A program made the translations under genes and the position numbers. A stretch of 64,000 nt of DNA from Polaromonas sp. (GTDB lineage Bacteria > Pseudomonadota > Gammaproteobacteria > Burkholderiales > Burkholderiaceae_C): assembly GCA_030654695.1 (NCBI GenBank), contig JAURWY010000016.1:62001-126000 (forward strand), given 5' to 3'. The notes below the pieces were generated by a model, which saw nothing but the letters and a program-made list of their open reading frames with translations, did not search any database and was not told the DNA's origin. Of this stretch, positions 1-64,000 are shown piece by piece (positions within the stretch are counted from its first letter, which is position 1; each line of letters starts with the position of its first letter).

Positions 1-576
1 GCGCCGCAGCGGGACAGTGGCCGATGCCACACACGACGACACACCTGTCAAGCCATCGACCCATGCCGTGAGCGCCAACAAAGTGGCCACCACGGCGGGG
101 CGCTCAAGTTCGCGGCGCACAGACCGACGTTGGGCGTCCGCAAGCCGCTGCAAGGCTTGGCTCATCTGTTGCCAATCTCGTCGCCGCCGGGCCTGCGCTG
201 CGCTGGTCTTCGGGCTGCTGTCAATGTAAGTATTTCGCAACTGCGGCAACGTCTCGGTCAGGGCCACGTCCAGATCGCGCAACGCGCCCAAGCCTTGCAA
301 GAGCGGCTGCAAAGTTGTCAGTACGGGCATCGCCGTCCGAGCCTCATGCAACGCGGGCCTGAACAAGCGCAAGCCACTTTTAAAACGCCGCCAAGCCACC
401 CGCGCTTGATGCACCACCTCGGGATCATCTGAGCCACGCAGGGCCGTCAGATGGCCGGTAAACTGCCCCAGCGACTCACTAAGCACTTTCATGGCAGCCA
501 CTTTCACCGAGCACTCGCTTGACAGCGATGCAGGGTCGACGGTCTGCTGGGCAACGGAAGTCTTTCGGTCAAACAT
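1..576 (-). CDS. CHAD domain protein (3' part outside window)
   Basis: An open frame of 192 codons starts at an ATG at 576 and runs off the left edge without a stop, so only the N-terminal part is seen. It contains the hallmark of CHAD domains, VHQARVAWRRFKSGLRLF at about residues 55-72, followed by helices rich in Arg and Leu. CHAD domains are alpha-helical and bind inorganic polyphosphate through conserved His and basic residues; they often follow a CYTH triphosphatase domain. Here only about 50 residues precede the CHAD motif, so no CYTH domain lies on the N-terminal side. A role in polyphosphate binding or granule association is inferred from the family only. Confidence 0.8.
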   Translation of the reverse strand, partial: MFDRKTSVAQQTVDPASLSSECSVKVAAMKVLSESLGQFTGHLTALRGSDDPEVVHQARVAWRRFKSGLRLFRPALHEARTAMPVLTTLQPLLQGLGALRDLDVALTETLPQLRNTYIDSSPKTSAAQARRRRDWQQMSQALQRLADAQRRSVRRELERPAVVATLLALTAWVDGLTGVSSCVASATVPLRR

Positions 577-637
577 GATTGCTAATTTGCACCGTTGACT
601 CCGGCCGTCCTAAGGTCTTTTTCTGAAATTGGCCTAG

Positions 638-1114
638 TCAAACGTCCAAATGCCCCAGCGGCAACGCCCCGCCAGCCTTCACTTCGCCCAATGAAAAGCT
701 GGTGTGCAGGTCTTTGACGTTGGGCAAGTTGATGATGCTTTGCAGCGCAAATTTGCTAAAAGCTTCTAAGTCGCGCGCGACCACCTGCAACTCAAAAGTG
801 CCGGTGCCGCTGATGTAGTGACACGAGACGATCTCGGGCAACTTGCGGATGGCGTCTTCCAGCTCACGGGTGGCTTCGCCGGTGTTGCGCTCGGCGTCGA
901 TGCGCACAAAGGCCAGCACGCCCAAACCTATTTTTTGGCGGTTGATTTCGGCTCGGTAGCCGGTGATGAAGCCCGACTCTTCAAGCGCGCGCACACGGCG
1001 CCAGCAAGGTGCGGCCGACAGCCCGATGCGCGAGGCCAACTCGGCGTTGGTGAGTCGCGCTTCGCTTTGCAGCTCTTTCAGTATGGCCACGTCAAATTTA
1101 TCAAGTGTTTGCAT
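638..1114 (-). CDS. Lrp/AsnC-family transcriptional regulator
   Basis: A 158-residue protein with the Lrp layout: an N-terminal winged helix-turn-helix (about residues 3-55, with NAELASRIGLSAAPCWRRV) and a C-terminal alpha-beta sandwich ligand-binding/oligomerisation domain. The family usually starts M-x-x-LDKFD, so I chose the ATG at 1114; an in-frame ATG at 1123 would add three residues. It is divergent from the indolepyruvate:ferredoxin oxidoreductase gene with about 125 bp between starts. That arrangement suggests it controls this gene in response to an amino acid, which is inference from the pairing. Confidence 0.9.
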   Translation of the reverse strand: MQTLDKFDVAILKELQSEARLTNAELASRIGLSAAPCWRRVRALEESGFITGYRAEINRQKIGLGVLAFVRIDAERNTGEATRELEDAIRKLPEIVSCHYISGTGTFELQVVARDLEAFSKFALQSIINLPNVKDLHTSFSLGEVKAGGALPLGHLDV

Positions 1115-1239
1115 AAACCGCATTTTAAGAAAGGATCTTGCGCAGGATAGCTCAAATAGGGCACAAAACGCAAAGACTTATCCAGCCCTGCCGCCTACAC
1201 TTTGTCGGTATAAAAATTTAAGAATCTGGAGTCCCCGCC

Positions 1240-4200
1240 ATGAACGCACCGCTGCCCGAGCACATCCGCAAGTCGCTGGAAACGGTCACCCTCGACGACA
1301 AGTATTCGCTGGATTACGGCTACGCATTTATGAGCGGGGTGCAAGCCTTGGTCAAGCTACCGATGCTGCAACGCCTGCGCGACCAGCAGCAAGGTAAAAA
1401 CACCGCAGGTTTCATTTCAGGTTATCGCGGCTCGCCCTTGGGTAGTTACGACCAGGCCTTGTGGAAGGCGTCCAAGTACCTGAAAGCACAAAACATCGTC
1501 TTTCAACCAGGCGTGAATGAAGAACTCGCGGCGACCGCCGTCTGGGGTACACAGCAGCTGGGTTTTACCCCACCGGGCACCAACAAATACGACGGCGTGT
1601 TCGGCATTTGGTACGGCAAGGGCCCCGGTGTTGACCGCACCTCGGACGTTTTCAAGCACGCCAACATGGCGGGCACCACGCCTTGGGGCGGCGTACTGGC
1701 GGTGGCCGGCGACGACCACGTGGCCAAAAGCTCGACCGCCGCGCACCAGAGCGACCACATCTTCAAGGCTTGCGGATTGCCGGTGTTTTTCCCGGCCAGC
1801 GTGCAAGAAATTTTGGACCTCGGCCTGCACGCGCTGGCCATGAGCCGCTACGCAGGCGTTTGGGCCAGCATGAAGACGATTCAAGAAATCGTCGAGTCGT
1901 CTGCCAGCACCTTGATCGATCCTGATCGTGTGCAGATCAAACTGCCGACTGACTTTGTCATGCCGCCAGGTGGCGTGCACATCCGCTGGCCCGACGCGCC
2001 GCTGGAGCAAGAGCAGCGTTTGTTTGACTACAAATGGTATGCCGCGCTCGCCTATATTCGGGCCAACCGACTCAACTACAACGCCATCGAGGGCCCGAAC
2101 GACCGACTCGGTCTGATGGCCAGCGGCAAGGCCTACAACGACACGCGCCAAGCCCTGGTCGACTTGGGGCTGGACGACGCCACCTGCCGCCAAATCGGTA
2201 TTCGCCTGCACAAGGTGGGCGTGGTCTGGCCTCTAGAAGCCCAGCTCACGCGCAAATTCGCCACCGGATTGCAAGAGATATTGGTGATCGAAGAAAAGCG
2301 CCAAGTGCTGGAATACCAGCTGAAAGAAGAGCTCTACAACTGGCGCTCCGATGTGCGGCCCAACGTCCTCGGCAAGTTCAACGAGGTCGACGGCGACTTC
2401 AGCGGTGGTGAGTGGGGCATGTCCAATCCGGCGGCCAACACTTTGCTGCGCGCCAACGCCGATTTGTCGCCTGCGCTGATCGCCAAGGCCATCGCGGCGC
2501 GGGTCAAAAAACTCGACTTAAGCAGCGACATGCGGGCACGCATCGACGCCCGGTTGGCGCTGATCGCCGCCAAAGAGAACGCTTTGCAAGTGACCGTGGT
2601 GGACACCGAGCGCACGCCCTGGTTTTGCTCGGGCTGCCCGCACAACACCTCCACCAAAGTGCCTGAAGGTTCTCGCGCCATGGCTGGCATCGGTTGCCAT
2701 TACATGACGCTGTGGATGGACCGCAGCACCATCGGCTTCACGCAGATGGGCGGCGAAGGCGTGCCTTGGGTCGGCCAACAACCCTTCACCACTGAAAAGC
2801 ATGTTTTTGCGAACATTGGCGACGGCACTTACTTTCACAGCGGCTTGCTGGCGATTCGCCAAAGCATCGCTGCGGGCGTCAACATCACCTACAAAATTTT
2901 GTACAACGACGCTGTCGCCATGACCGGCGGCCAGCCTGTCGGTGAGCGACCTGAAGGCCATTCAGTGCTGCAAATTGCGCAGTCGATGCGCGCCGAAGGT
3001 GCGGTCAAAACCATCGTCGTGACCGACGAGCCGGAGAAGTACGACGGCGTGACCTTGGCCGAGGGCGTGACCGTGCATCACCGCGATGAGTTGGACGCGC
3101 TTCAGCGCCAGTTCCGTGAGATCAAGGGCTGCAGCGTCATCATTTACGACCAGACCTGCGCCACCGAAAAGCGCCGACGTCGCAAGCGAGGAGCGTTGGT
3201 TGATCCTGCCGCACGCGTGGTCATCAACGAGGCGGTGTGCGAGGGCTGCGGCGACTGCGGCGTGCAGTCCAATTGCCTGTCGGTCGAACCCTTGGAAACT
3301 GAATTCGGTCGCAAGCGGCAGATCAACCAGAGCACCTGTAACAAAGATTTTTCATGCGTCAAGGGTTTTTGCCCGAGCTTCGTGACGGTTGAAGGTGGGC
3401 AGCTGAAAAAGAAAGCGAAAGGCGACACCAAACTCAACCCGTTTGACGACGCCGCGCTGGGCGTCCTGCCACTGCCACAGGTTCCGCCCTTAGACGGATC
3501 AGACGGCCGCACGGATCGGGTCTGGGGCATTGTGATCGCCGGCGTTGGCGGCACCGGCGTCATCACCATCGGCCAGTTGCTGGGGATGGCGGCGCACCTT
3601 GAGGGCAAAGGCATCGTCACGCAAGATGCTGCCGGCTTGGCACAAAAAGGCGGCAGCACTTGGAGCCATGTGCTCATCAGCCAGCAGCCGTCGGACATTT
3701 GCACGACGCGCGTGGGCATGGCCAGTGCCGACCTCATCATCGGCTGCGACCCGATCGTCGCGGCGCACAAAGAAACCATGCTGCGCATGCGCGAAGGCAA
3801 GACCCATGTGGCACTGAACGCGCACAGCGCGCCGACAGCCGCTTTTGTGCACAACGGCAATTGGCAAAACCCGGGCAGCGCCTGCCAAGCCGAAATCACC
3901 AAAGCCGTGGGGGCCGCACAGGTCGGCGCTTTCAACGCAGACACAGCAGCCACCAAATTAATGGGCGACAGCATTTATGCCAACCCAATGTTGCTCGGCT
4001 ACGCCTGGCAAAAAGGCTGGGTCCCGCTGGATTTGGCGTCGCTGATGCGAGCTATTGAACTCAACGCTGTGGCGGTGGAACAGAACAAGGCGGCCTTCAC
4101 CTGGGGTCGGCGCGCTGCACATGAACTTTCATCGGTCGAGAAACTATTCACGCCTGCGCAGGTGATCAGCTTGCCCACGCCGCGCCAAGGTTTGGACGCC

Positions 4201-4845
4201 TTGGTGACGCGCCGGGTCGAGTTTTTGACGGCCTACCAAAATGCGGCTTACGCGCAGCGCTATGCGGAGTTTGTTGCTCGTGTGCAAGCCGCAGAAGCCG
4301 CGTTACCCGAAGCCGTTCGTGGCAAAAGCCTGCTGAGCCAAGCCGTCGCACGCGGTCTTTTCAAACTCATGAGCTACAAGGACGAGTACGAAGTGGCGCG
4401 CTTGCACACAGACACAGGTTTTGAAGACAAAATCAAAGCCATGTTTGAGGGCGACTTCAAAATCAACTACCACCTGGCGCCGCCCTTGCTGTCACCCAAA
4501 AACGACCGCGGCGAAATGCAAAAGCGGAAGTTTGGCCCGTGGATGTGCAGCGGCTTCAAAGTGCTGGCCAAACTCAAAGGCCTGCGCGGCACGCCGCTGG
4601 ATGTTTTCGGTTACAGCACCGAACGCAAGACCGAACGCGCGTTGATTGATGAATACCGCACCAGCATTGAAGAGGTCTTGGCTTCACTGAACGAGCACAA
4701 CCATGCTGCGGCCTTGGAGTTTGCACGGATTCCGGAACACATCAAAGGGTTTGGTCATGTCAAGGAACGCCATTTGGCAGCCGCCCGTTTGACGTGGGTG
4801 CAAGCGCTGCAGGCTTTTCGGGTCAGCGCTAAAGGTCAGCCGTAA
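1240..4845 (+). CDS. Indolepyruvate:ferredoxin oxidoreductase, fused alpha-beta type
   Basis: This 1201-residue protein fuses the two Ior subunits. A thiamine-diphosphate half carries ANIGDGTYFHSG near residues 523-535 and NDAVAMTGGQ near 555-565. A cysteine cluster (VCEGCGDCG near 665, then STCNKDFSCVKGFC to about 712) should bind [4Fe-4S] centres. The gamma/IorB-like domain begins with AGVGGTGVITIGQ near 766, and the long C-terminal region resembles the domain typical of aerobic proteobacterial fused forms. The family decarboxylates aryl-pyruvates from aromatic amino acids to arylacetyl-CoA with reduction of ferredoxin. A GGAG ribosome-binding site precedes the ATG. The divergent Lrp gene is the likely regulator. 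The electron acceptor and exact substrate in this organism are unknown. Confidence 0.9.
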   Translation: MNAPLPEHIRKSLETVTLDDKYSLDYGYAFMSGVQALVKLPMLQRLRDQQQGKNTAGFISGYRGSPLGSYDQALWKASKYLKAQNIVFQPGVNEELAATAVWGTQQLGFTPPGTNKYDGVFGIWYGKGPGVDRTSDVFKHANMAGTTPWGGVLAVAGDDHVAKSSTAAHQSDHIFKACGLPVFFPASVQEILDLGLHALAMSRYAGVWASMKTIQEIVESSASTLIDPDRVQIKLPTDFVMPPGGVHIRWPDAPLEQEQRLFDYKWYAALAYIRANRLNYNAIEGPNDRLGLMASGKAYNDTRQALVDLGLDDATCRQIGIRLHKVGVVWPLEAQLTRKFATGLQEILVIEEKRQVLEYQLKEELYNWRSDVRPNVLGKFNEVDGDFSGGEWGMSNPAANTLLRANADLSPALIAKAIAARVKKLDLSSDMRARIDARLALIAAKENALQVTVVDTERTPWFCSGCPHNTSTKVPEGSRAMAGIGCHYMTLWMDRSTIGFTQMGGEGVPWVGQQPFTTEKHVFANIGDGTYFHSGLLAIRQSIAAGVNITYKILYNDAVAMTGGQPVGERPEGHSVLQIAQSMRAEGAVKTIVVTDEPEKYDGVTLAEGVTVHHRDELDALQRQFREIKGCSVIIYDQTCATEKRRRRKRGALVDPAARVVINEAVCEGCGDCGVQSNCLSVEPLETEFGRKRQINQSTCNKDFSCVKGFCPSFVTVEGGQLKKKAKGDTKLNPFDDAALGVLPLPQVPPLDGSDGRTDRVWGIVIAGVGGTGVITIGQLLGMAAHLEGKGIVTQDAAGLAQKGGSTWSHVLISQQPSDICTTRVGMASADLIIGCDPIVAAHKETMLRMREGKTHVALNAHSAPTAAFVHNGNWQNPGSACQAEITKAVGAAQVGAFNADTAATKLMGDSIYANPMLLGYAWQKGWVPLDLASLMRAIELNAVAVEQNKAAFTWGRRAAHELSSVEKLFTPAQVISLPTPRQGLDALVTRRVEFLTAYQNAAYAQRYAEFVARVQAAEAALPEAVRGKSLLSQAVARGLFKLMSYKDEYEVARLHTDTGFEDKIKAMFEGDFKINYHLAPPLLSPKNDRGEMQKRKFGPWMCSGFKVLAKLKGLRGTPLDVFGYSTERKTERALIDEYRTSIEEVLASLNEHNHAAALEFARIPEHIKGFGHVKERHLAAARLTWVQALQAFRVSAKGQP

Positions 4846-4864
4846 CAGATCCGCAGTTAAGCGG

Positions 4865-5338
4865 TCAGCCGCTGAAATCGTCTTCGCTCAATTCGTCTGC
4901 GCCAGACACAACGCGGCGAATCGCCTCAGAGCCAAAACCGCGTGCGGCCATAAACCGCATCTGCTTGCCGCGCTCAGCGGCGTCTGTTGCGGGTGCGCCG
5001 AACTTTTTTTGCCAGACGCCGCGGGCCCGATCGACTTCAGTGCCCTTGAGGGATTGGACCGCTGCGCTGACGACTTCTGCTTGCAGGCCCTTGCCCTGAA
5101 GTTCATGGCGTATGCGGGCGGCACCAAAACGGCTGGCGCGGCGGTTTAAAACAGACTCGACAACCCGGGTTTCGCTGATGAAGTCTTTGGCTTGCAACTC
5201 GTCGAGCACTTTGGCCAGTTGGCCGGGTTCTTCTTCATGCGCGGCCAGTTTGCGCTCAAGTTCGGCACGGGAATGCTCCCGGCCGGTGAGCAGGCGCAGC
5301 GCCCGCCCCTTGAGCGACAAAGCAAAACCCGTTGCCAT
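4865..5338 (-). CDS. recX: Regulatory protein RecX
   Basis: A 157-residue protein with the RecX signature SLKGRALRLLTGREHSR near the N-terminus, followed by three-helix repeats. RecX binds RecA filaments and inhibits strand exchange and ATPase activity. It lies 141 bp downstream of recA on the same strand, the usual position, and is probably partly cotranscribed with it. It ends 20 bp from the convergent oxidoreductase gene. The start has only a weak ribosome-binding site (GCGAG). Confidence 0.92.
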   Translation of the reverse strand: MATGFALSLKGRALRLLTGREHSRAELERKLAAHEEEPGQLAKVLDELQAKDFISETRVVESVLNRRASRFGAARIRHELQGKGLQAEVVSAAVQSLKGTEVDRARGVWQKKFGAPATDAAERGKQMRFMAARGFGSEAIRRVVSGADELSEDDFSG

Positions 5339-5479
5339 GTCGCTCGCCGCTTAAGCCGCTCGCCACAAGGCGATGGCGGCTTTTCTCAAGACTATAAAAA
5401 CCCAGGCTCCGACAGTCGTCACTCGGTTAGACATCACATTGAACTCCTGCATAAAAATAATGGCGTGGATGCTTGAAGA

Positions 5480-6586
5480 TCAAGCTTTGATGAGTTTTTC
5501 GGCCTTGTCAGCTTTTTCAGGCTTCTCGGCTTTTTCTGGCTTTTCAATGGCGGTGGTTTGAATCAAGCGGATGCCCAGTGATTCGCGCACCTTGTTTTCA
5601 ATCTCGATCGCCAGCTCCGGGTTCTCTTTCAAGAATTCACGTGAGTTGTCGCGACCTTGGCCAATTTTTTCGCCTTTGTAGGCGTACCAGGCACCGGATT
5701 TTTCGACGATATTGCCGGCGACTCCGAGGTCCAGCACCTCGCCAAGTCGGCTGATACCTTCGCCATACAAAATGTCGAACTCCGCCATCTTGAAGGGTGA
5801 GGCCACTTTGTTTTTGACCACCTTGACGCGGGTCTCGTTGCCGATCACCTCGTCACCTTTCTTGATCGAGCCGATGCGGCGAATGTCCAAACGCACCGAG
5901 GCATAGAACTTCAGCGCATTGCCGCCAGTGGTGGTTTCAGGGCTGCCGAACATGACGCCAATCTTCATGCGGATCTGGTTGATGAAAATCACCATGCAGT
6001 TGGCTTTTTTGATGGTCGCGGTGAGCTTGCGCAGCGCCTGGCTCATCAAACGTGCTTGCAGACCGGGCAGCGAATCGCCCATTTCACCTTCTAACTCGGC
6101 CTTGGGTGTGAGTGCGGCGACTGAGTCGATGACGATCAGGTCGACGGCGCCGGAACGTGTCAAGGCATCTACGATTTCAAGCGCTAGCTCGCCGGTGTCT
6201 GGCTGTGAGAGCAGCAGTTCTTGCAAGTTGACACCGAGCTTTTGGGCGTACTGGATGTCCAGCGCATGCTCGGCGTCGACGAAGGCGCAGGTGCCGCCGA
6301 TTTTTTGCATTTCAGCGATGACTTGCAAGGTCAGCGTGGTTTTGCCGGAAGACTCAGGGCCGTAAATCTCAACCACCCGGCCACGTGGCAAGCCGCCAAC
6401 GCCCAGCGCGATGTCGAGCCCGAGCGAGCCGGTGGAAACCACCTGAATGTCTTCAATCACCTCGCCAGCGCCCAGCTTCATGATGGTGCCTTTGCCGAAC
6501 TGCTTTTCAATTTGGGCCAGCGCAGCCTGCAGCGCTTTGGCTTTTTCAGTATTCAGGGCGGAAGAGGGCTTGACGATATCGTTCAT
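5480..6586 (-). CDS. recA: Recombinase RecA
   Basis: A 368-residue RecA with Walker A GPESSGKT at about residues 76-83 and the usual core through the L1/L2 loops. It forms filaments on single-stranded DNA, drives strand exchange and triggers LexA self-cleavage. The start at 6586 (MNDIVKPSS) is supported by AAAGGAGA just upstream; an in-frame ATG 16 codons earlier has no such site. The last 20 or so residues form an [17 protein letters not shown] repeat, richer in lysine than the acidic tail of E. coli RecA. A LexA-type box lies 74-89 bp upstream and recX follows. Confidence 0.98.
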
Positions 6587-6659
6587 GAAAATCTCCTTTA
6601 AAACCAACGGTCTAATGACATTTAGCAGAAACATCGGGCTGGGGAATTAACCGGTCAAC

Positions 6660-6675
6660 TGGATGCATGAACAGT
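6660..6675 (-). promoter_or_regulatory. Candidate LexA (SOS) box of recA
   Basis: The minus strand reads CTGTTCATGCATCCAG, matching the CTGT-N8-ACAG consensus except for one base of the right arm. It lies 74-89 bp upstream of the recA start and immediately before a TTGACC that could be a -35 element, so LexA binding would block transcription. The spacing and match are seen in the sequence; function is inferred from the SOS control of recA in most proteobacteria. Confidence 0.7.
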
Positions 6676-6739
6676 ACTTTATCAGCTGATTGAATTGTGC
6701 AAGTGATATTTATGGTCAGTTTGCCTTACCATTATCAAG

Positions 6740-7279
6740 ATGCATATTCCACGCATTGACAGCGCCTCAGACGCCAACACACCCCGCACACCAAGCGCCA
6801 CCGAGGCGCCTGAAGGAAGCTGGCGCCAGACCCACCTAGGTCGGCTACTGGGCCATGCGTTGCGCCGCTTTGACGCCCGTGTGCTGGCGTTAATGGCCAG
6901 TGATGTGCAGGTGCCCTTGGCACTCTCCAATCTGGCCGCACGGGCGCAGGTTGGCGCGGCGCACATCCACATCACGCGGCACTTGGGCTTGAGCGGTTCG
7001 CGCTTGACCGAGCTGGCCGCCAGCGCCGGCATGACCAAGCAAGCCATGGGCGATTTGGTCGACCAATGCGAAGCGTGGGGACTGGTGACGCGACAAGCCG
7101 ACCCGCATGACAAGCGAGCGCGGCAAGTGGTTTTCACCGCGTCCGGCCTGCTCTGGCTGGCAGCTTTCCGGCAAGCCGTGGCCCGCGCTGAAAACGAGTT
7201 TTCGCAAGCCGTGGGGCGCGACGTCGCCACCGTGGTGGCGCTCGGCCTGGAGGCCTATGCCGGTGGTTATGAGGCCTGA
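6740..7279 (+). CDS. MarR-family transcriptional regulator
   Basis: A 179-residue protein. Residues about 75-140 form a winged helix of MarR type (HLGLSGSRLTELAASAGMTK, then a wing with RQADPHDKRARQV). The N-terminal 30 residues are rich in Ser, Thr and Pro and look disordered. It is transcribed divergently from recA, and a response-regulator gene follows 149 bp downstream. No efflux or hydrolase gene adjoins it, so its target and ligand cannot be guessed. The start at 6740 is the first ATG in frame and lacks a clear Shine-Dalgarno sequence. Confidence 0.85.
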   Translation: MHIPRIDSASDANTPRTPSATEAPEGSWRQTHLGRLLGHALRRFDARVLALMASDVQVPLALSNLAARAQVGAAHIHITRHLGLSGSRLTELAASAGMTKQAMGDLVDQCEAWGLVTRQADPHDKRARQVVFTASGLLWLAAFRQAVARAENEFSQAVGRDVATVVALGLEAYAGGYEA

Positions 7280-7428
7280 GAACAGCCTGTGTCCACTATT
7301 TGCAAGGTTGTCAGCCTGCCGGAGGCTGCTTGAGCCTAGAATTTGCAACGGTTACAAAATAACAAACAGGCACGCCAAGCACGTCGGTTTCGACTGGCGG
7401 CTAGCGGTAGCCCAATGAGGAGACAGCG

Positions 7429-8100
7429 ATGCGTATTTTGATTGCCGAAGACGATCAAGTCTTAGCCGACGGTCTGCTGCGCACCTTGCGCGCTTCAGGC
7501 GCCGCCACCGATCACGTGGCCAGCGGCTCGGAGTGCGATGCCGCCCTGATGACGAACACCGAGTTCGACCTGCTGATCCTCGACCTCGGTTTGCCGCGCA
7601 TGCACGGTCTGGAAGTTCTCAAACGTTTGCGTGCCCGTGGCTCGACCATGCCGGTGCTGATTCTCACCGCCGCCGACAGCGTCGAAGAGCGCGTCAAGGG
7701 TCTGGACTACGGCGCCGACGACTACATGGCCAAACCCTTTTCGCTGCAAGAACTCGAAGCCCGCGTGCGCGCGCTGACGCGGCGCGGCATGGGCGGCGCG
7801 ACCAGCACCATCAAGCATGGCCCGCTGATTTACGACCAAGGTGGCCGCGTTGCGACGATTGACGGCACCATGGTCGAACTCTCAGCGCGCGAGTTGGGCT
7901 TGCTTGAAGTCTTGCTACAACGCGCCGGCCGCTTGGTCAGCAAAGACCAGCTGGTGGAACGCCTCTGCGAATGGGGCGAAGAAGTCAGCAACAACGCGAT
8001 CGAGGTCTACATCCACCGGCTGCGCAAGAAAATCGAGAAAGGACCGATCCGCATTGCCACTGTGCGCGGTTTGGGCTACTGCCTCGAAAAAATCCCTTGA
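7429..8100 (+). CDS. OmpR-family response regulator, TctD/QseB-like
   Basis: A 223-residue regulator with an N-terminal receiver domain (acidic pair D8-D9, phosphoacceptor D52, T80 and K102 all present) and a C-terminal winged helix typical of OmpR/PhoB proteins. GAGGAGACAG precedes the ATG. It overlaps the start of the downstream sensor kinase by 3-4 bp, so the two form one operon. The family relative TctD controls tricarboxylate uptake, which fits a genome rich in Bug receptors, but the target here is not shown by context. Confidence 0.93.
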   Translation: MRILIAEDDQVLADGLLRTLRASGAATDHVASGSECDAALMTNTEFDLLILDLGLPRMHGLEVLKRLRARGSTMPVLILTAADSVEERVKGLDYGADDYMAKPFSLQELEARVRALTRRGMGGATSTIKHGPLIYDQGGRVATIDGTMVELSARELGLLEVLLQRAGRLVSKDQLVERLCEWGEEVSNNAIEVYIHRLRKKIEKGPIRIATVRGLGYCLEKIP

Positions 8101-9530
8101 AGATTTTCCAGCGCGGCAAGCGCAGTCTGTTTGGCGAAATCCTGGACTGGATGCTGACGCCGCTGCTGCTGCTCTGGCCGATCAGCCTCGCGCTGACTTG
8201 GTTGGTGGCGCAAAACATCGCAGGCAAACCCTTTGACCGTGCGCTCGAATACAACGTGCAAGCGCTGGCCAAACTGGTGGTGGTGCGGCACAGCCAAGTG
8301 GTCTTTTCCATGCCCGCGCCGGCGCGTGAAATTCTGCGCGCCGACGACAGCGACTTGGTTTACTACCAAGTGCTCGGCTCGCGTGGTGAGTTCCTCAGTG
8401 GCGAAGCCGATTTGCCGCTACCGCCCTCAGAAAACAAACCCGTCAATGGCGAGGTCCGGATGCGCGCAGACGTGATGCGCGGCGAAGACGTGCGGGTCGC
8501 CTACACCTGGGTCGACATTGATGTGCCCGGCGCCCAGCCGCTACTGGTGCAAGTCGCCGAAACCCTCGAAAAACGCAAAACGCTGGCGACTGAAATTGTC
8601 AAAGGCGTGATGGTCCCGCAGTTTGTCACGCTGCCGCTGGCGGTGTTGCTGGTTTGGCTGGCCTTGGTGCGCGGCATCAAGCCTTTGGCGCAACTCGAAA
8701 AACGCATCCGTGCACGCAAGCCTGACGACATGAGCCCGCTCGATGAAAGCGCCGTGCCCGAAGAGGTGGCGCCGCTGGTCTCGTCCATCAATGACTTGCT
8801 GACCCGACTCAAAGCCTCACTGACCACCCAAAAACGCTTTTTGGCAGACGCCGCACACCAGCTCAAAACACCGCTGGCCGGCTTGCGCATGCAGGCCGAT
8901 TTAGCGCAACGCGAAACCGATGCGGACGAGCTGAAAAAGTCCTTGAAACAAATCGGCCGCGCCAGCATTCGCGCCACGCACACGGTCAACCAATTGCTGG
9001 CGATGGCGCGCGCAGAAACCACCGGACGCAGCTTAGCGCAGCTCCCCGTCGATCTGGCCTACATCGTCTCGGAAGCGATTCAGGACACGTTTCCGCACGC
9101 GTTTGAGAAGCAGATCGACCTCGGCTACGAAGGCCCGGAACAAGGCGAGGCGTCAAGCCGAGTCCAAGGCAACGCCACGCTGCTCAAAGAACTGGTGCGC
9201 AACCTGCTGGACAACGCCATCAGTTACACACCGGTCAAAGGCCAAGTGACAGCACGCTTGCTGACGGACCGCTTCAGCGGTGTCGTGGTGGTGCTGGTCG
9301 AAGACACGGGGCCGGGCATTCCCGAGGCCGAACGTGAGCTGGTGTTCCAGCCCTTTTACCGCGCGCTCGGCACCAACGTCGACGGCACTGGCTTAGGGCT
9401 GGCGATTGTGCAAGAAATCGCGCAGCAACATGGCGCGACGATCAGCATCGAGGACGCCGGCCGGACTGGCCAACCCGGCATGCCAGGCACACGCGTCACC
9501 GTGCGCTTTGTCGGCATGCTGCAGACCTGA
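8097..9530 (+). CDS. Sensor histidine kinase, TctE-like
   Basis: With the TTG at 8097, which overlaps the stop codon of the regulator gene, the protein has 477 residues. It has an N-terminal membrane segment (MLTPLLLLWPISLALTWLV), a periplasmic region to about residue 180, a second membrane segment (LPLAVLLVWLALV), a HAMP-like linker, the dimerisation/phosphoacceptor box FLADAAHQLKTPL with His near residue 254, and an ATPase domain (N box LLDNAISYTP, G boxes DTGPGIP and GTGLGLAI). It should phosphorylate the regulator encoded just upstream. Longer in-frame reading upstream lies inside the regulator gene, so the TTG start is preferred. Confidence 0.9.
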   Translation: MKIFQRGKRSLFGEILDWMLTPLLLLWPISLALTWLVAQNIAGKPFDRALEYNVQALAKLVVVRHSQVVFSMPAPAREILRADDSDLVYYQVLGSRGEFLSGEADLPLPPSENKPVNGEVRMRADVMRGEDVRVAYTWVDIDVPGAQPLLVQVAETLEKRKTLATEIVKGVMVPQFVTLPLAVLLVWLALVRGIKPLAQLEKRIRARKPDDMSPLDESAVPEEVAPLVSSINDLLTRLKASLTTQKRFLADAAHQLKTPLAGLRMQADLAQRETDADELKKSLKQIGRASIRATHTVNQLLAMARAETTGRSLAQLPVDLAYIVSEAIQDTFPHAFEKQIDLGYEGPEQGEASSRVQGNATLLKELVRNLLDNAISYTPVKGQVTARLLTDRFSGVVVVLVEDTGPGIPEAERELVFQPFYRALGTNVDGTGLGLAIVQEIAQQHGATISIEDAGRTGQPGMPGTRVTVRFVGMLQT

Positions 9531-9549
9531 GCTGACGCCTCAGCTCAGG
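9526..9549. terminator. Perfect hairpin across two converging stop codons
   Basis: A 10-bp perfect stem (CCTGAGCTGA/TCAGCTCAGG) with a CGCC loop spans the stop codons of the kinase gene and of topB, which converge here. There is no T-tract on either side, so it may act as a bidirectional mRNA-end stabiliser or weak terminator, or simply block read-through. Confidence 0.5.
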
Positions 9550-12524
9550 TGCTTGCCGACAATCCCGGCCAGTTCAAACATCGTCACCTGCGGCTTACCG
9601 AACACCGCCAACAGCTTGGCGTCAGCATTGATAGCGCGCTTGTTGGCTGCGTCCTGCAGGCCTTCGGCTTTGATGTAGTCCCAGAGCTTTTTGATGACCT
9701 GCGTGCGGGCTACCGGCTCAGCACCAATCACAGCAGCGAGTGCCTCACTCGGCTTGAGGCCCGTGCCGGGCGTGGTCTTGCGCGGCACCTTCGGTTTGTC
9801 CGAAGCAGGTGCTTTCTTGGCAGCTACTTTTTTGGCAGCGACTTTCTTCGCTGCCACCTTCTTCGCGGCAGGCGCGGCGCCTTTGGCGGCGACTGTTTTG
9901 CCAAACGGGGTTTTCACGGTGCCGGTGCGCGGCGGTCCAGCGGTCTTGCGCGGTGGGAACTTGGAGGGTGCGAATTCAAAGTTGACCTTGCCAGCTTCTG
10001 CGTCCCAAGCCAACATGGCTTTGAAGGGCCGGCGCGTGCGCATCGAGACAAACTTGTCGAGCAGGTCGGTCTTGCCGGTGGTCAGCAGTTTTTGCATCTG
10101 CTCAAGGTCGACTGGCTGCTGAAGAATCATGGTGCCGGTCTTGAAGTCACAACTCGGTGTTGGCTGCTCCAGCGTCGGCACGGACTTGGCACAGACGTAG
10201 TTTTTGCCGTGCTCGTGCACGGCGCTGCCGCACTTGGGGCAAGCGCCTAAAGAAGGCGTGGCACCGAAGTCGACAATCTCGCCGGTCTCGGCGTTTTTGT
10301 CATCGCCAAAGTCGAACTCGAGCTTGTAGTTCTTGGTTTCCTCGTCAAACTTGATGACCATTTCAGCCGTGAATGGCCAGCCGGCTTTGGAGCGAAAACC
10401 GTCCAGCGGGCCGATCTTTTTGTCACGCAAAAACTGCTCAACTTCGGCGACTTCAAAGGTCCGACCTGCCGGCGTTTTGCCGAACGAAAAGCCGCAGCCT
10501 TCCGCCGCACCGGCTGCGCCAACGCAGGTGTAGCGCCGGTAGTTTTCCTTGATGATGCCGCCGCAGTTGGGGCATGGCGCGGTGAGTGTGGCGTAGTCGC
10601 CCGGAATGGTGTCTTTGTCGTAACCCTTGGCCTTGTTCACCAAGCGCTCGGTCATCAAAGCAATGTCGGCCATGAAGCTCTCGCGGCTGAGTTGGCCCTG
10701 CTCCATTTGCTTGAGTTTGTGCTCCCATTCGCCGGTCAGGTCGGCGCGAGACAGCTCTTCGACCCCGAGGCCACGGAGCAGCGTCATGAGCTGAAAAGCC
10801 TTGGCCGTGGGGATCAGTTCCCGGCCTTCGCGGAGCATGTATTTTTCAGCGATCAAACCCTCGATGGTGGCGGCACGGGTGGCCGGTGTGCCGAGGCCTT
10901 TTTCCTGCATGGCTTCGCGCAGTTCATCGTCTTCAATGGTTTTGCCGGCGCCTTCCATGGCACCCAACAAGGTGGCTTCCGAGTAACGCGCAGGCGGCCG
11001 GGTTTTCAGGCCCTTGGGGTCGACCGTTTCAACAGACACCAGTTCACCGGGTTTCACAGGCACCAAGTTTTGACCCTTGTCGCCGTCTTTGGGTTCGGCC
11101 ACTTCAGCGGCGGCTTCTTTGCCGTAAATCGCCAACCAACCCGGCTTGACCAGCACTTTGCCTTCGGTCTTGAAGCTGTGCTGGGCAGCCTTGGTGATGC
11201 GGGTTGTCACCATGTATTCGGCGCTCGGGAAGAACACCGACATGAAGCGGCGAACCACCAGGTCGTAGAGCTTTTGTTCGGCGTCGCTCAAACCGCTGGG
11301 CGCTTGCAGCGTAGGGATTATGGCGAAGTGATCGCTGACTTTCGCGTTGTCAAAAATCTTCTTACTCGGCTTGATGTAGTTGCCGTTGAGGGCCACCAGC
11401 GCATGCGGTGCCAAATGCTTCATCTCGCTGCCGGCGATCATTTCGAAGGTTTGCTTGACGACCGGCACATAGTCTTCGGGCAGGGCACGCGAATCAGTTC
11501 GTGGGTAGGTCAGCGCCTTGTGGCGTTCGTACAAACTTTGCGCAATCGACAGCGTGGTCTTCGCAGAAAAGCCAAACTTGCCGTTGGCTTCGCGTTGCAA
11601 CGAAGTCAAATCAAACAACATACCGGCGGCTTGCGTGGTTGGCCGGGACTCTTCCGTGACGCTGGCTTTTTGGCCTCGCACGGCATTAGCGATAGTGAGG
11701 GCTTCAGCTTCAGTCCAAACGCGATCAGCCTTGAGTTCGGCATCAGGCTCAGCGCCTTCAGCTAGATTTGCATTGGCGGTTGATTTTTTCCACTGCGGGT
11801 CAAACCACTTGCCTAAGTACTCACCAGCATCAGCAGCAAAGCTGGCGTGCACTTCCCAGTAATTTCGGCTAACGAACTTGCGGATTTTTTCTTCGCGCTC
11901 AACCACCACCGACAGCGTCGGTGTTTGCACACGACCGACGGTGGTCAGAAAGAAACCGCCGTCGCGCGAATTGAAAGCGGTCATGGCCCGTGTGCCATTG
12001 ATGCCGACCATCCAATCCGCCTCCGAGCGGCAACGTGCGGCATCGGCCAGCGGCATCATTTGCTCGTCGCTGCGCAAGCTGGCAAAGCCTTCCCGAATAG
12101 CGGCTGGCGTCATCGACTGCAACCACAGGCGTTTGACCGGGTGCTTGGCTTTGGAATACTGCTGAATCAAACGGAAGATCAACTCGCCCTCACGGCCCGC
12201 GTCACAGGCGTTGACCATGGCGCCAATGTCTTTGCGCTTGGCCAGCTTGACGATGGCGTTGAGCCGCGTCTTGGTCTTGTCGATCGGCTTCAGATCAAAG
12301 TAAGGCGGAATCACCGGCAGGTTCGCGAAACTCCACTTGCCGCGCTTGACGTCAAACTCTTCAGGCGCCTGAATCTCGACCAAATGGCCCACCGCCGAGG
12401 TCACGATCCACTCGTCGCTCTCGAAGTACTCATCGTGTTTTTCGAACTTGCCCGCCGTCGGCGTGATGGCGCGCACGATGTCTTGTGCCACTGAAGGCTT
12501 TTCTGCAATCACCAAAGTTTTCAT
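9540..12524 (-). CDS. topB: DNA topoisomerase III with H1-like linker and SWIB domain
   Basis: A 994-residue type IA topoisomerase. The Toprim domain has IAEKPSVAQ near residue 6 and NACDAGREGELIFR near 105-118. The catalytic tyrosine is Y340 in TYPRTDSR. Two cysteine-based zinc ribbons follow (CPNCGG and CPKCGS motifs). The C-terminus differs from E. coli TopB: a Lys/Ala linker with AAKKV repeats at about 880-905, then about 70 residues (KPSEALAAVI to the end) matching the SWIB/MDM2 fold. Such fusions are known in chlamydiae and some betaproteobacteria. The enzyme decatenates and relaxes DNA through single-strand passage. Its ATG overlaps the stop of the upstream thioredoxin gene (ATGA). Confidence 0.93.
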   Translation of the reverse strand: MKTLVIAEKPSVAQDIVRAITPTAGKFEKHDEYFESDEWIVTSAVGHLVEIQAPEEFDVKRGKWSFANLPVIPPYFDLKPIDKTKTRLNAIVKLAKRKDIGAMVNACDAGREGELIFRLIQQYSKAKHPVKRLWLQSMTPAAIREGFASLRSDEQMMPLADAARCRSEADWMVGINGTRAMTAFNSRDGGFFLTTVGRVQTPTLSVVVEREEKIRKFVSRNYWEVHASFAADAGEYLGKWFDPQWKKSTANANLAEGAEPDAELKADRVWTEAEALTIANAVRGQKASVTEESRPTTQAAGMLFDLTSLQREANGKFGFSAKTTLSIAQSLYERHKALTYPRTDSRALPEDYVPVVKQTFEMIAGSEMKHLAPHALVALNGNYIKPSKKIFDNAKVSDHFAIIPTLQAPSGLSDAEQKLYDLVVRRFMSVFFPSAEYMVTTRITKAAQHSFKTEGKVLVKPGWLAIYGKEAAAEVAEPKDGDKGQNLVPVKPGELVSVETVDPKGLKTRPPARYSEATLLGAMEGAGKTIEDDELREAMQEKGLGTPATRAATIEGLIAEKYMLREGRELIPTAKAFQLMTLLRGLGVEELSRADLTGEWEHKLKQMEQGQLSRESFMADIALMTERLVNKAKGYDKDTIPGDYATLTAPCPNCGGIIKENYRRYTCVGAAGAAEGCGFSFGKTPAGRTFEVAEVEQFLRDKKIGPLDGFRSKAGWPFTAEMVIKFDEETKNYKLEFDFGDDKNAETGEIVDFGATPSLGACPKCGSAVHEHGKNYVCAKSVPTLEQPTPSCDFKTGTMILQQPVDLEQMQKLLTTGKTDLLDKFVSMRTRRPFKAMLAWDAEAGKVNFEFAPSKFPPRKTAGPPRTGTVKTPFGKTVAAKGAAPAAKKVAAKKVAAKKVAAKKAPASDKPKVPRKTTPGTGLKPSEALAAVIGAEPVARTQVIKKLWDYIKAEGLQDAANKRAINADAKLLAVFGKPQVTMFELAGIVGKHLS

Positions 12525-13033
12525 AAGTACTTCTTCAAATTTTCTATGTCTTCCGGGACCATTTCCCGGGCCTCTGTGAATACGACCCGGCCATTTCGGC
12601 CCCGCACCACCACCACCGGCAACCCGCGCGGCTTGGGCCAGACCTTGGCCACTTCGGGCGTGGCCATGGCTGCCGGAAAGCTATAGCCCTTAGCCTTCAA
12701 ATGCGCACTGGCCGTGCTGGCCAGACGGTCTATCGAAAGCCCTAACACCACCAGTCCTTCGCTGCGCCCAGCTTGCCACAGCGCCTCCATATGGGGCGAC
12801 TGCACGGCACAAAACGGACACCAACTCGCCCACCAGTACACCACAAGCACCTTGCCATCAGCTTGTGCCGGCCCCCAAGGGTTGCCATCAAGCAGCGTCA
12901 AGGACGGCACAGCCAGCGCACTGCCGAGCGCGGGCAACGGGGCGCCGGCCGGTTCAGCGGCCAGCACACCGGCACCCCAAGGCAGCACGGCCAAGGCCGC
13001 AGCAGACTGCATCAACTCGCGGCGATGGACCAT
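12521..13033 (-). CDS. TlpA-like periplasmic thioredoxin-fold protein
   Basis: A 170-residue protein with an N-terminal export signal (MVHRRELMQSAAALAVLP, possibly Tat-type because of the paired arginines) and a TlpA/ResA-like thioredoxin fold with the active site WCPFC (Cys72 and Cys75). The family reduces periplasmic disulfides, for example in cytochrome c maturation. The start at 13033 has AAGGAGCAAG before it; in-frame reading further upstream runs through alternating purine-pyrimidine DNA and is unlikely to be translated. It overlaps topB by 4 bp, so the two are cotranscribed although functionally unrelated. Confidence 0.88.
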   Translation of the reverse strand: MVHRRELMQSAAALAVLPWGAGVLAAEPAGAPLPALGSALAVPSLTLLDGNPWGPAQADGKVLVVYWWASWCPFCAVQSPHMEALWQAGRSEGLVVLGLSIDRLASTASAHLKAKGYSFPAAMATPEVAKVWPKPRGLPVVVVRGRNGRVVFTEAREMVPEDIENLKKYL

Positions 13034-13060
13034 CACTTGCTCCTTACAATAAGCATCTCT

Positions 13061-13100
13061 CGCGTACGCACGCGGGCACGCATGCGCACGCACATGCATG
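13061..13100. other. 40-bp alternating purine-pyrimidine tract
   Basis: From 13061 to 13100 bases alternate strictly pyrimidine-purine except for one G at 13075, with many CG, CA and TG steps. Such DNA readily adopts the left-handed Z form under negative supercoiling. It fills the space between the tlpA-like gene and the SET gene and includes the first codon of the latter. Confidence 0.75.
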
Positions 13101-13717
13101 AATTAACCATACCAAAAATTTTCAACGTGTCCAAAATCAGCACCAACGTCAGCGCCAAGGCCACCCCTAAAAGCCCCGTCACCTCAGCGCTTGCGCCTTC
13201 TGGCAAGCGCATCCAGACGCGCCTCTCCGGCGTCCACGGCAAGGGTATGTTTGCCGTGCAAGACCTGGCTGAAGGCGAGACACTGATTGAATACATCGGC
13301 GAGATCATCAGCTGGAAAGAAGCGCTGAAGCGCCATCCCCACGACCCGACCGACCCCAACCACACGTTTTACTTTCATGTCGACGAAAAGCATGTGATCG
13401 ACGCCAAGCACGGCGGCAACTCCTCACGCTGGATCAACCACAGCTGCGCGCCCAACTGTGAAGCGGATGAGCAAAAGGGCCGAATTTTCATCAAAGCGCT
13501 GCAGAACATTCCTGCTGGCAAAGAGCTTTTTTACGACTATGGACTCATCATTGATGCCCCGTACACCAAAAAGCTGAAAGCCGAATACCCCTGCTGGTGC
13601 GGCGCACCGACGTGCCGCGGCACGCTGCTCGCACCCAAGGACAAAAAAGTGAAGTCTGAGAAAAAAGATAAGAAAGAAAAGAAACAGAAGAAAAAGTCGA
13701 AAGCCAAAAAAGACTGA
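13094..13717 (+). CDS. SET-domain protein lysine methyltransferase-like
   Basis: With the ATG at 13094 the protein has 207 residues; in-frame starts at 13082 (ATG) and 13127 (GTG) are also possible and none has a clear ribosome-binding site. A full SET domain is visible: GVHGKGMFA, IEYIGEII, the catalytic RWINHSCAPNCEA (pseudoknot), LFYDYG, and a post-SET cysteine cluster CWCGAPTCRGTL. The C-terminal 25 residues are almost all Lys, Glu and Asp. SET proteins transfer methyl groups from S-adenosylmethionine to lysines; the substrate here is unknown. It is divergent from tlpA-topB, and birA follows 9 bp downstream. Confidence 0.85.
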   Translation: MHELTIPKIFNVSKISTNVSAKATPKSPVTSALAPSGKRIQTRLSGVHGKGMFAVQDLAEGETLIEYIGEIISWKEALKRHPHDPTDPNHTFYFHVDEKHVIDAKHGGNSSRWINHSCAPNCEADEQKGRIFIKALQNIPAGKELFYDYGLIIDAPYTKKLKAEYPCWCGAPTCRGTLLAPKDKKVKSEKKDKKEKKQKKKSKAKKD

Positions 13718-13726
13718 GGCAACTGT

Positions 13727-14620
13727 GTGAGCACCGCCACCGACCCCTTGCGCTCGCCCGTTCGCTTGCCTGCTGAAGCCATCTGGCAAGCCGTGGTGCC
13801 GCACCTGCCCGGTTTCACGGTTGAAGTGTTGCCGCAGGTCGACTCCACCAACAGCGAGCTGATGCGGCGCTGTCGGGCCGCTTCGCTGGCGGCTTTGTCT
13901 GCGTCAGCGCTGGGCAGCCCCGAGCCGCCTGAAGCCATCTTGCTGGTGGCAGAGCATCAAAATGCCGGTCGCGGCCGTTTGGGCCGTCAATGGCAAAGTC
14001 AAGCCGGTGCCAGCCTGACCTTCTCACTCGGCCTGCCGCTGCAACCGGCCAACTGGTCTGGCTTGTCTTTAGCGGTTGGTGTGAGTCTGGCAGAGAGCCT
14101 AGAACCCGCCAACGGAAAACCACCCACGCTGCAACTCAAATGGCCTAATGATTTGTGGCTAGGCCAGCGCAAGCTCGGCGGCATTTTGGTGGAAACCGCC
14201 AACTGGGGCGATCAACGCTACGTGGTGATCGGCGTCGGCCTGAATGTGACCGCTCCCGAGCAAGACTTCTCTGCGGCGTCCTCGCCGCCTGACGGCGACC
14301 CGCAAACACCCCCGCCGATGGCCGCTACGTCGCTGCAAGCCTTGTGGCCGGGTGTCGATGCAGCTTGGGCGCTGCAAGCCGTGGCGGCACCACTGGTTCA
14401 AGCCGTGCTGGACTTTGAGCGCGAGGGTTTCGCACCTTTTCGCGCACGCTTCGCCGCGCGCGATGCGCTGGCAGGACGCTTAGTCAGACTGTCCGATGGC
14501 ACGGAAGGCACCGCTTGCGGTGTCGGCGCGCATGGCGCCTTGTCAGTGCAAACCCAAAGCGGCCGACAAGAGATCAGCAGCCTGGAAGTCAGCGTGCGTC
14601 CGGCTGAGCATCCTCGTTGA
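13727..14620 (+). CDS. birA: Biotin--[acetyl-CoA-carboxylase] ligase
   Basis: A 297-residue protein starting at GTG 13727. It shows the biotin-ligase core: STNSEL, the biotinyl-AMP loop GRGRLGRQW, LKWPNDLW and GGILVE, then a small C-terminal SH3-like domain. It lacks the N-terminal DNA-binding domain of E. coli BirA, so it should be a group I (ligase-only) enzyme that biotinylates the carrier protein of acetyl-CoA carboxylase. It starts 9 bp after the SET gene. Confidence 0.93.
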   Translation: MSTATDPLRSPVRLPAEAIWQAVVPHLPGFTVEVLPQVDSTNSELMRRCRAASLAALSASALGSPEPPEAILLVAEHQNAGRGRLGRQWQSQAGASLTFSLGLPLQPANWSGLSLAVGVSLAESLEPANGKPPTLQLKWPNDLWLGQRKLGGILVETANWGDQRYVVIGVGLNVTAPEQDFSAASSPPDGDPQTPPPMAATSLQALWPGVDAAWALQAVAAPLVQAVLDFEREGFAPFRARFAARDALAGRLVRLSDGTEGTACGVGAHGALSVQTQSGRQEISSLEVSVRPAEHPR

Positions 14621-14684
14621 AACATTAAACTCATCCCGTCGGTGAAACTGCCGATGCATCGCCTTTGAAGGCAGAGGACGCCCC

Positions 14685-14921
14685 ATGTTGAGACTGCTGA
14701 TCTTGTTGCTGCTGTTGGCCAATGTGGCCTACTTTGCGTGGAACCAGGGCGCGCTCGCCAAGCTCGGCATCACTCCTGCACCACAAACTGAAGCTGAGCG
14801 GCTACAGCAACAGGTTCACCCTGAGCGACTACTGGTAACACCTGCTGCTTCTGCGACAACCATACCGGCGCTGGTGGCACCTCTGGCGCCCACTGAGGCC
14901 GCCAGCGCACCCGCTCGCTGA
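14685..14921 (+). CDS. Small membrane-anchored protein of unknown function
   Basis: A 78-residue protein. Residues 1-20 (MLRLLILLLLLANVAYFAW) form a membrane anchor, and the rest is Pro-, Ala- and Thr-rich with no fold I can recognise. GAGG lies about 6 bases before the ATG. It follows birA by 64 bp. It resembles the N-terminal anchor and linker of SPOR-type proteins without the SPOR domain, but that link is only a guess. Confidence 0.65.
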   Translation: MLRLLILLLLLANVAYFAWNQGALAKLGITPAPQTEAERLQQQVHPERLLVTPAASATTIPALVAPLAPTEAASAPAR

Positions 14922-14927
14922 GCTCTC

Positions 14928-15296
14928 ATGCGTCTGAACTATCTCGAGTTCGATTACAGCGAAGACGCGGACGGCGTCGGCACTTTTGACGCGTTGGCCG
15001 CCACAGCGCCTGCCCACAACGCGGCGGTACTGGCCGAAGTCGCCAGCGTGCTGGCTTGGGCGCATAACGCTTTTGAAGCGCAGCGTGCACCACTCGACGA
15101 AGACGGTGAATGGGACTACGACCTACAAGCTTGGCGCGAATTCAGCGCCGTCGACGTCTTGCACTTTGACGACCACAGCGGCGAGCTCAGCGTTCAGCCG
15201 CAAGCCGCTGGTACCGCTCGCCACACCGTGAGCTTGTCCGTCACCGGTACACCGGGCTTTTGTGCGGCCTTTCGGGAACGCTTTTACGCGTCTTGA
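14928..15296 (+). CDS. Conserved-looking hypothetical protein, 122 residues
   Basis: An acidic 122-residue soluble protein that begins MRLNYLEFDYSEDADG, contains EDGEWDYDLQAW near residue 60, and ends FRERFYAS. No catalytic motif, signal or membrane segment is seen and I do not recognise the family. It begins 7 bp after the preceding small gene, so it belongs to the birA-containing operon. Codon use matches its neighbours, which supports a real gene. Confidence 0.65.
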   Translation: MRLNYLEFDYSEDADGVGTFDALAATAPAHNAAVLAEVASVLAWAHNAFEAQRAPLDEDGEWDYDLQAWREFSAVDVLHFDDHSGELSVQPQAAGTARHTVSLSVTGTPGFCAAFRERFYAS

Positions 15297-15435
15297 AAAT
15301 AATGGCGGAATCGCGTCATGCCCTTTTCATTTCCGGCTTGTTGCCGGCTCAGCGGCCATCCCGAGAGGCTTTGCGACATACTGGATTGACGACGCCGCCA
15401 GCGATTGAGCGGCAATCAACTCTCGGGAGAATTTT

Positions 15436-16665
15436 TTGCGCAAGACATCCATCGATAAAAAGAAAATTCATTTTTTACTGCTCGAAGGGATTCATCCTTC
15501 CGCAGAAGAAGTGATCCGTGCGGCCGGTTACACCAACATCGACAGCATCACCGGTTCGCTGCCCGACGCTGAACTCAAAGCGCGCTTGGCCGACGTGCAC
15601 TTTCTCGGTATCCGCTCACGCACACAACTCACCGAAGAGGTCTTTGCGCATGCACCCAAACTGACGGCCGTCGGCTGCTTTTGCATCGGTACCAACCAAG
15701 TTGACTTAGCGGCGGCACGCCAACGCGGCATCGCGGTGTTCAACGCGCCTTACTCCAACACCCGCTCGGTCGCCGAACTGGTGCTGGCCGAGGCGATTTT
15801 GCTGCTGCGCGGCGTGCCAGAAAAAAGCGCGGTGGCGCACCGTGGCGGCTGGCTGAAGTCCGCCGAAAACGCTTACGAAATACGCGGTAAAACGCTCGGC
15901 ATCATCGGTTACGGATCTATCGGTACGCAACTGTCGGTACTGGCGGAAGCGCTGGGCATGAAGGTGGTGTTTTTTGACGTCGTGACCAAGTTACCACTGG
16001 GCAACGCCCGGCAAATGCTCAGCCTGCATGAATTGCTCTCCGTCAGCGATGTGGTCAGCCTGCACGTACCTGAAACCCGCGCCACGCAATGGATGATCGG
16101 CGCCAATGAAATCGCCATGATGAAGCCGGGCAGCGTCTTGATCAATGCGTCCCGCGGCAGCGTGGTGGAGATTGATGTGCTGGCCGAGGCCCTGACTTCG
16201 CGCAAACTGCTGGGCGCGGCAATTGACGTGTTCCCGGAGGAGCCGCGCAGCAACGCCGACGTTTTCGAGTCACCCTTGCGCGGCCTCGACAACGTCATTC
16301 TCACGCCGCACGTCGGCGGCTCAACCATGGAGGCGCAAGCCAATATCGGCGTCGAAGTCGCTGAAAAGCTGGTCAAGTACAGCGACAACGGCACCTCCAC
16401 ATCGTCGGTTAATTTCCCCGAGGTAGCGCTGCCAGCCCACCCCGACAAACACCGACTGCTGCACGTGCACCGCAATGTGCCGGGCGTGCTGTCCCAGATC
16501 AACCAGATCTTTTCGGACAACCACATCAATATCGCGGCGCAATATCTGCAGACGCATGACGACATCGGCTACGTGGTCATCGACATCGATGCGATCGACT
16601 CTGACAAGGCGCTGAGCAAGCTCGGCCAGGTGCAAGGCACCATCCGCAGTCGAGTTCTTTTTTAG
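15436..16665 (+). CDS. serA: D-3-phosphoglycerate dehydrogenase, ACT-domain type
   Basis: A 409-residue protein that aligns closely by eye with E. coli SerA along its whole length: IGCFCIGTNQVDL-like CFCIGTNQVDL, NTRSVAEL, the NAD-binding IIGYGSIGTQ, the catalytic Arg in INASRG, the His in ILTPHVGGST, and a C-terminal ACT domain (HRNVPGVLSQIN to the end) that mediates serine feedback inhibition. It oxidises 3-phosphoglycerate in the first step of serine synthesis. The start is a TTG at 15436 preceded by CGGGAGA. Confidence 0.96.
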   Translation: MRKTSIDKKKIHFLLLEGIHPSAEEVIRAAGYTNIDSITGSLPDAELKARLADVHFLGIRSRTQLTEEVFAHAPKLTAVGCFCIGTNQVDLAAARQRGIAVFNAPYSNTRSVAELVLAEAILLLRGVPEKSAVAHRGGWLKSAENAYEIRGKTLGIIGYGSIGTQLSVLAEALGMKVVFFDVVTKLPLGNARQMLSLHELLSVSDVVSLHVPETRATQWMIGANEIAMMKPGSVLINASRGSVVEIDVLAEALTSRKLLGAAIDVFPEEPRSNADVFESPLRGLDNVILTPHVGGSTMEAQANIGVEVAEKLVKYSDNGTSTSSVNFPEVALPAHPDKHRLLHVHRNVPGVLSQINQIFSDNHINIAAQYLQTHDDIGYVVIDIDAIDSDKALSKLGQVQGTIRSRVLF

Positions 16666-16707
16666 CGCGCTTCTTTGTTACAGTCGGCCCAACAACCGGC
16701 TGAAAAC

Positions 16708-17160
16708 ATGCTCACTTTGCCCTTCACCCTCACCTATTTCAAATTCTTGCGCGTGGTTGCGCTGTTCTGGCTGAGCCAGTCGGCGCTGTTGGCGCACGCA
16801 CAAACGTTCAAGATCGACTGTGATGCAGAAGCCAGCATCCCGCTATTGGAAAAAAAACTCACGCCCGCCAAAATCACCATCGAGTTGCAAAATATTGGCC
16901 GCCACGTGTACTTCAATGTGGTCGGCCCGGCGGACTACCAAATGCGCGTCAGCAGCTTGATCACAGAGCAGTATCTGGGCGCCAACCTGACGACGGCTTC
17001 GCGTTTGGGCGCCAACAAGAAAAGCAAAACGAGCGGGCGCGAAAACCAGATCACCATCGAGCGAGAGAGCGTAGCATTCGCCGGCTACAACGACACCGAC
17101 TACCAAGGCAAAAGCGTGCGCATTCTTTACGAAGGCAAGTGCAAACTGCCCAAGCAATAA
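16708..17160 (+). CDS. Secreted protein of unknown function
   Basis: From the ATG at 16708 the protein has 150 residues with a clear signal peptide (hydrophobic VVALFWLSQSALLAHA, cleavage likely before Q). The mature part is basic and contains two cysteines (IDCDAEA near the start, EGKCKLP near the end) that could form a disulfide. A TTG at 16675 would add 11 polar residues. No family is recognised. It follows serA by about 40 bp. Confidence 0.7.
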   Translation: MLTLPFTLTYFKFLRVVALFWLSQSALLAHAQTFKIDCDAEASIPLLEKKLTPAKITIELQNIGRHVYFNVVGPADYQMRVSSLITEQYLGANLTTASRLGANKKSKTSGRENQITIERESVAFAGYNDTDYQGKSVRILYEGKCKLPKQ

Positions 17161-17195
17161 ACTGCCACGCACGCCCTATTTTTGAGATCTAAACC

Positions 17196-18269
17196 TTGCC
17201 AAAAAACGCCACACTGCCAACGCCAGCGCCTACGGGCAGCGCCATCATCAAAGCCAAAGCACTTGGTTTCCCCTGGGACACCATTGATCCCTTTTTGTTT
17301 TGCGCCTACCACGACGATGCCTATCCGGCCGCCAACGCAGAGATGGGTCCGGCGGCATCACTCAGCGGCCGCACCTTGGGTCAAGACTTCAGCCGCAAAG
17401 ACGGCTGGAGCATGTACCACGGGCAATCGGTGCCGGGGTTTCCATCGCATCCGCACCGCGGTTTTGAAACCGTCACCATCGTCCGCAAAGGTTTGATCGA
17501 TCACTCTGATTCGCTTGGTGCGGTGGCGCGTTTTGGCCGCGGCGACGTGCAGTGGCTCACGGCGGGTCAAGGCATCGTCCATGCCGAGATGTTTCCACTG
17601 CTGGCCACCGAAACAGACAACCCACTGGAGCTGTTTCAGATTTGGCTGAACCTGCCGGCACGCAACAAGATGGTGACGCCGCACTTCACCATGTTCTGGT
17701 CGCACGACATTCCGCATCACATCACGCAAGACGCAGCGGGCCTGGTCACCGAGGTGGCTGTCATCGCCGGCCGTCTGGCAGACGCTGGTGCGCCGCTGAC
17801 GCCGCCACCGGATTCGTGGGCGGCACAGGCAGACGCCGATGTTTCCATCTGGACGCTGCGCATGGAGCCCGGTGCTCGCTGGACTTTGCCAGCCGCCTCG
17901 GGCGCAGACACGCAGCGCAGCTTGTACTTCTTCAAAGGCCAAAGCATTAGCGTCGATGGCGAGGCCATCGACAGCCACGCGGCGCTGGAGTTACGCGGCG
18001 ACTGCGCTGTGGCACTGCTCAACACCGGCAGCAGCGTGGCTGAATTTTTGCTATTGCAAGGCAAACCCATCGCCGAACCCGTGGTGCAGTACGGCCCGTT
18101 TGTGATGAACACGCAGGCCGAAATTCGACAAACGCTGGCGGACTACCAGCGCACCCAGTTTGGCGGCTGGCCTTGGGCAGACAGCGCCCCGGTGCATGGT
18201 CGTTCGCCGGAGCGTTTTGCGCGGCATCCGGATGGGCGCGAAGAGCGTCCATCGACATCAAACACATGA
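17196..18269 (+). CDS. Pirin family protein
   Basis: A 357-residue bicupin starting at TTG 17196. The N-terminal cupin has the pirin metal-binding motif HPHRGFETVT near residues 86-95 and GQGIVHAEM near 127-135; a second cupin-like region follows, and the last 60 residues are a family-type tail. Some pirins have quercetin 2,3-dioxygenase activity; most are uncharacterised iron proteins. The gene is followed by a strong terminator and converges with gapA. Confidence 0.88.
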   Translation: MPKNATLPTPAPTGSAIIKAKALGFPWDTIDPFLFCAYHDDAYPAANAEMGPAASLSGRTLGQDFSRKDGWSMYHGQSVPGFPSHPHRGFETVTIVRKGLIDHSDSLGAVARFGRGDVQWLTAGQGIVHAEMFPLLATETDNPLELFQIWLNLPARNKMVTPHFTMFWSHDIPHHITQDAAGLVTEVAVIAGRLADAGAPLTPPPDSWAAQADADVSIWTLRMEPGARWTLPAASGADTQRSLYFFKGQSISVDGEAIDSHAALELRGDCAVALLNTGSSVAEFLLLQGKPIAEPVVQYGPFVMNTQAEIRQTLADYQRTQFGGWPWADSAPVHGRSPERFARHPDGREERPSTSNT

Positions 18270-18285
18270 ACCCGAACTGACAGCA

Positions 18286-18314
18286 AAAAAGCGCCCACGA
18301 GAGGCGCTTTTTTG
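18286..18314. terminator. Bidirectional rho-independent terminator
   Basis: A hairpin with GCGCC/GGCGC arms is flanked by A6 on the left and T6 on the right, so it gives a U-tract on both strands. It lies between the converging pirin and gapA genes. Confidence 0.9.
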
Positions 18315-18347
18315 TTGCGTGAAGGCCAAGCCTTCAACTGCGGCAGC

Positions 18348-19364
<1,017 letters not shown>

Positions 19365-19405
19365 TTAAAGATTCTTTGAATTCTGCGCACGTGCCGCATG
19401 CTGCC

Positions 19406-21460
19406 TTATTTTTTGAACAGCACCTTGCGCACCGTGTTGGCGACGTTTTCCGGGGTGAAGCCGAAGTGTTTGAACAGCACCGGCGCGGGTGCTGATTCGC
19501 CGTAAGTGTCGATACCGACGACGGCCGCGCAGCCGTATTTCCACCAGCCGTCGGTCACGCCCATCTCGACGGCGATGCGCGGAATGCCTTCTGGCAACAC
19601 GTCTGATTTGTAGGCGGCTTTTTGCTTGTCAAAAGTCGTGGTGCTGGGCATGGACACCACGCGCACCGCGATCTTGAATTCTTTGGCCAACAGCTCTTGC
19701 GCCTTCAGGGCCAGCTGCACTTCAGAGCCAGTGGCGATGATGACGGCCTGGGCTTTTTTCTTCAAGCCGACTTCTTCGGGTTCAGCCAGCACGTAAGCGC
19801 CTTTGCTGATCTGACCGACATCGTCCTTCGGTGCGTAAGGCAGGTTTTGGCGGCTCAGCAACAAGGCGGTGGGTTTGTTTTTGTTTTGCAAGGCCACGGC
19901 CCAAGCGACGGCGGTTTCAGCCGTGTCGCCCGGACGCCAGACGTCGAGGTTGGGGATCAAACGCAGGCTGGCGGCGTGCTCGATCGACTGGTGCGTTGGG
20001 CCGTCTTCACCCAAGCCAATCGAGTCGTGCGTGAAGACGTGCACCACGCGCAGTTTCATCAGCGCGGCCATGCGAATCGCGTTGCGGCTGTAGTCGCTGA
20101 AGGTCAGGAAAGTGCCGCCGTAAGGGATGTAGCCGCCGTGCAGCGCGATGCCGTTCATGATGGCGGCCATGCCGAATTCGCGCACGCCGTAGTTGATGTG
20201 GCGGCCGCCCATCATTTGGCCGTCAGCGGTTTCGGTCAGCACCACGGCACCCTTGGCGTCAAAGCGCAAATTCGGCGTGCTCTTGGTGTTGGTGAGGTTG
20301 GAACCGGTCAGGTCAGCAGAGCCGCCGAGCAACTCCGGCAGGCCGGCGGTGAAGGCTTCGAGCGCCAGCTGTGAGGCTTTGCGGGACGCCACGGTTTCAG
20401 CTTTGGTGTGTGCGCCAACAACGGTGTCTACTGCCAGTTGCGCAAACGATTTAGGCAACTCGCCTTTCATGCGGCGGGTCAGTTCGTCGGCCAAGGCCGG
20501 GAAGGCGGCTTGGTAAGCGGCGAACTTGACGTCCCATGCGCTCTCAGTGGCTTGGCCTGCGGCCTTGGCATCCCAAGCGGCATAGACTTCTTCAGGCATC
20601 TCGAACGGCGCGTGCGGCCAGTTGAGGACTTCGCGTGTGAGCTTGATTTCTTCAGCGCCCAGCGGCTCGCCGTGGGCTTTGGCGGTGTTGGCGCGGTTTG
20701 GTGAACCTTTGCCAATGTGTGTTTTGCAGATGATCAAGGTTGGCTTGTCGCTGCTGTCTTTGGCCTTGGCAATCGCCTTGGCGACGACCTCTGCATCGTG
20801 GCCATCAATCGGGCCGATGACGTTCCAGCCGTAAGCACCAAAACGCTGGGCGGTGTTGTCGATGAACCAAGGCGCGACTTGGCCGTCAATCGAGATGCCG
20901 TTGTCGTCGTACAGCGCGATCAGTTTGTTCAGCTTCCAAGCGCCAGCTAGGGCAGCGGCTTCGTGGCTGATGCCTTCCATCAGGCAGCCGTCGCCCATGA
21001 AAACGTAGGTGTGGTGGTTGACGATGTCGTGGCCGGGGCGGTTGAATTCTTGGGCCAGCAGCTTTTCAGCCAAAGCCATGCCGACGGCGTTGGTGACGCC
21101 TTGGCCGAGCGGGCCGGTGGTGGTTTCAATGCCGGGCGTATAGCCGACTTCCGGGTGACCCGGTGTCTTGCTGTGCAGCTGACGGAAGTTTTTCAACTCT
21201 TTCATCGGCAGCGCATAGCCCGTCAGGTGCAGCAGCGCATAAATCAGCATCGAGCCGTGGCCGTTGGACAGCACAAAACGATCACGGTCAAACCAATGCG
21301 GATTTTGCGGGCTGTGCTTCAGGTGACGGGCCCACAGAGCAACCGCCATGTCGGCCATGCCCATCGGGGCGCCGGGGTGGCCGGAGTTGGCTTGTTGCAC
21401 GGCGTCCATGGCCAGAGCGCGGATGGCGTTGGCCATGAGGGGGGGGGTGTTGTCAGCCAT
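19406..21460 (-). CDS. tkt: Transketolase
   Basis: From the ATG at 21460 the enzyme has 684 residues. The thiamine-diphosphate motif [14 protein letters not shown] is near residue 155, with the family signatures [12 protein letters not shown] near the N-terminus and GEDGPTHQ in the pyrimidine domain. It moves two-carbon units in the pentose phosphate pathway. A GTG at 21520 would add 20 residues but homologues begin close to [12 protein letters not shown] run of nine C lies between two in-frame ATGs at the very start. gapA follows. Confidence 0.95.
21439..21447 (-). repeat. Homopolymer of nine C near the tkt start
   Basis: On the coding strand nine consecutive C residues encode part of TPPL, between the ATG at 21460 and a second in-frame ATG seven codons downstream. 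Tracts of this length are prone to replication slippage. Confidence 0.8.
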
Positions 21461-21658
21461 TTGCGGAGAGTCCAGAGTGAAGTTCGCGGGAATGAAAGGT
21501 GAAGTTGCAGGCAGCAGCACGGGTCTTTGGAGAGTCGTTTAACCGAGTTTTTGCGCCGCAAAACCGCCTATTTTACAGGGGCTGCGTTGGCAGCCTGCGA
21601 TGCCGCCCAGACCAGACGCCAACCGCGCCATGAATCGTCAGCGCGATAATCCGCCTCC

Positions 21659-22375
21659 ATGAGTAATGCCCCCATCCAACACGCACTGATACTCGCCGCC
21701 GGTCGCGGCGAACGTATGCGCCCGCTGACCGACGCCTGCCCCAAGCCCCTGCTCGAGGTGCAGGGCAAGCCCTTGATCGTTTGGCATCTTGAAAAGCTGG
21801 CACGCGCCGGCGTTAAGTGCGTCGTCATCAATACCGCCTGGTTGGAAGAACAATTTCTGGCACTTTTAGGCGACGGTAGCGCGTGGGGTTTGTCGATTCG
21901 CTATTCGCATGAGGGTGCGCAATATGGTGGTCCCTTAGAAACAGCCGGCGGCATCGCGACCGCGTTGCCGCTGCTGAACTTGCCAGAGAACTCACCGTTT
22001 TGGGTTTTGGCCGGCGACGTCTACATGCCGGACTTTGCATTTCCGGCTGCCGATGGTGCGCGCTTTGCAGCATCCAAAGCGCTGGCGCATATTTATTTGG
22101 TGCCGAATCCGACACACAACTTGAGCGGCGACTTCGGCTTGTCGCCCGGTGGCATGGCCCTCAACAAAGCGCCCGAGCAATACACCTACAGCACCGTTGG
22201 CTTGTACCGGGCTGCGCTGTTGGCCGGTACGCCCGTCGGCCAGAAAGCCGCACTGGCACCCCTGCTTCGCACGGCTATGCAGAGCGGGCGCGTCAGCGCG
22301 GCGCTATATTCAGGGGCATGGACCGACGTGGGAACACCCGAACGGCTGGCCGCCCTGAATGCGCAGCCGGCCTGA
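21659..22375 (+). CDS. murU: N-acetylmuramate 1-phosphate uridylyltransferase-like
   Basis: A 238-residue nucleotidyltransferase. The N-terminal signature LAAGRGERMRPLTD and PKPLLEVQGKPL are the nucleotide-binding motifs of the sugar-phosphate uridylyltransferase family, and LAGDVYMP supplies the metal-binding aspartate. MurU makes UDP-MurNAc in the cell-wall recycling route that bypasses de novo synthesis. The kinase of the same route, amgK, is also in this window but about 28 kb away, not next door as in pseudomonads. tkt is divergent on one side, pepP follows on the other. Confidence 0.82.
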   Translation: MSNAPIQHALILAAGRGERMRPLTDACPKPLLEVQGKPLIVWHLEKLARAGVKCVVINTAWLEEQFLALLGDGSAWGLSIRYSHEGAQYGGPLETAGGIATALPLLNLPENSPFWVLAGDVYMPDFAFPAADGARFAASKALAHIYLVPNPTHNLSGDFGLSPGGMALNKAPEQYTYSTVGLYRAALLAGTPVGQKAALAPLLRTAMQSGRVSAALYSGAWTDVGTPERLAALNAQPA

Positions 22376-22444
22376 CGCTTAAACCCATTGCGAAGCCCTT
22401 GTTAAACACTTGTTCACCGATATGACCCGCAACAGGACACCCTC

Positions 22445-23836
22445 GTGATCAACTCCCGCATGTATGAAAAACGCCGTGCCGTCGTGGCACGCGCCCTCAA
22501 AGCCGCAGGTGGCGGCATCGCCCTGCTGCCAACCGCGCCCGAAGTGGCGCGCAACCGCGACAGCGACTTTCCGTACCGCCACGACAGCTACTTTTATTAC
22601 CTCACCGGCTTCAGCGAGCCAGGCGCTTGGCTGACGATTGACGCGTCAGGCAAGAGCACGCTGTTTTGCCGACCGAAAGATTTGGAGCGCGAGATCTGGG
22701 ACGGCATTCGCCTCGGCCCTAAAGCCGCCGTGGCGGCGCTTGGCGTGACCCAAGCTTTCAGCGTTGAGACGATAGCCACAACCATGCCGCAACTGCTGGC
22801 GAACCAGCGTGCCGTGTGGTTTCCGTTTGCCACGCACAAGGGACTCGAAACGCAAGTTGACGGCTGGCTGAACCAAGTTCGCGCCAAAGTGCGCTTGGGC
22901 GCTGAATGCCCTAGCAGCCAACATGATTTGTGCAAACTGCTGGACGAGATGCGGCTCGTCAAAGACAAGCATGAAATCGACATCCTGCGGCGCGCTGGAC
23001 AAATTTCGGCCGGTGCCCATGTGCGCGCCATGCAAACCTCGGCAACGATGCTGCGCAGCGGTTTCAAAGGCGGCCCGCGTGAATACCACCTAGAAGCCGA
23101 ACTGCTGCACGAGTTCCGTCGTCACGGTTCGGAATTTCCCGCCTACACCAGCATCGTCGCTGCCGGCGCCAATGCCTGCGTGCTGCATTACCGCGCTGGC
23201 GACGCCGAACTCAATGCGGGCGATTTGTGCCTGATTGACGCCGGCTGCGAGCTCGGTGGCTACGCCAGCGACATCACCCGCACCTTTCCGGCCAACGGCA
23301 AATTCACGCCGGCCCAGCGCACGCTTTATGACATCGTACTGGCAGCGCAATACGCAGCGGTGGCGGTCACCAAACCCGGCAAGCGCTTCACCGACCCGCA
23401 TGACGCGGCAACGCGCGTGTTGATCGAAGGCATGCTGGAGACCGGCTTGCTGTCCAAGGCCAAACACGGCAAGGTGGACGACGTGCTGGCCTCCGGCGCC
23501 TACCGACAGTTTTACATGCACCGCACCAGCCACTGGATGGGCATGGACGTGCACGACTGCGGCGACTACACCGAACCCACGGGCAAGGCCACACGGCAAA
23601 CCGATGCGCTCGGCCAAGAGGTGCTGCGCAAACCGTCCCGCATCTTGCAGCAGGGCATGGTCCTGACCATCGAACCAGGTCTGTATGTGCGCCCCGCCAA
23701 AGGCGTGCCCAAAGAGTTCTGGAACATCGGCATCCGGATTGAAGACGACGCCCTGGTTACAGCCAAAGGCTGCGAGCTGCTGACCCGCGGCGTACCGGTG
23801 GATGCGGATGAGATTGAGGCTTTGATGCGGGGCTGA
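22445..23836 (+). CDS. pepP: Xaa-Pro aminopeptidase (aminopeptidase P)
   Basis: A 463-residue enzyme starting at GTG 22445 behind AGGACA (an ATG at 22460 is possible). The N-terminal domain begins RRAVVARAL; the C-terminal pita-bread domain has the five metal ligands in order: LIDAGCELGGYASDITR (two Asp), HRTSHWMG (His), TIEPGLYV (Glu) and GIRIEDD (Glu). It removes N-terminal residues ahead of proline. It follows murU by about 70 bp. Confidence 0.95.
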   Translation: MINSRMYEKRRAVVARALKAAGGGIALLPTAPEVARNRDSDFPYRHDSYFYYLTGFSEPGAWLTIDASGKSTLFCRPKDLEREIWDGIRLGPKAAVAALGVTQAFSVETIATTMPQLLANQRAVWFPFATHKGLETQVDGWLNQVRAKVRLGAECPSSQHDLCKLLDEMRLVKDKHEIDILRRAGQISAGAHVRAMQTSATMLRSGFKGGPREYHLEAELLHEFRRHGSEFPAYTSIVAAGANACVLHYRAGDAELNAGDLCLIDAGCELGGYASDITRTFPANGKFTPAQRTLYDIVLAAQYAAVAVTKPGKRFTDPHDAATRVLIEGMLETGLLSKAKHGKVDDVLASGAYRQFYMHRTSHWMGMDVHDCGDYTEPTGKATRQTDALGQEVLRKPSRILQQGMVLTIEPGLYVRPAKGVPKEFWNIGIRIEDDALVTAKGCELLTRGVPVDADEIEALMRG

Positions 23837-23854
23837 AGGCTACGCTCCCGAGGA

Positions 23855-24520
23855 TCAGACTTTTTTAACGGGCGGTGAAGGCTGGTGCACCCAGCCTTCA
23901 CCGCCCGGCGGGCGCTGCAGCATGGGTCGGTTGAAGATCTCCCCGAGTGCCGCGTAATACGGACCACCCAAGCGAGCGACAGGGTTCAGCGCCACCGAAT
24001 CCACGCGCTGTCCGTCGTAAATATCGGTCGCCAAATGAAAGGCCACCACTTCACCGATGTACAGCGTGTTGCGCCCCTTGCCGAGCACGATGAACTGGTC
24101 AAGCTTGCACTCCATCTGGACCGGAGAGGTGGCAATACGTGGCGGCCTGACGCGCGTACTCGGCAGCAGATCAATGTTCAGCGCATCGGTTTCGCTGACG
24201 TCAGGCGGGTATTCCGACGCGCTCGCGTGCATCGCCGCCATCGTCGACACGTCGGCCACGTTGACGACGAACTCCCGCGATTCACGGATGTTGCGTGCGG
24301 TGTCTTTGAGGATGTCGCCCTTCGACGTGATGTTCACCGCCAGCATCGGCGGGTCGGTGGCCACGTAGTTGTAGGAGCTGAACGGCGCTGCGTTGACGCG
24401 GCCGTCTGCGTCAACCGTGGTGATCCAGGCGATCGGCCGGGGAACGACACAACCGACGAGTAGCCGGTAGGCCTCGGCGGTGTCCAAGCCAAGAGCGTCA
24501 ACATATGCGAATTTTTTCAT
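23855..24520 (-). CDS. Flavin reductase-like FMN-binding protein
   Basis: A 221-residue protein with the split-barrel flavin-reductase fold: VVPRPIAWITT near residues 26-36, NAAPFSSYN near 43-51, DPPMLAVNI, and NPVARLGGPYYA near the C-terminus. Proteins of this type bind FMN and either supply reduced flavin to a monooxygenase or act alone; no monooxygenase gene is seen nearby. It is divergent from the LysR gene with a shared 147-bp promoter region containing a palindromic box, so that regulator probably controls it. Its last codons form a near-perfect palindrome. Confidence 0.85.
   Translation of the reverse strand: MKKFAYVDALGLDTAEAYRLLVGCVVPRPIAWITTVDADGRVNAAPFSSYNYVATDPPMLAVNITSKGDILKDTARNIRESREFVVNVADVSTMAAMHASASEYPPDVSETDALNIDLLPSTRVRPPRIATSPVQMECKLDQFIVLGKGRNTLYIGEVVAFHLATDIYDGQRVDSVALNPVARLGGPYYAALGEIFNRPMLQRPPGGEGWVHQPSPPVKKV
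23870..23906. terminator. 16-bp perfect palindrome at converging gene ends
   Basis: Arms of 16 bases (GGGCGGTGAAGGCTGG and its complement) surround a 5-base loop. The palindrome lies inside the last codons of the flavin reductase gene, 34 bp after the pepP stop. A run of six T lies on its left side only. It could end or protect pepP transcripts; this is inference. Confidence 0.5.
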
Positions 24521-24577
24521 GACGGCCTATTTGATAGCGGCTGATCCTAAGGCAATCGACAGCGCGTGGCCAGACAA

Positions 24578-24589
24578 AGCAGAGCTGCT
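24578..24589. promoter_or_regulatory. AGCAG-N2-CTGCT box 1 (flavin reductase/LysR promoter region)
   Basis: The palindrome AGCAGAGCTGCT lies between the divergent flavin reductase and LysR genes, inside a longer imperfect inverted repeat (24573-24598, GACAAA and TTTGTC ends). About 40 bp away on the minus strand is a possible -10 (TAGGAT, 24544-24549) for the flavin reductase. The box is repeated at 25652 and 28774. Candidate LysR-type binding site. Confidence 0.5.
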
Positions 24590-24654
24590 CCTTTTGTCAT
24601 ATCAGGTCTGCTGGCACCGGATAAGCCCTAGGCAGGCAGGTGCCTCAGAGACCC

Positions 24655-24660
24655 TAAAAT
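24655..24660 (+). promoter_or_regulatory. Possible -10 element for a leaderless LysR transcript
   Basis: TAAAAT ends 7 bases before the LysR ATG, and no Shine-Dalgarno sequence precedes that ATG. Transcription from this element would begin at or next to the A of the start codon. No good -35 is seen. Confidence 0.3.
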
Positions 24661-24667
24661 TAGCCTG

Positions 24668-25636
24668 ATGTGCGCCACCAAAACGACCACCCTCGAGATC
24701 AACCTCACCGCGGACTTACAAAAGTGGCGGGTGTTTCTGGCCATTGCCGAGCTGGGCAGCCTGACCCGTGCCGCCTTGTTTCTCGACAGCAATCAGTCCT
24801 TGCTGAGTCGCCAGCTGAATGCACTTGAACGTGAATGCAAGAGCCGGCTTTTTACACGCACTGGGCGCGGCGTCGAGATGTCAGACATGGGAAAGCGCAT
24901 TTTTCCGCAGGTCAAGGCCTTACTGGAAGACGCAGAAAAACTTGAACACGACATCCGCAGCGAGATACACGAGCCCGCCGGACGCGTTACCGTTGGCATG
25001 TTGCCGTCAATCGGCTCGACCATCGTCGGGCGACTCTTCATCACCTTGCGTGAACGTTATCCAAACATCCAACTCAAGATTCTCGAAGGCTCCAGCGGGC
25101 AGGTTGATGAATGGCTCGCCAACGCCCGCGTCGACATCGCCATCTTGTACCGCTACGGTGCTGCGGCCATGCCTCAGGACCAATCGCTGGCCACGGTAGA
25201 AAGCTACCTGATTGGCCACAAGGGTGACCGGCTGACGGCGGCGCCTGAGATCGCGTTTAAGGAACTGCAAGGCCTCCCCTTCATTCTTCCCAGTGCGCCG
25301 AATGGACTGCGCACCGCGCTCGACGCCATGGCTCGCCAAGAACATATTGCACTGAACCCGGTGATTGAAGCCGACTCACTGCCGCTACAAAAATCACTGG
25401 TGTCGAGTGAGCATCTTTACACCGTGCTGCCTTTGCATGCGGTCTGGACCGAGATCAACGCCGGCAGCGTCCAAGCCTCGCGCATCGTCTCACCGAGTTT
25501 GCAGCGCTCCGTCGCGATGGTTTTCACCAAAACCAAAGGGCCGGCCAAGGCCGTTTCCGCTGTCGCACAACAGATTCAGCAAATCGTCGACGAGATGGCC
25601 CGTAACGGCATGTGGCGCCTGGGGCCGATGGTCTGA
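24668..25636 (+). CDS. LysR-family transcriptional regulator
   Basis: A 322-residue protein with an N-terminal helix-turn-helix (FLAIAELGSLTRAALFLDSN and SLLSRQLNALE, about residues 24-55) and a two-lobed substrate-binding domain (GMLPSIGSTIVGRL onward). It belongs to the group that controls aromatic and organic-acid catabolism. It is divergent from the flavin reductase and is followed by a Bug receptor gene; a shared palindromic box lies in front of both and again 4 kb downstream. It is therefore the likely activator of this island, with an unknown organic acid or CoA ester as coinducer. Confidence 0.92.
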   Translation: MCATKTTTLEINLTADLQKWRVFLAIAELGSLTRAALFLDSNQSLLSRQLNALERECKSRLFTRTGRGVEMSDMGKRIFPQVKALLEDAEKLEHDIRSEIHEPAGRVTVGMLPSIGSTIVGRLFITLRERYPNIQLKILEGSSGQVDEWLANARVDIAILYRYGAAAMPQDQSLATVESYLIGHKGDRLTAAPEIAFKELQGLPFILPSAPNGLRTALDAMARQEHIALNPVIEADSLPLQKSLVSSEHLYTVLPLHAVWTEINAGSVQASRIVSPSLQRSVAMVFTKTKGPAKAVSAVAQQIQQIVDEMARNGMWRLGPMV

Positions 25637-25651
25637 GTTCGCTGAGGGCAT

Positions 25652-25663
25652 AGCAGCTCTGCT
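25652..25663. promoter_or_regulatory. AGCAG-N2-CTGCT box 2 (Bug receptor promoter)
   Basis: AGCAGCTCTGCT, the exact reverse complement of box 1, is centred about 41 bp upstream of TATAGT (25696-25701), a possible -10 for the Bug gene. Aligned on the plus strand with box 1 it matches at 16 of 19 positions, including CTTTTG to the right. A position near -50 suits an activator. Confidence 0.5.
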
Positions 25664-25695
25664 GCTTTTGAGCTGTCTTCGAAGGGTGCGCTGGC

Positions 25696-25701
25696 TATAG
25701 T
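25696..25701 (+). promoter_or_regulatory. Possible -10 element of the first Bug gene
   Basis: TATAGT lies 53 bp upstream of the ATG of the Bug gene. There is no good -35 at 16-18 bp, which fits an activator-dependent promoter with box 2 just upstream. Confidence 0.4.
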
Positions 25702-25753
25702 CCATAGGCTCTCAAAGCCTTTGACTTGGAGCGCTTCACCTAGGAGAAAACAG

Positions 25754-26743
25754 ATGATTGACATGGCCACACGGCGCATCTTGTTGAAAGCGGGCTTATC
25801 GGTTGGCGTGGCCAGTCTGGTCGGTACCGCCAACGCCGCCAGTTATCCGGACAAACCGATTCGCTTTGTGGTGCCCTTTCCTGCTGGCGGAGCGACCGAC
25901 GTCATGGCACGTAGCTTGGGCCAAAAGCTGGCCGAGCGACTGGGCGTTGCTGTGGTGATCGACAACCGGGCAGGCGCCGGCGGCGGTATCGGTGCCGAGG
26001 CCGTTGCCAACGCAGCGGCCGACGGCTACACCCTGCTGTTTGCCACCATGGGCTCGCTCACCATCAATCCCAATTTATACAAAAATTTGCGCTATGACTC
26101 GGTGAAAAGTTTCGAGCCGATCAGCCTCACGCACAGTACCTCGAACTTGCTGGTCGTCCATCCCAGCATCAAAGCCAATTCTGTGGCGGAGTTGATTGCG
26201 CTGGCCAAAAAAGAGCCCGGCACCTTGAGCTTTGCGTCGGCCGGCAATGGCACCACCAGCCATCTTTCCGGCGAACTCTTCAAGAGTTTGGCCAAAGTCG
26301 ATTTGATCCATGTTCCTTACAAGGGCAGCGCGCCGGCCATGATCGACTTTTTGGGTGGCCGCATTTCCATGATGTTCGACACGGCATCGAACTTTGTCGA
26401 TCACGTCAAAAACGGCAAACTGCGCGCCTTGGGGCTGACGGGCACCAAACGCTCACCGGCCATGCCAGGGGTTCCCAGCATTTCTGAAACACCGGGGATG
26501 GAAGACTACGAAATGTCCCTCTGGCTGGGCCTGCTGGGACCAGCGGGCACCGCCAAAGACGTGACCACGCTCTTGCATCGGGAGATCGGCCTGGCCATGA
26601 AAGCGCCAGACTTGGTGCGTCAAATGGCCGAGGCAGGCATTGAAATTCGGCTCAGCTCGCCGCAAGAGTTTTCGAGGCTGATTCGAGATGACATCGTCAA
26701 ATGGGGCTCGGTGATCAAGCGCGCCGGACTGAAAATGGATTGA
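25754..26743 (+). CDS. Bug-family (TctC-like) periplasmic solute receptor
   Basis: From the ATG at 25754, behind AGGAGA, the protein has 329 residues: a signal peptide (LLKAGLSVGVASLVGTANA), then the Bug fold with YPDKPIRFVVPFPAGGATD at the start of the mature part, the ligand loop GNGTTSHLSGE and HVPYKGSAPA. These proteins capture carboxylic acids for tripartite TctABC transporters or for sensing. No tctA or tctB genes occur in the window. It is probably controlled by the preceding LysR gene and is convergent with another Bug gene. Confidence 0.92.
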   Translation: MIDMATRRILLKAGLSVGVASLVGTANAASYPDKPIRFVVPFPAGGATDVMARSLGQKLAERLGVAVVIDNRAGAGGGIGAEAVANAAADGYTLLFATMGSLTINPNLYKNLRYDSVKSFEPISLTHSTSNLLVVHPSIKANSVAELIALAKKEPGTLSFASAGNGTTSHLSGELFKSLAKVDLIHVPYKGSAPAMIDFLGGRISMMFDTASNFVDHVKNGKLRALGLTGTKRSPAMPGVPSISETPGMEDYEMSLWLGLLGPAGTAKDVTTLLHREIGLAMKAPDLVRQMAEAGIEIRLSSPQEFSRLIRDDIVKWGSVIKRAGLKMD

Positions 26744-26758
26744 TGTGCAGCGGGTGAA

Positions 26759-26797
26759 GTGGCCTAGCGTTTCAGCCGCACAAGCAGGCTAGGCCAC
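26759..26797. terminator. Inverted repeat between two converging Bug genes
   Basis: Perfect 10-bp arms GTGGCCTAGC and GCTAGGCCAC separated by 19 bases lie in the 60-bp gap between convergent genes. There is no T-run, so it may act as a barrier hairpin rather than a classical terminator. Confidence 0.5.
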
Positions 26798-26803
26798 CGA
26801 CCG

Positions 26804-27772
26804 TCAATTGTCTAAAACAATATTGGCTTGCTTGGCGACCAATTGCCAAGACTTTAAATCGGCAGTGATGAACTGTGCGAACTGATCGCCCAACAACACA
26901 GCCGGGTCAAAACCTTTCGCCTTCACGCCTTCCAGAAAGCTCTGATCAGTCAAGACAGCCCCCATATTCTTCAACAAAGTCACCCTGACGTCTGCTGGTA
27001 AATTAGCGGGCGCTGCGATGCCCCACCAGTTCACCACGAGAAGCTTGGAATGGCCCAACTCGGTTGAAGATGGAACGCCCGGCATCAGGGCGCTGCGCTG
27101 CTTGTCAAGCACCGCCAGTACCCTCACCGTGCCCTCTTTGGCCAAAGGCTCGATGGTCGCGGGGCTCACAATCGAAGCGTCAATGTGACCCGCGCGCAAA
27201 TCATTCAGCACTTGGGACATGCCTTTGTACGGGATGATGTTGAGTTCGATGCCGAGTAGCGATTGCAAGAGCGACGCGCCCATGTAGTCCAGAGCCCCTA
27301 CCCCTGAAGAACCGATGCGAAGAGCTCCCGGCTTGGATTTCGCCAATTTGACAAAGTCGGCGAGGCTCGTGACGGGCAGTTGTGCGTTGGCCACGAGTGC
27401 AAAAGGGCTGCTGGCGATTCGCGCCAAAAATGTGAAGTCTTTCTCAACGTTGTAGCGCATGGTTTTTCGAATCGCCGGCAAGACGCCCATGCTGGCGCTG
27501 GCGCACAGCAGCAAAGTCAAACCGTCTGGCTTGGCTTTGGCGACGAACTCCGCACCCAGCAGCGATCCGGCACCCGGCTTGTTCTCGACGATCCAGCTTC
27601 TGCCCGAACTGCGTGCCACCGCATCGGCGAACATCCGGCCAACAAGATCATTAGAGGCGCCTGGCGTGAAAGGCACGACCAAGCGCGTCACGGCATCCGT
27701 TTGTGCAAAGGCCGTGGGTATGCCTGCGCTGAAGGCCAGTGAGGCGCCGCCTAACAAAGTCCTGCGCTTCAT
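26804..27772 (-). CDS. Bug-family (TctC-like) periplasmic solute receptor
   Basis: From the ATG at 27772 the protein has 322 residues: signal peptide MKRRTLLGGASLAFSAGIPT, mature start TRLVVPFTPGASNDLVG, then IGSSGVGALDYMGASL and IIPYKGMSQV. It is more divergent than the other three Bug proteins of the island (VVPFTPGASND instead of VPYPAGG), so its ligand probably differs. It lies downstream of the alpha/beta-hydrolase gene on the same strand (78 bp gap). An ATG at 27805 would add 11 residues ahead of the signal. Confidence 0.9.
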   Translation of the reverse strand: MKRRTLLGGASLAFSAGIPTAFAQTDAVTRLVVPFTPGASNDLVGRMFADAVARSSGRSWIVENKPGAGSLLGAEFVAKAKPDGLTLLLCASASMGVLPAIRKTMRYNVEKDFTFLARIASSPFALVANAQLPVTSLADFVKLAKSKPGALRIGSSGVGALDYMGASLLQSLLGIELNIIPYKGMSQVLNDLRAGHIDASIVSPATIEPLAKEGTVRVLAVLDKQRSALMPGVPSSTELGHSKLLVVNWWGIAAPANLPADVRVTLLKNMGAVLTDQSFLEGVKAKGFDPAVLLGDQFAQFITADLKSWQLVAKQANIVLDN

Positions 27773-27850
27773 CGTGATGCTTTGGAGTGGGTGGATAGGT
27801 GTCAATGTGTGAGTCTCTTGGTCTGTTGAGGTCGATGAAAAAAGGCGTCC

Positions 27851-28705
27851 TCAGTCAAGCGCTTGCAGAAAGCAAAGCACTTGCGCGTTGAATTCCTGCG
27901 GACGCTCCCAATTAAGGGAGTGACCGGCGTCTGGAATGTTGACCAAGGTGGCGTTGCGCAGGTGGCGCGCCCAAAACCGCATCAATGACGGTGGCGCCAG
28001 TAAGTCAGCGCCGCCACTGATGATCAGCGTGCGAGCCTGAATGGTTGAAATCTTGGCGAAGGTGTTCGGCGTTCGCATCGGTTGTGGTGGGGCAGCAGGC
28101 TGACGGGCTGCATGCTCCATCTGGACAAAGCGGGCAAGTCCTTCTGGGTCTTCTGCGCGGTAAGACACGCCGACTTCAAGATACATGCGCAAATCGGCAT
28201 TTCCGGTCAGGCCAGGAACGGCAATTCGGTCGTAGAACGCCTGCATCTCTGGCTCTTTGAACTGGCCGTTGCTGGCGGCAACGATCAATCGACGCAAGCG
28301 TTCGGGACGCCAAGCCGCATAGTCGAGTGCGACGAAACCACCGCCAGCGATGCCGACCAGGTGAAAAGACGGCAAATCCAAGTGGTCAGCCAGCGCGTCT
28401 AGGTCTTCGGCCACCGAGCTGGGTTGATCCCCCGTCACGGGGTCAGCTGTGCTTTTGCCCCAGCCGCGACGGTCAAAAGCGATCACCCGCAGTCCCGCTT
28501 TGGCGAAGACTTCGATCTGGTTTCGCCATGCTTCAACTGTGCCCGTGTTAGCGTGAAGCAGCACCACCGGCGTACCGGCACCTCCGCTGTCAACATACCA
28601 AAGCCGCACCCCTAGAAGGTTGACGAAGGCGCCCGCGTGAATGTCAGCCTGCGCAGGCGAGCGTGGCTGATTAGAAAGTTGGGTTGAGGACATTTTCAAC
28701 ACCAT
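27851..28705 (-). CDS. Alpha/beta-hydrolase fold protein lacking the nucleophile Ser
   Basis: A 284-residue protein with an alpha/beta-hydrolase layout: VVLLHANTG (oxyanion HxN region), AFDRRGWGKS, the nucleophile elbow, ISGGADLLAPP (acid residue) and DAGHSLNWERP (His). At the elbow the sequence is VGIAGGGFVAL, so alanine stands where G-x-S-x-G needs serine; the codon is GCT. The protein may use another chemistry, as in cofactor-free oxygenases or lyases of this fold, or bind without hydrolysing. It is divergent from the carboxymuconolactone-decarboxylase-like gene across a shared palindromic box. Confidence 0.85.
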   Translation of the reverse strand: MVLKMSSTQLSNQPRSPAQADIHAGAFVNLLGVRLWYVDSGGAGTPVVLLHANTGTVEAWRNQIEVFAKAGLRVIAFDRRGWGKSTADPVTGDQPSSVAEDLDALADHLDLPSFHLVGIAGGGFVALDYAAWRPERLRRLIVAASNGQFKEPEMQAFYDRIAVPGLTGNADLRMYLEVGVSYRAEDPEGLARFVQMEHAARQPAAPPQPMRTPNTFAKISTIQARTLIISGGADLLAPPSLMRFWARHLRNATLVNIPDAGHSLNWERPQEFNAQVLCFLQALD

Positions 28706-28773
28706 TTTATTTTAGGATTGGCGCCCTATCGGTGTCATGTCGATTCAAGCAATACTGACTTGCAACGCTCAAC

Positions 28774-28785
28774 AGCAGAACTGCT
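28774..28785. promoter_or_regulatory. AGCAG-N2-CTGCT box 3 (hydrolase/CMD promoter region)
   Basis: AGCAGAACTGCT lies between the divergent alpha/beta-hydrolase and carboxymuconolactone-decarboxylase-like genes. Together with the bases to its right (GTCATAACA) it matches box 1 (GTCATATCA) at 20 of 27 positions, which is more than a short chance palindrome. Confidence 0.5.
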
Positions 28786-28867
28786 CGCCGAGTCATAACA
28801 GCCATGCGTTTGATCGGCTCTTTTGTCAGCCTGCGCTGGTTAAGCTGAAGGTCTTCAGGAGTTACAC

Positions 28868-29440
28868 ATGGCCCGTATTTCATTTCCCACACCCGACACC
28901 ATGGATGCAGACCAACTCAGGGTCTACAACAAAATTATTTCCGGCCGTCGCGGCAAAATTCAGGGCCCTTTGCGGGTCGCCCTGCACAACGCTGAACTCG
29001 CGGACCGCTGGCAAGCGCTGGGCGAATTGCTGCGCTACAACACCACCTTGACACCCCGCCTGTCCGAGATCGCCATCCTCGTCACCGGCCGTGCTTGTCA
29101 GTCGCCGTTTGAGTGGTACGCCCACCGCATCGAAGCGGAAAAGATAGGGCTGTCACCCAGCTTGATCGAGGCCTTGTTGGCACAAACAACCCCCGCGGGC
29201 CTGACACCCGAAGAAGCCGTTGTACACCAGGTGGCTGTCGAGCTGAACCAGTCTCGTTCGGTGTCCGATGCCACCTATCAGACAGCGCTTGGACTTCTGG
29301 GTGAGCGTGCTTTGGTCGAACTCACCGCCCTGGTGGGCTACTACACGATGGTAGCGATGACACTCAACACCCACGAAATACCGCTGCCTGAAGGCGTCGC
29401 ACCGGCCTTTCCTTTGCCGCAACACATCCGCCAGCCATGA
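28868..29440 (+). CDS. Carboxymuconolactone decarboxylase-family protein
   Basis: A 190-residue protein of the CMD/AhpD fold, all-helical, with RLSEIAILVTGRACQSPFEW near residues 58-78 followed by YAHR. The family contains gamma-carboxymuconolactone decarboxylase and AhpD-type peroxidases. The CxxC pair of AhpD is absent, with only one Cys in that stretch, so a decarboxylase, isomerase or lactone-type role is more likely than peroxidase. An AGGAG site precedes the ATG. The amidohydrolase gene overlaps its stop by 4 bp, indicating coupled translation and a joint function. Confidence 0.85.
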   Translation: MARISFPTPDTMDADQLRVYNKIISGRRGKIQGPLRVALHNAELADRWQALGELLRYNTTLTPRLSEIAILVTGRACQSPFEWYAHRIEAEKIGLSPSLIEALLAQTTPAGLTPEEAVVHQVAVELNQSRSVSDATYQTALGLLGERALVELTALVGYYTMVAMTLNTHEIPLPEGVAPAFPLPQHIRQP

Positions 29441-30243
29441 CCGAGGGCTGGGATTGCCACGGGCACGTCTTCGGGCCGTACGAACGGTATCCGCTGGCCA
29501 CCGGGCGCAGCTACACACCGCCTGAGGCGCTGCTGCCAGATTACCTGTCCCAGTTGGCGCGTCTAGGCCTCTCACACGGCGTGCTGGTCCACCCCAGCGC
29601 CTACGGCGGCGACCTGTCGCTGCTGCTGGATGTGCTGGCCGCGCAGCCGCGCCTGCGCGGTGTCATCGTGGCGCGGCCGGGTGAGTTGTCAACACTGAAC
29701 GGCTTGCACGATGCCGGTGTCCGTGCACTGCGCTTCAGCCACCGCAGCGGCGCAGCAACCAACTTTCAGGGCAGCGCCTCCTTTGAGGATTTGTTGACGC
29801 TGGCACCCTCCATGGCGGCCGCTGGACTGCATGCTGAACTCTGGACCGACTGCAAAGTTTTGCCCGACATCGCACCGCAGTTGAGCGCGTTGCCGTTTCC
29901 CGTGGTGATTGACCACATGGGCGGCTTTGATGTAGACGCCGGCATTGACGATCCGAACTTTCGCATCCTCTTGTCGCTTGTGGAGAGCGGCAAAGTCTGG
30001 GTCAAGCTGTGCGCCTACCGCAACCTGTTGAAAGCCGCCAGCATGGAGCAGGGACTGCCGTTTCACCAAGCGCTGGTAGCGGCCAACCCGGCGCAACTTG
30101 TTTGGGGCAGCGACTGGCCCCATCTGAATGTTGCGCCGGCGCCGGACGCGCTGCAGCTGTTGGAATTGATGATGCGCTGGACTGCAAACGACGACATCAC
30201 GCAACAGATTCTGGTGCGCAACCCGAACGTCCTTTACAGCTGA
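29437..30243 (+). CDS. Amidohydrolase-2 family hydrolase (PDC-hydrolase-like)
   Basis: A 268-residue TIM-barrel protein with DCHGHVFGP at residues 6-14 (metal-binding histidines), LVHPSAYGGD, LHAELWTD, VIDHMGGFD and the C-terminal GSDWPHLN with the catalytic aspartate. The closest functional relatives I know are 2-pyrone-4,6-dicarboxylate hydrolase (LigI) and related lactonases of aromatic catabolism. It overlaps the CMD-like gene (ATGA). A lactone or cyclic-ester substrate is inferred. Confidence 0.85.
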   Translation: MTEGWDCHGHVFGPYERYPLATGRSYTPPEALLPDYLSQLARLGLSHGVLVHPSAYGGDLSLLLDVLAAQPRLRGVIVARPGELSTLNGLHDAGVRALRFSHRSGAATNFQGSASFEDLLTLAPSMAAAGLHAELWTDCKVLPDIAPQLSALPFPVVIDHMGGFDVDAGIDDPNFRILLSLVESGKVWVKLCAYRNLLKAASMEQGLPFHQALVAANPAQLVWGSDWPHLNVAPAPDALQLLELMMRWTANDDITQQILVRNPNVLYS

Positions 30244-30263
30244 AGGCGGCCTGCATTTTTACC

Positions 30264-30283
30264 AGATCACTGCAGCGTGATCT
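30264..30283. terminator. Small hairpin at converging gene ends
   Basis: AGATCAC and GTGATCT form a 7-bp stem around a 6-base loop, overlapping the stop codon of the minus-strand Bug gene and 21 bp beyond the amidohydrolase stop. No T-tract follows on the transcript side. Confidence 0.35.
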
Positions 30284-31226
30284 GACCCTTCTTGATCACT
30301 TCAGCCCACTTGATCGACTCTTGTTGCATGATCTTCCGGTACTCGTCAGCCGTGGTGCTGATAGCGACGGCACCCAAGGTCGCGATCTGATTTTTCACTG
30401 AGGGCGTGTTTAGCACAGTGACCAAGGCATCGCGCATTTTTTGTTGAATGGCTGCCGGCAAAGCCGTTGCCCCAATGATGCCGTAGTTGGACTCCGAGTA
30501 CACCGCTGGCAAACCCAGTTCGGTGGTCGTTGGCACATTCGGCAGCGCCTCTGCGCGGCGCGGCCCTGAGACCGCCAAAATCTTGACGCCACGGGACGTG
30601 AACTGAAGCACCGCAGGCAAGTCAGCCGCCAGTACCTGGATGTCGCCCGCCAGCAAGGCGGTGACGGCGGGAGCCGCGCCTTTGTAGGGGATGTGCGCCA
30701 TCTTGATGCCAGCTTCTTGCGCAAATAGCTCTGCGCCTAAGTGTGGCGTGGTGGCGTTGCCGGCCGAACCATAGTTGATCTTGCCGGGCTGTTGCTTGGC
30801 CAAGGCAATCAACTCTTGCAGGGTTTTGACGGGCACTTGCGGACCCACAGTGATGACCTGCGGCACGCGGGCGACCAGCGAGACATAGTTGATGTTCTCG
30901 ACCACGTAAGGCAGTTTTTGCAGATGCGGCAAGACCGTGATGCCACCGGGAACGCCGAAGCCAAAGGTGTAGCCATCGGGCTCGGCCTTGATGGCGGCAT
31001 CCATGCCGATCGTGCCGCTGGCACCCGCCTTGTTGTCAATGATGATGTTCTGTCCCAGGGTCTCGCCCAGTTTGGGCGCAATCGCCCGTGCCAGTTGGTC
31101 CACGGGGCCGCCCGGTGGATAAGGCACGATGAGGCGAATCGGTTTCGATGGCCAAGCTGGTTGCGCGCTGACCGTCAGGGCAGCAAACGCGGTTAGGCCA
31201 ATCATCAGTAAGTTTCTTTTGAGCAC
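30267..31226 (-). CDS. Bug-family (TctC-like) periplasmic solute receptor
   Basis: A 319-residue protein: signal peptide MLKRNLLMIGLTAFAALTVSA, then WPSKPIRLIVPYPPGGPVDQ, NYGSAGNATTPHLGAEL and HIPYKGAAPAV, all typical of Bug proteins. It is the last gene of the long minus-strand operon and starts 49 bp after the MaoC gene. It should bind a carboxylic acid in the periplasm; the pairing with CoA-transferase and acyl-CoA dehydrogenase genes suggests the acid is the pathway substrate. Confidence 0.92.
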   Translation of the reverse strand: MLKRNLLMIGLTAFAALTVSAQPAWPSKPIRLIVPYPPGGPVDQLARAIAPKLGETLGQNIIIDNKAGASGTIGMDAAIKAEPDGYTFGFGVPGGITVLPHLQKLPYVVENINYVSLVARVPQVITVGPQVPVKTLQELIALAKQQPGKINYGSAGNATTPHLGAELFAQEAGIKMAHIPYKGAAPAVTALLAGDIQVLAADLPAVLQFTSRGVKILAVSGPRRAEALPNVPTTTELGLPAVYSESNYGIIGATALPAAIQQKMRDALVTVLNTPSVKNQIATLGAVAISTTADEYRKIMQQESIKWAEVIKKGQITLQ

Positions 31227-31275
31227 AGTGATCTCCGGTTATGGTTTTAGTGAGTAGCAGGGGAAAAAGGTTGCT

Positions 31276-31734
31276 TCAAGCGTCGCGAATCAGCAAGATG
31301 AACTCGGCGACCAGCGCAGGTCGCGTCTGTCCTTCGATCTCGAATTCACATTGCGTGGTGATGCGCGTGGCGCCCTCTTGGCGCACCGCGCTCAACAAGG
31401 TCTGGTGCAAACGCAGCCGCGACAGCACCGGCACCTGGGCGGTGTAGCGAATTCGGTCGGAGCCGTAATTCAGCCCTTGGCCGCGGCGTTCGATGCGGAA
31501 GATATCGCGCTGCAAACGCGGCACCAAAGACAAAATAAAGAGGCCGTGGGCGATGGTCTTGCCGCCGGGCATGTCGCGCTGGGCACGGGCGACGTCGACA
31601 TGGATCCAAAAGTCATCGCCGGTGACTTGCGCATACGTGTCAATGTGGTGTTGCCCTACCGTGAACCAGTCGCTCACACCGAGTTTCTGGCCGACATGGG
31701 CCAACAGGTCTGCAGGGGTTTGAAGTAACAGCAT
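31276..31734 (-). CDS. MaoC-like (R)-enoyl-CoA hydratase family protein
   Basis: A 152-residue hot-dog fold protein. VTGDDFWIHVDVARAQ near residues 38-53 contains the Asp and His of the hydratase-2 motif, followed by GKTIAHGLFILSLVP. The family adds water to trans-2-enoyl-CoA thioesters. It starts 3 bp after the acyl-CoA dehydrogenase gene, so in the inferred pathway it hydrates the enoyl-CoA made by that enzyme. Confidence 0.9.
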   Translation of the reverse strand: MLLLQTPADLLAHVGQKLGVSDWFTVGQHHIDTYAQVTGDDFWIHVDVARAQRDMPGGKTIAHGLFILSLVPRLQRDIFRIERRGQGLNYGSDRIRYTAQVPVLSRLRLHQTLLSAVRQEGATRITTQCEFEIEGQTRPALVAEFILLIRDA

Positions 31735-31737
31735 CGT

Positions 31738-34080
31738 TCAGCTCGGTAAATCCAGCACGGCTTTGGCCAGGATGTTGCGTTGTATTTCGTTGCTGCCCGC
31801 GAAGATTTTGGCGCCCAATGCGTTGAACAACGGCGCCACCACATGCAGGTCAATCTCGTCGGTCTGGCAATGGTCGCGCAGGCCGCCGTAGTCGTCAGCT
31901 GATTCAATCAGCAACAACGCCAGCCGCTCATAGGTTTCTGTCGACCAGATCTTCAACATGGAGATGCTGGCGGGAATGCTCTCACCGCGTTTGGCGATGG
32001 CGGCAAAGCCGTTGTAAGCCGCACCCAAGTCAGCCGTGTCGAGCTGAAGCTCGGTCAAGCGCGCCAGAAATACCGGGTCTTCCAGCAGACCGCGCTGACG
32101 CGCCAGTTTTTCAACCTGATGCAGCGTGTGCTGCGAATGTTTCGGGCTGCCGGTGAAGAGCCGCTCAAAACCCAGCAAAGCCTTGGCGACCGTCCAGCCT
32201 TGGTTCAGCTCACCCACGAGGTTGGCCCGCGGCACGCGCACATTGTCGAAAAAGACCTCGCAAAATTCACGCTCAGCCGCCAGATTTTGGATCGCTCGAA
32301 CCGTTACCCCGGGTGTCTTCAAATCAACCAACAGAAAACTGATGCCGGCTTGTTTCTTGACGGTTTTGTCGGTGCGCACCAGCATGAACATATGGGTGCC
32401 GTCTAGGCCCCAAGTGGTCCAGGTTTTTTGTCCGTTGACGACGAACTCATTGCCGTCGATCACCGCCTCGGTGCGCACGGCGGCCAAGTCCGAACCGGCA
32501 TTGGGCTCGGAGTAGCCTTGGGTCCAGACGTGCTCGCCAGCCAAGATTTTGGGCAAAAATCGGGCGCGCTGTTCGTCCGTGCCATAGCGCATCAAAATCG
32601 GGCCGACCATCACCAAGCCTTGATCCGGCGGACGCGCAACGCCCCAAGCTTCGCTTTCTTCGATGTAAGCGATCAGTTTGTCGGCGGGCAGGCCCATGCC
32701 ACCATGCGCTTTCGGCCAAGCAGGTGCCAACCAACCCAGCCGCGACAGCGTCATGTACCAATCCTTAGACTCCGCCCAGGTCTGGCGATACGGACGGTGG
32801 CGCCGTTCGGCCGGGTAGTGCTTGGCAAAGAAGGCGCGCACCATCCGGCGGAACTCGACTTCTGGCATCTTGTCCCAGTCGGCATCCGGCGGAAACTCGG
32901 TGTACTCAACCTGGCCGGACGTGACGGGCACAGCAGCACGATTAGCGCCCACGGTGTGTGCGTAGCGACGGCGATGGCTGGCGGGGTTGCCCCATCGGCT
33001 CGACAGCGTCATGGCGCGCTTGAAATAAAGCCCGATGTCATATTCATTGGTCGTGCCGATGGCGCCATGCAGTTGAATCGCCATGCGCGTCATCTCGCAG
33101 GCCGCAAAAGCGCAGCGTGACTTGAGTCGGCTCGCGGTGCTGGCCCAGAGCTGTGCGTCAGCATCCGGCGAATTCACCACCGCCAAGCCTTCCCGCAAGC
33201 AGGCCGCGCCCAACTCGACCTGAATCAAGCCGTCCACCAAGCGGTGCTGTAAGGCCTGAAAACTGCCGATCGGCTTGCCAAACTGCGTGCGTGTGCAGAG
33301 GTAGTCCCGCGTCAAGGACAGCGCCCGTTCGGCGATGCCGACCAACTCTGCGGACTGGATGATGCGGGCCACCTCATTGGCGCGGCTCAATGCGGCTTGC
33401 GCTGTCGGCCCCACAGCCAGCACCTGCGCAGGGGCGAGTTCGACCTGCGTGAAGCTCACGCTGCACAGCAAGCTGCCGTCCACCGCTTGCTCGGTGCTCA
33501 GCTGCACCCCGGCTTGGTCGGCCGACACCCAGACCAACGCGGGCTGCGCGTCCCATTGGCAACTGACGATCCAGCCGTCAGCACCACGGCCGGGTCGGAC
33601 AAACCGTTTTTGGCCTTGCAAGACCCACACGCCATCGATTGAGTTCGCGCCAGTGAGGGCGTTGGAGGCCTCCAGTTCACCGGCTTTTTCTTGCCAGGCC
33701 ACGCCCGCCACACAGCGCCCGGTTGAGAGTTTTGTCAGCAACTCGTCGCGCGCTGGACTGGCTGGCAACGCGCACAGCAAGGCCAGCGGATGCACACCCG
33801 CATCGACCAAGGGCTCGGGCAACAAATAGCGACCGCATTCCTGCGCGATAGCCGCCACTTCGGCCAAGCCCAGACCGAGCCCATCGAGTGACTCTGGAAC
33901 CATGATGGACAACCAGCCCATGTCGGCGATCTGTTGCCAAACAGCACGGTCAAAGCCGCCACCACCCGCTTCGAGCGCGCGCACGCGCTGACGTTGGTCG
34001 ACCGCACCCAAAAAGGCACTGGCGCTGTCGCGAAACAGGGTGATGGATTCTGTGTCCATGCCGCCGGTCTGTGCTGTCAT
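31738..34080 (-). CDS. Acyl-CoA dehydrogenase, double (two ACAD domains)
   Basis: A 780-residue protein formed of two acyl-CoA dehydrogenase units. The first (about 1-375) has VPESLDGLGLG, TRTQFGKPIGSFQALQHRL and LHGAIGTTNEYDIG; the second (about 395-780) has WPKAHGGMGLP, GYSEPNAGSDLA, TTWGLDGTHMF, FDNVRVPRANLVGE and IFAGSNEIQRNI. Both carry FAD/substrate-binding motifs, the second more completely. Related enzymes of steroid and cyclic-acid breakdown use two different subunits, so this may be a fused heterodimer. Its ATG overlaps the stop of the upstream CoA-transferase by one base. Confidence 0.9.
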   Translation of the reverse strand: MTAQTGGMDTESITLFRDSASAFLGAVDQRQRVRALEAGGGGFDRAVWQQIADMGWLSIMVPESLDGLGLGLAEVAAIAQECGRYLLPEPLVDAGVHPLALLCALPASPARDELLTKLSTGRCVAGVAWQEKAGELEASNALTGANSIDGVWVLQGQKRFVRPGRGADGWIVSCQWDAQPALVWVSADQAGVQLSTEQAVDGSLLCSVSFTQVELAPAQVLAVGPTAQAALSRANEVARIIQSAELVGIAERALSLTRDYLCTRTQFGKPIGSFQALQHRLVDGLIQVELGAACLREGLAVVNSPDADAQLWASTASRLKSRCAFAACEMTRMAIQLHGAIGTTNEYDIGLYFKRAMTLSSRWGNPASHRRRYAHTVGANRAAVPVTSGQVEYTEFPPDADWDKMPEVEFRRMVRAFFAKHYPAERRHRPYRQTWAESKDWYMTLSRLGWLAPAWPKAHGGMGLPADKLIAYIEESEAWGVARPPDQGLVMVGPILMRYGTDEQRARFLPKILAGEHVWTQGYSEPNAGSDLAAVRTEAVIDGNEFVVNGQKTWTTWGLDGTHMFMLVRTDKTVKKQAGISFLLVDLKTPGVTVRAIQNLAAEREFCEVFFDNVRVPRANLVGELNQGWTVAKALLGFERLFTGSPKHSQHTLHQVEKLARQRGLLEDPVFLARLTELQLDTADLGAAYNGFAAIAKRGESIPASISMLKIWSTETYERLALLLIESADDYGGLRDHCQTDEIDLHVVAPLFNALGAKIFAGSNEIQRNILAKAVLDLPS

Positions 34081-35300
34081 CAGATGACCTTGCGTTGGCG
34101 CAGTTCGGTGATGCCTTGCTCGTCCATCTGCAGCACGTCGCGCAGCACCTCAGTCGTGTGCTCACCGAGCAGCGGCGGGGGCCGCTGATATTGAACCGGG
34201 GAAGCGGAAAAACGCACTGGGTTGGCCACTTGCGGAATCTCGCCGACGGTAGGGTGCGGCATGTGCAAAAGCATCTCGCGGTGCACGATCTGCGGGTCGG
34301 CAAAGACCTCGGCGAAATTGTTGATCGGGCCGCTCGGAACACCGGCGGCATCAAAGTCGGCATACCACTGCGCCACCCGGCGTGTCTTCAACACCTCGGC
34401 CAGCAACGGCACCAATATCAAGCGGTGCTTGGCGCGATCAGGATTGGTTTTAAAGCGGCTCTCTGCAGCCAGCTCGGGCAGTCCGAGGCACTCACAGAGT
34501 TTCACAAACTGCGAGTCGTTGCCGACGGCGATCATGATGGGTGCATCAGCACATTCAAACGCTTGGTAGGGGCAAGTGATCGGCGAGGCCGTGCCCAACC
34601 GCGCGGGCTGTTGGCCCGTCACGAGATAAATCATGGCCAAGTGCGACAACGCCGCTACCTGCGCATCAAAGAGTGCCAAGTCAATGTGCTGACCTTGACC
34701 GGAGACCATGTCGCGGTGGCGCAGCGCCGCCAGCACCGCGCTCACGGCGTAAAAACCTGCCGTGATGTCACCCACGGCAAAACCGGTGCGCATCGGCCCG
34801 CCACCAGGCTCGCCGTCAGCATGACCGGTGATGCTCATGAGGCCACTCATGGCTTGAAAAATCGGGTCATAACCGGGCTGGTGACTGTACGGGCCAGTCT
34901 GCCCGAAACCGCTGATCGAGCAATACACCAGCTTCGGATGCGTTGCTTGAAGGCTTGCATAGTCAAGGCCGTAGCGCGCTAAATCGCCGGCTTTGAAGTT
35001 CTCAATCAGGATATCGCTCTCGGACGCCAACCGACGGATCAAGGCTTGGCCTTCGGCTTGCGACATGTCCACGGTGATGGACCGTTTGCCACGGTTCATG
35101 GCGAGAAAAGAAGTGGTCTCGCTGGTTTCAACGCCTGCTGCATTCTTAGCGCGAAAGCCTTGTTGGCGGACATCGTCGCCGCGTCCCGGACGTTCGACCT
35201 TGATCACCTCGGCGCCAAAGTCCGCCAGCATCTGGCCGGCCCAAGGTCCTGAAAAAACGCGACTCAAATCGAGCACGCGCACACCGGTCAAGCAGGTCAT
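34080..35300 (-). CDS. Family III CoA-transferase (CaiB/BaiF)
   Basis: A 406-residue protein beginning VRVLDLSRVFSGPWAG with GAEVIKVERPGRGDD, MNRGKRSITVD, GFGQTGPYSHQPGYD and the catalytic aspartate D178 in VGDITAGFYA. Family III enzymes move CoA from one acid to another through an aspartyl mixed anhydride. It is similar along its length to the CoA-transferase at 35918 but clearly diverged, and a GST gene lies between them. It would activate a pathway acid for the dehydrogenase that follows. Confidence 0.93.
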   Translation of the reverse strand: MTCLTGVRVLDLSRVFSGPWAGQMLADFGAEVIKVERPGRGDDVRQQGFRAKNAAGVETSETTSFLAMNRGKRSITVDMSQAEGQALIRRLASESDILIENFKAGDLARYGLDYASLQATHPKLVYCSISGFGQTGPYSHQPGYDPIFQAMSGLMSITGHADGEPGGGPMRTGFAVGDITAGFYAVSAVLAALRHRDMVSGQGQHIDLALFDAQVAALSHLAMIYLVTGQQPARLGTASPITCPYQAFECADAPIMIAVGNDSQFVKLCECLGLPELAAESRFKTNPDRAKHRLILVPLLAEVLKTRRVAQWYADFDAAGVPSGPINNFAEVFADPQIVHREMLLHMPHPTVGEIPQVANPVRFSASPVQYQRPPPLLGEHTTEVLRDVLQMDEQGITELRQRKVI

Positions 35301-35306
35301 GGCAAT

Positions 35307-35915
35307 TCAGCCTTCAGCGGGTTCGGTCAACACAAAGGAAGGACGCTGCCGCCAAACGGCAAACCATACTGCCAGCGCGGGCGCATGGTCACGCCAACCC
35401 AGGTCTTCAAAGCGGTAATCCAGATAGCCCAGAGCGCAGCCGATGGTCACAGTACCGATGCTCACGGGCGCTGCCGCTATGACGTTCACTTCGGCGTCAA
35501 GCTGTGCAAGCACCGCCTTGGTCTTCAGGTCAAAAGCATCCATCAGTGCCTGTATGGGGACCTCACGCTCACGCTCGTTGCGCCACAAAATCAGGGCGTC
35601 GAGCAAGCCATTGCCCAGCGCATGCCAACGCAGCGCTTGCCATTTGTCAGGGCCGCTGGCGGGAAACAAATGACCCTTCGCGCGATCGTTCAGGTACTCG
35701 CAGATGACTACCGAATCAAGCAGCGTGCTGCCGTCGTCGAGCAACAGCGTTGGTATTTTGGACAGCGGGTTGTCACGCATCAAGGCGGCGTTGGGCTTGA
35801 GCATGGCCGCCACGGATCGAATTTTTTCGACCTCAATGTCCAAGCCAAGTTCGTGAACGCAGACCATCACCTTACGCACAAACGGCGACTTGGGCGACCA
35901 ATGAAGTTGCAGCAT
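35307..35915 (-). CDS. Glutathione S-transferase family protein
   Basis: From the ATG at 35915 the protein has 202 residues: an N-terminal thioredoxin-like domain (LHWSPKSPFVRKVMV, NPLSKIPTLLLDDGS with the cis-Pro, LLDSVVICEYL) and a C-terminal helical domain (IGCALGYLDYRF). The start two bases after the previous gene's stop is preferred; upstream in-frame codons lie inside that gene. GSTs in catabolic operons may act as maleyl-type isomerases, dehalogenases or ether-cleaving enzymes. The role here is unknown. Confidence 0.88.
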   Translation of the reverse strand: MLQLHWSPKSPFVRKVMVCVHELGLDIEVEKIRSVAAMLKPNAALMRDNPLSKIPTLLLDDGSTLLDSVVICEYLNDRAKGHLFPASGPDKWQALRWHALGNGLLDALILWRNEREREVPIQALMDAFDLKTKAVLAQLDAEVNVIAAAPVSIGTVTIGCALGYLDYRFEDLGWRDHAPALAVWFAVWRQRPSFVLTEPAEG

Positions 35916-35917
35916 GT

Positions 35918-37171
35918 CTAGATCGCTCCTGCGGCCTGAAGGGTCGCTATATCGGTGAGGCCGTAGCCAAGTTCTTTCAAGACGTCGCTGGTGTGCTGAC
36001 CCAACAGTGGCGGTGCGGCGCAAGTTTGCAGGGCTGCTTGCTCGAAGCGCATCGGGCTGCTCACTTGCGGCAGATCAACGCCGCTCGGATGCGGCACATG
36101 CTTGAGCATGCCGCGGGCAATGACCTGCGGATCTTTGAAGACATCCGCGACCGAATTGATCGGGCCGCAGGGCACGCCGACAACGTCCAGTGCGGCGATC
36201 AAGGCATCGCGTTCCCAAGTTTCAAATTCGGCGCGCAACAAGGCGGACAAGACAACGATATTGCGAACGCGCTGAGCATTGACTGAGAAGCGTGGGTCCG
36301 TCGCCCACTCGGCTTTTTTCAGCACCTCACACAGCTTGGCAAATTGGCCGTCGTTGCCGACCACCAAAATCACCTGCCCATTGCTGCAAGCATAAACATC
36401 TTGTGGCTGGATGTTCGGATGTGCGTTGCCATTGCGTTTGGGCAGCGTGTCCGAGACCAAATAATTCATCGCCTGATTGGCCAATGAAGCCACCTGCACG
36501 TCGAGCATGCCGATGTCGATGTTGTCGCCCAAACCGGTCTCGTTGCGGCGCGCCAAGGCCGCCAGCACCGACACCGCTGCATACATACCAGTCATCAAAT
36601 CAACGATGGGAACACCCACCTTTTGCGGGCCACCGCCAGGCAAGTTGTCGCGCTCGCCAGTGACACTCATCAGCCCACCCATGGCCTGAATCAGAAAGTC
36701 ATACGCCGGCTGGTCACGGCGGGGACCGGTCTGCCCGAAGCCCGTCACCGAGCAGTAAATCAGGCGGGGGTTGATCTTTCGCAGTGATGCTGCATCCAAA
36801 CCGTAACGCTCTAGTGTGCCGGCCTTGTAGTTTTCCAGCACGATGTCTGCGCGCATCGCCAACTCGCGCACGATGCGCTGGCCTTCCGGCTTGTCTAGGC
36901 TCAGCGTGATGGAGCGCTTGCCGCGGTTCACGGCCAAGTAGTAACCAGCTTCGCGGGTGTCTCGGCCCTCTGCATCCTTCAGGAACGGCGGCCCCCAAGA
37001 GCGGGTGTCATCGCCAGCCCCGGGTTTTTCGACCTTGATGACTTCGGCGCCCAGGTCCGCGAGGATTTGGCCGGCCCATGGCGCTGCCAAAATTCGGCTG
37101 AGGTCGAGCACACGAACATGAGAGAGAGGTCCCGTGCGTGGGTTCAGAGGTTTATCTTCGCTGCTTTTCAT
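35918..37171 (-). CDS. Family III CoA-transferase (CaiB/BaiF), second copy
   Basis: A 417-residue protein with VRVLDLSRILAAPWAGQ, EVIKVEKPGAGDDTRSWGPP, VNRGKRSITL, GFGQTGPRRDQPAYDF and the catalytic aspartate D191 in PIVDLMTGMYA. GDDTRSWGPPF is typical of the formyl-/succinyl-CoA:dicarboxylate subgroup. It is probably an old tandem duplicate of the gene at 34080, now separated from it by the GST gene. An 86-bp gap to the upstream fumarase-type gene could hold a secondary promoter, but none is obvious. Confidence 0.93.
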   Translation of the reverse strand: MKSSEDKPLNPRTGPLSHVRVLDLSRILAAPWAGQILADLGAEVIKVEKPGAGDDTRSWGPPFLKDAEGRDTREAGYYLAVNRGKRSITLSLDKPEGQRIVRELAMRADIVLENYKAGTLERYGLDAASLRKINPRLIYCSVTGFGQTGPRRDQPAYDFLIQAMGGLMSVTGERDNLPGGGPQKVGVPIVDLMTGMYAAVSVLAALARRNETGLGDNIDIGMLDVQVASLANQAMNYLVSDTLPKRNGNAHPNIQPQDVYACSNGQVILVVGNDGQFAKLCEVLKKAEWATDPRFSVNAQRVRNIVVLSALLRAEFETWERDALIAALDVVGVPCGPINSVADVFKDPQVIARGMLKHVPHPSGVDLPQVSSPMRFEQAALQTCAAPPLLGQHTSDVLKELGYGLTDIATLQAAGAI

Positions 37172-37257
37172 AACTAGAAATTTAACCCGTCAGGGCCTGC
37201 CCAGCTAGGGCCTTGGCCATCAATGCTGTCATGCGCTGGAGCGCATGACGCTCCAGA

Positions 37258-37878
37258 TCAGCGTAGGCGATCGGCGTCGAGTTCCGCCATCAACGCCGGC
37301 AAGCTGCTTTGGGCCTGTTGCGCAGCATCGGCATACAGGCTGTGGCCGTGTGCATCGATCGCCACCGTCGCCGGACCCAGCCCTTCGACCCGCAGACGCA
37401 CCACGCGGTAATGCGTCAGCATCTCGCGCCAGCCAACGTCCAAAACTTCGCGCACGGCTTGCGACAGCAGCGTGCAACCACCGCCCAAAAACGACAGATA
37501 AACACAACCCGTGCGCTGCATGGCGGCAGCAGACGCGGCGTCAAGTCCACCCTTGCCACCGACTGCGTGCAAGGCCAGGCCGTCGATCAGTCGCGGCATG
37601 TAGGGGCTAAAGCGCGTGCTGGTGGTCGGGTTGATGTACAGCACCTCAAAGCGCTCTGCATTTTCTTGGCTGTAACTGCCAATGTGAAACAGCGTCTGGC
37701 CCTGCATCGCCATGGGCAGCGGCTCAGCACCCTCAAGGCAGCGCACCAAACGCTGATGCGTCGGCAAGCCCGCCGTGACGATGATCTCGCCGTCGATGAT
37801 GACCTGATCACCGGCGCGCAAAGTACGGGCGTCTTCTGCACTGAGTGGTAACTGCATGCGGTGGGTTTGGGTTGACAT
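37258..37878 (-). CDS. Class-I fumarase/tartrate dehydratase-type beta subunit
   Basis: From the ATG at 37878 the protein has 206 residues and matches the C-terminal (beta) domain of Fe-S hydro-lyases: LRAGDQVIIDGEIIVTAG, the substrate loop NPTTSTRFSPYM, IDGLALHAVGGKGGL and a YADAAQQ segment. It begins 2 bp after the alpha gene, so the two form one enzyme. Members interconvert fumarate and malate, tartrate and oxaloacetate, or mesaconate and citramalate. The substrate here cannot be read from sequence. Confidence 0.9.
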   Translation of the reverse strand: MSTQTHRMQLPLSAEDARTLRAGDQVIIDGEIIVTAGLPTHQRLVRCLEGAEPLPMAMQGQTLFHIGSYSQENAERFEVLYINPTTSTRFSPYMPRLIDGLALHAVGGKGGLDAASAAAMQRTGCVYLSFLGGGCTLLSQAVREVLDVGWREMLTHYRVVRLRVEGLGPATVAIDAHGHSLYADAAQQAQSSLPALMAELDADRLR

Positions 37879-37880
37879 GA

Positions 37881-38750
37881 CTACTCCACAATCTCGACGC
37901 GGCCATCGTTGTAGATGCGGGCCCGGGTGCGGCGGTTGATCCAACAGTTGAACGACACCGCTACCGGCGTGAAGCCGTGCCCGGCCGCGTAGTTGATGTG
38001 CACCGCCATCGCTGTGCTGTCGCCGCCAGTGCCCATGGGGCCAAAGCCGGTCTTGTTGATGGCCCGCGCCAAGCGGCGCTCCATGTCGGCCAAGATCGGT
38101 TCGGGATTGACCTCACCGATGGTCCGCAGCGTTGCCTCCTTGGACATTTTGGCGGCGTAGTCAAAGGTGCCGCCAATACCCACACCAATCACCACCGGCG
38201 GGCACGGCTGGGAGCCGGCCTTGAGCACGGTGTTCATGACGAACTCCTCGATCGTGTGCAGGTCGGGGAAGCTGAAAATCTCAAGCGCCGCCCAGCGTCC
38301 CGAGCCAAGGGCTTTGGGGGAGCAAGTGATGTCGACAAAATCCTGATCGTCGACCATGTCAAAGGTCACGATAGGCATGTCTTTGCCGTGGTGACCGCGC
38401 TCCAGCGTCAACGGGTTGGTGACATGTGGCAGCAGCGGCGGTTGAATGCTGGCGACCAGTTCTGCAAAGCCGTCGGTGATGGCTTGGCGCACGTTGCCAC
38501 TGAACCTGGCCTGTGTGCCGACGCGCACAAAGTAGACCGGCACACCGGCATCCGAACAGACGAAATGATCGCTGCGTTCGGCCGCTTCAGCGCTGGCGAT
38601 CATGATGCGCAGCGTGTGACGAGCGGTCTCGTTGCGCTCAACGCTGCCAGCCAGCGCCAACGCCGCCTTGGTGTCTTCCGGAATACGACGCAGTGAGCGG
38701 TTGTAGAGCTGCGCCGTGACAGTCTTGATGAGGTCTGCAGTGATGGCCAT
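37881..38750 (-). CDS. Class-I fumarase/tartrate dehydratase-type alpha subunit
   Basis: A 289-residue protein with three cysteines in the positions expected to hold a labile [4Fe-4S] cluster: C65 (FVCSDAGVP), C143 (ITCSPKALGSGR) and C183 (SQPCPPVVIGVGIGG). FGPMGTGGDSTAMAVH near the C-terminus is also a family motif. It pairs with the beta subunit directly downstream. The usual VCQDTG and PKGxGSEN motifs are changed to VCSDAG and PKALGSGR, so the substrate may not be simple fumarate. Confidence 0.9.
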   Translation of the reverse strand: MAITADLIKTVTAQLYNRSLRRIPEDTKAALALAGSVERNETARHTLRIMIASAEAAERSDHFVCSDAGVPVYFVRVGTQARFSGNVRQAITDGFAELVASIQPPLLPHVTNPLTLERGHHGKDMPIVTFDMVDDQDFVDITCSPKALGSGRWAALEIFSFPDLHTIEEFVMNTVLKAGSQPCPPVVIGVGIGGTFDYAAKMSKEATLRTIGEVNPEPILADMERRLARAINKTGFGPMGTGGDSTAMAVHINYAAGHGFTPVAVSFNCWINRRTRARIYNDGRVEIVE

Positions 38751-38771
38751 GAGCGTCTCGATCCGTGGTTT

Positions 38772-39548
38772 TTAGCGGCCGACAAACACCGGCAGGCGTT
38801 TTTCTTTGAAGGCGAGTTGCGCCTCGCGGGCATCTTCGGTCTTGCCGATGGTGGCGGTCATGTCCTGCTCATAGCGATAGCCGTCACGCAAGCTCATGTC
38901 CTCGATCACGTTCATGGTGTGCTTGCCCATGCGCGTCGACACCGGGCTCTTGGACGCAATCGTGCGGGCCAGTTCCATGGCGGTTGACATCAATTCTTCC
39001 GGCGTGGTGCAAAACTCGGCAATGCCCAGGCGATAAAGTTCAGCGCCCGGCACACGGTAGCCGGTCAGCGCCATACGCCGCAGGCGGGAATGGCCGAAGA
39101 GTCGCATCGCATGGCTGCAACCACCGAGCAATCCAACATCTACTTCCGGCAAGCCTAGCGAGGCTTTTTCAGACACCACAAGGATGTCGGCAGAGGCGGC
39201 CATGGCCAGCCCGGAGCCGAGCGCTGCGCCGTTGATCGCTGCAATCACCGGCTTGGCACATTCCCGAATGGCATGAAAACATTCGCGGGTGCGGCGCGAA
39301 TGGGCCGGCAGATCGCCCGGCCCTTTGATGTTGTCAACGCGCCCTTTGAGGTCTGCCCCAGCGCAAAAGACTTTGCCTTCGCCGGTCAGGACGACAACGC
39401 GGACGTCGTCCATCTCTGAGATGCAATCCAATGCACGGGTCAGCTCATCGTTCAAGACCCGCGTCAACGCGTTCACCGGCGGGCTGTTGAGTGTCAGTGT
39501 GGCGATGTGGTCGGCAATCTCAACTTTAAGCTGCTGGAAGTTCTGCAT
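38772..39548 (-). CDS. Enoyl-CoA hydratase/isomerase family protein
   Basis: A 258-residue crotonase-fold protein with SPPVNALTR near residue 23, the oxyanion-hole motif FCAGADLKGR near 61-70, and INGAALGSGLAMAASADI near 104-121. The position usually holding the first catalytic Glu reads GSGLAMA, while GLPEVDVGLLGG supplies a Glu at the second position. This pattern fits a hydratase, isomerase or ring-cleaving crotonase. It lies in the operon between the second alpha/beta-hydrolase and the fumarase-type genes. Confidence 0.9.
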   Translation of the reverse strand: MQNFQQLKVEIADHIATLTLNSPPVNALTRVLNDELTRALDCISEMDDVRVVVLTGEGKVFCAGADLKGRVDNIKGPGDLPAHSRRTRECFHAIRECAKPVIAAINGAALGSGLAMAASADILVVSEKASLGLPEVDVGLLGGCSHAMRLFGHSRLRRMALTGYRVPGAELYRLGIAEFCTTPEELMSTAMELARTIASKSPVSTRMGKHTMNVIEDMSLRDGYRYEQDMTATIGKTEDAREAQLAFKEKRLPVFVGR

Positions 39549-39598
39549 TCATTCTCCGAAGGGGTTGTATGGGTTGGTAAGAGATAGGCTTCTGGGCG

Positions 39599-40381
39599 TC
39601 ACGGACTCAATCCGCGCGCCCAGTCAACGATGGCCGCAATGACCGCAGCAGGCTGCTCCGGGATCAAGGCATGGCTGGCATCGTCTATCACGCACAGGCT
39701 GACGGTGTCGCCGAGTTTGTCTTGAAGTTCTAGACGGCTGGCAGGGGGCCGCCAAGGGTCTTGCGCGCCCTGCACCTCCAGAATCGGTGAGTGGGTCGTC
39801 TCCCACCAATGCGCTTTCGGCGGGCTCGCAGCGGCCAGACGGTAGTGGACACGCCACTGCGGATGCCAGCCCTCAAGCCAGACCGACGCATCGTTGCCGG
39901 GCGCAAAAAAAGCGCGCCTGAGATGCGTCAGCCTTTCCGCCTCTGGGCGCGTGTTGTCAGCAGCGATGTCCAACGACGTGCTGAGCTCCGCCAACGGTTC
40001 ACGGGCGGCCGCCGCGAGCAACACCACGCCGCGCATACATTCAGGGTGATGAAGGTCCGTCACGCGCGCGACGTAATGACCATAGGCATGGCCGGCGACG
40101 ATCGCTCTGCCACCGCCGAGTTGCTTGATAACCTGGGCTACATCTGTCGCGAGGGTCTGCAGCGTCAAGCCGGCAACCGGTGCGCTGCTGCGGCCCATGC
40201 CACGTGGCTGCGGCCGCAACACGCGAAATCCCTGTTCTGCCAAGCCTTGCGCGAGGTCGTTGAAATCCAGTGAATCACGCTGCGACGAGGGCAGCAAAAC
40301 AATCGTTTCGCTGCGGCTCCCTTTGTCATCGATCAAGACGTCGATCAGTGCCTCGTCTCGTGCCAGCAACGCCCTTGTCAT
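39599..40381 (-). CDS. Alpha/beta-hydrolase fold protein lacking the nucleophile Ser
   Basis: A 260-residue protein with alpha/beta-hydrolase features (VLRPQPRGMGRSS, VQGAQDPWRPP, DDASHALIPEQP with the His). The nucleophile elbow reads VAGHAYGHYVAR: alanine (codon GCC) replaces the catalytic serine. It is the second such protein in the island, with a different elbow from the one at 27851, so the two losses are independent or reflect two subfamilies that never used serine. It starts 4 bp after the first gene of the operon. Confidence 0.85.
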   Translation of the reverse strand: MTRALLARDEALIDVLIDDKGSRSETIVLLPSSQRDSLDFNDLAQGLAEQGFRVLRPQPRGMGRSSAPVAGLTLQTLATDVAQVIKQLGGGRAIVAGHAYGHYVARVTDLHHPECMRGVVLLAAAAREPLAELSTSLDIAADNTRPEAERLTHLRRAFFAPGNDASVWLEGWHPQWRVHYRLAAASPPKAHWWETTHSPILEVQGAQDPWRPPASRLELQDKLGDTVSLCVIDDASHALIPEQPAAVIAAIVDWARGLSP

Positions 40382-40385
40382 GGCA

Positions 40386-41357
40386 TCAATTCGCGGTGGC
40401 GCCAGATTTTTTCACCAACTGAGCCCACTTGACTAATTCGGCCCGGATCAAGGCGTCGAACTCCGCAGGGCTGCCAAAGGTCGGTTCGATACCAAGCGCT
40501 AGAAGTTGCTCTTTAAGCGCTGGCGCGGACATGGCGCGACCCAATGCCGCGTGCAATGTGGCCAGCACGTCTTTGGGTGTTCCAACGGGAGCCAACACAC
40601 CCAGCCAGTTGGAAACCTCAAAGCCCACCAGACCTGACTCGGAAAGTGTCGGCGTCTGGGGCAAGATGCTCATCCGCACTTTGCTCGTGACGCCCAGCAC
40701 GCGCACCTTACCGCTCTTGATGTGCTCCTCATACGCCGTCATAGAGTCGAACGTCATGTCGAGGCGACCCGCCAAAAGATCCAACACGACTGGCGCGCTA
40801 CCGCGGTAAGGCACATGCAACATGTCAACACCCGCCATCGATTCAAATAAAGCGCCAGACAAATGGCCGGTGCTCCCGCTACCCGCTGAGCCGTAAGTCA
40901 GCACGCCCGGCTGCTTTTTTGCCAGCGCCATCAGCTCTAAGATGTTCTTGGCCGGTAAAGCGGCCCTGACCATCAACACGCGTGGCGCGATGTGCGTCTG
41001 GCTGATCGGCGCAAAATCCTTCAGCGGGTCGTAGCGCAAATTTGGGTAAATCGCCGGGTTGATCGCCTGCGTGCCCACGGTACCAAACAGCATGGTGTAG
41101 CCATCTGGCGCAGCACGCGCCACCGTCTCTGCGGCCAAGGCACCGCCAGCGCCACCGCGATTTTCAATGACGATTTGCTGGCCCAGTTCAGCCCCTAAAC
41201 GCACCCCCATGGCGCGCGCCATCAGATCTCCCCCGCCACCCGCAGGATATGGCACGATCAAGCGCAGAGGCTTCTCAGGAAAAGCCGCCATTGAAGGCGA
41301 TACCCAACCAATCCAGCCGAGGATGGCAATAGCGATCACATGTTTGATTTTTTTCAC
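40386..41357 (-). CDS. Bug-family (TctC-like) periplasmic solute receptor
   Basis: A 323-residue protein: signal peptide MKKIKHVIAIAILGWIGWVS ending in MAA, then FPEKPLRLIVPYPAGGGGDL, YGSAGSGSTGHLSGAL and HVPYRGSAPVV. It is the first gene of the 11-kb minus-strand operon, so substrate capture and the catabolic enzymes would be produced together. It resembles the Bug protein at 25754 more than that at 26804. Confidence 0.92.
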   Translation of the reverse strand: MKKIKHVIAIAILGWIGWVSPSMAAFPEKPLRLIVPYPAGGGGDLMARAMGVRLGAELGQQIVIENRGGAGGALAAETVARAAPDGYTMLFGTVGTQAINPAIYPNLRYDPLKDFAPISQTHIAPRVLMVRAALPAKNILELMALAKKQPGVLTYGSAGSGSTGHLSGALFESMAGVDMLHVPYRGSAPVVLDLLAGRLDMTFDSMTAYEEHIKSGKVRVLGVTSKVRMSILPQTPTLSESGLVGFEVSNWLGVLAPVGTPKDVLATLHAALGRAMSAPALKEQLLALGIEPTFGSPAEFDALIRAELVKWAQLVKKSGATAN

Positions 41358-41702
41358 TGATGGCTGCCTTGCTGAGAGTGTTTTAAGTGATGCAGAATCT
41401 TTAACTCCCTACTTTAAAAGTAAGTACTCCATCAGGCTAGGCGAGCAGGGACATATCAGCTATGACCGAGGCCAACGACGTGCGGTGGTTTTTGGCGTGC
41501 GACCTTGTAGCGGTGAGCACTGACTTTTCGTTGTCACTGTAAAAGCAAGACTCGACGCCGCATCGCCTCATGTTGATGATGAATACTGCCAAAGTGCTGG
41601 CTCCTGCACTGATCACGCTTTGTCTACGTTCCCCATTTAAAAGTCAAAAGTACCCAACCCCAATTGCAAAAGTCCACACGTACAGCTTTCTGACCCGAGG
41701 CC

Positions 41703-41708
41703 TACAAT
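41703..41708 (+). promoter_or_regulatory. Likely -10 element of maeB
   Basis: TACAAT, five of six bases of the sigma-70 consensus, lies 58 bp upstream of the maeB ATG. The -35 region is poor. Confidence 0.45.
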
Positions 41709-41729
41709 CTCTTTCCTTACAAGCAAATG

Positions 41730-41745
41730 ACGGCCATATGGCCGT
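41730..41745. promoter_or_regulatory. Perfect 16-bp palindrome in the maeB leader
   Basis: ACGGCCATATGGCCGT reads the same on both strands. It sits about 22 bp after the -10 element and 20 bp before the maeB start, just ahead of the AGGAGA ribosome-binding site. It could be an operator or a hairpin that affects translation. Confidence 0.5.
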
Positions 41746-41765
41746 TCCAGCAGGAGACGCTTCAG

Positions 41766-44075
41766 ATGCCAAAGACACCGGTAGACCACGAACAAGAAAA
41801 ACGCAACGAGCTGCGCCGTGCAGCACTTGAATACCACGAATTTCCGACCGCTGGCAAAGTGGCCATCATGGCCACCAAACAGCTGATCAACCAGCGTGAC
41901 TTGGCTTTGGCTTACACGCCAGGCGTGGCCGCACCTTGCGAAGAAATTGTCAAAGACCCGAACGCTGCCTACAAGTACACCAGCCGCGGCAATTTGGTCG
42001 CCGTGATCACCAACGGCACGGCGGTACTCGGTTTGGGCAACATTGGCCCACTGGCTTCCAAGCCAGTGATGGAAGGTAAGGCCGTGCTGTTCAAGAAATT
42101 CGCTGGTGTGGATGTTTTTGACATCGAGATCGACGAGCTGGACCCGGCCAAACTGGTCGACATCATCGCTTCACTAGAGCCAACCTTCGGCGCCATCAAC
42201 TTAGAAGACATCCGCGCGCCTGACTGCTTCTTCATCGAGCGCGAGCTGCGCAAGCGCATGAAGATTCCGGTCTTTCACGATGACCAGCATGGCACCGCCA
42301 TCACTGTTGGCGCCGCTATCTTGAATGCCCTTAAAGTCGCCAACAAAGACCCTAAAAAGATCAAATTGGTCACGTCAGGTGCCGGCGCTGCCGCCTTGGC
42401 CTGCCTGAAACTCTTGGTCAAACTGGGTATTCCACGCGAAAACATCTTTGTGACCGACTTGGCTGGCGTGGTTTATGAAGGCCGTACCGAGCTGATGGAC
42501 GAAGATAAGATCCAGTTTTCGCAAAAAACAGCGGCTCGCACCTTGAGCGAGATCATTGAAGGCGCAGACGTCTTCCTCGGCCTGTCGGCTGGCGGCGTCC
42601 TTAAAAAGGACATGGTTGCCAAAATGGCGGCGAATCCGATCATCTTTGCGTTGGCCAACCCCAACCCAGAAATCACACCCGAAGACGTCAAATCGGTTCG
42701 CAATGACGCCATCATCGCCACCGGTCGCTCCGATTACCCGAATCAAGTCAACAACGTCCTGTGCTTCCCCTACATCTTCCGCGGTGCGCTGGACGCCGGC
42801 GCGTCGACCATCACCGTCGAAATGGAAATTGCCGCCGTACACGCCATTGCCGAACTGGCTCAAGCGGAACAGAGCGAGGTGGTTGCCGCCGTCTACGTTG
42901 GCGAACAGCTCTCATTTGGCCCTGAATACCTGATACCCAAGCCGTTTGACCCGCGCCTGATGATCAAAATCGCACCGGCCGTTGCCCAAGCCGCAGCCGA
43001 CAGTGGCGTGGCGCTGCGCCCCATTGAAGACATGGACGCCTACCGCGAAAAGCTGCAAAGTTTTGTCTACGCCTCGGGCACGGTGATGAAACCGATTTAT
43101 GCCGCTGCTAAAGCGGGCAGTCGCAAGCGCGTGGCTTATGCCGAAGGCGAAGAAGAACGCGTGTTGCGGGCTTGCCAAATTGTGGTCGACGAGGGCTTGG
43201 CCCGGCCGACACTGATTGGCCGACCCGCGGTGATTGCCCAGCGCATTGCCAAGTTCGGGCTGCGCCTGAAAGAAGAACTCGATTACGACGTTGTCAATGT
43301 TGAGCAAGACCACCGTTACCGTGACTTCTGGCAGACCTACCACCGCATGATGGAACGCCGAGGCGTGACGGTGCAAATGGCCAAGATCGAAATGCGCCGG
43401 CGCCTGACCTTGATCGGCAGCATGTTGCTGCACAAGGGTGACGTCGATGGCTTGATTTGCGGCACCTGGGGCACGACATCCCATCACCTCGAATACATTG
43501 ACCAAGTCATCGGCAAGCGCGCTGGGGTCCATACCTACGCTTGCATGAACGGTCTGATCTTGCCGGGCCGTCAAGTATTCTTGCTTGACACGCACGTCAA
43601 CTATGACCCGACGGCCGAACAACTCGCCGAAATCACCACCTTGGCCGCGGAAGAAATGATGCGCTTTGGCATCAAGCCGAAAGCCGCCTTGCTGTCCCAC
43701 TCCAACTTTGGCTCATCGAATCAACCGAGCGCCCTCAAGATGCGCCAAACCCTCGAGTTACTGCGTGATAAGTCGCCTTGGCTCGAAGTTGACGGCGAAA
43801 TGCACGGCGATGTGGCATTGGATGCAGATGCGCGTGGACTCGTCATGCCCAACAGCACTCTCAGCGGCGAAGCCAATTTGCTGGTGCTGCCAAATATCGA
43901 CGCCGCGAATATTGCATACAACCTGCTCAAAACAGCCGCTGGCGGCAATATTGCGGTAGGGCCGGTATTGCTGGGGGCTGACAAACCGGTGCATATTCTG
44001 ACGGCTAGCACCACCGTCAGACGTCTTGTGAACATGACCGCACTGACTGTAGCGGACGCTAACGCAGGTCGTTAA
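41766..44075 (+). CDS. maeB: NADP-dependent malic enzyme, MaeB type
   Basis: A 769-residue protein from the ATG at 41766 behind GCAGGAGAC. The N-terminal part (to about 430) is malic enzyme: [53 protein letters not shown] and [11 protein letters not shown] for NADP. The C-terminal 330 residues are a phosphotransacetylase-like domain ([29 protein letters not shown]) that in this family is regulatory. It decarboxylates malate to pyruvate with NADPH formation, useful when growing on organic acids such as those of the neighbouring island. Confidence 0.96.
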
Positions 44076-44089
44076 AAAGATCTCCCGCG

Positions 44090-44130
44090 AGTCAGCGCTA
44101 ACTTTCAATTTGAAAGACCTTGCGCTGACT
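44090..44130 (+). terminator. Nested inverted repeat after maeB
   Basis: AGTCAGCGC and GCGCTGACT form a 9-bp outer stem, and CTTTCA/TGAAAG an inner one, 15 bp after the maeB stop. No long T-run follows, so it is a probable but not classical terminator. Confidence 0.4.
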
Positions 44131-44250
44131 GCCCAATCTTTAAGCAGACTATTGCAATTTCTGCGCACATGAGTCAAACTACGCCCCTTGAAGATTCAGG
44201 GTTAACCCGACGACACTGGGGAATCTTGAAGTTCAAGAAAGGCGTTTTTC

Positions 44251-44682
44251 ATGTTTCGCAGTCGCTGTTGGAGTTTTAAAAGTTGGGGCGCGCAGTTCCG
44301 GGCCATCAGTGTCACGCTGCTGGTACTGCTGACACTGTCAGGGCTGTTCAGCACCATGACGGTGCACGCCAAAAGCTTGGTTACAACCTCCCATGAGCCC
44401 ATTGCGCTGAGCCAACTGCCCCCACAAGGGCAAGCCATGATGGTGCTGATTTATCAGGGCGGACCATTCAAGTACGACAAGGATGGCACGGTGTTTGGCA
44501 ATCGGGAGCGTTTACTCCCGGCCCGACAGCGCGGTTATTACCGCGAATACACCGTCCAAACGCCAGGGGAACGTAGCCGTGGTGCGCGGCGTATTGTGTG
44601 TGGCGGCGATCGGCCGGCTACACCAGACGCTTGCTTTTACACCGACGACCACTACGCCAGTTACCGCCAGATCGCTCGGTGA
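44251..44682 (+). CDS. Secreted guanyl-specific ribonuclease (RNase Sa/barnase family)
   Basis: A 143-residue protein with a signal peptide to about residue 40 (LLVLLTLSGLFSTMTVHA) and a small ribonuclease domain. It matches RNase Sa closely: GYYREYTVQTPGERSRGARR and FYTDDHYASYRQI. The catalytic triad aligns as E99 (Sa E54), R110 (R65) and H134 (H85). It should cut single-stranded RNA after G outside the cytoplasm. AAAGGCG lies before the ATG. A barstar-type inhibitor gene follows 66 bp downstream. Confidence 0.9.
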   Translation: MFRSRCWSFKSWGAQFRAISVTLLVLLTLSGLFSTMTVHAKSLVTTSHEPIALSQLPPQGQAMMVLIYQGGPFKYDKDGTVFGNRERLLPARQRGYYREYTVQTPGERSRGARRIVCGGDRPATPDACFYTDDHYASYRQIAR

Positions 44683-44748
44683 AATCGAGCGGTCCAGCCA
44701 GTTTTAGTTTATTTGTTGGTTAACTTGTTATTAGAAAGAGACACGAAG

Positions 44749-45150
44749 ATGGACACACCACTTCGTACTGTGAGGCCAAATATTGTTCAATCGATACGCG
44801 CATTTCGCGTACCGGAATTGCAAGATGCGGCAACCGAATTAGGCCATCACTTTCTGTATGCGAACCTGGGCAATGCCCAGAGCAAGCAGGATGTGTTGGA
44901 CATGATTGCGGCCCAGTACACATTCCCCGCCCATTTTGGCAAAAACTTCGATGCGCTGTATGACTGCATGACCGACTTGGTTCACAAGTCTGGCCAACAG
45001 CCTGGCTTTATCGTGGTGCTGGAACAAATTCCGGCCAATGCCAAGTTTGACAAAGAAGCACGCGAGCAGCTGCTGGACATCTTCAGAGATGCCGCGGATT
45101 ATTGGGCGGATCGAAAGATACCGTTCCGATGCTTCTATTCTTTTCTGTAG
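44749..45150 (+). CDS. Barstar-family ribonuclease inhibitor
   Basis: From the ATG at 44749 the protein has 133 residues. FPAHFGKNFDALYDCMTDLV matches the barstar core YYGENLDALWDCLTGWV, including the aspartate (D39 of barstar) that plugs the RNase active site. There is no signal peptide, so it should stay in the cytoplasm and neutralise unexported ribonuclease made from the gene just upstream. The N-terminal 50 residues are an extension compared with barstar itself. Likely one operon with the RNase gene. Confidence 0.88.
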   Translation: MDTPLRTVRPNIVQSIRAFRVPELQDAATELGHHFLYANLGNAQSKQDVLDMIAAQYTFPAHFGKNFDALYDCMTDLVHKSGQQPGFIVVLEQIPANAKFDKEAREQLLDIFRDAADYWADRKIPFRCFYSFL

Positions 45151-45360
45151 CCCGCTCCCCAGACATCGGCCAAGGGGATCGGGCGAATGAGGCCCAGCAA
45201 GCAGTGGATGAAGGCGGCGAAGTGATGCCGACCGACAAGCTGATCGACGTATCACCATTGGCGCTACGCATGAGCAGTCCTTTCAACGCGGGTTATTGGA
45301 TGGCTGCAGCTTAAAACTGCACGTCCCAACAACTCGTGGTGAATGCCACGCTTGCACAAG

Positions 45361-45388
45361 AAAAAGCCCGCTAGAAGCGGGCTTTTTT
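45361..45388. terminator. Bidirectional rho-independent terminator
   Basis: AAAAAGCCCGCT and AGCGGGCTTTTTT surround a 3-base loop: a strong stem flanked by A5 and T6, active on both strands. It separates barstar from the converging ksgA and overlaps the ksgA stop codon. The 210 bp to its left contain no gene I can support. Confidence 0.9.
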
Positions 45389-46205
45389 ATGACGATTTCG
45401 CCACGACCCCGTTAGCAGACAGCGCCTGCACCAACGCAATGTATTCGGCTACCGGCACTTCTTCAGCGCGGCGCTGGACGTTGAATTCACCGCCAAATTC
45501 GCGCTCTTCCAACCAGCGACCGAGCGTGTGCCGCAATAACTTGCGGCGCTGGCTGAAAGCCACTTGCACCACTTCGCTGAGCAACTTCACCTCCAGCACA
45601 GCGGGTTCAGCATGCGGGACCATGCGCACCACAGCGCTGTTGACGCGCGGCGGTGGGTCAAAGCTTTGCGGTGGCACCAGCAACACATTCTCCATCGCAT
45701 AACGCCACTGCAGCATGACACTCAATCGGCCGTAGTCCGATGTCGAAGGCCGAGCCACCATGCGGTCAATCACTTCCTTTTGCAGCATGAAGTGCTGATC
45801 TTCGATCATGTCGACCACCTCCAGCAAGTGAAACAAGATGGGCGTCGAAATGTTGTAGGGCAGGTTGCCGACGACGCGGAGTTTCATGGCCCCCACGCTT
45901 GCCGCTTCGCGAGTTGCACCGCAGATGTCTGCGGCAAGAGCGCGAAAATCGACTCGCAGCACGTCACCTTCGACCACGGTGAGTTGCGGATGCGCCCGCA
46001 ACTGCTTGGCCAAATCGCGGTCTAACTCAATCACCGTGAGATGTCCAAGCCGCTCCACCAAGGGCTGCGTCATCGCAGCCAAGCCAGGGCCAATTTCGAC
46101 CATGGGATCGCTAGGCTTCGGGTCAATCGCTTGAATAATGTCTTGAATGATGCCGCGATCGGTCAGAAAATGCTGACCGAACCGTTTACGCGCAATGTGC
46201 TTCAT
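45387..46205 (-). CDS. ksgA: 16S rRNA dimethyladenosine transferase
   Basis: A 272-residue enzyme from the ATG at 46205 ([16 protein letters not shown], the family N-terminus). [14 protein letters not shown] binds S-adenosylmethionine and NLPYNIST is the N6-adenine methylation motif. It dimethylates A1518 and A1519 of 16S rRNA late in 30S assembly. It starts 7 bp after surA, within the lptD-surA-ksgA operon. pdxA, often found between surA and ksgA in other proteobacteria, is missing here. Confidence 0.96.
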
Positions 46206-46212
46206 GCGATTT

Positions 46213-47613
46213 TCAATTTCGAAACTCCACATACGCGCGACCGCGCACATCTTGCAGCCACTGGTTGTACGCTTCGTCTACTTTTCTTGCGCGCACGATG
46301 CTCCGAACCGCCTCACGCTGCTCGCGCTCTGACAGCGCTGTCTCGCGCCGCTCCTGCACCTCGATCAGGTGCACGCCAAACCGTGACACCAAAGGTTCGG
46401 ACACCTGACCAAGTGCGAGCTGATTCATGGTTTGCTCGAATTCGGGGACGAACATGCCGGGTGACGCCCAACCAAGATCACCGCCCTCTTTGGCCGAACC
46501 GTCCTGGCTGTTATCACGCGCCAGTGCCGCGAAATCGGCCTGACCGGCAGCGATACGTCGTTTGAAGTCGGCCAATTTGTCTTTGGCGGCCTGCTCGGTC
46601 AGCTGGGGGCTGAGCCGTAACAAGATGTGGCGCGCCCGGGTCTGCATGATGCTGGCGCCTACGGCACCGCGTTTTTTCTCGATCAGCTTGATCACATGGA
46701 AACCTGCGCCACTGCGCAGCGGTCCTGCCAAACCGCCTGCCGACAGGCTGCGTGTGGCATCGACAAACAGCGTTGGCAGCCGGTCGGCTGGGCGCGGTCC
46801 GAGTTCGCCGCCGCTCGCCGCTTCAGGCGAATCAGACATCTCAGCGGCCACCGTGGCAAAGGTCTCGCCCGCACGAATGCGCGCCAATGCGCGCTGGGCC
46901 TTGGCTTGCAGTGCATTCACTTGTGCAGGCGTGGCAGACTCCGGCACCGCCACCAAAATTTGAGCGATATTGAGCAGCTCAGGGCTCGACTGTGCTTGGG
47001 CGTCACGCTCACGCAAAAACTGGTCGATGTCCAATTCGCTCACTTTGACCCGTGCGTCGACTTCACGTTCGCGCAGCCGCGCCAACGTCAACTCGTCGCG
47101 CAAGTCGGCCCGAAAACGCAAGTAATCCATGCCATCTGCGGCCAAGCGACTTTTTAATTCATCCAAAGACAGCTGGTTTTGTTGGGCCACGGTCGCGGCC
47201 GCTTGATCGACGGCGGCCTCATCCGGACGCACCGCTAGCTCACGCGCCAGTTGCAGCTGCGCACGTTCGATGATCAAACGTTCCAAAACCTCGCGCGCAA
47301 GCTGGTCGCGCGGCGGCACAGTCCCCTGCCGCGACAGTTGCTGCTCGATGCGGACCAAGCGGGTTTGCACATCATTGTTGGTGATGGGCTCTGAGTTAAC
47401 CACCGCGACGATGAAGTCCCCCGGGGGAGCTTGCGGCCCCGCATCAACTGGCATGGCCAAGCTGGGCGCCTTGGTGGCGCTTGGAAGACGCAAGGTTTGC
47501 GCATTCACCGGCAGCACAGCAGCCAGTGTCAGCGCCACCACGAGTCCGCACAGGACCAGCGAGCTCCGTAGAAAGAGCTGGCTGAAGTCGAAGGAGGAAA
47601 AGTGCTTAGTCAT
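46213..47613 (-). CDS. surA: Periplasmic chaperone/peptidyl-prolyl isomerase SurA
   Basis: From the ATG at 47613 the protein has 466 residues: signal peptide ([15 protein letters not shown]), an N-terminal chaperone domain ([18 protein letters not shown]), and two parvulin domains, of which the second is more typical ([20 protein letters not shown] and [16 protein letters not shown]). SurA escorts outer-membrane proteins, LptD among them, across the periplasm. The start overlaps the end of lptD by 8 bp; a longer reading frame upstream lies inside lptD. Confidence 0.95.
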
Positions 47614-50110
47614 AGTTGGTAAACCGGCTCGGGGGCGTGGTCTGCTCGCGCAGGAGTTGGTATTTTGGGATATTAGCGCGGAGTGCTTGGAGAGGATTCT
47701 CACCAATTCGGGCGAAGCCGACAAATTCGAGCTGAAACATGATTTGGGTATTTCCCGGCTGGGAATAGCCAACAGCGATGGCGCTTTGTGTGCGTTGCAA
47801 CACGACACGGCCAATCCAGCAGCAACCATCGTATTCAAAGCCGACAACCGAATTCACCAGCATTTTGTCGAACATGCTGTAGTTCAAGCGGCCAACGCTG
47901 TACCAGCGGCCGCCCCCTTGGCCGCGACCTGCGCCTAGGTCTTCTCCCTTGTCGCCCCACAGGTCATTGATTGGCCATTGCCAGCTGATGCCGCGCTGAT
48001 CGCTGGCACCAACGCCAACGCCGACCTGCTTCAAGTAAGACACGTTGATAACGCGGTAATTGCTGGGGCTGTAACGGGCGCTCACGCTGCTTCGCTCAAC
48101 CTCTCCGAGCTTTGGGTTGTATTGGGTGGTGGCGTCAACAGACCATTCGCGCGTCCAATTGGCCGTCGCACCAAGCAGCAAGTCGCTCAAGCGGTCTGTC
48201 ACCGGCTCTGCACCCGGGAGTGCGACGAGCTGGTCTTCGAAACGCAGGCGCTGGGCCACGCCAAAGCGCATCAATTCGGCACCGCTGGCCGGGTCCAGCA
48301 AGCGCGACGTCAGACCCAACGTCAACAGGTTGGCATCTGAAACCCGGTCATTGCCGGCAAATGCGTTTTCGGTGAAAACCGTGGCGAAATTAAAGCTGTT
48401 GTCACCGGAGTCATAGTTGGGCAAGAAGTTTTGATTCCGGTAGGGCGTCCGAACATAAAACGCGCGCGGCTCCAGCGTCTGCGTGAAACTCCGACCAAAG
48501 TAAGACGCGTCACGTTCAAACTGCAGCCCGGCGTCTAGGCTGAAGGTGGGCACCACCACGTTGGCAGACGTTAGCCCCACGCCCCCGGCGGTAGTCAACG
48601 GCGCATCAAACTGATAACTGGTGGCGCGCAGCTGCAACTTAGGCGTGATGTAGCCCGCCGGCCAGAGAAACGGTCGGCTGATTTCCACCCGGGCGAAGGC
48701 GCGCTGTCCATTGGTCGGAAAGTAGCTCGGGATACTCGCCGCCGAGAAGCCCGTGAAGTCGCCATCCAGAGACCAGTCGACGCCGCTCACGCTGCCCAGT
48801 GACACATTGCTGCGGGCATAACGCGCGGTGATTTGCGGCAGCCGGTCGTACGGCGGCACGATGGGCGAGGCAAGATCTTGCAGCGCCTGCCACTTCTGTA
48901 CCCGAAATGAGGTGTTTAAAAACCCTTGGCCCCAGGTCAAATTCAGATCGTTGTTCAACAGCCGCTGCGTCAGACTGGTGCTGCCACCACTGGCGCCCCC
49001 CAGACTACTGCCTGTCAGGCTGGTGCCACCAAAGGCAGAAAAATCACGCCAGTAATTGTCATCGCTGACACGATTCAGCGTCAGGCCAACGCCGACATTG
49101 CCAATGCTGGAAAGTCCCGTGTTGATCACGCCGTTGTGCTGATAACCCAATGACCAGCGGTCCTCAGTGCGCAGCATGTCACTTGGCAAGTAGCTCGCGC
49201 GAAGTGAGCCGCGGTAGCCCGGTTCGAGGTAACGGAATTCGCCCGCCAAATTAACGCCTCGCTTGCTCGCGTAGGTCGGCGTCAGCGTGGCGTCGCGGTT
49301 GGGCGCGATGTCGAAATAATAAGGCGCCGTCACCGCGAGGCCACTGATCGAGTCCACCGCAAAGCTCGGCGGCATCACGCCCGACTTGCGCTTGTCGCTC
49401 AATGGAAAAGACAGCGAGCCGGGCCAATGCAAAATCGGCACGTCCTTGAAGCGCAGGGTCGCACCGGTAGCGATACCAATCTCTTTGTCAAAGTCAAACG
49501 TGAAGCGCTCACCGGTCATCTGCCAATCGGGCATCCAACTGTCTTCGTTGCCGCGCTCGCAGGTCGTGTAGGTGGCTTGGTTCGCCACAAAGTGTTTGTC
49601 ATCGACAAAAATAATTTGCGAGGCTTGTCCATTACCGCCAGCTAAAAACCGGTAATTCGGCTGCGTGAAAACGCCTTCGAAAGTGTCTATCTTCAGCGTC
49701 AGCTCAGGGCCCCAGAATAAATTGCCAGAATGACTGATGCGCACATTACCGCGGGTTTTCACCCGATCGTCGGGCTGAAAGTATTCAAGCCGGTCAGCCC
49801 GCAGCGAGGTCTTGCCGCGCCGCAGTTCAGCGCGGCCCTCAAGGGTGGTTTCAATATTGGTGCGGCCAGTGATCAGGTCACCGTAAACAAACGTCGGGAC
49901 TTCGTAGCCTGGACCTTCGAGCTGGTTTTCAACCAACCTTGGCGAGCTTTTCAGCGTCGTACGCAGCTCGCCCCCGGGGAGGCGGGTGGGCAAGGTCTGG
50001 GCGTGCAACGGCGCACCTGTCATGAGACCCAGCGCGATCAAATGGACCGAGCTCAGGACTGCATGCCCGATGGGCGCGAGAATAAGGGGGATGTGAGATG
50101 CTGAACGCAT
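47606..50110 (-). CDS. lptD: LPS-assembly outer-membrane protein LptD
   Basis: An 834-residue protein with a signal peptide (to about residue 38, APLHAQ), an N-terminal OstA/LptA-like jellyroll (AELRRGKTSLRADRLEYFQP) and a large C-terminal beta-barrel. TTCERG near residue 180 and GCCW near the C-terminus correspond to cysteines of the E. coli disulfide pattern; the most N-terminal one (C31) is not present. With LptE it inserts lipopolysaccharide in the outer leaflet. Its start is only 47 bp from that of the divergent amgK. Confidence 0.95.
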   Translation of the reverse strand: MRSASHIPLILAPIGHAVLSSVHLIALGLMTGAPLHAQTLPTRLPGGELRTTLKSSPRLVENQLEGPGYEVPTFVYGDLITGRTNIETTLEGRAELRRGKTSLRADRLEYFQPDDRVKTRGNVRISHSGNLFWGPELTLKIDTFEGVFTQPNYRFLAGGNGQASQIIFVDDKHFVANQATYTTCERGNEDSWMPDWQMTGERFTFDFDKEIGIATGATLRFKDVPILHWPGSLSFPLSDKRKSGVMPPSFAVDSISGLAVTAPYYFDIAPNRDATLTPTYASKRGVNLAGEFRYLEPGYRGSLRASYLPSDMLRTEDRWSLGYQHNGVINTGLSSIGNVGVGLTLNRVSDDNYWRDFSAFGGTSLTGSSLGGASGGSTSLTQRLLNNDLNLTWGQGFLNTSFRVQKWQALQDLASPIVPPYDRLPQITARYARSNVSLGSVSGVDWSLDGDFTGFSAASIPSYFPTNGQRAFARVEISRPFLWPAGYITPKLQLRATSYQFDAPLTTAGGVGLTSANVVVPTFSLDAGLQFERDASYFGRSFTQTLEPRAFYVRTPYRNQNFLPNYDSGDNSFNFATVFTENAFAGNDRVSDANLLTLGLTSRLLDPASGAELMRFGVAQRLRFEDQLVALPGAEPVTDRLSDLLLGATANWTREWSVDATTQYNPKLGEVERSSVSARYSPSNYRVINVSYLKQVGVGVGASDQRGISWQWPINDLWGDKGEDLGAGRGQGGGRWYSVGRLNYSMFDKMLVNSVVGFEYDGCCWIGRVVLQRTQSAIAVGYSQPGNTQIMFQLEFVGFARIGENPLQALRANIPKYQLLREQTTPPSRFTNYD

Positions 50111-50157
50111 CGTTAATGTGAGATAAACCCGGTTTGTCGATTTCCGTCTGATTATCC

Positions 50158-51378
50158 ATGACCCCTTCTAGTTCAAGTGCACCCAAACCCACTGGCGATG
50201 TAACACCCGCCGCTTCCGCCATCGTCTGGAGCGATCCAGCGCGGGCCGCCGCCTTTGCAAAGTGGCTGTCCGCCACCAGTGCCGCATGCCAGCTAGACCC
50301 CGGGACGCTGCGCCTAGCCTCGGCAGACGCCAGCTTCCGGCGCTACTTCCGGATTGACCAAAGCGCGGGCAGCTGCATCATCATGGACGCACCACCTTCG
50401 CAGGAAGACTGCGCGCCCTTCGTCAAAGTGGCCGAGCTGATGGCGCAAGCCGGACTGAATGCGCCGCGTGTGCTGGCCTGGGATCAGGCGCAAGGCTTCA
50501 TGCTGCTGACGGATCTGGGCTCGCAAACCATGATGGAGGTCATCAAGCAGCAAGGTTCACTGGACATCGTGCCGCAAAACGGGCAACTCATTCACCAGCT
50601 GTACATGAATGCGGTAGATGCTTTGATTCAATGGCAGCTGTCTTCACGGCCCGATGTGTTACCGGCCTATGACGACGCCCTGCTATCGCGCGAACTGGCG
50701 TTGTTCCCGGACTGGTACATCGCCCAACACCGCGGCATCGCGATAGACAACGCTCTCCAAGAAAAGCTGGCTGGTTTTTTTGCACAAATCAAAGCCAGCA
50801 ATTTGAATTCGCTGGGTGGCGCGCGCGTCTTTGTGCACCGGGACTTCATGCCTAGGAATCTAATGGCCCCCACGCTCCCCACTGCGTGTGGTTCGCTGCC
50901 CCCTCAAGGGGCTAATTTTCCTTGGGGCGGCCCTGCGGAAAATTTCATCCCCGCAAAATCGATCGAGCATCACCCCACGCTTGGCGTATTAGATTTCCAG
51001 GACGCCGTCTACGGCCCGATCACGTACGACATCGCCAGTCTGATGCGCGACGCTTTTTTGAGCTGGGATGAAGAGTTCGTCATCGACATCACCATCCGTT
51101 ATTGGCAAAAAGCGCGCAAGGCCGGCTTGCCGGTGGGCGATGACTTCGGCGAGTTTTACCGCGCTGTGGAGTGGATGGGTCTGCAACGGCACCTGAAAAT
51201 CCTCGGCATTTTTGCGCGCCTGACTCTGCGCGACGGCAAGCCGCAGTACTTGGCAGATACGCCGCGCTTCATCAAGTACGCCCGCAGCACCGCCTCGCGT
51301 TACCGCCAACTCGGACCGTTGATGGTCTTGCTCGACGAGATTGAAGGCAACGAAACCCGCATCGGATACACCTTTTAA
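50158..51378 (+). CDS. amgK: Amino-sugar kinase AmgK with a repeat-derived insertion
   Basis: A 406-residue aminoglycoside-phosphotransferase-fold kinase. SADASFRRYFR is near residue 55; VFVHRDFMPRNLM is the catalytic loop near 223-235 and LDFQDAVYGPITYD the metal-binding motif. AmgK phosphorylates N-acetylmuramate at C1 in cell-wall recycling. Between these two motifs, where relatives have a turn of about six residues, sit some 40 residues encoded by a repeat (50867-50986) that also occurs in metX. Whether this copy is still active is open, as the insertion is next to the active site. The gene is divergent from lptD and its stop overlaps rsmE by one base. Confidence 0.9.
   Translation: MTPSSSSAPKPTGDVTPAASAIVWSDPARAAAFAKWLSATSAACQLDPGTLRLASADASFRRYFRIDQSAGSCIIMDAPPSQEDCAPFVKVAELMAQAGLNAPRVLAWDQAQGFMLLTDLGSQTMMEVIKQQGSLDIVPQNGQLIHQLYMNAVDALIQWQLSSRPDVLPAYDDALLSRELALFPDWYIAQHRGIAIDNALQEKLAGFFAQIKASNLNSLGGARVFVHRDFMPRNLMAPTLPTACGSLPPQGANFPWGGPAENFIPAKSIEHHPTLGVLDFQDAVYGPITYDIASLMRDAFLSWDEEFVIDITIRYWQKARKAGLPVGDDFGEFYRAVEWMGLQRHLKILGIFARLTLRDGKPQYLADTPRFIKYARSTASRYRQLGPLMVLLDEIEGNETRIGYTF
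50867..50986 (+). repeat. In-frame palindromic repeat, copy in amgK (120 bp)
   Basis: It begins CCCCCACGCT and ends CCCCACGCTTGGCG, so the two ends are direct repeats. The middle holds GCTGCCCCCTCAAGGGGC and CCTTGGGGCGGCCC. The metX copy (58444-58542, opposite strand) shares all these blocks in the same order. Length 120 bp is 40 codons, and it is read in the same frame as the metX copy (APTL, then LPPQGANFPWG). Confidence 0.85.
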
Positions 51379-52118
51379 TGACCGCCCGTTTCTTTGCCGA
51401 TGTGCCCATGGCGGCAGGTGCCACCTTGAGCCTGCCCGACAGCACCGCGCGCCATGTGCAAGTCCTTCGCATGCAGCCGGGCCACAGCATCACGCTGTTC
51501 AACGGTCAGGGTGGCGAATGGGACGCCACCATCACGCGCATGGGCCGCAGCGATGTTGACGTTTGTTTAGGTGCGCACCACCCTAGCGAACGCGAAGCAG
51601 GCCGCAGCGTGCAATTGGCTCTGGGCATGCCGGCCAACGAACGCATGGACTGGCTGATCGAAAAAGCCACCGAGCTCGGTGTCAACAGCTTGCAACCGCT
51701 GCACACCAGCCGCAGCGTGTTACGCCTGTCGGGCGATCGCGCTGAGAAAAAACAAAACCACTGGCAGTCCGTTGCGGTGGCGGCCTGCGAACAATGCGGA
51801 GGCAATCGTGTGCCAACAGTGGCGCCGGTGCGTGATTTCGCGGCTTGGCTGAAAGCTCTGCCTGCGGCCACGGCTGAGCCGCCGGTGCTGCGCTGCCTGC
51901 TTTCGCTGACAGACGGCACGCAGCCGCTGGTCAGCGCCCTAGCCGCGTTGCCTGACGACGCTGCGGTGTGTTTTTTGAGCGGCCCCGAAGGCGGTCTGAG
52001 CGCAGCAGAAGAAGCCTTGGCCATCGGCAGTGGGTTTGTCGCGGTGACCTTGGGGCCGCGGGTGCTGAGGGCAGAAACAGCGGCCTTGACGGCCTTGGTG
52101 CTCGCCTTGAACCATTGA
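51378..52118 (+). CDS. rsmE: 16S rRNA (uracil1498-N3)-methyltransferase
   Basis: A 246-residue SPOUT-class methyltransferase. The N-terminal PUA-like domain includes HVQVLRMQPGHSITLFNG; the SPOUT domain has EKATELGVNSLQPLHTSRS, LSGPEGGLSAAEE and VTLGPRVLRAETA, the knot residues that bind S-adenosylmethionine. It methylates U1498 in the decoding region of 16S rRNA. Its ATG overlaps the amgK stop codon (TAATG), so translation is likely coupled. Confidence 0.95.
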   Translation: MTARFFADVPMAAGATLSLPDSTARHVQVLRMQPGHSITLFNGQGGEWDATITRMGRSDVDVCLGAHHPSEREAGRSVQLALGMPANERMDWLIEKATELGVNSLQPLHTSRSVLRLSGDRAEKKQNHWQSVAVAACEQCGGNRVPTVAPVRDFAAWLKALPAATAEPPVLRCLLSLTDGTQPLVSALAALPDDAAVCFLSGPEGGLSAAEEALAIGSGFVAVTLGPRVLRAETAALTALVLALNH

Positions 52119-52193
52119 CCACGCTTTTAGCACGTTGTGTTGCTGCGAGACCGCCTTACAAGACGACAGCGGCTCATGTATAAACACTAGCTT

Positions 52194-53363
52194 ATGAATC
52201 TGAACCTCTGGCTTCTCACGCTCTGCCAAGGGCTGTTTCTGACCAACAACGTCACCTTCATCGCCATCAATGGCTTGGTCGGGCTGAGTTTGGCACCACT
52301 GGGTTGGATGGCGACCTTGCCGGTGATGGGCTACGTGGTTGGCGGTGCGCTGTCGACCGGTCTGGTGGCAAAAACCCAAAAACGCTTTGGCCGGAAAAAC
52401 TCGTTTCAGCTCGGTTTGGCCGTGGCTTTGGGCTCAGCGCTGCTGTGCGCTTGGGCCGCCTACACCAGCCAGTTTTGGCTCTTGGTCGGCGCCACCTTGA
52501 TCGCCGGGTATTACAACGCCAATGCGCAGCTCTACCGGTTTGCAGCAGCTGAGTTAGCTGTTCCCGCGTTTAAAGAGAAAGCGGTTTCGTTGGTGATGGC
52601 GGGCGGCTTGCTCGGTGCTGTGGCTGGGCCAAACCTCGCAGCCTACACCCGCAACTTAACCACCATTCCCTTTGCCGGCGCTTACCTGGCTTTGGCCGGC
52701 GTGGCGCTGCTGGCAATGCTGCTGCTGGCGGGCATCCGCTTTCCACCCGTGCCAGCGCAAACAGCCCATTCAGGCGGCCGGCCACTGAGCGTAATCATGC
52801 GGCAACCGGCCTTCATCGTAGCGGCGGCGGCCGGCGCCTTGGGTTACGGCGTGATGAATCTGTTGATGGCGGCCACGCCGATTGCCATGCAAGTCTGCGG
52901 ACTGCCTTTTTCGGACACGGCGCTGGTGTTGCAATGGCATGTGATCGGCATGTTTGCGCCTGGCTTTTTCACAGGACACCTGATCCGTCGATTTGGCACC
53001 TTACCCATCATGGGCGTCGGGCTAGCGTTGAACATTTTGTGCGTGATGGTCGCGCTGTCGGGTGTCAGCTTGCACGAGTTTTTGGTGGCACTGTTTTTGG
53101 TGGGCGTCGGCTGGAATTTCCTTTTCACCGGCGCCACCACGCTGGCACTGACGACTTACCGCCCGGAAGAAAAAGACAAAGCGCAAGGCGCACTGAATTT
53201 CTGTGTTTTTGCGGTCTTGGCGCTAACATCACTGGCTTCCGGCGTATTGGTCACAACGCAGGGTTGGCGGCTGCTCAATCTCGGTTCGCTGTTACCGCTG
53301 GCACTGACAGGCGCGGCTCTTGTCTGGCTGGCCTGGCAGCAGCGGCGCCCTGTGCCGAACTGA
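52194..53363 (+). CDS. Major facilitator superfamily transporter
   Basis: A 389-residue protein with about 12 hydrophobic segments. TQKRFGRKNSFQ between segments 2 and 3 corresponds to the MFS loop motif, and IRRFGTLPIMGVGLALN repeats it in the second half. The central loop (about residues 183-200) is short. The substrate cannot be told from sequence. It stands alone between rsmE (76 bp upstream) and the converging M20 peptidase gene. Confidence 0.88.
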   Translation: MNLNLWLLTLCQGLFLTNNVTFIAINGLVGLSLAPLGWMATLPVMGYVVGGALSTGLVAKTQKRFGRKNSFQLGLAVALGSALLCAWAAYTSQFWLLVGATLIAGYYNANAQLYRFAAAELAVPAFKEKAVSLVMAGGLLGAVAGPNLAAYTRNLTTIPFAGAYLALAGVALLAMLLLAGIRFPPVPAQTAHSGGRPLSVIMRQPAFIVAAAAGALGYGVMNLLMAATPIAMQVCGLPFSDTALVLQWHVIGMFAPGFFTGHLIRRFGTLPIMGVGLALNILCVMVALSGVSLHEFLVALFLVGVGWNFLFTGATTLALTTYRPEEKDKAQGALNFCVFAVLALTSLASGVLVTTQGWRLLNLGSLLPLALTGAALVWLAWQQRRPVPN

Positions 53364-53401
53364 AGTACGCCGAAGCGCTTAGCCGCGCCGACTGGCTGTG
53401 C

Positions 53402-54877
53402 TCAGGCCGGCATTTGCGCGATGACATGCGCGACCGCAGCCGTGAGTTTTTTGGCGTAGGGCACATGCAAAAATTCATTCGGTCCGTGCGCATTGCTTTT
53501 TGGGCCGAGGACGCCGCAGACCATCATCTGCGCCTTGGGGAAACCTTGGCTCAGCATGCTCATGAGCGGGATCGTGCCGCCCTGCCCGATAGTGCCGCAG
53601 GAAGCGCCAAAAAATGCCTGTGACGCGCTGTCCAGCGCCTTGTCAAACCACGGCGTTGACGACGGTGCGTTCCAGCCGTTGGCGCCGCCACCGCCCTGAA
53701 ACGTCACCTTGGCCTGATACGGCGCGTTGTCTTCGAGCAGTTTTTTGAGTTCTTGCACGGCTTGTGCGGCGTCCACCAACGGCGGCAGCCGCAGCGAGAG
53801 CTTGAAGGCGGTGTAGGGCCGCAGCACATTGCCGGCGTCTTTCAGGGCCGGTAAACCATCAGCGCCGGTGACGCTCAAGGTCGGCCGCCACGTGCGGTTC
53901 AGCAAGGCTTCAACCGGGTCGGTGGTGGTCGGCAGCGTGAAGACGCTGGCGCCTTCGCAGTCGTAGTGCGCCCACGGAAAGCGCTTGTACAACTCGTCAC
54001 CCAAAATGGCCGCCGTGGCGTGCGCTTGCGCTAGACGGTCGGTTGGTACTTCGCAGTGAAAACTGGCTGGCAACAAGCGGCCGGTGGCGCTGTCTTCAAG
54101 GCGGTCTAACACCTGCCGCATGATGCGAAAACTCGACGGCACCAAGCCGCTGGCGTCGCCGGAGTGAATGCCCTCAGTGAGCACTTCGACTTTGAGCGTG
54201 CCGGTGGCATTGCCACGCAAGCTGGTGGTGAGCCAGAGCTGGTCGTAATTGCCGGCGCCTGAGTCGAGGCAAATCACCAGCCCGACATCGCCCAGCCGGC
54301 TGCGCAAAGCATCGACATACGGCAGCAAATCGTAGGAGCCGCTTTCTTCGCAGGTTTCGATCAAACCGACGATGCGCGGATGCCCCACCTTCTGGCTTTT
54401 CAAAGCCTGAATCGCCGCAATGCTGGCGTAGGTGGCGTAACCATCGTCGGCGCCGCCGCGGCCGTAGAGTTTGCCGTCTTGATAGACCGGTGTCCACGGG
54501 CCGAGGTCGGATCGCCAACCGCTGAATTCCGGTTGTTTGTCGAGGTGGCCGTACATCAACACGGTTTGAGCCGTTTGGCCGGGCACCGACGCGCGCGTCG
54601 CCGGGACTTCAAAAAACAGCACGGGCGTGCGACCCGGCAAGCGCACAATTTCCAGCGTCAGGCCCTCGACTTTTTGAGCTTCGATCCAAGCCGCAGCGTT
54701 GTTCACAACGGTGTCGATAAATCCGTTCTGCGCCCAGTCACTGTCAAAGCCCGGCGACTTGGCCGGGATGGCGATGTAGTCACTGAGCTGGCGCACGATG
54801 TCGCCGTCCCATTGGGCGCTGACCTGCTCCAGCGCAGCGGCCGAGTCAAGAACTGAAGTGGGCAAACGAGCATTCAT
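53402..54877 (-). CDS. M20-family metallopeptidase (dipeptidase-like)
   Basis: A 491-residue enzyme with the M20 di-zinc site: H111 and D113 (MYGHLDKQPEF), D144 (GRGGADDG), E177-E178 (ETCEESGSYD), D205 (CLDSGAGNYD) and a C-terminal His (SNAHGPNEFLHVPYAK). A dimerisation domain lies between. Length and motifs fit the carnosinase/dipeptidase branch. It probably hydrolyses small peptides in the cytoplasm. It converges with the MFS gene; the DUF1439-like gene lies upstream on the same strand. Confidence 0.92.
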   Translation of the reverse strand: MNARLPTSVLDSAAALEQVSAQWDGDIVRQLSDYIAIPAKSPGFDSDWAQNGFIDTVVNNAAAWIEAQKVEGLTLEIVRLPGRTPVLFFEVPATRASVPGQTAQTVLMYGHLDKQPEFSGWRSDLGPWTPVYQDGKLYGRGGADDGYATYASIAAIQALKSQKVGHPRIVGLIETCEESGSYDLLPYVDALRSRLGDVGLVICLDSGAGNYDQLWLTTSLRGNATGTLKVEVLTEGIHSGDASGLVPSSFRIMRQVLDRLEDSATGRLLPASFHCEVPTDRLAQAHATAAILGDELYKRFPWAHYDCEGASVFTLPTTTDPVEALLNRTWRPTLSVTGADGLPALKDAGNVLRPYTAFKLSLRLPPLVDAAQAVQELKKLLEDNAPYQAKVTFQGGGGANGWNAPSSTPWFDKALDSASQAFFGASCGTIGQGGTIPLMSMLSQGFPKAQMMVCGVLGPKSNAHGPNEFLHVPYAKKLTAAVAHVIAQMPA

Positions 54878-54949
54878 AGCGAACTCCTCAAAAAGAAATC
54901 AATTGAACGGTTGACTCAACGCAAGCGATACGCCTCAAGGCTGCAGCGA

Positions 54950-55531
54950 TCACGGCCGCGACAAGGGACGCGGGACCAAACTCACACGCAAGCCGTTCGG
55001 CGTGACCGTGATCTCACCCGGCTCCAGCCCCAAGCCGTTGACCAAGCTCAGGTCTTTGTCACTGAATTGATGCAGCACACGGTTGTCAAACAAGCGCTCC
55101 GCCAGCCTTGGCGCATTGCGTGTGATGGCCGTTTGATAAGGCTCCGGCACGCCCGCCAAACTGACGCGGTTGACGCGCGCACCCGTCATGCGAATGGTGT
55201 TGTCGTTCGGCTCAAAACGCAGGCCAAAATCCAAGGCGATACTGCCACTGTAATTGCCGCCGAGCAAGCGGTCGGCGACGTTCAGATCAATGTCGGTGGC
55301 GAGCCGATTGCTGGTGGCGAGCAAGCTCAACCGCGGCGGCAAGACTTCCAGCTCAATCACCTCGGCCAAGCGCTGCTTGATGGGAAAACGCTGGGCTATC
55401 GCCTGCTGCAAGCGCTCCGCGGACACGTTGACACTGCGCGGCGCCAAGCTCGCTAGCAAAGGCGCGCCGGTGCACGCCAGCAGCCAACTGCCCAAGGTGA
55501 CGAACAAAGCCCAATGGAAAAATCGTTTCAT
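54950..55531 (-). CDS. DUF1439-like (YceB-type) lipoprotein
   Basis: A 193-residue protein with a lipoprotein signal peptide (MKRFFHWALFVTLGSWLLAC, lipobox LLAC with Cys20). The mature part has the pattern seen in YceB/DUF1439 lipoproteins: VNVSAERLQQAIAQRFPIKQ, a beta-rich centre and a tail GEITVTPNGLRVSLVPRP. Function is unknown; such proteins have a lipid-binding-type fold and sit in the outer membrane. It ends 72 bp before the M20 gene start on the same strand. Confidence 0.82.
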   Translation of the reverse strand: MKRFFHWALFVTLGSWLLACTGAPLLASLAPRSVNVSAERLQQAIAQRFPIKQRLAEVIELEVLPPRLSLLATSNRLATDIDLNVADRLLGGNYSGSIALDFGLRFEPNDNTIRMTGARVNRVSLAGVPEPYQTAITRNAPRLAERLFDNRVLHQFSDKDLSLVNGLGLEPGEITVTPNGLRVSLVPRPLSRP

Positions 55532-55615
55532 AAAATCGTCTCACATCTCAAAGATGGCTGGCCATAGCAGATCATCGCGCTTGAACATTGTGCGCGTCAC
55601 GGCCACTTCAAGCGG

Positions 55616-57427
55616 TCAAGGCCCAGGCACGCTCTTGCATTCCCAAAAAATGCGTGCGGTGCAATGCTTGCAAATCTCCGGGTCGAGCTTGTGAAAAATC
55701 GTGGCGATGGCTGTGCGCTTGTCGGGGAACTGATGCTCTGGGCCCAGCAAGCGGGTGAAACCGGTGGTTTTCCACATGCTGATGACTTCCGGGCGCGGCC
55801 GGTGAAAGTACAAATCCCCGCCCATCGCTCGGCGTGCGTTGAGCTCGGCTTCCCACAACTCAGCACCCGCCAAGTCGATGAAGTTCATGCTTTTGCCCAT
55901 CACCAACAAATGCTTTTGCGGCTGCGGCACATGGCGCAGCGCGTGCAGCGTGTCGGCGACATGCTGGGTCGCGCCAAAGTAAACCTCACCCTCCATGCGC
56001 AGCAGTTTGAGCTGCGGACATTCCGGCAAGGGGTGAACCTCGGCCGCTGCGGCAGCTGTCACACTTGAATCGCTGGCATCGCTGGGAGTGTCTTCCAACA
56101 CCACGAATTGACGGTCAGGGTGGGTGCTGTAAAAGCCCATGGTGCGCATGGCCGGCCGCGAGGTGCGGTACAAAAAAGACATCAGCGAGAGCAGTGTTCC
56201 TAGCAAAATCGCGATCTCAAGGCGAATCGTGACAGTTGCCGCCATGGTCGCCAAGGCCACGCCAAATTCGGTGCGGCTCAACTGCAGCAGCTGACGCCAG
56301 CGCGGCAGGTCGAACAAAGACATGGCCACCACCAACAGCAGCGCAGCTAGCGCAGCCATGGGAATTTTGGCCAGCAGCGGCGCGCTCACGGCCACCAAAG
56401 CCAGCAGCAGCAAGGCCGAAAACACCGACGCCAATGGCGTGTGCGCGCCGGCCTGCAAATTCGGCATGGAGCGGTTCATGGAACCGCAGGACACATAAGA
56501 CGAGAAAAACCCGCCGACGATATTCGACAAGCCCTGACCCCTAAACTCGCGATTGGCGTCAATCCGCTGACCCGAGCGTGCGGCCACCGCCTTGGCAATC
56601 GAGATCGACTGACCCAGCGCGACGATCGTCAGCGCAAAGGCCAAACCAAGCAACTCTGACACCGATGACAAACTGATTTGCGGGACTGAAAAATGCGGCC
56701 AGGGCACGGCCACGGTGCCGACCATGCGCAAGCTCGAAAAAGAGGCTTCTTGCGTTTGACCAGCCGCCAGCCAAGCGAACAGCGTTGCCGACACCAGGCC
56801 TGCCAACATGTAAGGCCAGTGCGGGCGCCAGCGCCGCAAAGTCAGCGCGACCAACACCGTCACCGCAGCCACGGCCAGGGCCGCCGGCTGCGCCCCGGTC
56901 CAGTGGCCGGCGACCTGCTGCAACAAAGCCCGAACCCCAGATTCAGCGGCTGCACCGAGTCCCAACAAATCTGGCAAGGCATAGATACCAATGAGCACCG
57001 CTGCGCCCGAGGTAAAACCGAACAAAGCCGCGGGGGAAATGAAGTTGGCCAGCGTGCCCAGCCGCAGCGTGCCGATCAGCCACTGCATGACGCCGACCAT
57101 CACCGTGACGACCAAGGCCATCTGGATGTAAGCTGGGCTGAAGGCCATGGTCAGCGGGGACAACATGGCGAACAGCGCCAGTGAATTGGCATTCGTCGGC
57201 CCCGACATGACATGCCAGCTCGAACCAAACAAGGCGGCAATGATGCACGGCACGATGGCCGTGTACAAACCGTACTCTGGCGGCAGCCCGGCCAAGGTCG
57301 CAAAAGCAATGCCCTGCGGCAACACCAGCACCGCGCCCAACAAACCCGCCATGCCATCAGCGCGCAAAGTTCGCGCCGATACGTCACGTACCCAAGTACC
57401 GAAGAGGCGCTCGAATAAGCTCAGCAT
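55616..57427 (-). CDS. SulP-family anion transporter with STAS domain
   Basis: From the ATG at 57427, 4 bp after metW, the protein has 603 residues. The membrane part includes LRADGMAGLLGAVLVLPQG, PPEYGLYTAIVP and SGPTNANSLALFAM. A cytoplasmic STAS domain (LLRMEGEVYFGATQHV, MGKSMNFIDLAGAEL) follows. The last 30 residues carry a small Cys cluster, ICKHCTARIFWEC, that could bind metal. SulP proteins carry sulfate, bicarbonate or dicarboxylates; linkage to metXW makes sulfate an attractive but unproven choice. Confidence 0.9.
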   Translation of the reverse strand: MLSLFERLFGTWVRDVSARTLRADGMAGLLGAVLVLPQGIAFATLAGLPPEYGLYTAIVPCIIAALFGSSWHVMSGPTNANSLALFAMLSPLTMAFSPAYIQMALVVTVMVGVMQWLIGTLRLGTLANFISPAALFGFTSGAAVLIGIYALPDLLGLGAAAESGVRALLQQVAGHWTGAQPAALAVAAVTVLVALTLRRWRPHWPYMLAGLVSATLFAWLAAGQTQEASFSSLRMVGTVAVPWPHFSVPQISLSSVSELLGLAFALTIVALGQSISIAKAVAARSGQRIDANREFRGQGLSNIVGGFFSSYVSCGSMNRSMPNLQAGAHTPLASVFSALLLLALVAVSAPLLAKIPMAALAALLLVVAMSLFDLPRWRQLLQLSRTEFGVALATMAATVTIRLEIAILLGTLLSLMSFLYRTSRPAMRTMGFYSTHPDRQFVVLEDTPSDASDSSVTAAAAAEVHPLPECPQLKLLRMEGEVYFGATQHVADTLHALRHVPQPQKHLLVMGKSMNFIDLAGAELWEAELNARRAMGGDLYFHRPRPEVISMWKTTGFTRLLGPEHQFPDKRTAIATIFHKLDPEICKHCTARIFWECKSVPGP

Positions 57428-57431
57428 AGCG

Positions 57432-58040
57432 TCAAGCGCGTTGCACCTTGAAGACCGCCCGGCTGGCGCGTGCGTTTGGCCAAAAGCGTATTTCTTCGCC
57501 GTCTTGCAGACCAAATTGGTCGAGAATTTTCAGGTGATTGCTCAAGGCCAAGGCCCGGAAATCTTGCAAGGTCCCGACCCGAATGTTCGGCGTGTCGTAC
57601 CACTGGTATGGCAAGACCTTGGTCACCGGCATGCGACCCCGCAGCACCGCCAAACGGTTCGGCCAATGGCCAAAATTAGGAAAAGCAACGATGCCCAAGC
57701 GACCGACACGGGCGGTTTCGCGCAGCATGACTTCAGCGTTGTGCAGATGTTGCAGCGTGTCAATTTGCAGCACCACATCGAACGAGCGGTCGCCGAACAG
57801 CGCCAAGCCTTCTTCAAGGTTGAGCTGAATCACATTCACGCCGCGCTCGACACAGGCCTGCACATTGGCATCGTCAATCTCGACGCCGTAACCCGAGCAG
57901 CCACGTTCGCGGATCAAATGCGCCAGCAACTCCCCCGTGCCGCAACCGAGGTCCAACACCCGCGAACCGTGTGGCACCAAGCGGGCAATCGACAGCAAGT
58001 CCGGCGAGCTTTCTTTCAAGACTTTGGACGGCAAGTTCAT
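57432..58040 (-). CDS. metW: Methionine biosynthesis protein MetW
   Basis: A 202-residue methyltransferase-fold protein with the S-adenosylmethionine loop [15 protein letters not shown] near residue 30, followed by GYGVEIDD and the family motif [11 protein letters not shown]. In proteobacteria metW follows metX and is needed, with it, for homoserine acylation activity. Its ATG overlaps the metX stop by 4 bp. Confidence 0.94.
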
Positions 58041-59278
58041 ACGGCCACCTTGCTGTTGAAGTAGGCGCGAACCACGCCCAAGTAACGCGCATCTTCAAGC
58101 AAGAAGGCATCGTGCCCGTGCGGTGCGTCAATTTCGGCGTAGCTGACGTCGCGCTGGTTGTCGAGCAAGGCCTTGACGATTTCCCGGCTGCGGGCTGGTG
58201 AAAAGCGCCAGTCCGTGGTGAAACTGACCAACAAGAACTTTGCGCTGGCCTTGGCCAAGGCCAGACTCAGGTTGCCGCCGTGCGCACTGGCGGGGTCAAA
58301 GTAATCCAGCGCGCGGGTGATCAGCAAATACGTGTTGGCATCGAAGTACTCGCTGAATTTGTCGCCCTGGTAGCGCAAATAACTTTCGATCTGAAACTCG
58401 ACGTCTTGCGTTGAATACTTGAACGGGGACGCAGCTTGCGCAGCGCCAAGCGTGGGGGCTAAGGTTTCCTCGCCGGGCCGCCCCAAGGGAAAAGGCGCCC
58501 CCTCGGGGGGCAGCGTAGTACGCGAAGCGACGAGCGTGGGGGCTAATTGTCGGCCAAACTTTTCATTCATCACATCGTCGCTGAGATAAGTGATGTGACC
58601 AATCATGCGAGCAATGCGCAAGCCGCGTTTAGGCAACACGCCGTAGCGGTAAAAATGCCCACCGTGAAAGTCCGGATCGGTCGTGATCGCGCGTCGCGCC
58701 ACTTCGTTGAAGGCGATGTTTTCAGCGTTCAGATTCGGCGCGCTGGCCACCACTACGGCGTGCCGCACACGATCGGGGTAGCGCAGCGTCCAGGCCAGTG
58801 CCTGCATGCCACCCAGACTGCCGCCCATCACGGCGGCCAAGGTCTGAATACCCAAAGCGTCCAGCAATCTAGCTTGCGCGTCGACCCAGTCTTCGACGGT
58901 GACCACCGGGAAGTCAGCGCCGTAAACTTCTTGCGTGTCCGGGTTGATTTGCATCGGCCCGGTGGAGCCGAAGCAAGAACCGAGGTTGTTGACACCAATG
59001 ACGAAAAAGCGGTCGGTATCGACCGACTTGCCGGGCCCGATCATGCTGTCCCACCAGCCTTCGGACTTGGCTTTGGCCTGACCCGATTCGTCGAGGTAGA
59101 CACCCGCCACATGGTGCGAGGCATTGAGCGCGTGGCAAATCAAAACGCCATTCGACTTGTCGGCGTTGAGCACGCCGTACGTCTCATAGCTCAAGTCGTA
59201 AGCGCGTATCGACGCGCCGCTTTGCAGCGGTAATACGTCTTTGAAATGCATGGTCAGCGGTGCTGCGACTAAGGTCAA
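58037..59278 (-). CDS. metX: Homoserine O-acyltransferase MetX with a repeat-derived insertion
   Basis: From a TTG at 59278 behind AGGTGA the enzyme has 413 residues, beginning [12 protein letters not shown], a good match to the family N-terminus; the ATG at 59251 would remove nine. It is an alpha/beta-hydrolase with the nucleophile in [12 protein letters not shown], Asp in TTDWRFSPA and His in DAPHGHDAF. It acylates homoserine in methionine synthesis. About residues 246-278 ([20 protein letters not shown] onward) are encoded by the same repeat as in amgK and sit between KFGRQL and the conserved [13 protein letters not shown]. The lid insertion is in a surface position, so activity is likely kept. 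Confidence 0.94.
58444..58542 (-). repeat. In-frame palindromic repeat, copy in metX (99 bp)
   Basis: On the metX coding strand it begins CCCCCACGCTCGTCG and ends CCCCCACGCTTGGCG, direct terminal repeats, with the palindrome GCCCCCCGAGGGGGC and CCCTTGGGGCGGCCC between. It is 33 codons long, with no stop in this frame. It is the cleaner of the two copies. Confidence 0.87.
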
Positions 59279-59301
59279 ATAATCACCTGCATAAAAATCG
59301 A

Positions 59302-59331
59302 AACCCGGCGTCGCCAAAGCGAATCCGGGTT
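59302..59331 (-). promoter_or_regulatory. Hairpin followed by a U-rich run in the metX leader
   Basis: On the transcript strand AACCCGG and CCGGGTT close a stem with an inner TCGC/GCGA pairing, followed directly by TTTCGATTTTT and then the metX ribosome-binding site and TTG start. This has the look of a transcription attenuator. No known SAM or SAH riboswitch pattern was recognised around it. Confidence 0.4.
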
Positions 59332-59446
59332 CTTGGACGTCGTCTTTAGCGGTACTTTTTACGCGCCCGCAAGCTGAGCAAATCGGCGCTCATTTAGTAT
59401 ATCCCGCTGTTATCGCTATACCGCCTCAACGCAGACATCACCCTTT

Positions 59447-60010
59447 TCAACCCGGCAACACAAACGCCAACACGCCCAAAACAGCAAAAATAATCGCCGA
59501 CACGATGTGCACTACCCGTAGCGGCACCAAGCGGGTGACTCTCTCTCCCAGCCAGACCACAGGCGCATTGGCTAGCATCATGCCTAACGTGGTGCCCGCC
59601 ACCACAGCGACATACGCGTCAAAACGGGCGGCCAGCATGACGGTCGCAATCTGCGTTTTGTCGCCCATCTCGGCCAAAAAGAACAGCACCACGGTGGTCG
59701 CAAAAACACCCCAGCGCGGTGGCTTGCTGTCACTGTCGTCTTCAAGTTTGTCGGGCACCAGCATCCATCCGGCCATGGCGAGGAAAGAAGCCCCCAGAAT
59801 CCAGCGCAAGACATCGGGACTGAGCAAAGTGGTGAGCCAAGCGCCAAGCGCACCGGCCATGGCGTGATTCGCCAGCGTGGCCACCAGAATGCCCCAGACG
59901 ATGGGCCATGGTTTTTTGAAGCGGGCGGCGAGCAAGAGCGCCAGCAGCTGGGTTTTGTCGCCCATTTCGGCCAAGGCGACGATACCGGTTGATACGAGAA
60001 ATGCTTCCAC
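59447..60010 (-). CDS. GDT1/UPF0016-family Mn2+ (or Ca2+) exporter
   Basis: From a GTG at 60010, with CCGGAGT upstream, the protein has 187 residues: two homologous halves of three membrane segments, each with the family motif (ALAEMGDKTQLLALLLAARF and FLAEMGDKTQIATVMLAARF). Bacterial members export Mn2+. The long open frame upstream of the GTG belongs to the untranslated leader, which contains a yybP-ykoY riboswitch, strongly supporting a manganese role. Confidence 0.92.
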   Translation of the reverse strand: MEAFLVSTGIVALAEMGDKTQLLALLLAARFKKPWPIVWGILVATLANHAMAGALGAWLTTLLSPDVLRWILGASFLAMAGWMLVPDKLEDDSDSKPPRWGVFATTVVLFFLAEMGDKTQIATVMLAARFDAYVAVVAGTTLGMMLANAPVVWLGERVTRLVPLRVVHIVSAIIFAVLGVLAFVLPG

Positions 60011-60092
60011 GTTGAATGACTCCGGCCGGAATGAAACCAATGACCGCACAGCATCTCCGGCCAATAGCAGGTATGCGCTTGAAGGCTGTGCA

Positions 60093-60229
60093 GTCAAAGG
60101 TCTCGCCAAGTCTTTTTTCAACCGTTTGCGCCATGTCGGCCTTTCTGCAAGGCCCCACAAGTCTGTTGACGCAAACCCCTCTCGCACTTTGCTTTGCAGC
60201 AAATAGGAAGGCGGCTACTCCCCAATGAC
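60093..60229 (-). promoter_or_regulatory. yybP-ykoY (manganese) riboswitch
   Basis: On the minus strand the two conserved loops of this class are present: TTGGGGAGTAGCC (60213-60225) and TTGGCGAGACC (60099-60109), in the right order and facing each other, with GTCA/TGAC ends that can pair. About 100 bases of stem-loop sequence lie between. It starts just after a -10-like TACAAT and 83 bp before the GTG of the GDT1-family gene, so Mn2+ would turn on exporter expression. Confidence 0.88.
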
Positions 60230-60237
60230 AAGCGGCG

Positions 60238-60243
60238 ATTGTA
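60238..60243 (-). promoter_or_regulatory. -10 element ahead of the manganese riboswitch
   Basis: TACAAT on the minus strand (five of six consensus bases) places the transcript start a few bases before the riboswitch. The -35 hexamer (TGATGA region) is weak. Confidence 0.5.
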
Positions 60244-60320
60244 GCAACGGCTGAGCGACCGTCATCACAGCATGGCTGGATGAGCGCACCGCACTATTTA
60301 GGCCCAATTATTGCTTGCGT

Positions 60321-60358
60321 TTGGTGCGTTTCTGAGACAGCGCCATAAAGCGCACCAA
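60321..60358 (+). promoter_or_regulatory. TTGGTGCG/CGCACCAA inverted repeat upstream of amt
   Basis: Eight-base perfect arms separated by 22 bases lie 30-67 bp before the amt ATG. The arms resemble halves of NtrC sites (TGCACC...GGTGCA), but the spacing is wider than in a normal NtrC site; alternatively this is a leader hairpin. No sigma-54 GG-N10-GC promoter was found. Confidence 0.35.
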
Positions 60359-60387
60359 CATAAAACAATTTTGAAGGAAATTACCTC

Positions 60388-61590
60388 ATGGAAGCACTAA
60401 AACAGGGCTCTGATGCGCTGTTCATCCTGCTGGGCGGCATCATGGTGCTCGCCATGCACGCCGGCTTTGCGTTTCTCGAACTCGGAACGGTACGCAAAAA
60501 GAACCAAGTTAACGCTTTGGTGAAGATTCTCGTGGACTTCTCAATTTCGACCGTTGTGTATTTCGTCATCGGCTATAGCGTGGCATACGGCACTCACTTT
60601 TTTGTAGGTGCAGAGCAGTTGGCGGCCAAGAACGGATACGAGCTAGTCCGATTCTTCTTTTTACTTACCTTTGCAGCGGCCATCCCCGCCATCATTTCAG
60701 GCGGAATCGCGGAAAGAGCGCGTTTTTATCCGCAACTCATTGCCACTGCTGTGATTGTGGGTCTGATCTATCCTTTTTTCGAGGGCATCGTCTGGAACCA
60801 GCATTTCGGCGTTCAAACTTGGATCAAAGCCGTGACGGGCGAAGAATTTCACGATTTTGCCGGCTCCGTGGTGGTTCACGCCATGGGCGGTTGGTTGGCT
60901 TTGCCAGCGGTCATTTTGTTGGGCGCGCGCAGCAACCGATACCGCAAGGACGGTGCCGTCTCAGCGCACCCACCGTCGAACATTCCATTTCTGGCGCTGG
61001 GTGCCTGGATTTTGACCGTCGGTTGGTTCGGCTTTAACGTCATGAGCGCACAGACGATCGACAAGATCTCGGGTCTGGTGGCAGTCAACTCCTTGATGGC
61101 CATGGTCGGCGGCACGCTGGCAGCGCTGGTACTGGGCAAGAACGATCCGGGCTTTGTTCACAACGGCCCACTTGCTGGCTTGGTAGCTGTTTGTGCTGGT
61201 TCAGACCTGATGCACCCACTGGGCGCACTGGTCGTCGGCGCCGTCGCTGGCTGCGTGTTTGTCTTCATGTTCATGCTGACTCAAAACAAATGGAAAATAG
61301 ATGACGTTCTGGGCGTTTGGCCGCTGCATGGACTGTGCGGCGCATGGGGCGGCGTGGCCGCCGGCATCTTTGGTCTGAAAGAAATGGGCGGCTTAGGCGG
61401 CGTTAGCTTTAGCGCCCAACTTATTGGCACGGCGATGGGCGTGATGTGGGCGTTGGTTAGCGGCTTTGCCGTGTATGGTTTTATCAAAGCCATGATCGGC
61501 TTGCGTATGACTCAGGAAGATGAACATGAAGGTGCAGATTTGTCTATTCACCGCATCGGCTCGACCCCTGAGCGCGAAGTAACCTGGTAA
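60388..61590 (+). CDS. amt: Ammonium transporter
   Basis: A 400-residue protein with about 11 membrane segments. Family features: FAFLELGTVRKKN near residue 30, DFAGSVVVHAMGG with the first pore His near 168, and GVWPLHGLCGAWGG with the second near 313. It begins directly with the first membrane helix, with no long signal sequence. TTGAAGGAAATT gives the ribosome-binding site. Unlike most amtB genes it has no glnK beside it, so PII control must come from elsewhere in the genome. Confidence 0.95.
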   Translation: MEALKQGSDALFILLGGIMVLAMHAGFAFLELGTVRKKNQVNALVKILVDFSISTVVYFVIGYSVAYGTHFFVGAEQLAAKNGYELVRFFFLLTFAAAIPAIISGGIAERARFYPQLIATAVIVGLIYPFFEGIVWNQHFGVQTWIKAVTGEEFHDFAGSVVVHAMGGWLALPAVILLGARSNRYRKDGAVSAHPPSNIPFLALGAWILTVGWFGFNVMSAQTIDKISGLVAVNSLMAMVGGTLAALVLGKNDPGFVHNGPLAGLVAVCAGSDLMHPLGALVVGAVAGCVFVFMFMLTQNKWKIDDVLGVWPLHGLCGAWGGVAAGIFGLKEMGGLGGVSFSAQLIGTAMGVMWALVSGFAVYGFIKAMIGLRMTQEDEHEGADLSIHRIGSTPEREVTW

Positions 61591-62001
61591 AAGTCCTCGG
61601 TTTTGTGTCTTTTTTGCAACGCATCGGCTGTGACCACCGTTTGCGCTAGCGCCCCCTAAAAGGGGGCACTTTGCCTGGCCAAATTGGCGGCCATTTGAAG
61701 ATCTCTCCTCTCAAAGAAGCTGTTTGATTCGGCCCTCATAAAGACACTGTAGGCGCGAAGGTTCATGCGATGAAGCCCTGTTGCCACATCAAACTGCTGA
61801 GAATTTATGGCCAGTCACTGCGATTTATGAAGATTTTTCTTGCTTTTCAACAATCTAGCGCATAATGCGCCGGTGTGGATGGAGTCATCTGCATTAGTTA
61901 GGTGATCGGTCAGTTTCGCGCGCTACAGCGGTACGTTTGAAGATTTGTTGTGCTTTCGGGACCCCATCGCTTTTGTTATTGTGTTTTAGAGGAGTCCCTC
62001 A
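61591..62001. other. 411-bp intergenic region, amt to RRM gene
   Basis: It contains a GC-rich hairpin (61649-61692) soon after amt and a possible promoter for the RRM gene (TTGCTT at 61840-61845, CATAAT at 61861-61866, 15-bp spacing). The roughly 130-base leader before the RRM gene is long, as is common for cold-induced RNA-binding proteins. No ORF is supported. Confidence 0.55.
61649..61692. repeat. Hairpin after amt, possible degenerate copy of the amgK/metX repeat
   Basis: GCCCCCT-AAA-AGGGGGC is followed by CACTTTGCCTGG and GGCGGCC. The order of blocks (GC palindrome, CTTTxCC, TGG, GGCGGCC) resembles the central part of the amgK and metX repeat, but the terminal CCCCACGCT repeats are missing. 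It also could serve as the amt terminator. Confidence 0.4.
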
Positions 62002-62475
62002 ATGGGCAACAAACTATACGTAGGCAACCTGCCTTACTCAGTGCGTGACGAAGATCTGCAACAGTCTTTTGGCCAGTTTGGCTCTGTCACCAGCGCTAAA
62101 GTCATGATGGAACGCGACACCGGTCGCTCCAAAGGCTTTGGCTTTGTCGAAATGGGCAGCGATGCTGAAGCCCAAGCAGCCATCAACGGCATGAACGGTC
62201 AGCCTTTGGGCGGCCGTAGCGTTGTGGTTAACGAAGCCCGTCCCATGGAAGCACGCCCACCACGCACAGGTGGCGGCGGCTTCGGCGGCGGCGATCGTTC
62301 AGGTGGTGGCGGCTACGGTGGTGGTGGTGGCGATCGTTCAGGCGGTGGCGGCTACGGTGGTGGTGGTGGCGATCGTTCAGGCGGTGGCGGCTACGGTGGT
62401 GGTGGTGGCGGCCGTTCAGGTGGTGGCGGCTACGGCGGCGGTGGTGGCGGTGGCGGTGGACGCGGCGGCTACTAA
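62002..62475 (+). CDS. Glycine-rich RRM RNA-binding protein
   Basis: A 157-residue protein. Residues 1-80 form one RNA-recognition motif with RNP2 (KLYVGNLPY) and RNP1 (SKGFGFVEM). The C-terminal half is a glycine tail with four copies of the 13-residue unit G-D/G-RSGGGGYGGGG, an RGG-like low-complexity region. Such bacterial proteins bind single-stranded RNA and are often cold-induced. GAGGAGTCC precedes the ATG. A strong terminator follows. Confidence 0.95.
   Translation: MGNKLYVGNLPYSVRDEDLQQSFGQFGSVTSAKVMMERDTGRSKGFGFVEMGSDAEAQAAINGMNGQPLGGRSVVVNEARPMEARPPRTGGGGFGGGDRSGGGGYGGGGGDRSGGGGYGGGGGDRSGGGGYGGGGGGRSGGGGYGGGGGGGGGRGGY
62290..62445 (+). repeat. Four tandem 39-bp coding repeats
   Basis: Units start at 62290, 62329, 62368 and 62407. 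Each begins GGCGATCGTTCAGG (the last has GGCCGTTCAGG with GAT changed to GGC) and encodes 13 residues. The first three are almost identical in DNA, so copy number could change by recombination or slippage. Confidence 0.9.
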
Positions 62476-62536
62476 GCCCTCAATCTTGGCAGTCAGCTCA
62501 CGCTGACCTCTTCGGTTTCTGACTGAAGACCTGCTC

Positions 62537-62572
62537 AAAAAGGCTTTGAAACTTCGGTTTTGAAGCCTTTTT
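62537..62572 (+). terminator. Rho-independent terminator of the RRM gene
   Basis: AAAAAGGCTT and AAGCCTTTTT with further pairing (some G-T) to a TTCG tetraloop, ending in five T. It lies 60 bp after the stop codon and can also act in the opposite direction. The 150 bp to its right, before the lptC end, hold nothing else I can identify. Confidence 0.9.
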
Positions 62573-62723
62573 ACATTTCTAACGTTCCTTTGAACGAAAC
62601 TCGCAGGCAAATGTGGCTTATTGCCAATATGGCAGGCTCTGCCCGCAAAGCTTCTTTTCGACAGGATGCCACGTTGTCCTGTTAGCTCTCACCGCTACCG
62701 TCCATCGCCATTGAATCAAGGAC

Positions 62724-63425
62724 CTACCGGGACACCTTGTTGGGCGCGGAACCCACCACCCCTCTAGGCATCAGGCGGCCTTTGACGCGACCCTTGAGAT
62801 CGACCACTTGCTCTAAATTGTCATAGGCAAAAGTATCGCCACGAAATTCGTCTGAGCCTCGTTTTAAAACTACCGGCAAATGAGATTTGACGCGATCTCC
62901 ACTCATAAATACGTGCAGAAATTCACCTCTAAATTCGAGACGGGGCATCCAACTGCCATCGGCGTTTTGTATCGGTTCGCGGATCACCACGGCATTGCCG
63001 ATCAGCTGTACTTCGGAACCGGCATCGTTGCTCAAAGCGCGATTTGCAGTAGCGGTCGTGAGCCGACCGTCTTGACCCGTGGAACGCATCCTTGCTTGAT
63101 CAATTTCTAGGGTTTCCGTGTCCTGAAAGTGACGCACCTCAGCCCCAAATATTTCAGTTTTTAGACGGCCCTCGCCATCAAAGGTCTTGACCGTGGCTCG
63201 GCGCATGAAATAGTCAACCTCGTGATTCACGGGACGTGCAGCCTCTGCCTCATACGCAGCCGGCGTGTTGCGCACCAGCCAGTAAGTGCCTACCGCCAAC
63301 AAACCCATCATCACCAATGGCAAGTAGAGCGACAGGCGCTCCCAAAGACCCGCAAAACGATGGCTACAAGTCTTCAAAACTTGCCGCATAAGAGTCATCG
63401 CAGTCACAGATGCCGAAATGATCAT
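62724..63425 (-). CDS. lptC: LPS export protein LptC
   Basis: From the ATG at 63425 the protein has 233 residues; an ATG nine codons later is also possible. One membrane segment (LYLPLVMMGLLAVGTYWLV, about residues 34-52) is followed by the periplasmic LptC jellyroll (DYFMRRATVKTFDGEGRL, FGAEVRHFQDTETLEI, DGRLTTATANRALSN). LptC links the inner-membrane ATPase complex to LptA. Its ATG overlaps the kdsC stop (ATGA). lptA and lptB, which usually follow, are not found after it; the RRM gene converges instead. Confidence 0.9.
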   Translation of the reverse strand: MIISASVTAMTLMRQVLKTCSHRFAGLWERLSLYLPLVMMGLLAVGTYWLVRNTPAAYEAEAARPVNHEVDYFMRRATVKTFDGEGRLKTEIFGAEVRHFQDTETLEIDQARMRSTGQDGRLTTATANRALSNDAGSEVQLIGNAVVIREPIQNADGSWMPRLEFRGEFLHVFMSGDRVKSHLPVVLKRGSDEFRGDTFAYDNLEQVVDLKGRVKGRLMPRGVVGSAPNKVSR

Positions 63426-64000
63426 TCGCTGTACATCCCAAGCAATTTGGCGTAGCCGCCACTGGCGACTAACAACAAGTCGCACAGTTCTCGTGCTGCG
63501 CCATGACCCCCTGTGGTTTGTGTGACGTAGTGCGACACGGCTTTGACCTCGGCGTGGGCGTTGGCCGGAGCGCAGCTGAAGGCCGCCCGACGCATCACCG
63601 GCAAGTCGGGCCAGTCGTCGCCCATGGCCGCGGCTTGCGCCCAATCACAGCCTAGCGCTTTGAGCGTCAGCTCGGCCGCCGGGCGTTTGTCTTCGGTGCC
63701 GAAATGCGCATGGACAATGCCCAGCGCTTGCAAGCGCGCGCGGAGCACCACGCTGTCGCGGCCCGTGATGATGACCGGCGTGATGCCCACCTTTTGCAGC
63801 AGCTTGAGACCGTGGCCATCCAGCGTGCTGAAGCGTTTCAGGGTCTCCCCAGCCGCATACAACTGGCCAGGCGTTTCGGTGATGTGCTGCTGACCGTACT
63901 CGCTGAAGTACAGACCGCCGTCTGTGAGCACACCGTCAACATCGAAAAAAGCCACTTTGATGCCCTGCGCCCGCAGCAGCAGTTCAGGGGCGAAGTTCAG
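63422..64000 (-). CDS. kdsC: KDO 8-phosphate phosphatase KdsC (5' end outside window)
   Basis: The open frame runs to the right edge without a clear start (a GTG at 63955 lies inside the first HAD motif and is not credible). HAD motifs: VAFFDVDGVLTDGGLYFS (nucleophile Asp), ITGRDS, and GDDWPDLPVM. This C0-type phosphatase makes KDO for lipopolysaccharide. The upstream neighbour, outside the window, is probably kdsD. Confidence 0.93.
   Translation of the reverse strand: MNFAPELLLRAQGIKVAFFDVDGVLTDGGLYFSEYGQQHITETPGQLYAAGETLKRFSTLDGHGLKLLQKVGITPVIITGRDSVVLRARLQALGIVHAHFGTEDKRPAAELTLKALGCDWAQAAAMGDDWPDLPVMRRAAFSCAPANAHAEVKAVSHYVTQTTGGHGAARELCDLLLVASGGYAKLLGMYSE

Follow-up and report, generated by a model that had tools for sequence, protein, structure and literature searches.

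A block of DNA within metX raises the question of how one repeat can come to lie, in the same reading frame, inside unrelated enzymes. We analyzed a stretch of 64,000 nucleotides from Polaromonas sp. (the window), in which an earlier note had marked a 99-bp block at 58444–58542 of metX, matched it to a block in amgK through four shared words in a common order, and proposed a mobile, peptide-coding repeat that is selected to be translatable. All four words were found in both genes in the stated order, and both copies are read in the frame that we call S1, the sense frame reading GCC CCC ACG (APTL); A0 designates the frame used on the opposite strand. Copies in the window were scored by local alignment to a composite core of the repeat family, with 20 shuffled windows as the control. 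The blocks in metX and amgK scored 131 and 60, respectively, against a best shuffled score of 32. Thus, they are indeed copies of the same repeat.

The metX gene (58037–59317, minus strand) encodes a homoserine O-succinyl/acetyltransferase of 426 amino acids (NCBIfam NF047916; 619.8 bits, cut-off 560), whose translation carries the insert. The full core of the repeat occupies 58471–58543 on the minus strand, sense to metX and in frame S1, and a second, shortened copy lies in tandem at 58430–58459 on the same strand and in the same frame. The score of the latter, 35, barely exceeds the shuffled maximum and is weak alone, but its register fits, as it starts 84 nt past the first copy (58459 versus 58543), the commonest spacing in the family. 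The insert therefore reaches slightly beyond the start proposed in the note, to about 58430. The amgK gene (50158–51378, plus strand) encodes an N-acetylmuramate/N-acetylglucosamine kinase of 406 amino acids, with a core copy at 50866–50938 (plus strand, sense, frame S1) flanked by the motifs HRDFMPRNLM and LGVLDFQDA. The family profile (NCBIfam NF045759) matches AmgK in two stretches with 348.5 bits (E 3.2e-104), below its cut-off of 550, and the insert probably lowers this score; a relative at 92% identity has the same insert. A partial copy (core positions 1–23; 45889–45911, plus strand; score 41 versus the shuffled maximum of 32) lies antisense, in frame A0, within rsmA/ksgA (45387–46250, minus strand), a 16S rRNA dimethyltransferase gene of 287 codons assigned from its translation and from a relative with the same insert motif, locus L452 of genome G534, which is TIGR00755 ksgA. 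At this site, G534 has a longer antisense A0 copy, and the copy in the window is a relic. The repeat is thus present in three genes within 13 kb.

No model of the repeat emerged when the insert peptides were scanned with NCBIfam and Pfam and 58300–58700 with Rfam, and we rejected a known protein or RNA family for the insert on these results. A predicted structure intended to place the MetX insert in three dimensions was discarded at a mean pLDDT of 53. Elsewhere in the window, 62269–62463 consists of 39-nt tandem repeats that are glycine-rich when translated in the frame 62002–62475, and 34491–35283 and 36326–37118, which match each other in two pairs of segments offset by 1835 nt and 73–78% identical, are perhaps duplicated neighbor genes.

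The key check named in the note was a search for more copies, which turned out to be abundant. The genome of the window gave 12 pattern matches and none with the reversed pattern, and 168 of 200 genomes of the family matched at E ≤0.001, with only about 4 candidates scored per genome. Across the order, 24 of 300 genomes matched; 9 belong to the same family and 15 to other families, where many matches begin only at core position 29. Genome G534, which we take to be Polaromonas JS666, gave 117 pattern matches and 0 in the reversed control. The core is 72–77 nt long with a mean GC content of 77% (range 64–85%, 203 near-full cores), and tandem copies are spaced 81–91 nt apart in 33 of 34 spacings, the other being 107 nt; the spacing is divisible by 3 in 11 of 11 in-gene cases (5 loci) and in 15 of 23 elsewhere. 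Carriage by phages or plasmids was rejected, as the repeat occurred in 0 of 50,697 phage records and 8 of 72,556 plasmid records. We also rejected a linkage to RAYT: none of the 10 Y1 transposase loci scanned contained a copy, and the presence of the transposase does not track that of the element, Y1_Tnp being found in 9 of 10 genomes searched, 3 of which had no element match, and being absent from the remaining genome, G199, which gave 140 first-look element candidates. In 9 of the 10 loci (L367–L375), the gene adjoining the transposase, with no repeat beside it, is what we recognized as gltB-like.

Is the insert perhaps an ancestral part of the MetX fold, as the note had allowed? We classed the loop that follows FGR in 81 MetX proteins by peptide motif: 15 carried S1, 9 carried A0, 6 something else, and 51 neither, with a short loop in its place. 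In the solved MetX structure 2pl5, just 7 residues separate the two matched parts. On a MetX tree built with the loop omitted, the insert requires at least 12 gains or losses, with 11 changes for S1 (8 forced by well-supported branches) and 8 for A0 (5 forced). Thus, the insert is foreign to the ancestral MetX fold. The nearest of 80 MetX loci to that of the window came from two Comamonadaceae, followed by Polaromonas. An exact target duplication, which the note had suggested looking for in MetX sequences that lack the insert, was not found in any pair of empty and filled sites: for PurL and AmgK, the junctions of the short alleles within the genus have diverged too far, and what the closest relatives carry are relics.

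The same variety of states is seen in other hosts. For AmgK, 30 of 31 loci, all from the genus except L122, yielded the loop, which we take to lie between two motifs of this kinase fold, the catalytic HRD and one that resembles DFG; classed by eye, about 15 carried S1 and 6 A0, 2 had a short relic of S1 and 7 a short loop, and one A0 tandem was among them. The PurL loop, translated in 28 of 30 loci after two had missed the filter, with no stop codon interrupting the reading in any of the 28, contained A0 in 12, a short relic (EATSVGA, for example) in 7, other remnants in 2 and a short loop in 4. In the other 3 (L279, L286 and L289), an unrelated repeat (CCCTCTCCC ... GGGTGAGGG) lies in frame in the PurL loop used elsewhere by this element. 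In MetX, AmgK and PurL alike, the repeat is thus present in some species, in varying states, and absent from others. When 30 proteins from 64 in-gene blocks were scanned, leaving 7 without a family at 1e-30, the hosts named by NCBIfam, many of them housekeeping enzymes, included PurL, KsgA, Fmt, ThrC, ValS, FolC, GcvP and GlnE (two inserts), as well as RecJ, RecQ, RlmI, PEP carboxylase, TrpE, Mpl, PutA and a biotin carboxylase.

We determined the frames of in-gene copies with a codon model trained on the long reading frames of the loci, which called 447 of 468 180-nt pieces correctly as measured on the training frames themselves. A copy was called internal when both flanks were coding in one shared open frame across it; "not internal" denotes a copy that is not crossed by any one open coding frame, which we read as intergenic, although broken genes may be included. 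Two censuses were made. In the mixed census, 182 of 189 loci gave blocks, a flank of at least 150 nt was required, and blocks with the same 60 upstream bases entered the count only once; since its loci are for the most part best matches to a single copy, L002, this census leans towards similar copies. The second census drew on the single 5.2-Mb contig of G534, where the 100 places listed of the 117 matches made up 88 loci, of which 79 gave blocks; in almost all of these places, the 5′ half of the repeat is intact, and blocks with the same 40 upstream bases were counted once. Of 190 blocks in the mixed census, 133 were not internal, 8 ambiguous and 49 internal, and of the latter, 30 were in A0, 15 in S1, 2 in A1, 1 in S2 and 1 in A2. 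Among the matches listed for G534, 94 blocks comprised 73 that were not internal, 6 ambiguous and 15 internal, with 9 in A0, 6 in S1 and no other frame. Thus, S1 and A0 account for 45/49 and 15/15 internal blocks. Pooled, they account for 60 of 64 clear internal blocks and for 67 of 78 when the ambiguous ones, which are S1 or A0 in only 7 of 14, are added; in the mixed census, 34 of 38 gene clusters are exclusively S1/A0. As to the 4 exceptions among the 49, L204 (A1, P-type ATPase) and L259 (S2) look by eye to be shifted by an indel inside the copy; the others are L351 (A2, PutA) and L250 (A1).

The method has no bias of its own towards these frames. When 600 random insertions of outside-gene copies into genes of the window were scripted, 494 were called internal (S1 87, A0 81, S2 105, S3 84, A1 93 and A2 44), and S1 plus A0 made up 168 of these, or 34%. 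The probability of 45/49 is 1.5e-17 under a null of one third and 1.1e-15 when the openness of each frame is allowed for. In-gene copies therefore hold their frame far beyond chance, as the note had expected, with the modification that two frames, one per orientation, are used, and that A0 is the commoner within genes (39 versus 21 in both censuses). The alternative outcome that it had named, copies mainly between genes and in random frames when genic, came true in its former half, most copies being not internal in either census, but the genic frames are not random.

Open reading frames do not single out S1 and A0. Among 130 near-full cores outside genes, S2 was open in 127, S1 in 126, A1 in 126, A0 in 123, S3 in 106 and A2 in 68, so that the sequence is not kept open in the used frames alone. 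What distinguishes these frames is the charge of the peptide: the mean for copies outside genes is 0.77 in S1 and 1.58 in A0, versus 2.95 to 4.81 in the four other frames. Cysteine does not set them apart, since S1 is not free of it outside genes (about 0.83–0.86 per copy; A0 0.09, S2 1.10, S3 1.94). Inside genes, cysteine is lower, at 0.35 in S1 (23 copies) and 0.00 in A0 (56 copies) versus 0.86 and 0.09 outside (170 copies), a drop that would be expected from selection on the peptide. Orientation also differs. In the mixed census, A0:S1 was 30:15 inside genes, versus an antisense:sense ratio of 28:90 outside (odds ratio 6.4, p 9e-7); in G534, the corresponding ratios, 9:6 and 11:19, did not differ significantly (p 0.2).

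Outside genes, the placement of the repeat is far from uniform. Of the 133 such blocks in the mixed census, 90 were sense and 28 antisense to both neighbors, 4 lay between convergent and none between divergent genes, and the rest were unclear; the pattern was weaker among the 73 blocks of G534 (19, 11, 5 and 3, respectively). Counted from where the upstream stop codon ends, the start of a sense copy fell at −12 to +3 nt in 85 of 100 cases in the mixed census and 39 of 43 in G534, whereas only 7 of 32 and 2 of 17 antisense copies started there (p 8e-11 and 8e-9). With tandem followers left out, an ATG directly preceded the core (ahead of GCCCCCACG, frame S1) outside genes in 39 of 115 sense versus 3 of 49 antisense copies (p 8e-5), and inside genes in 6 of 18 S1 and 6 of 40 A0 copies. 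In 37 of 91 cases (S2 23, S3 6), no more than 8 nt separated the S1 stop from the point where the next gene was guessed to start, an only moderate excess over S2 that we do not claim as a finding. The placement behind stop codons could reflect insertion at termination sites, selection for a harmless 3′ position, or translation of S1. In some cases, the S1 frame runs on past the element and joins the reading frame that follows (226 and 182 residues), a possible N-terminal extension; in two such cases, the frame joined is prepilin-like by our reading.

The repeat also shows signs of a conserved fold. In an alignment of 59 copies, most of them outside genes, compensatory changes are seen in the hairpins at core 9–32 and around CCTTGGGGCGGCCCGGCG, where 97.0% of cells are paired and 94 are double-changed versus 28.5 in shuffled alignments (0/500 as high), counts that lean towards this structure, since it was picked after viewing the same alignment. 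Sliding the hairpin partner reduced the double-changed cells to 2 to 13. The central GCCCCCCGAGGGGGC hairpin is nearly invariant and provides evidence neither way. A measure of further pair types was unremarkable, 82 of 500 shuffles reaching it; the folding program's own consensus recovered only the central and 3′ hairpins, with a different small hairpin on the 5′ side, and the MetX copy folded as a single sequence did no better than its shuffles (z 0.01). The fold is thus an observation from covariation alone.

From the copies, their frames, the recurrent sites, the covarying structure and the position behind stop codons, we infer a mobile, REP-like element, the copies of which last within genes only where loop and frame make the added peptide a harmless linker, a reading to which we assign a probability of about three in four. 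Under this explanation, the repeat would be a dispersed, non-autonomous palindromic element of Burkholderiales that scatters through the genome and whose single strand may fold into hairpins. Outside genes, it would survive mainly just behind an upstream stop codon, in the sense orientation. Inside genes, a copy would persist only in a permissive loop, with the frame kept and read in S1 or A0, because, as we propose, the peptides read from these two frames are short and near-neutral. After fixation, an insert would grow through tandem steps divisible by three or shrink through deletions that keep the frame, and one loop would in this way come to vary between lineages. Such selection among survivors would explain the frame bias without selection for translating the element. 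A basic linker is perhaps tolerated more often than is seen, in which case tolerance alone may be too weak, and translation of the element may itself be under selection.

Such selection could act on a mobile mini-ORF, sense copies of which reinitiate translation behind a stop codon while in-gene copies reuse the frame. The crowding of sense copies at stop codons, the excess of ATG before S1 in sense copies outside genes and the S1 stops close to the next start would all be in keeping with it, but we consider it unlikely: A0, the commoner frame in genes, gets no benefit, S2 is open as often as S1 outside genes, and two thirds of the sense copies there lack the ATG. Moreover, an ATG also precedes a third of the in-gene S1 copies, where no start is required, and may therefore be a border or target motif. 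We are equally doubtful about an extended version, in which sense copies insert at termination sites, reinitiation there yields peptides of the form MAPTLxASRxALPPEGA, and each orientation has been shaped to hold one harmless linker frame, which enables the element to colonize coding DNA as well. The note's interpretation of the element is thus partly supported: survivor selection suffices for the frame bias, and S2 and A1 are equally open outside genes, but the placement behind stop codons and the ATG keep the idea of selection for translatability alive.

The frames could alternatively arise from a target-site preference with a fixed codon phase, and a bias at the left border does exist, often with TG ahead of the core. 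A model of this border, however, predicts a share of 0.415 for S1 plus A0, or 0.447 with openness added, versus the 0.92 observed (under the combined null, p 3.9e-12 for 45/49 and 1e-8 for the 34 of 38 gene clusters), and S1 and A0 need different codon phases at the left border, so that we find this account improbable. Thus, neither stop codons nor target preference explain the frame bias. That the inserted peptide is useful to its hosts, as an adaptive domain or regulator, might be suggested by the many species that carry it in the same loops; since the hosts are unrelated enzymes, the insert occurs patchily and has been gained or lost many times, the peptides erode and differ, and an unrelated repeat occupies the same PurL loop in 3 genomes, we regard this as very improbable. 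Least credible of all is an artefact of misassembly, pseudogenes or misread frames. Many of the source genomes are drafts, but the same pattern is seen on the single contig of G534, the amgK insert recurs in the relative mentioned above, inserts are flanked on both sides by conserved sequence, and the simulated insertions exposed no bias of the method.

In common betaproteobacteria, this family allows the same loops to be compared in their empty, filled, doubled and decayed states. This range of alleles makes it testable how a mobile repeat turns into a part of a protein, which loops of central enzymes take some 25–80 extra residues, and how far the chemistry of the peptide, rather than the DNA, decides survival. 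The inserts may also affect annotation, as with the AmgK of the window, which falls below its family cut-off. The sense copies directly behind stop codons are a separate question in their own right.

The best-known palindromic repeats that code for protein are those of Rickettsia and its relatives. Rickettsia palindromic elements (RPEs) are described as dispersed palindromic repeats lying in frame in unrelated housekeeping proteins, at solvent-exposed places, and for R. japonica, each rickettsial orthologue was reported with an RPE insert at the same locus (PMC10969869, PMC3767692, PMC2996958). The present repeat resembles them, and the Wolbachia elements, in being palindromic and in frame within unrelated proteins, a likeness of habit. 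Unlike what these texts describe, its hosts include free-living betaproteobacteria, its loops vary by lineage, and both orientations are used. GTAG- and CGTC-tagged REPs are, according to a 2013 study, palindromes of 20–40 bp with tags that lie mostly between co-directional or convergent genes, near the 3′ end of the upstream gene, and in some cases within ORFs, the GTAG REPs being associated with transposase genes (PMC3733652). Our repeat shares the palindromic nature, the position behind the upstream gene and the occasional location within ORFs, but differs from that description in its longer core of 72–77 nt and in having no copy in the 10 Y1 transposase loci scanned.

The closest relative is the Beta-proteobacterial repeat element (BRE) named by Hot et al. 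in 2011. As described there, BRE is about 90 bp long (75–91), has a GC content of about 69% (63.7–78.9), occurs in tandem with few bases between copies in Bordetella and Comamonadaceae, including Polaromonas JS666, Rhodoferax, Acidovorax and Delftia, and is most abundant in JS666, with 29 copies; it is usually intergenic, "surprisingly" sometimes wholly within coding sequences, and no function was proposed (PMC3110155). The repeat studied here very probably belongs to the BRE family, judging from its size, taxa, tandem habit and abundance in JS666. Its core length and 81–91 nt spacing fit the 75–91 bp unit, its copies are likewise tandem, mostly outside genes and in part inside coding sequences, and it agrees in taxa and abundance with what is described, although we count 117 pattern matches in G534 against the 29 copies reported for JS666, and its GC content is higher (77% versus about 69%), the former figure being for the core only and from other genomes. 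The text seen of the BRE description contains no analysis of frames, fold, stop-codon position or recurrent loops (PMC3110155). The open-licence literature yielded no use of the BRE name beyond Hot et al. and no paper on the reading frames of this repeat family. RPEs and intragenic REPs are already known, as is the closeness of REPs to 3′ ends (PMC3733652). As far as the literature searched goes, what is new for this repeat is the rule of two frames, the variation between alleles at a given loop, the fold with its covariation, and a placement so tight behind stop codons.
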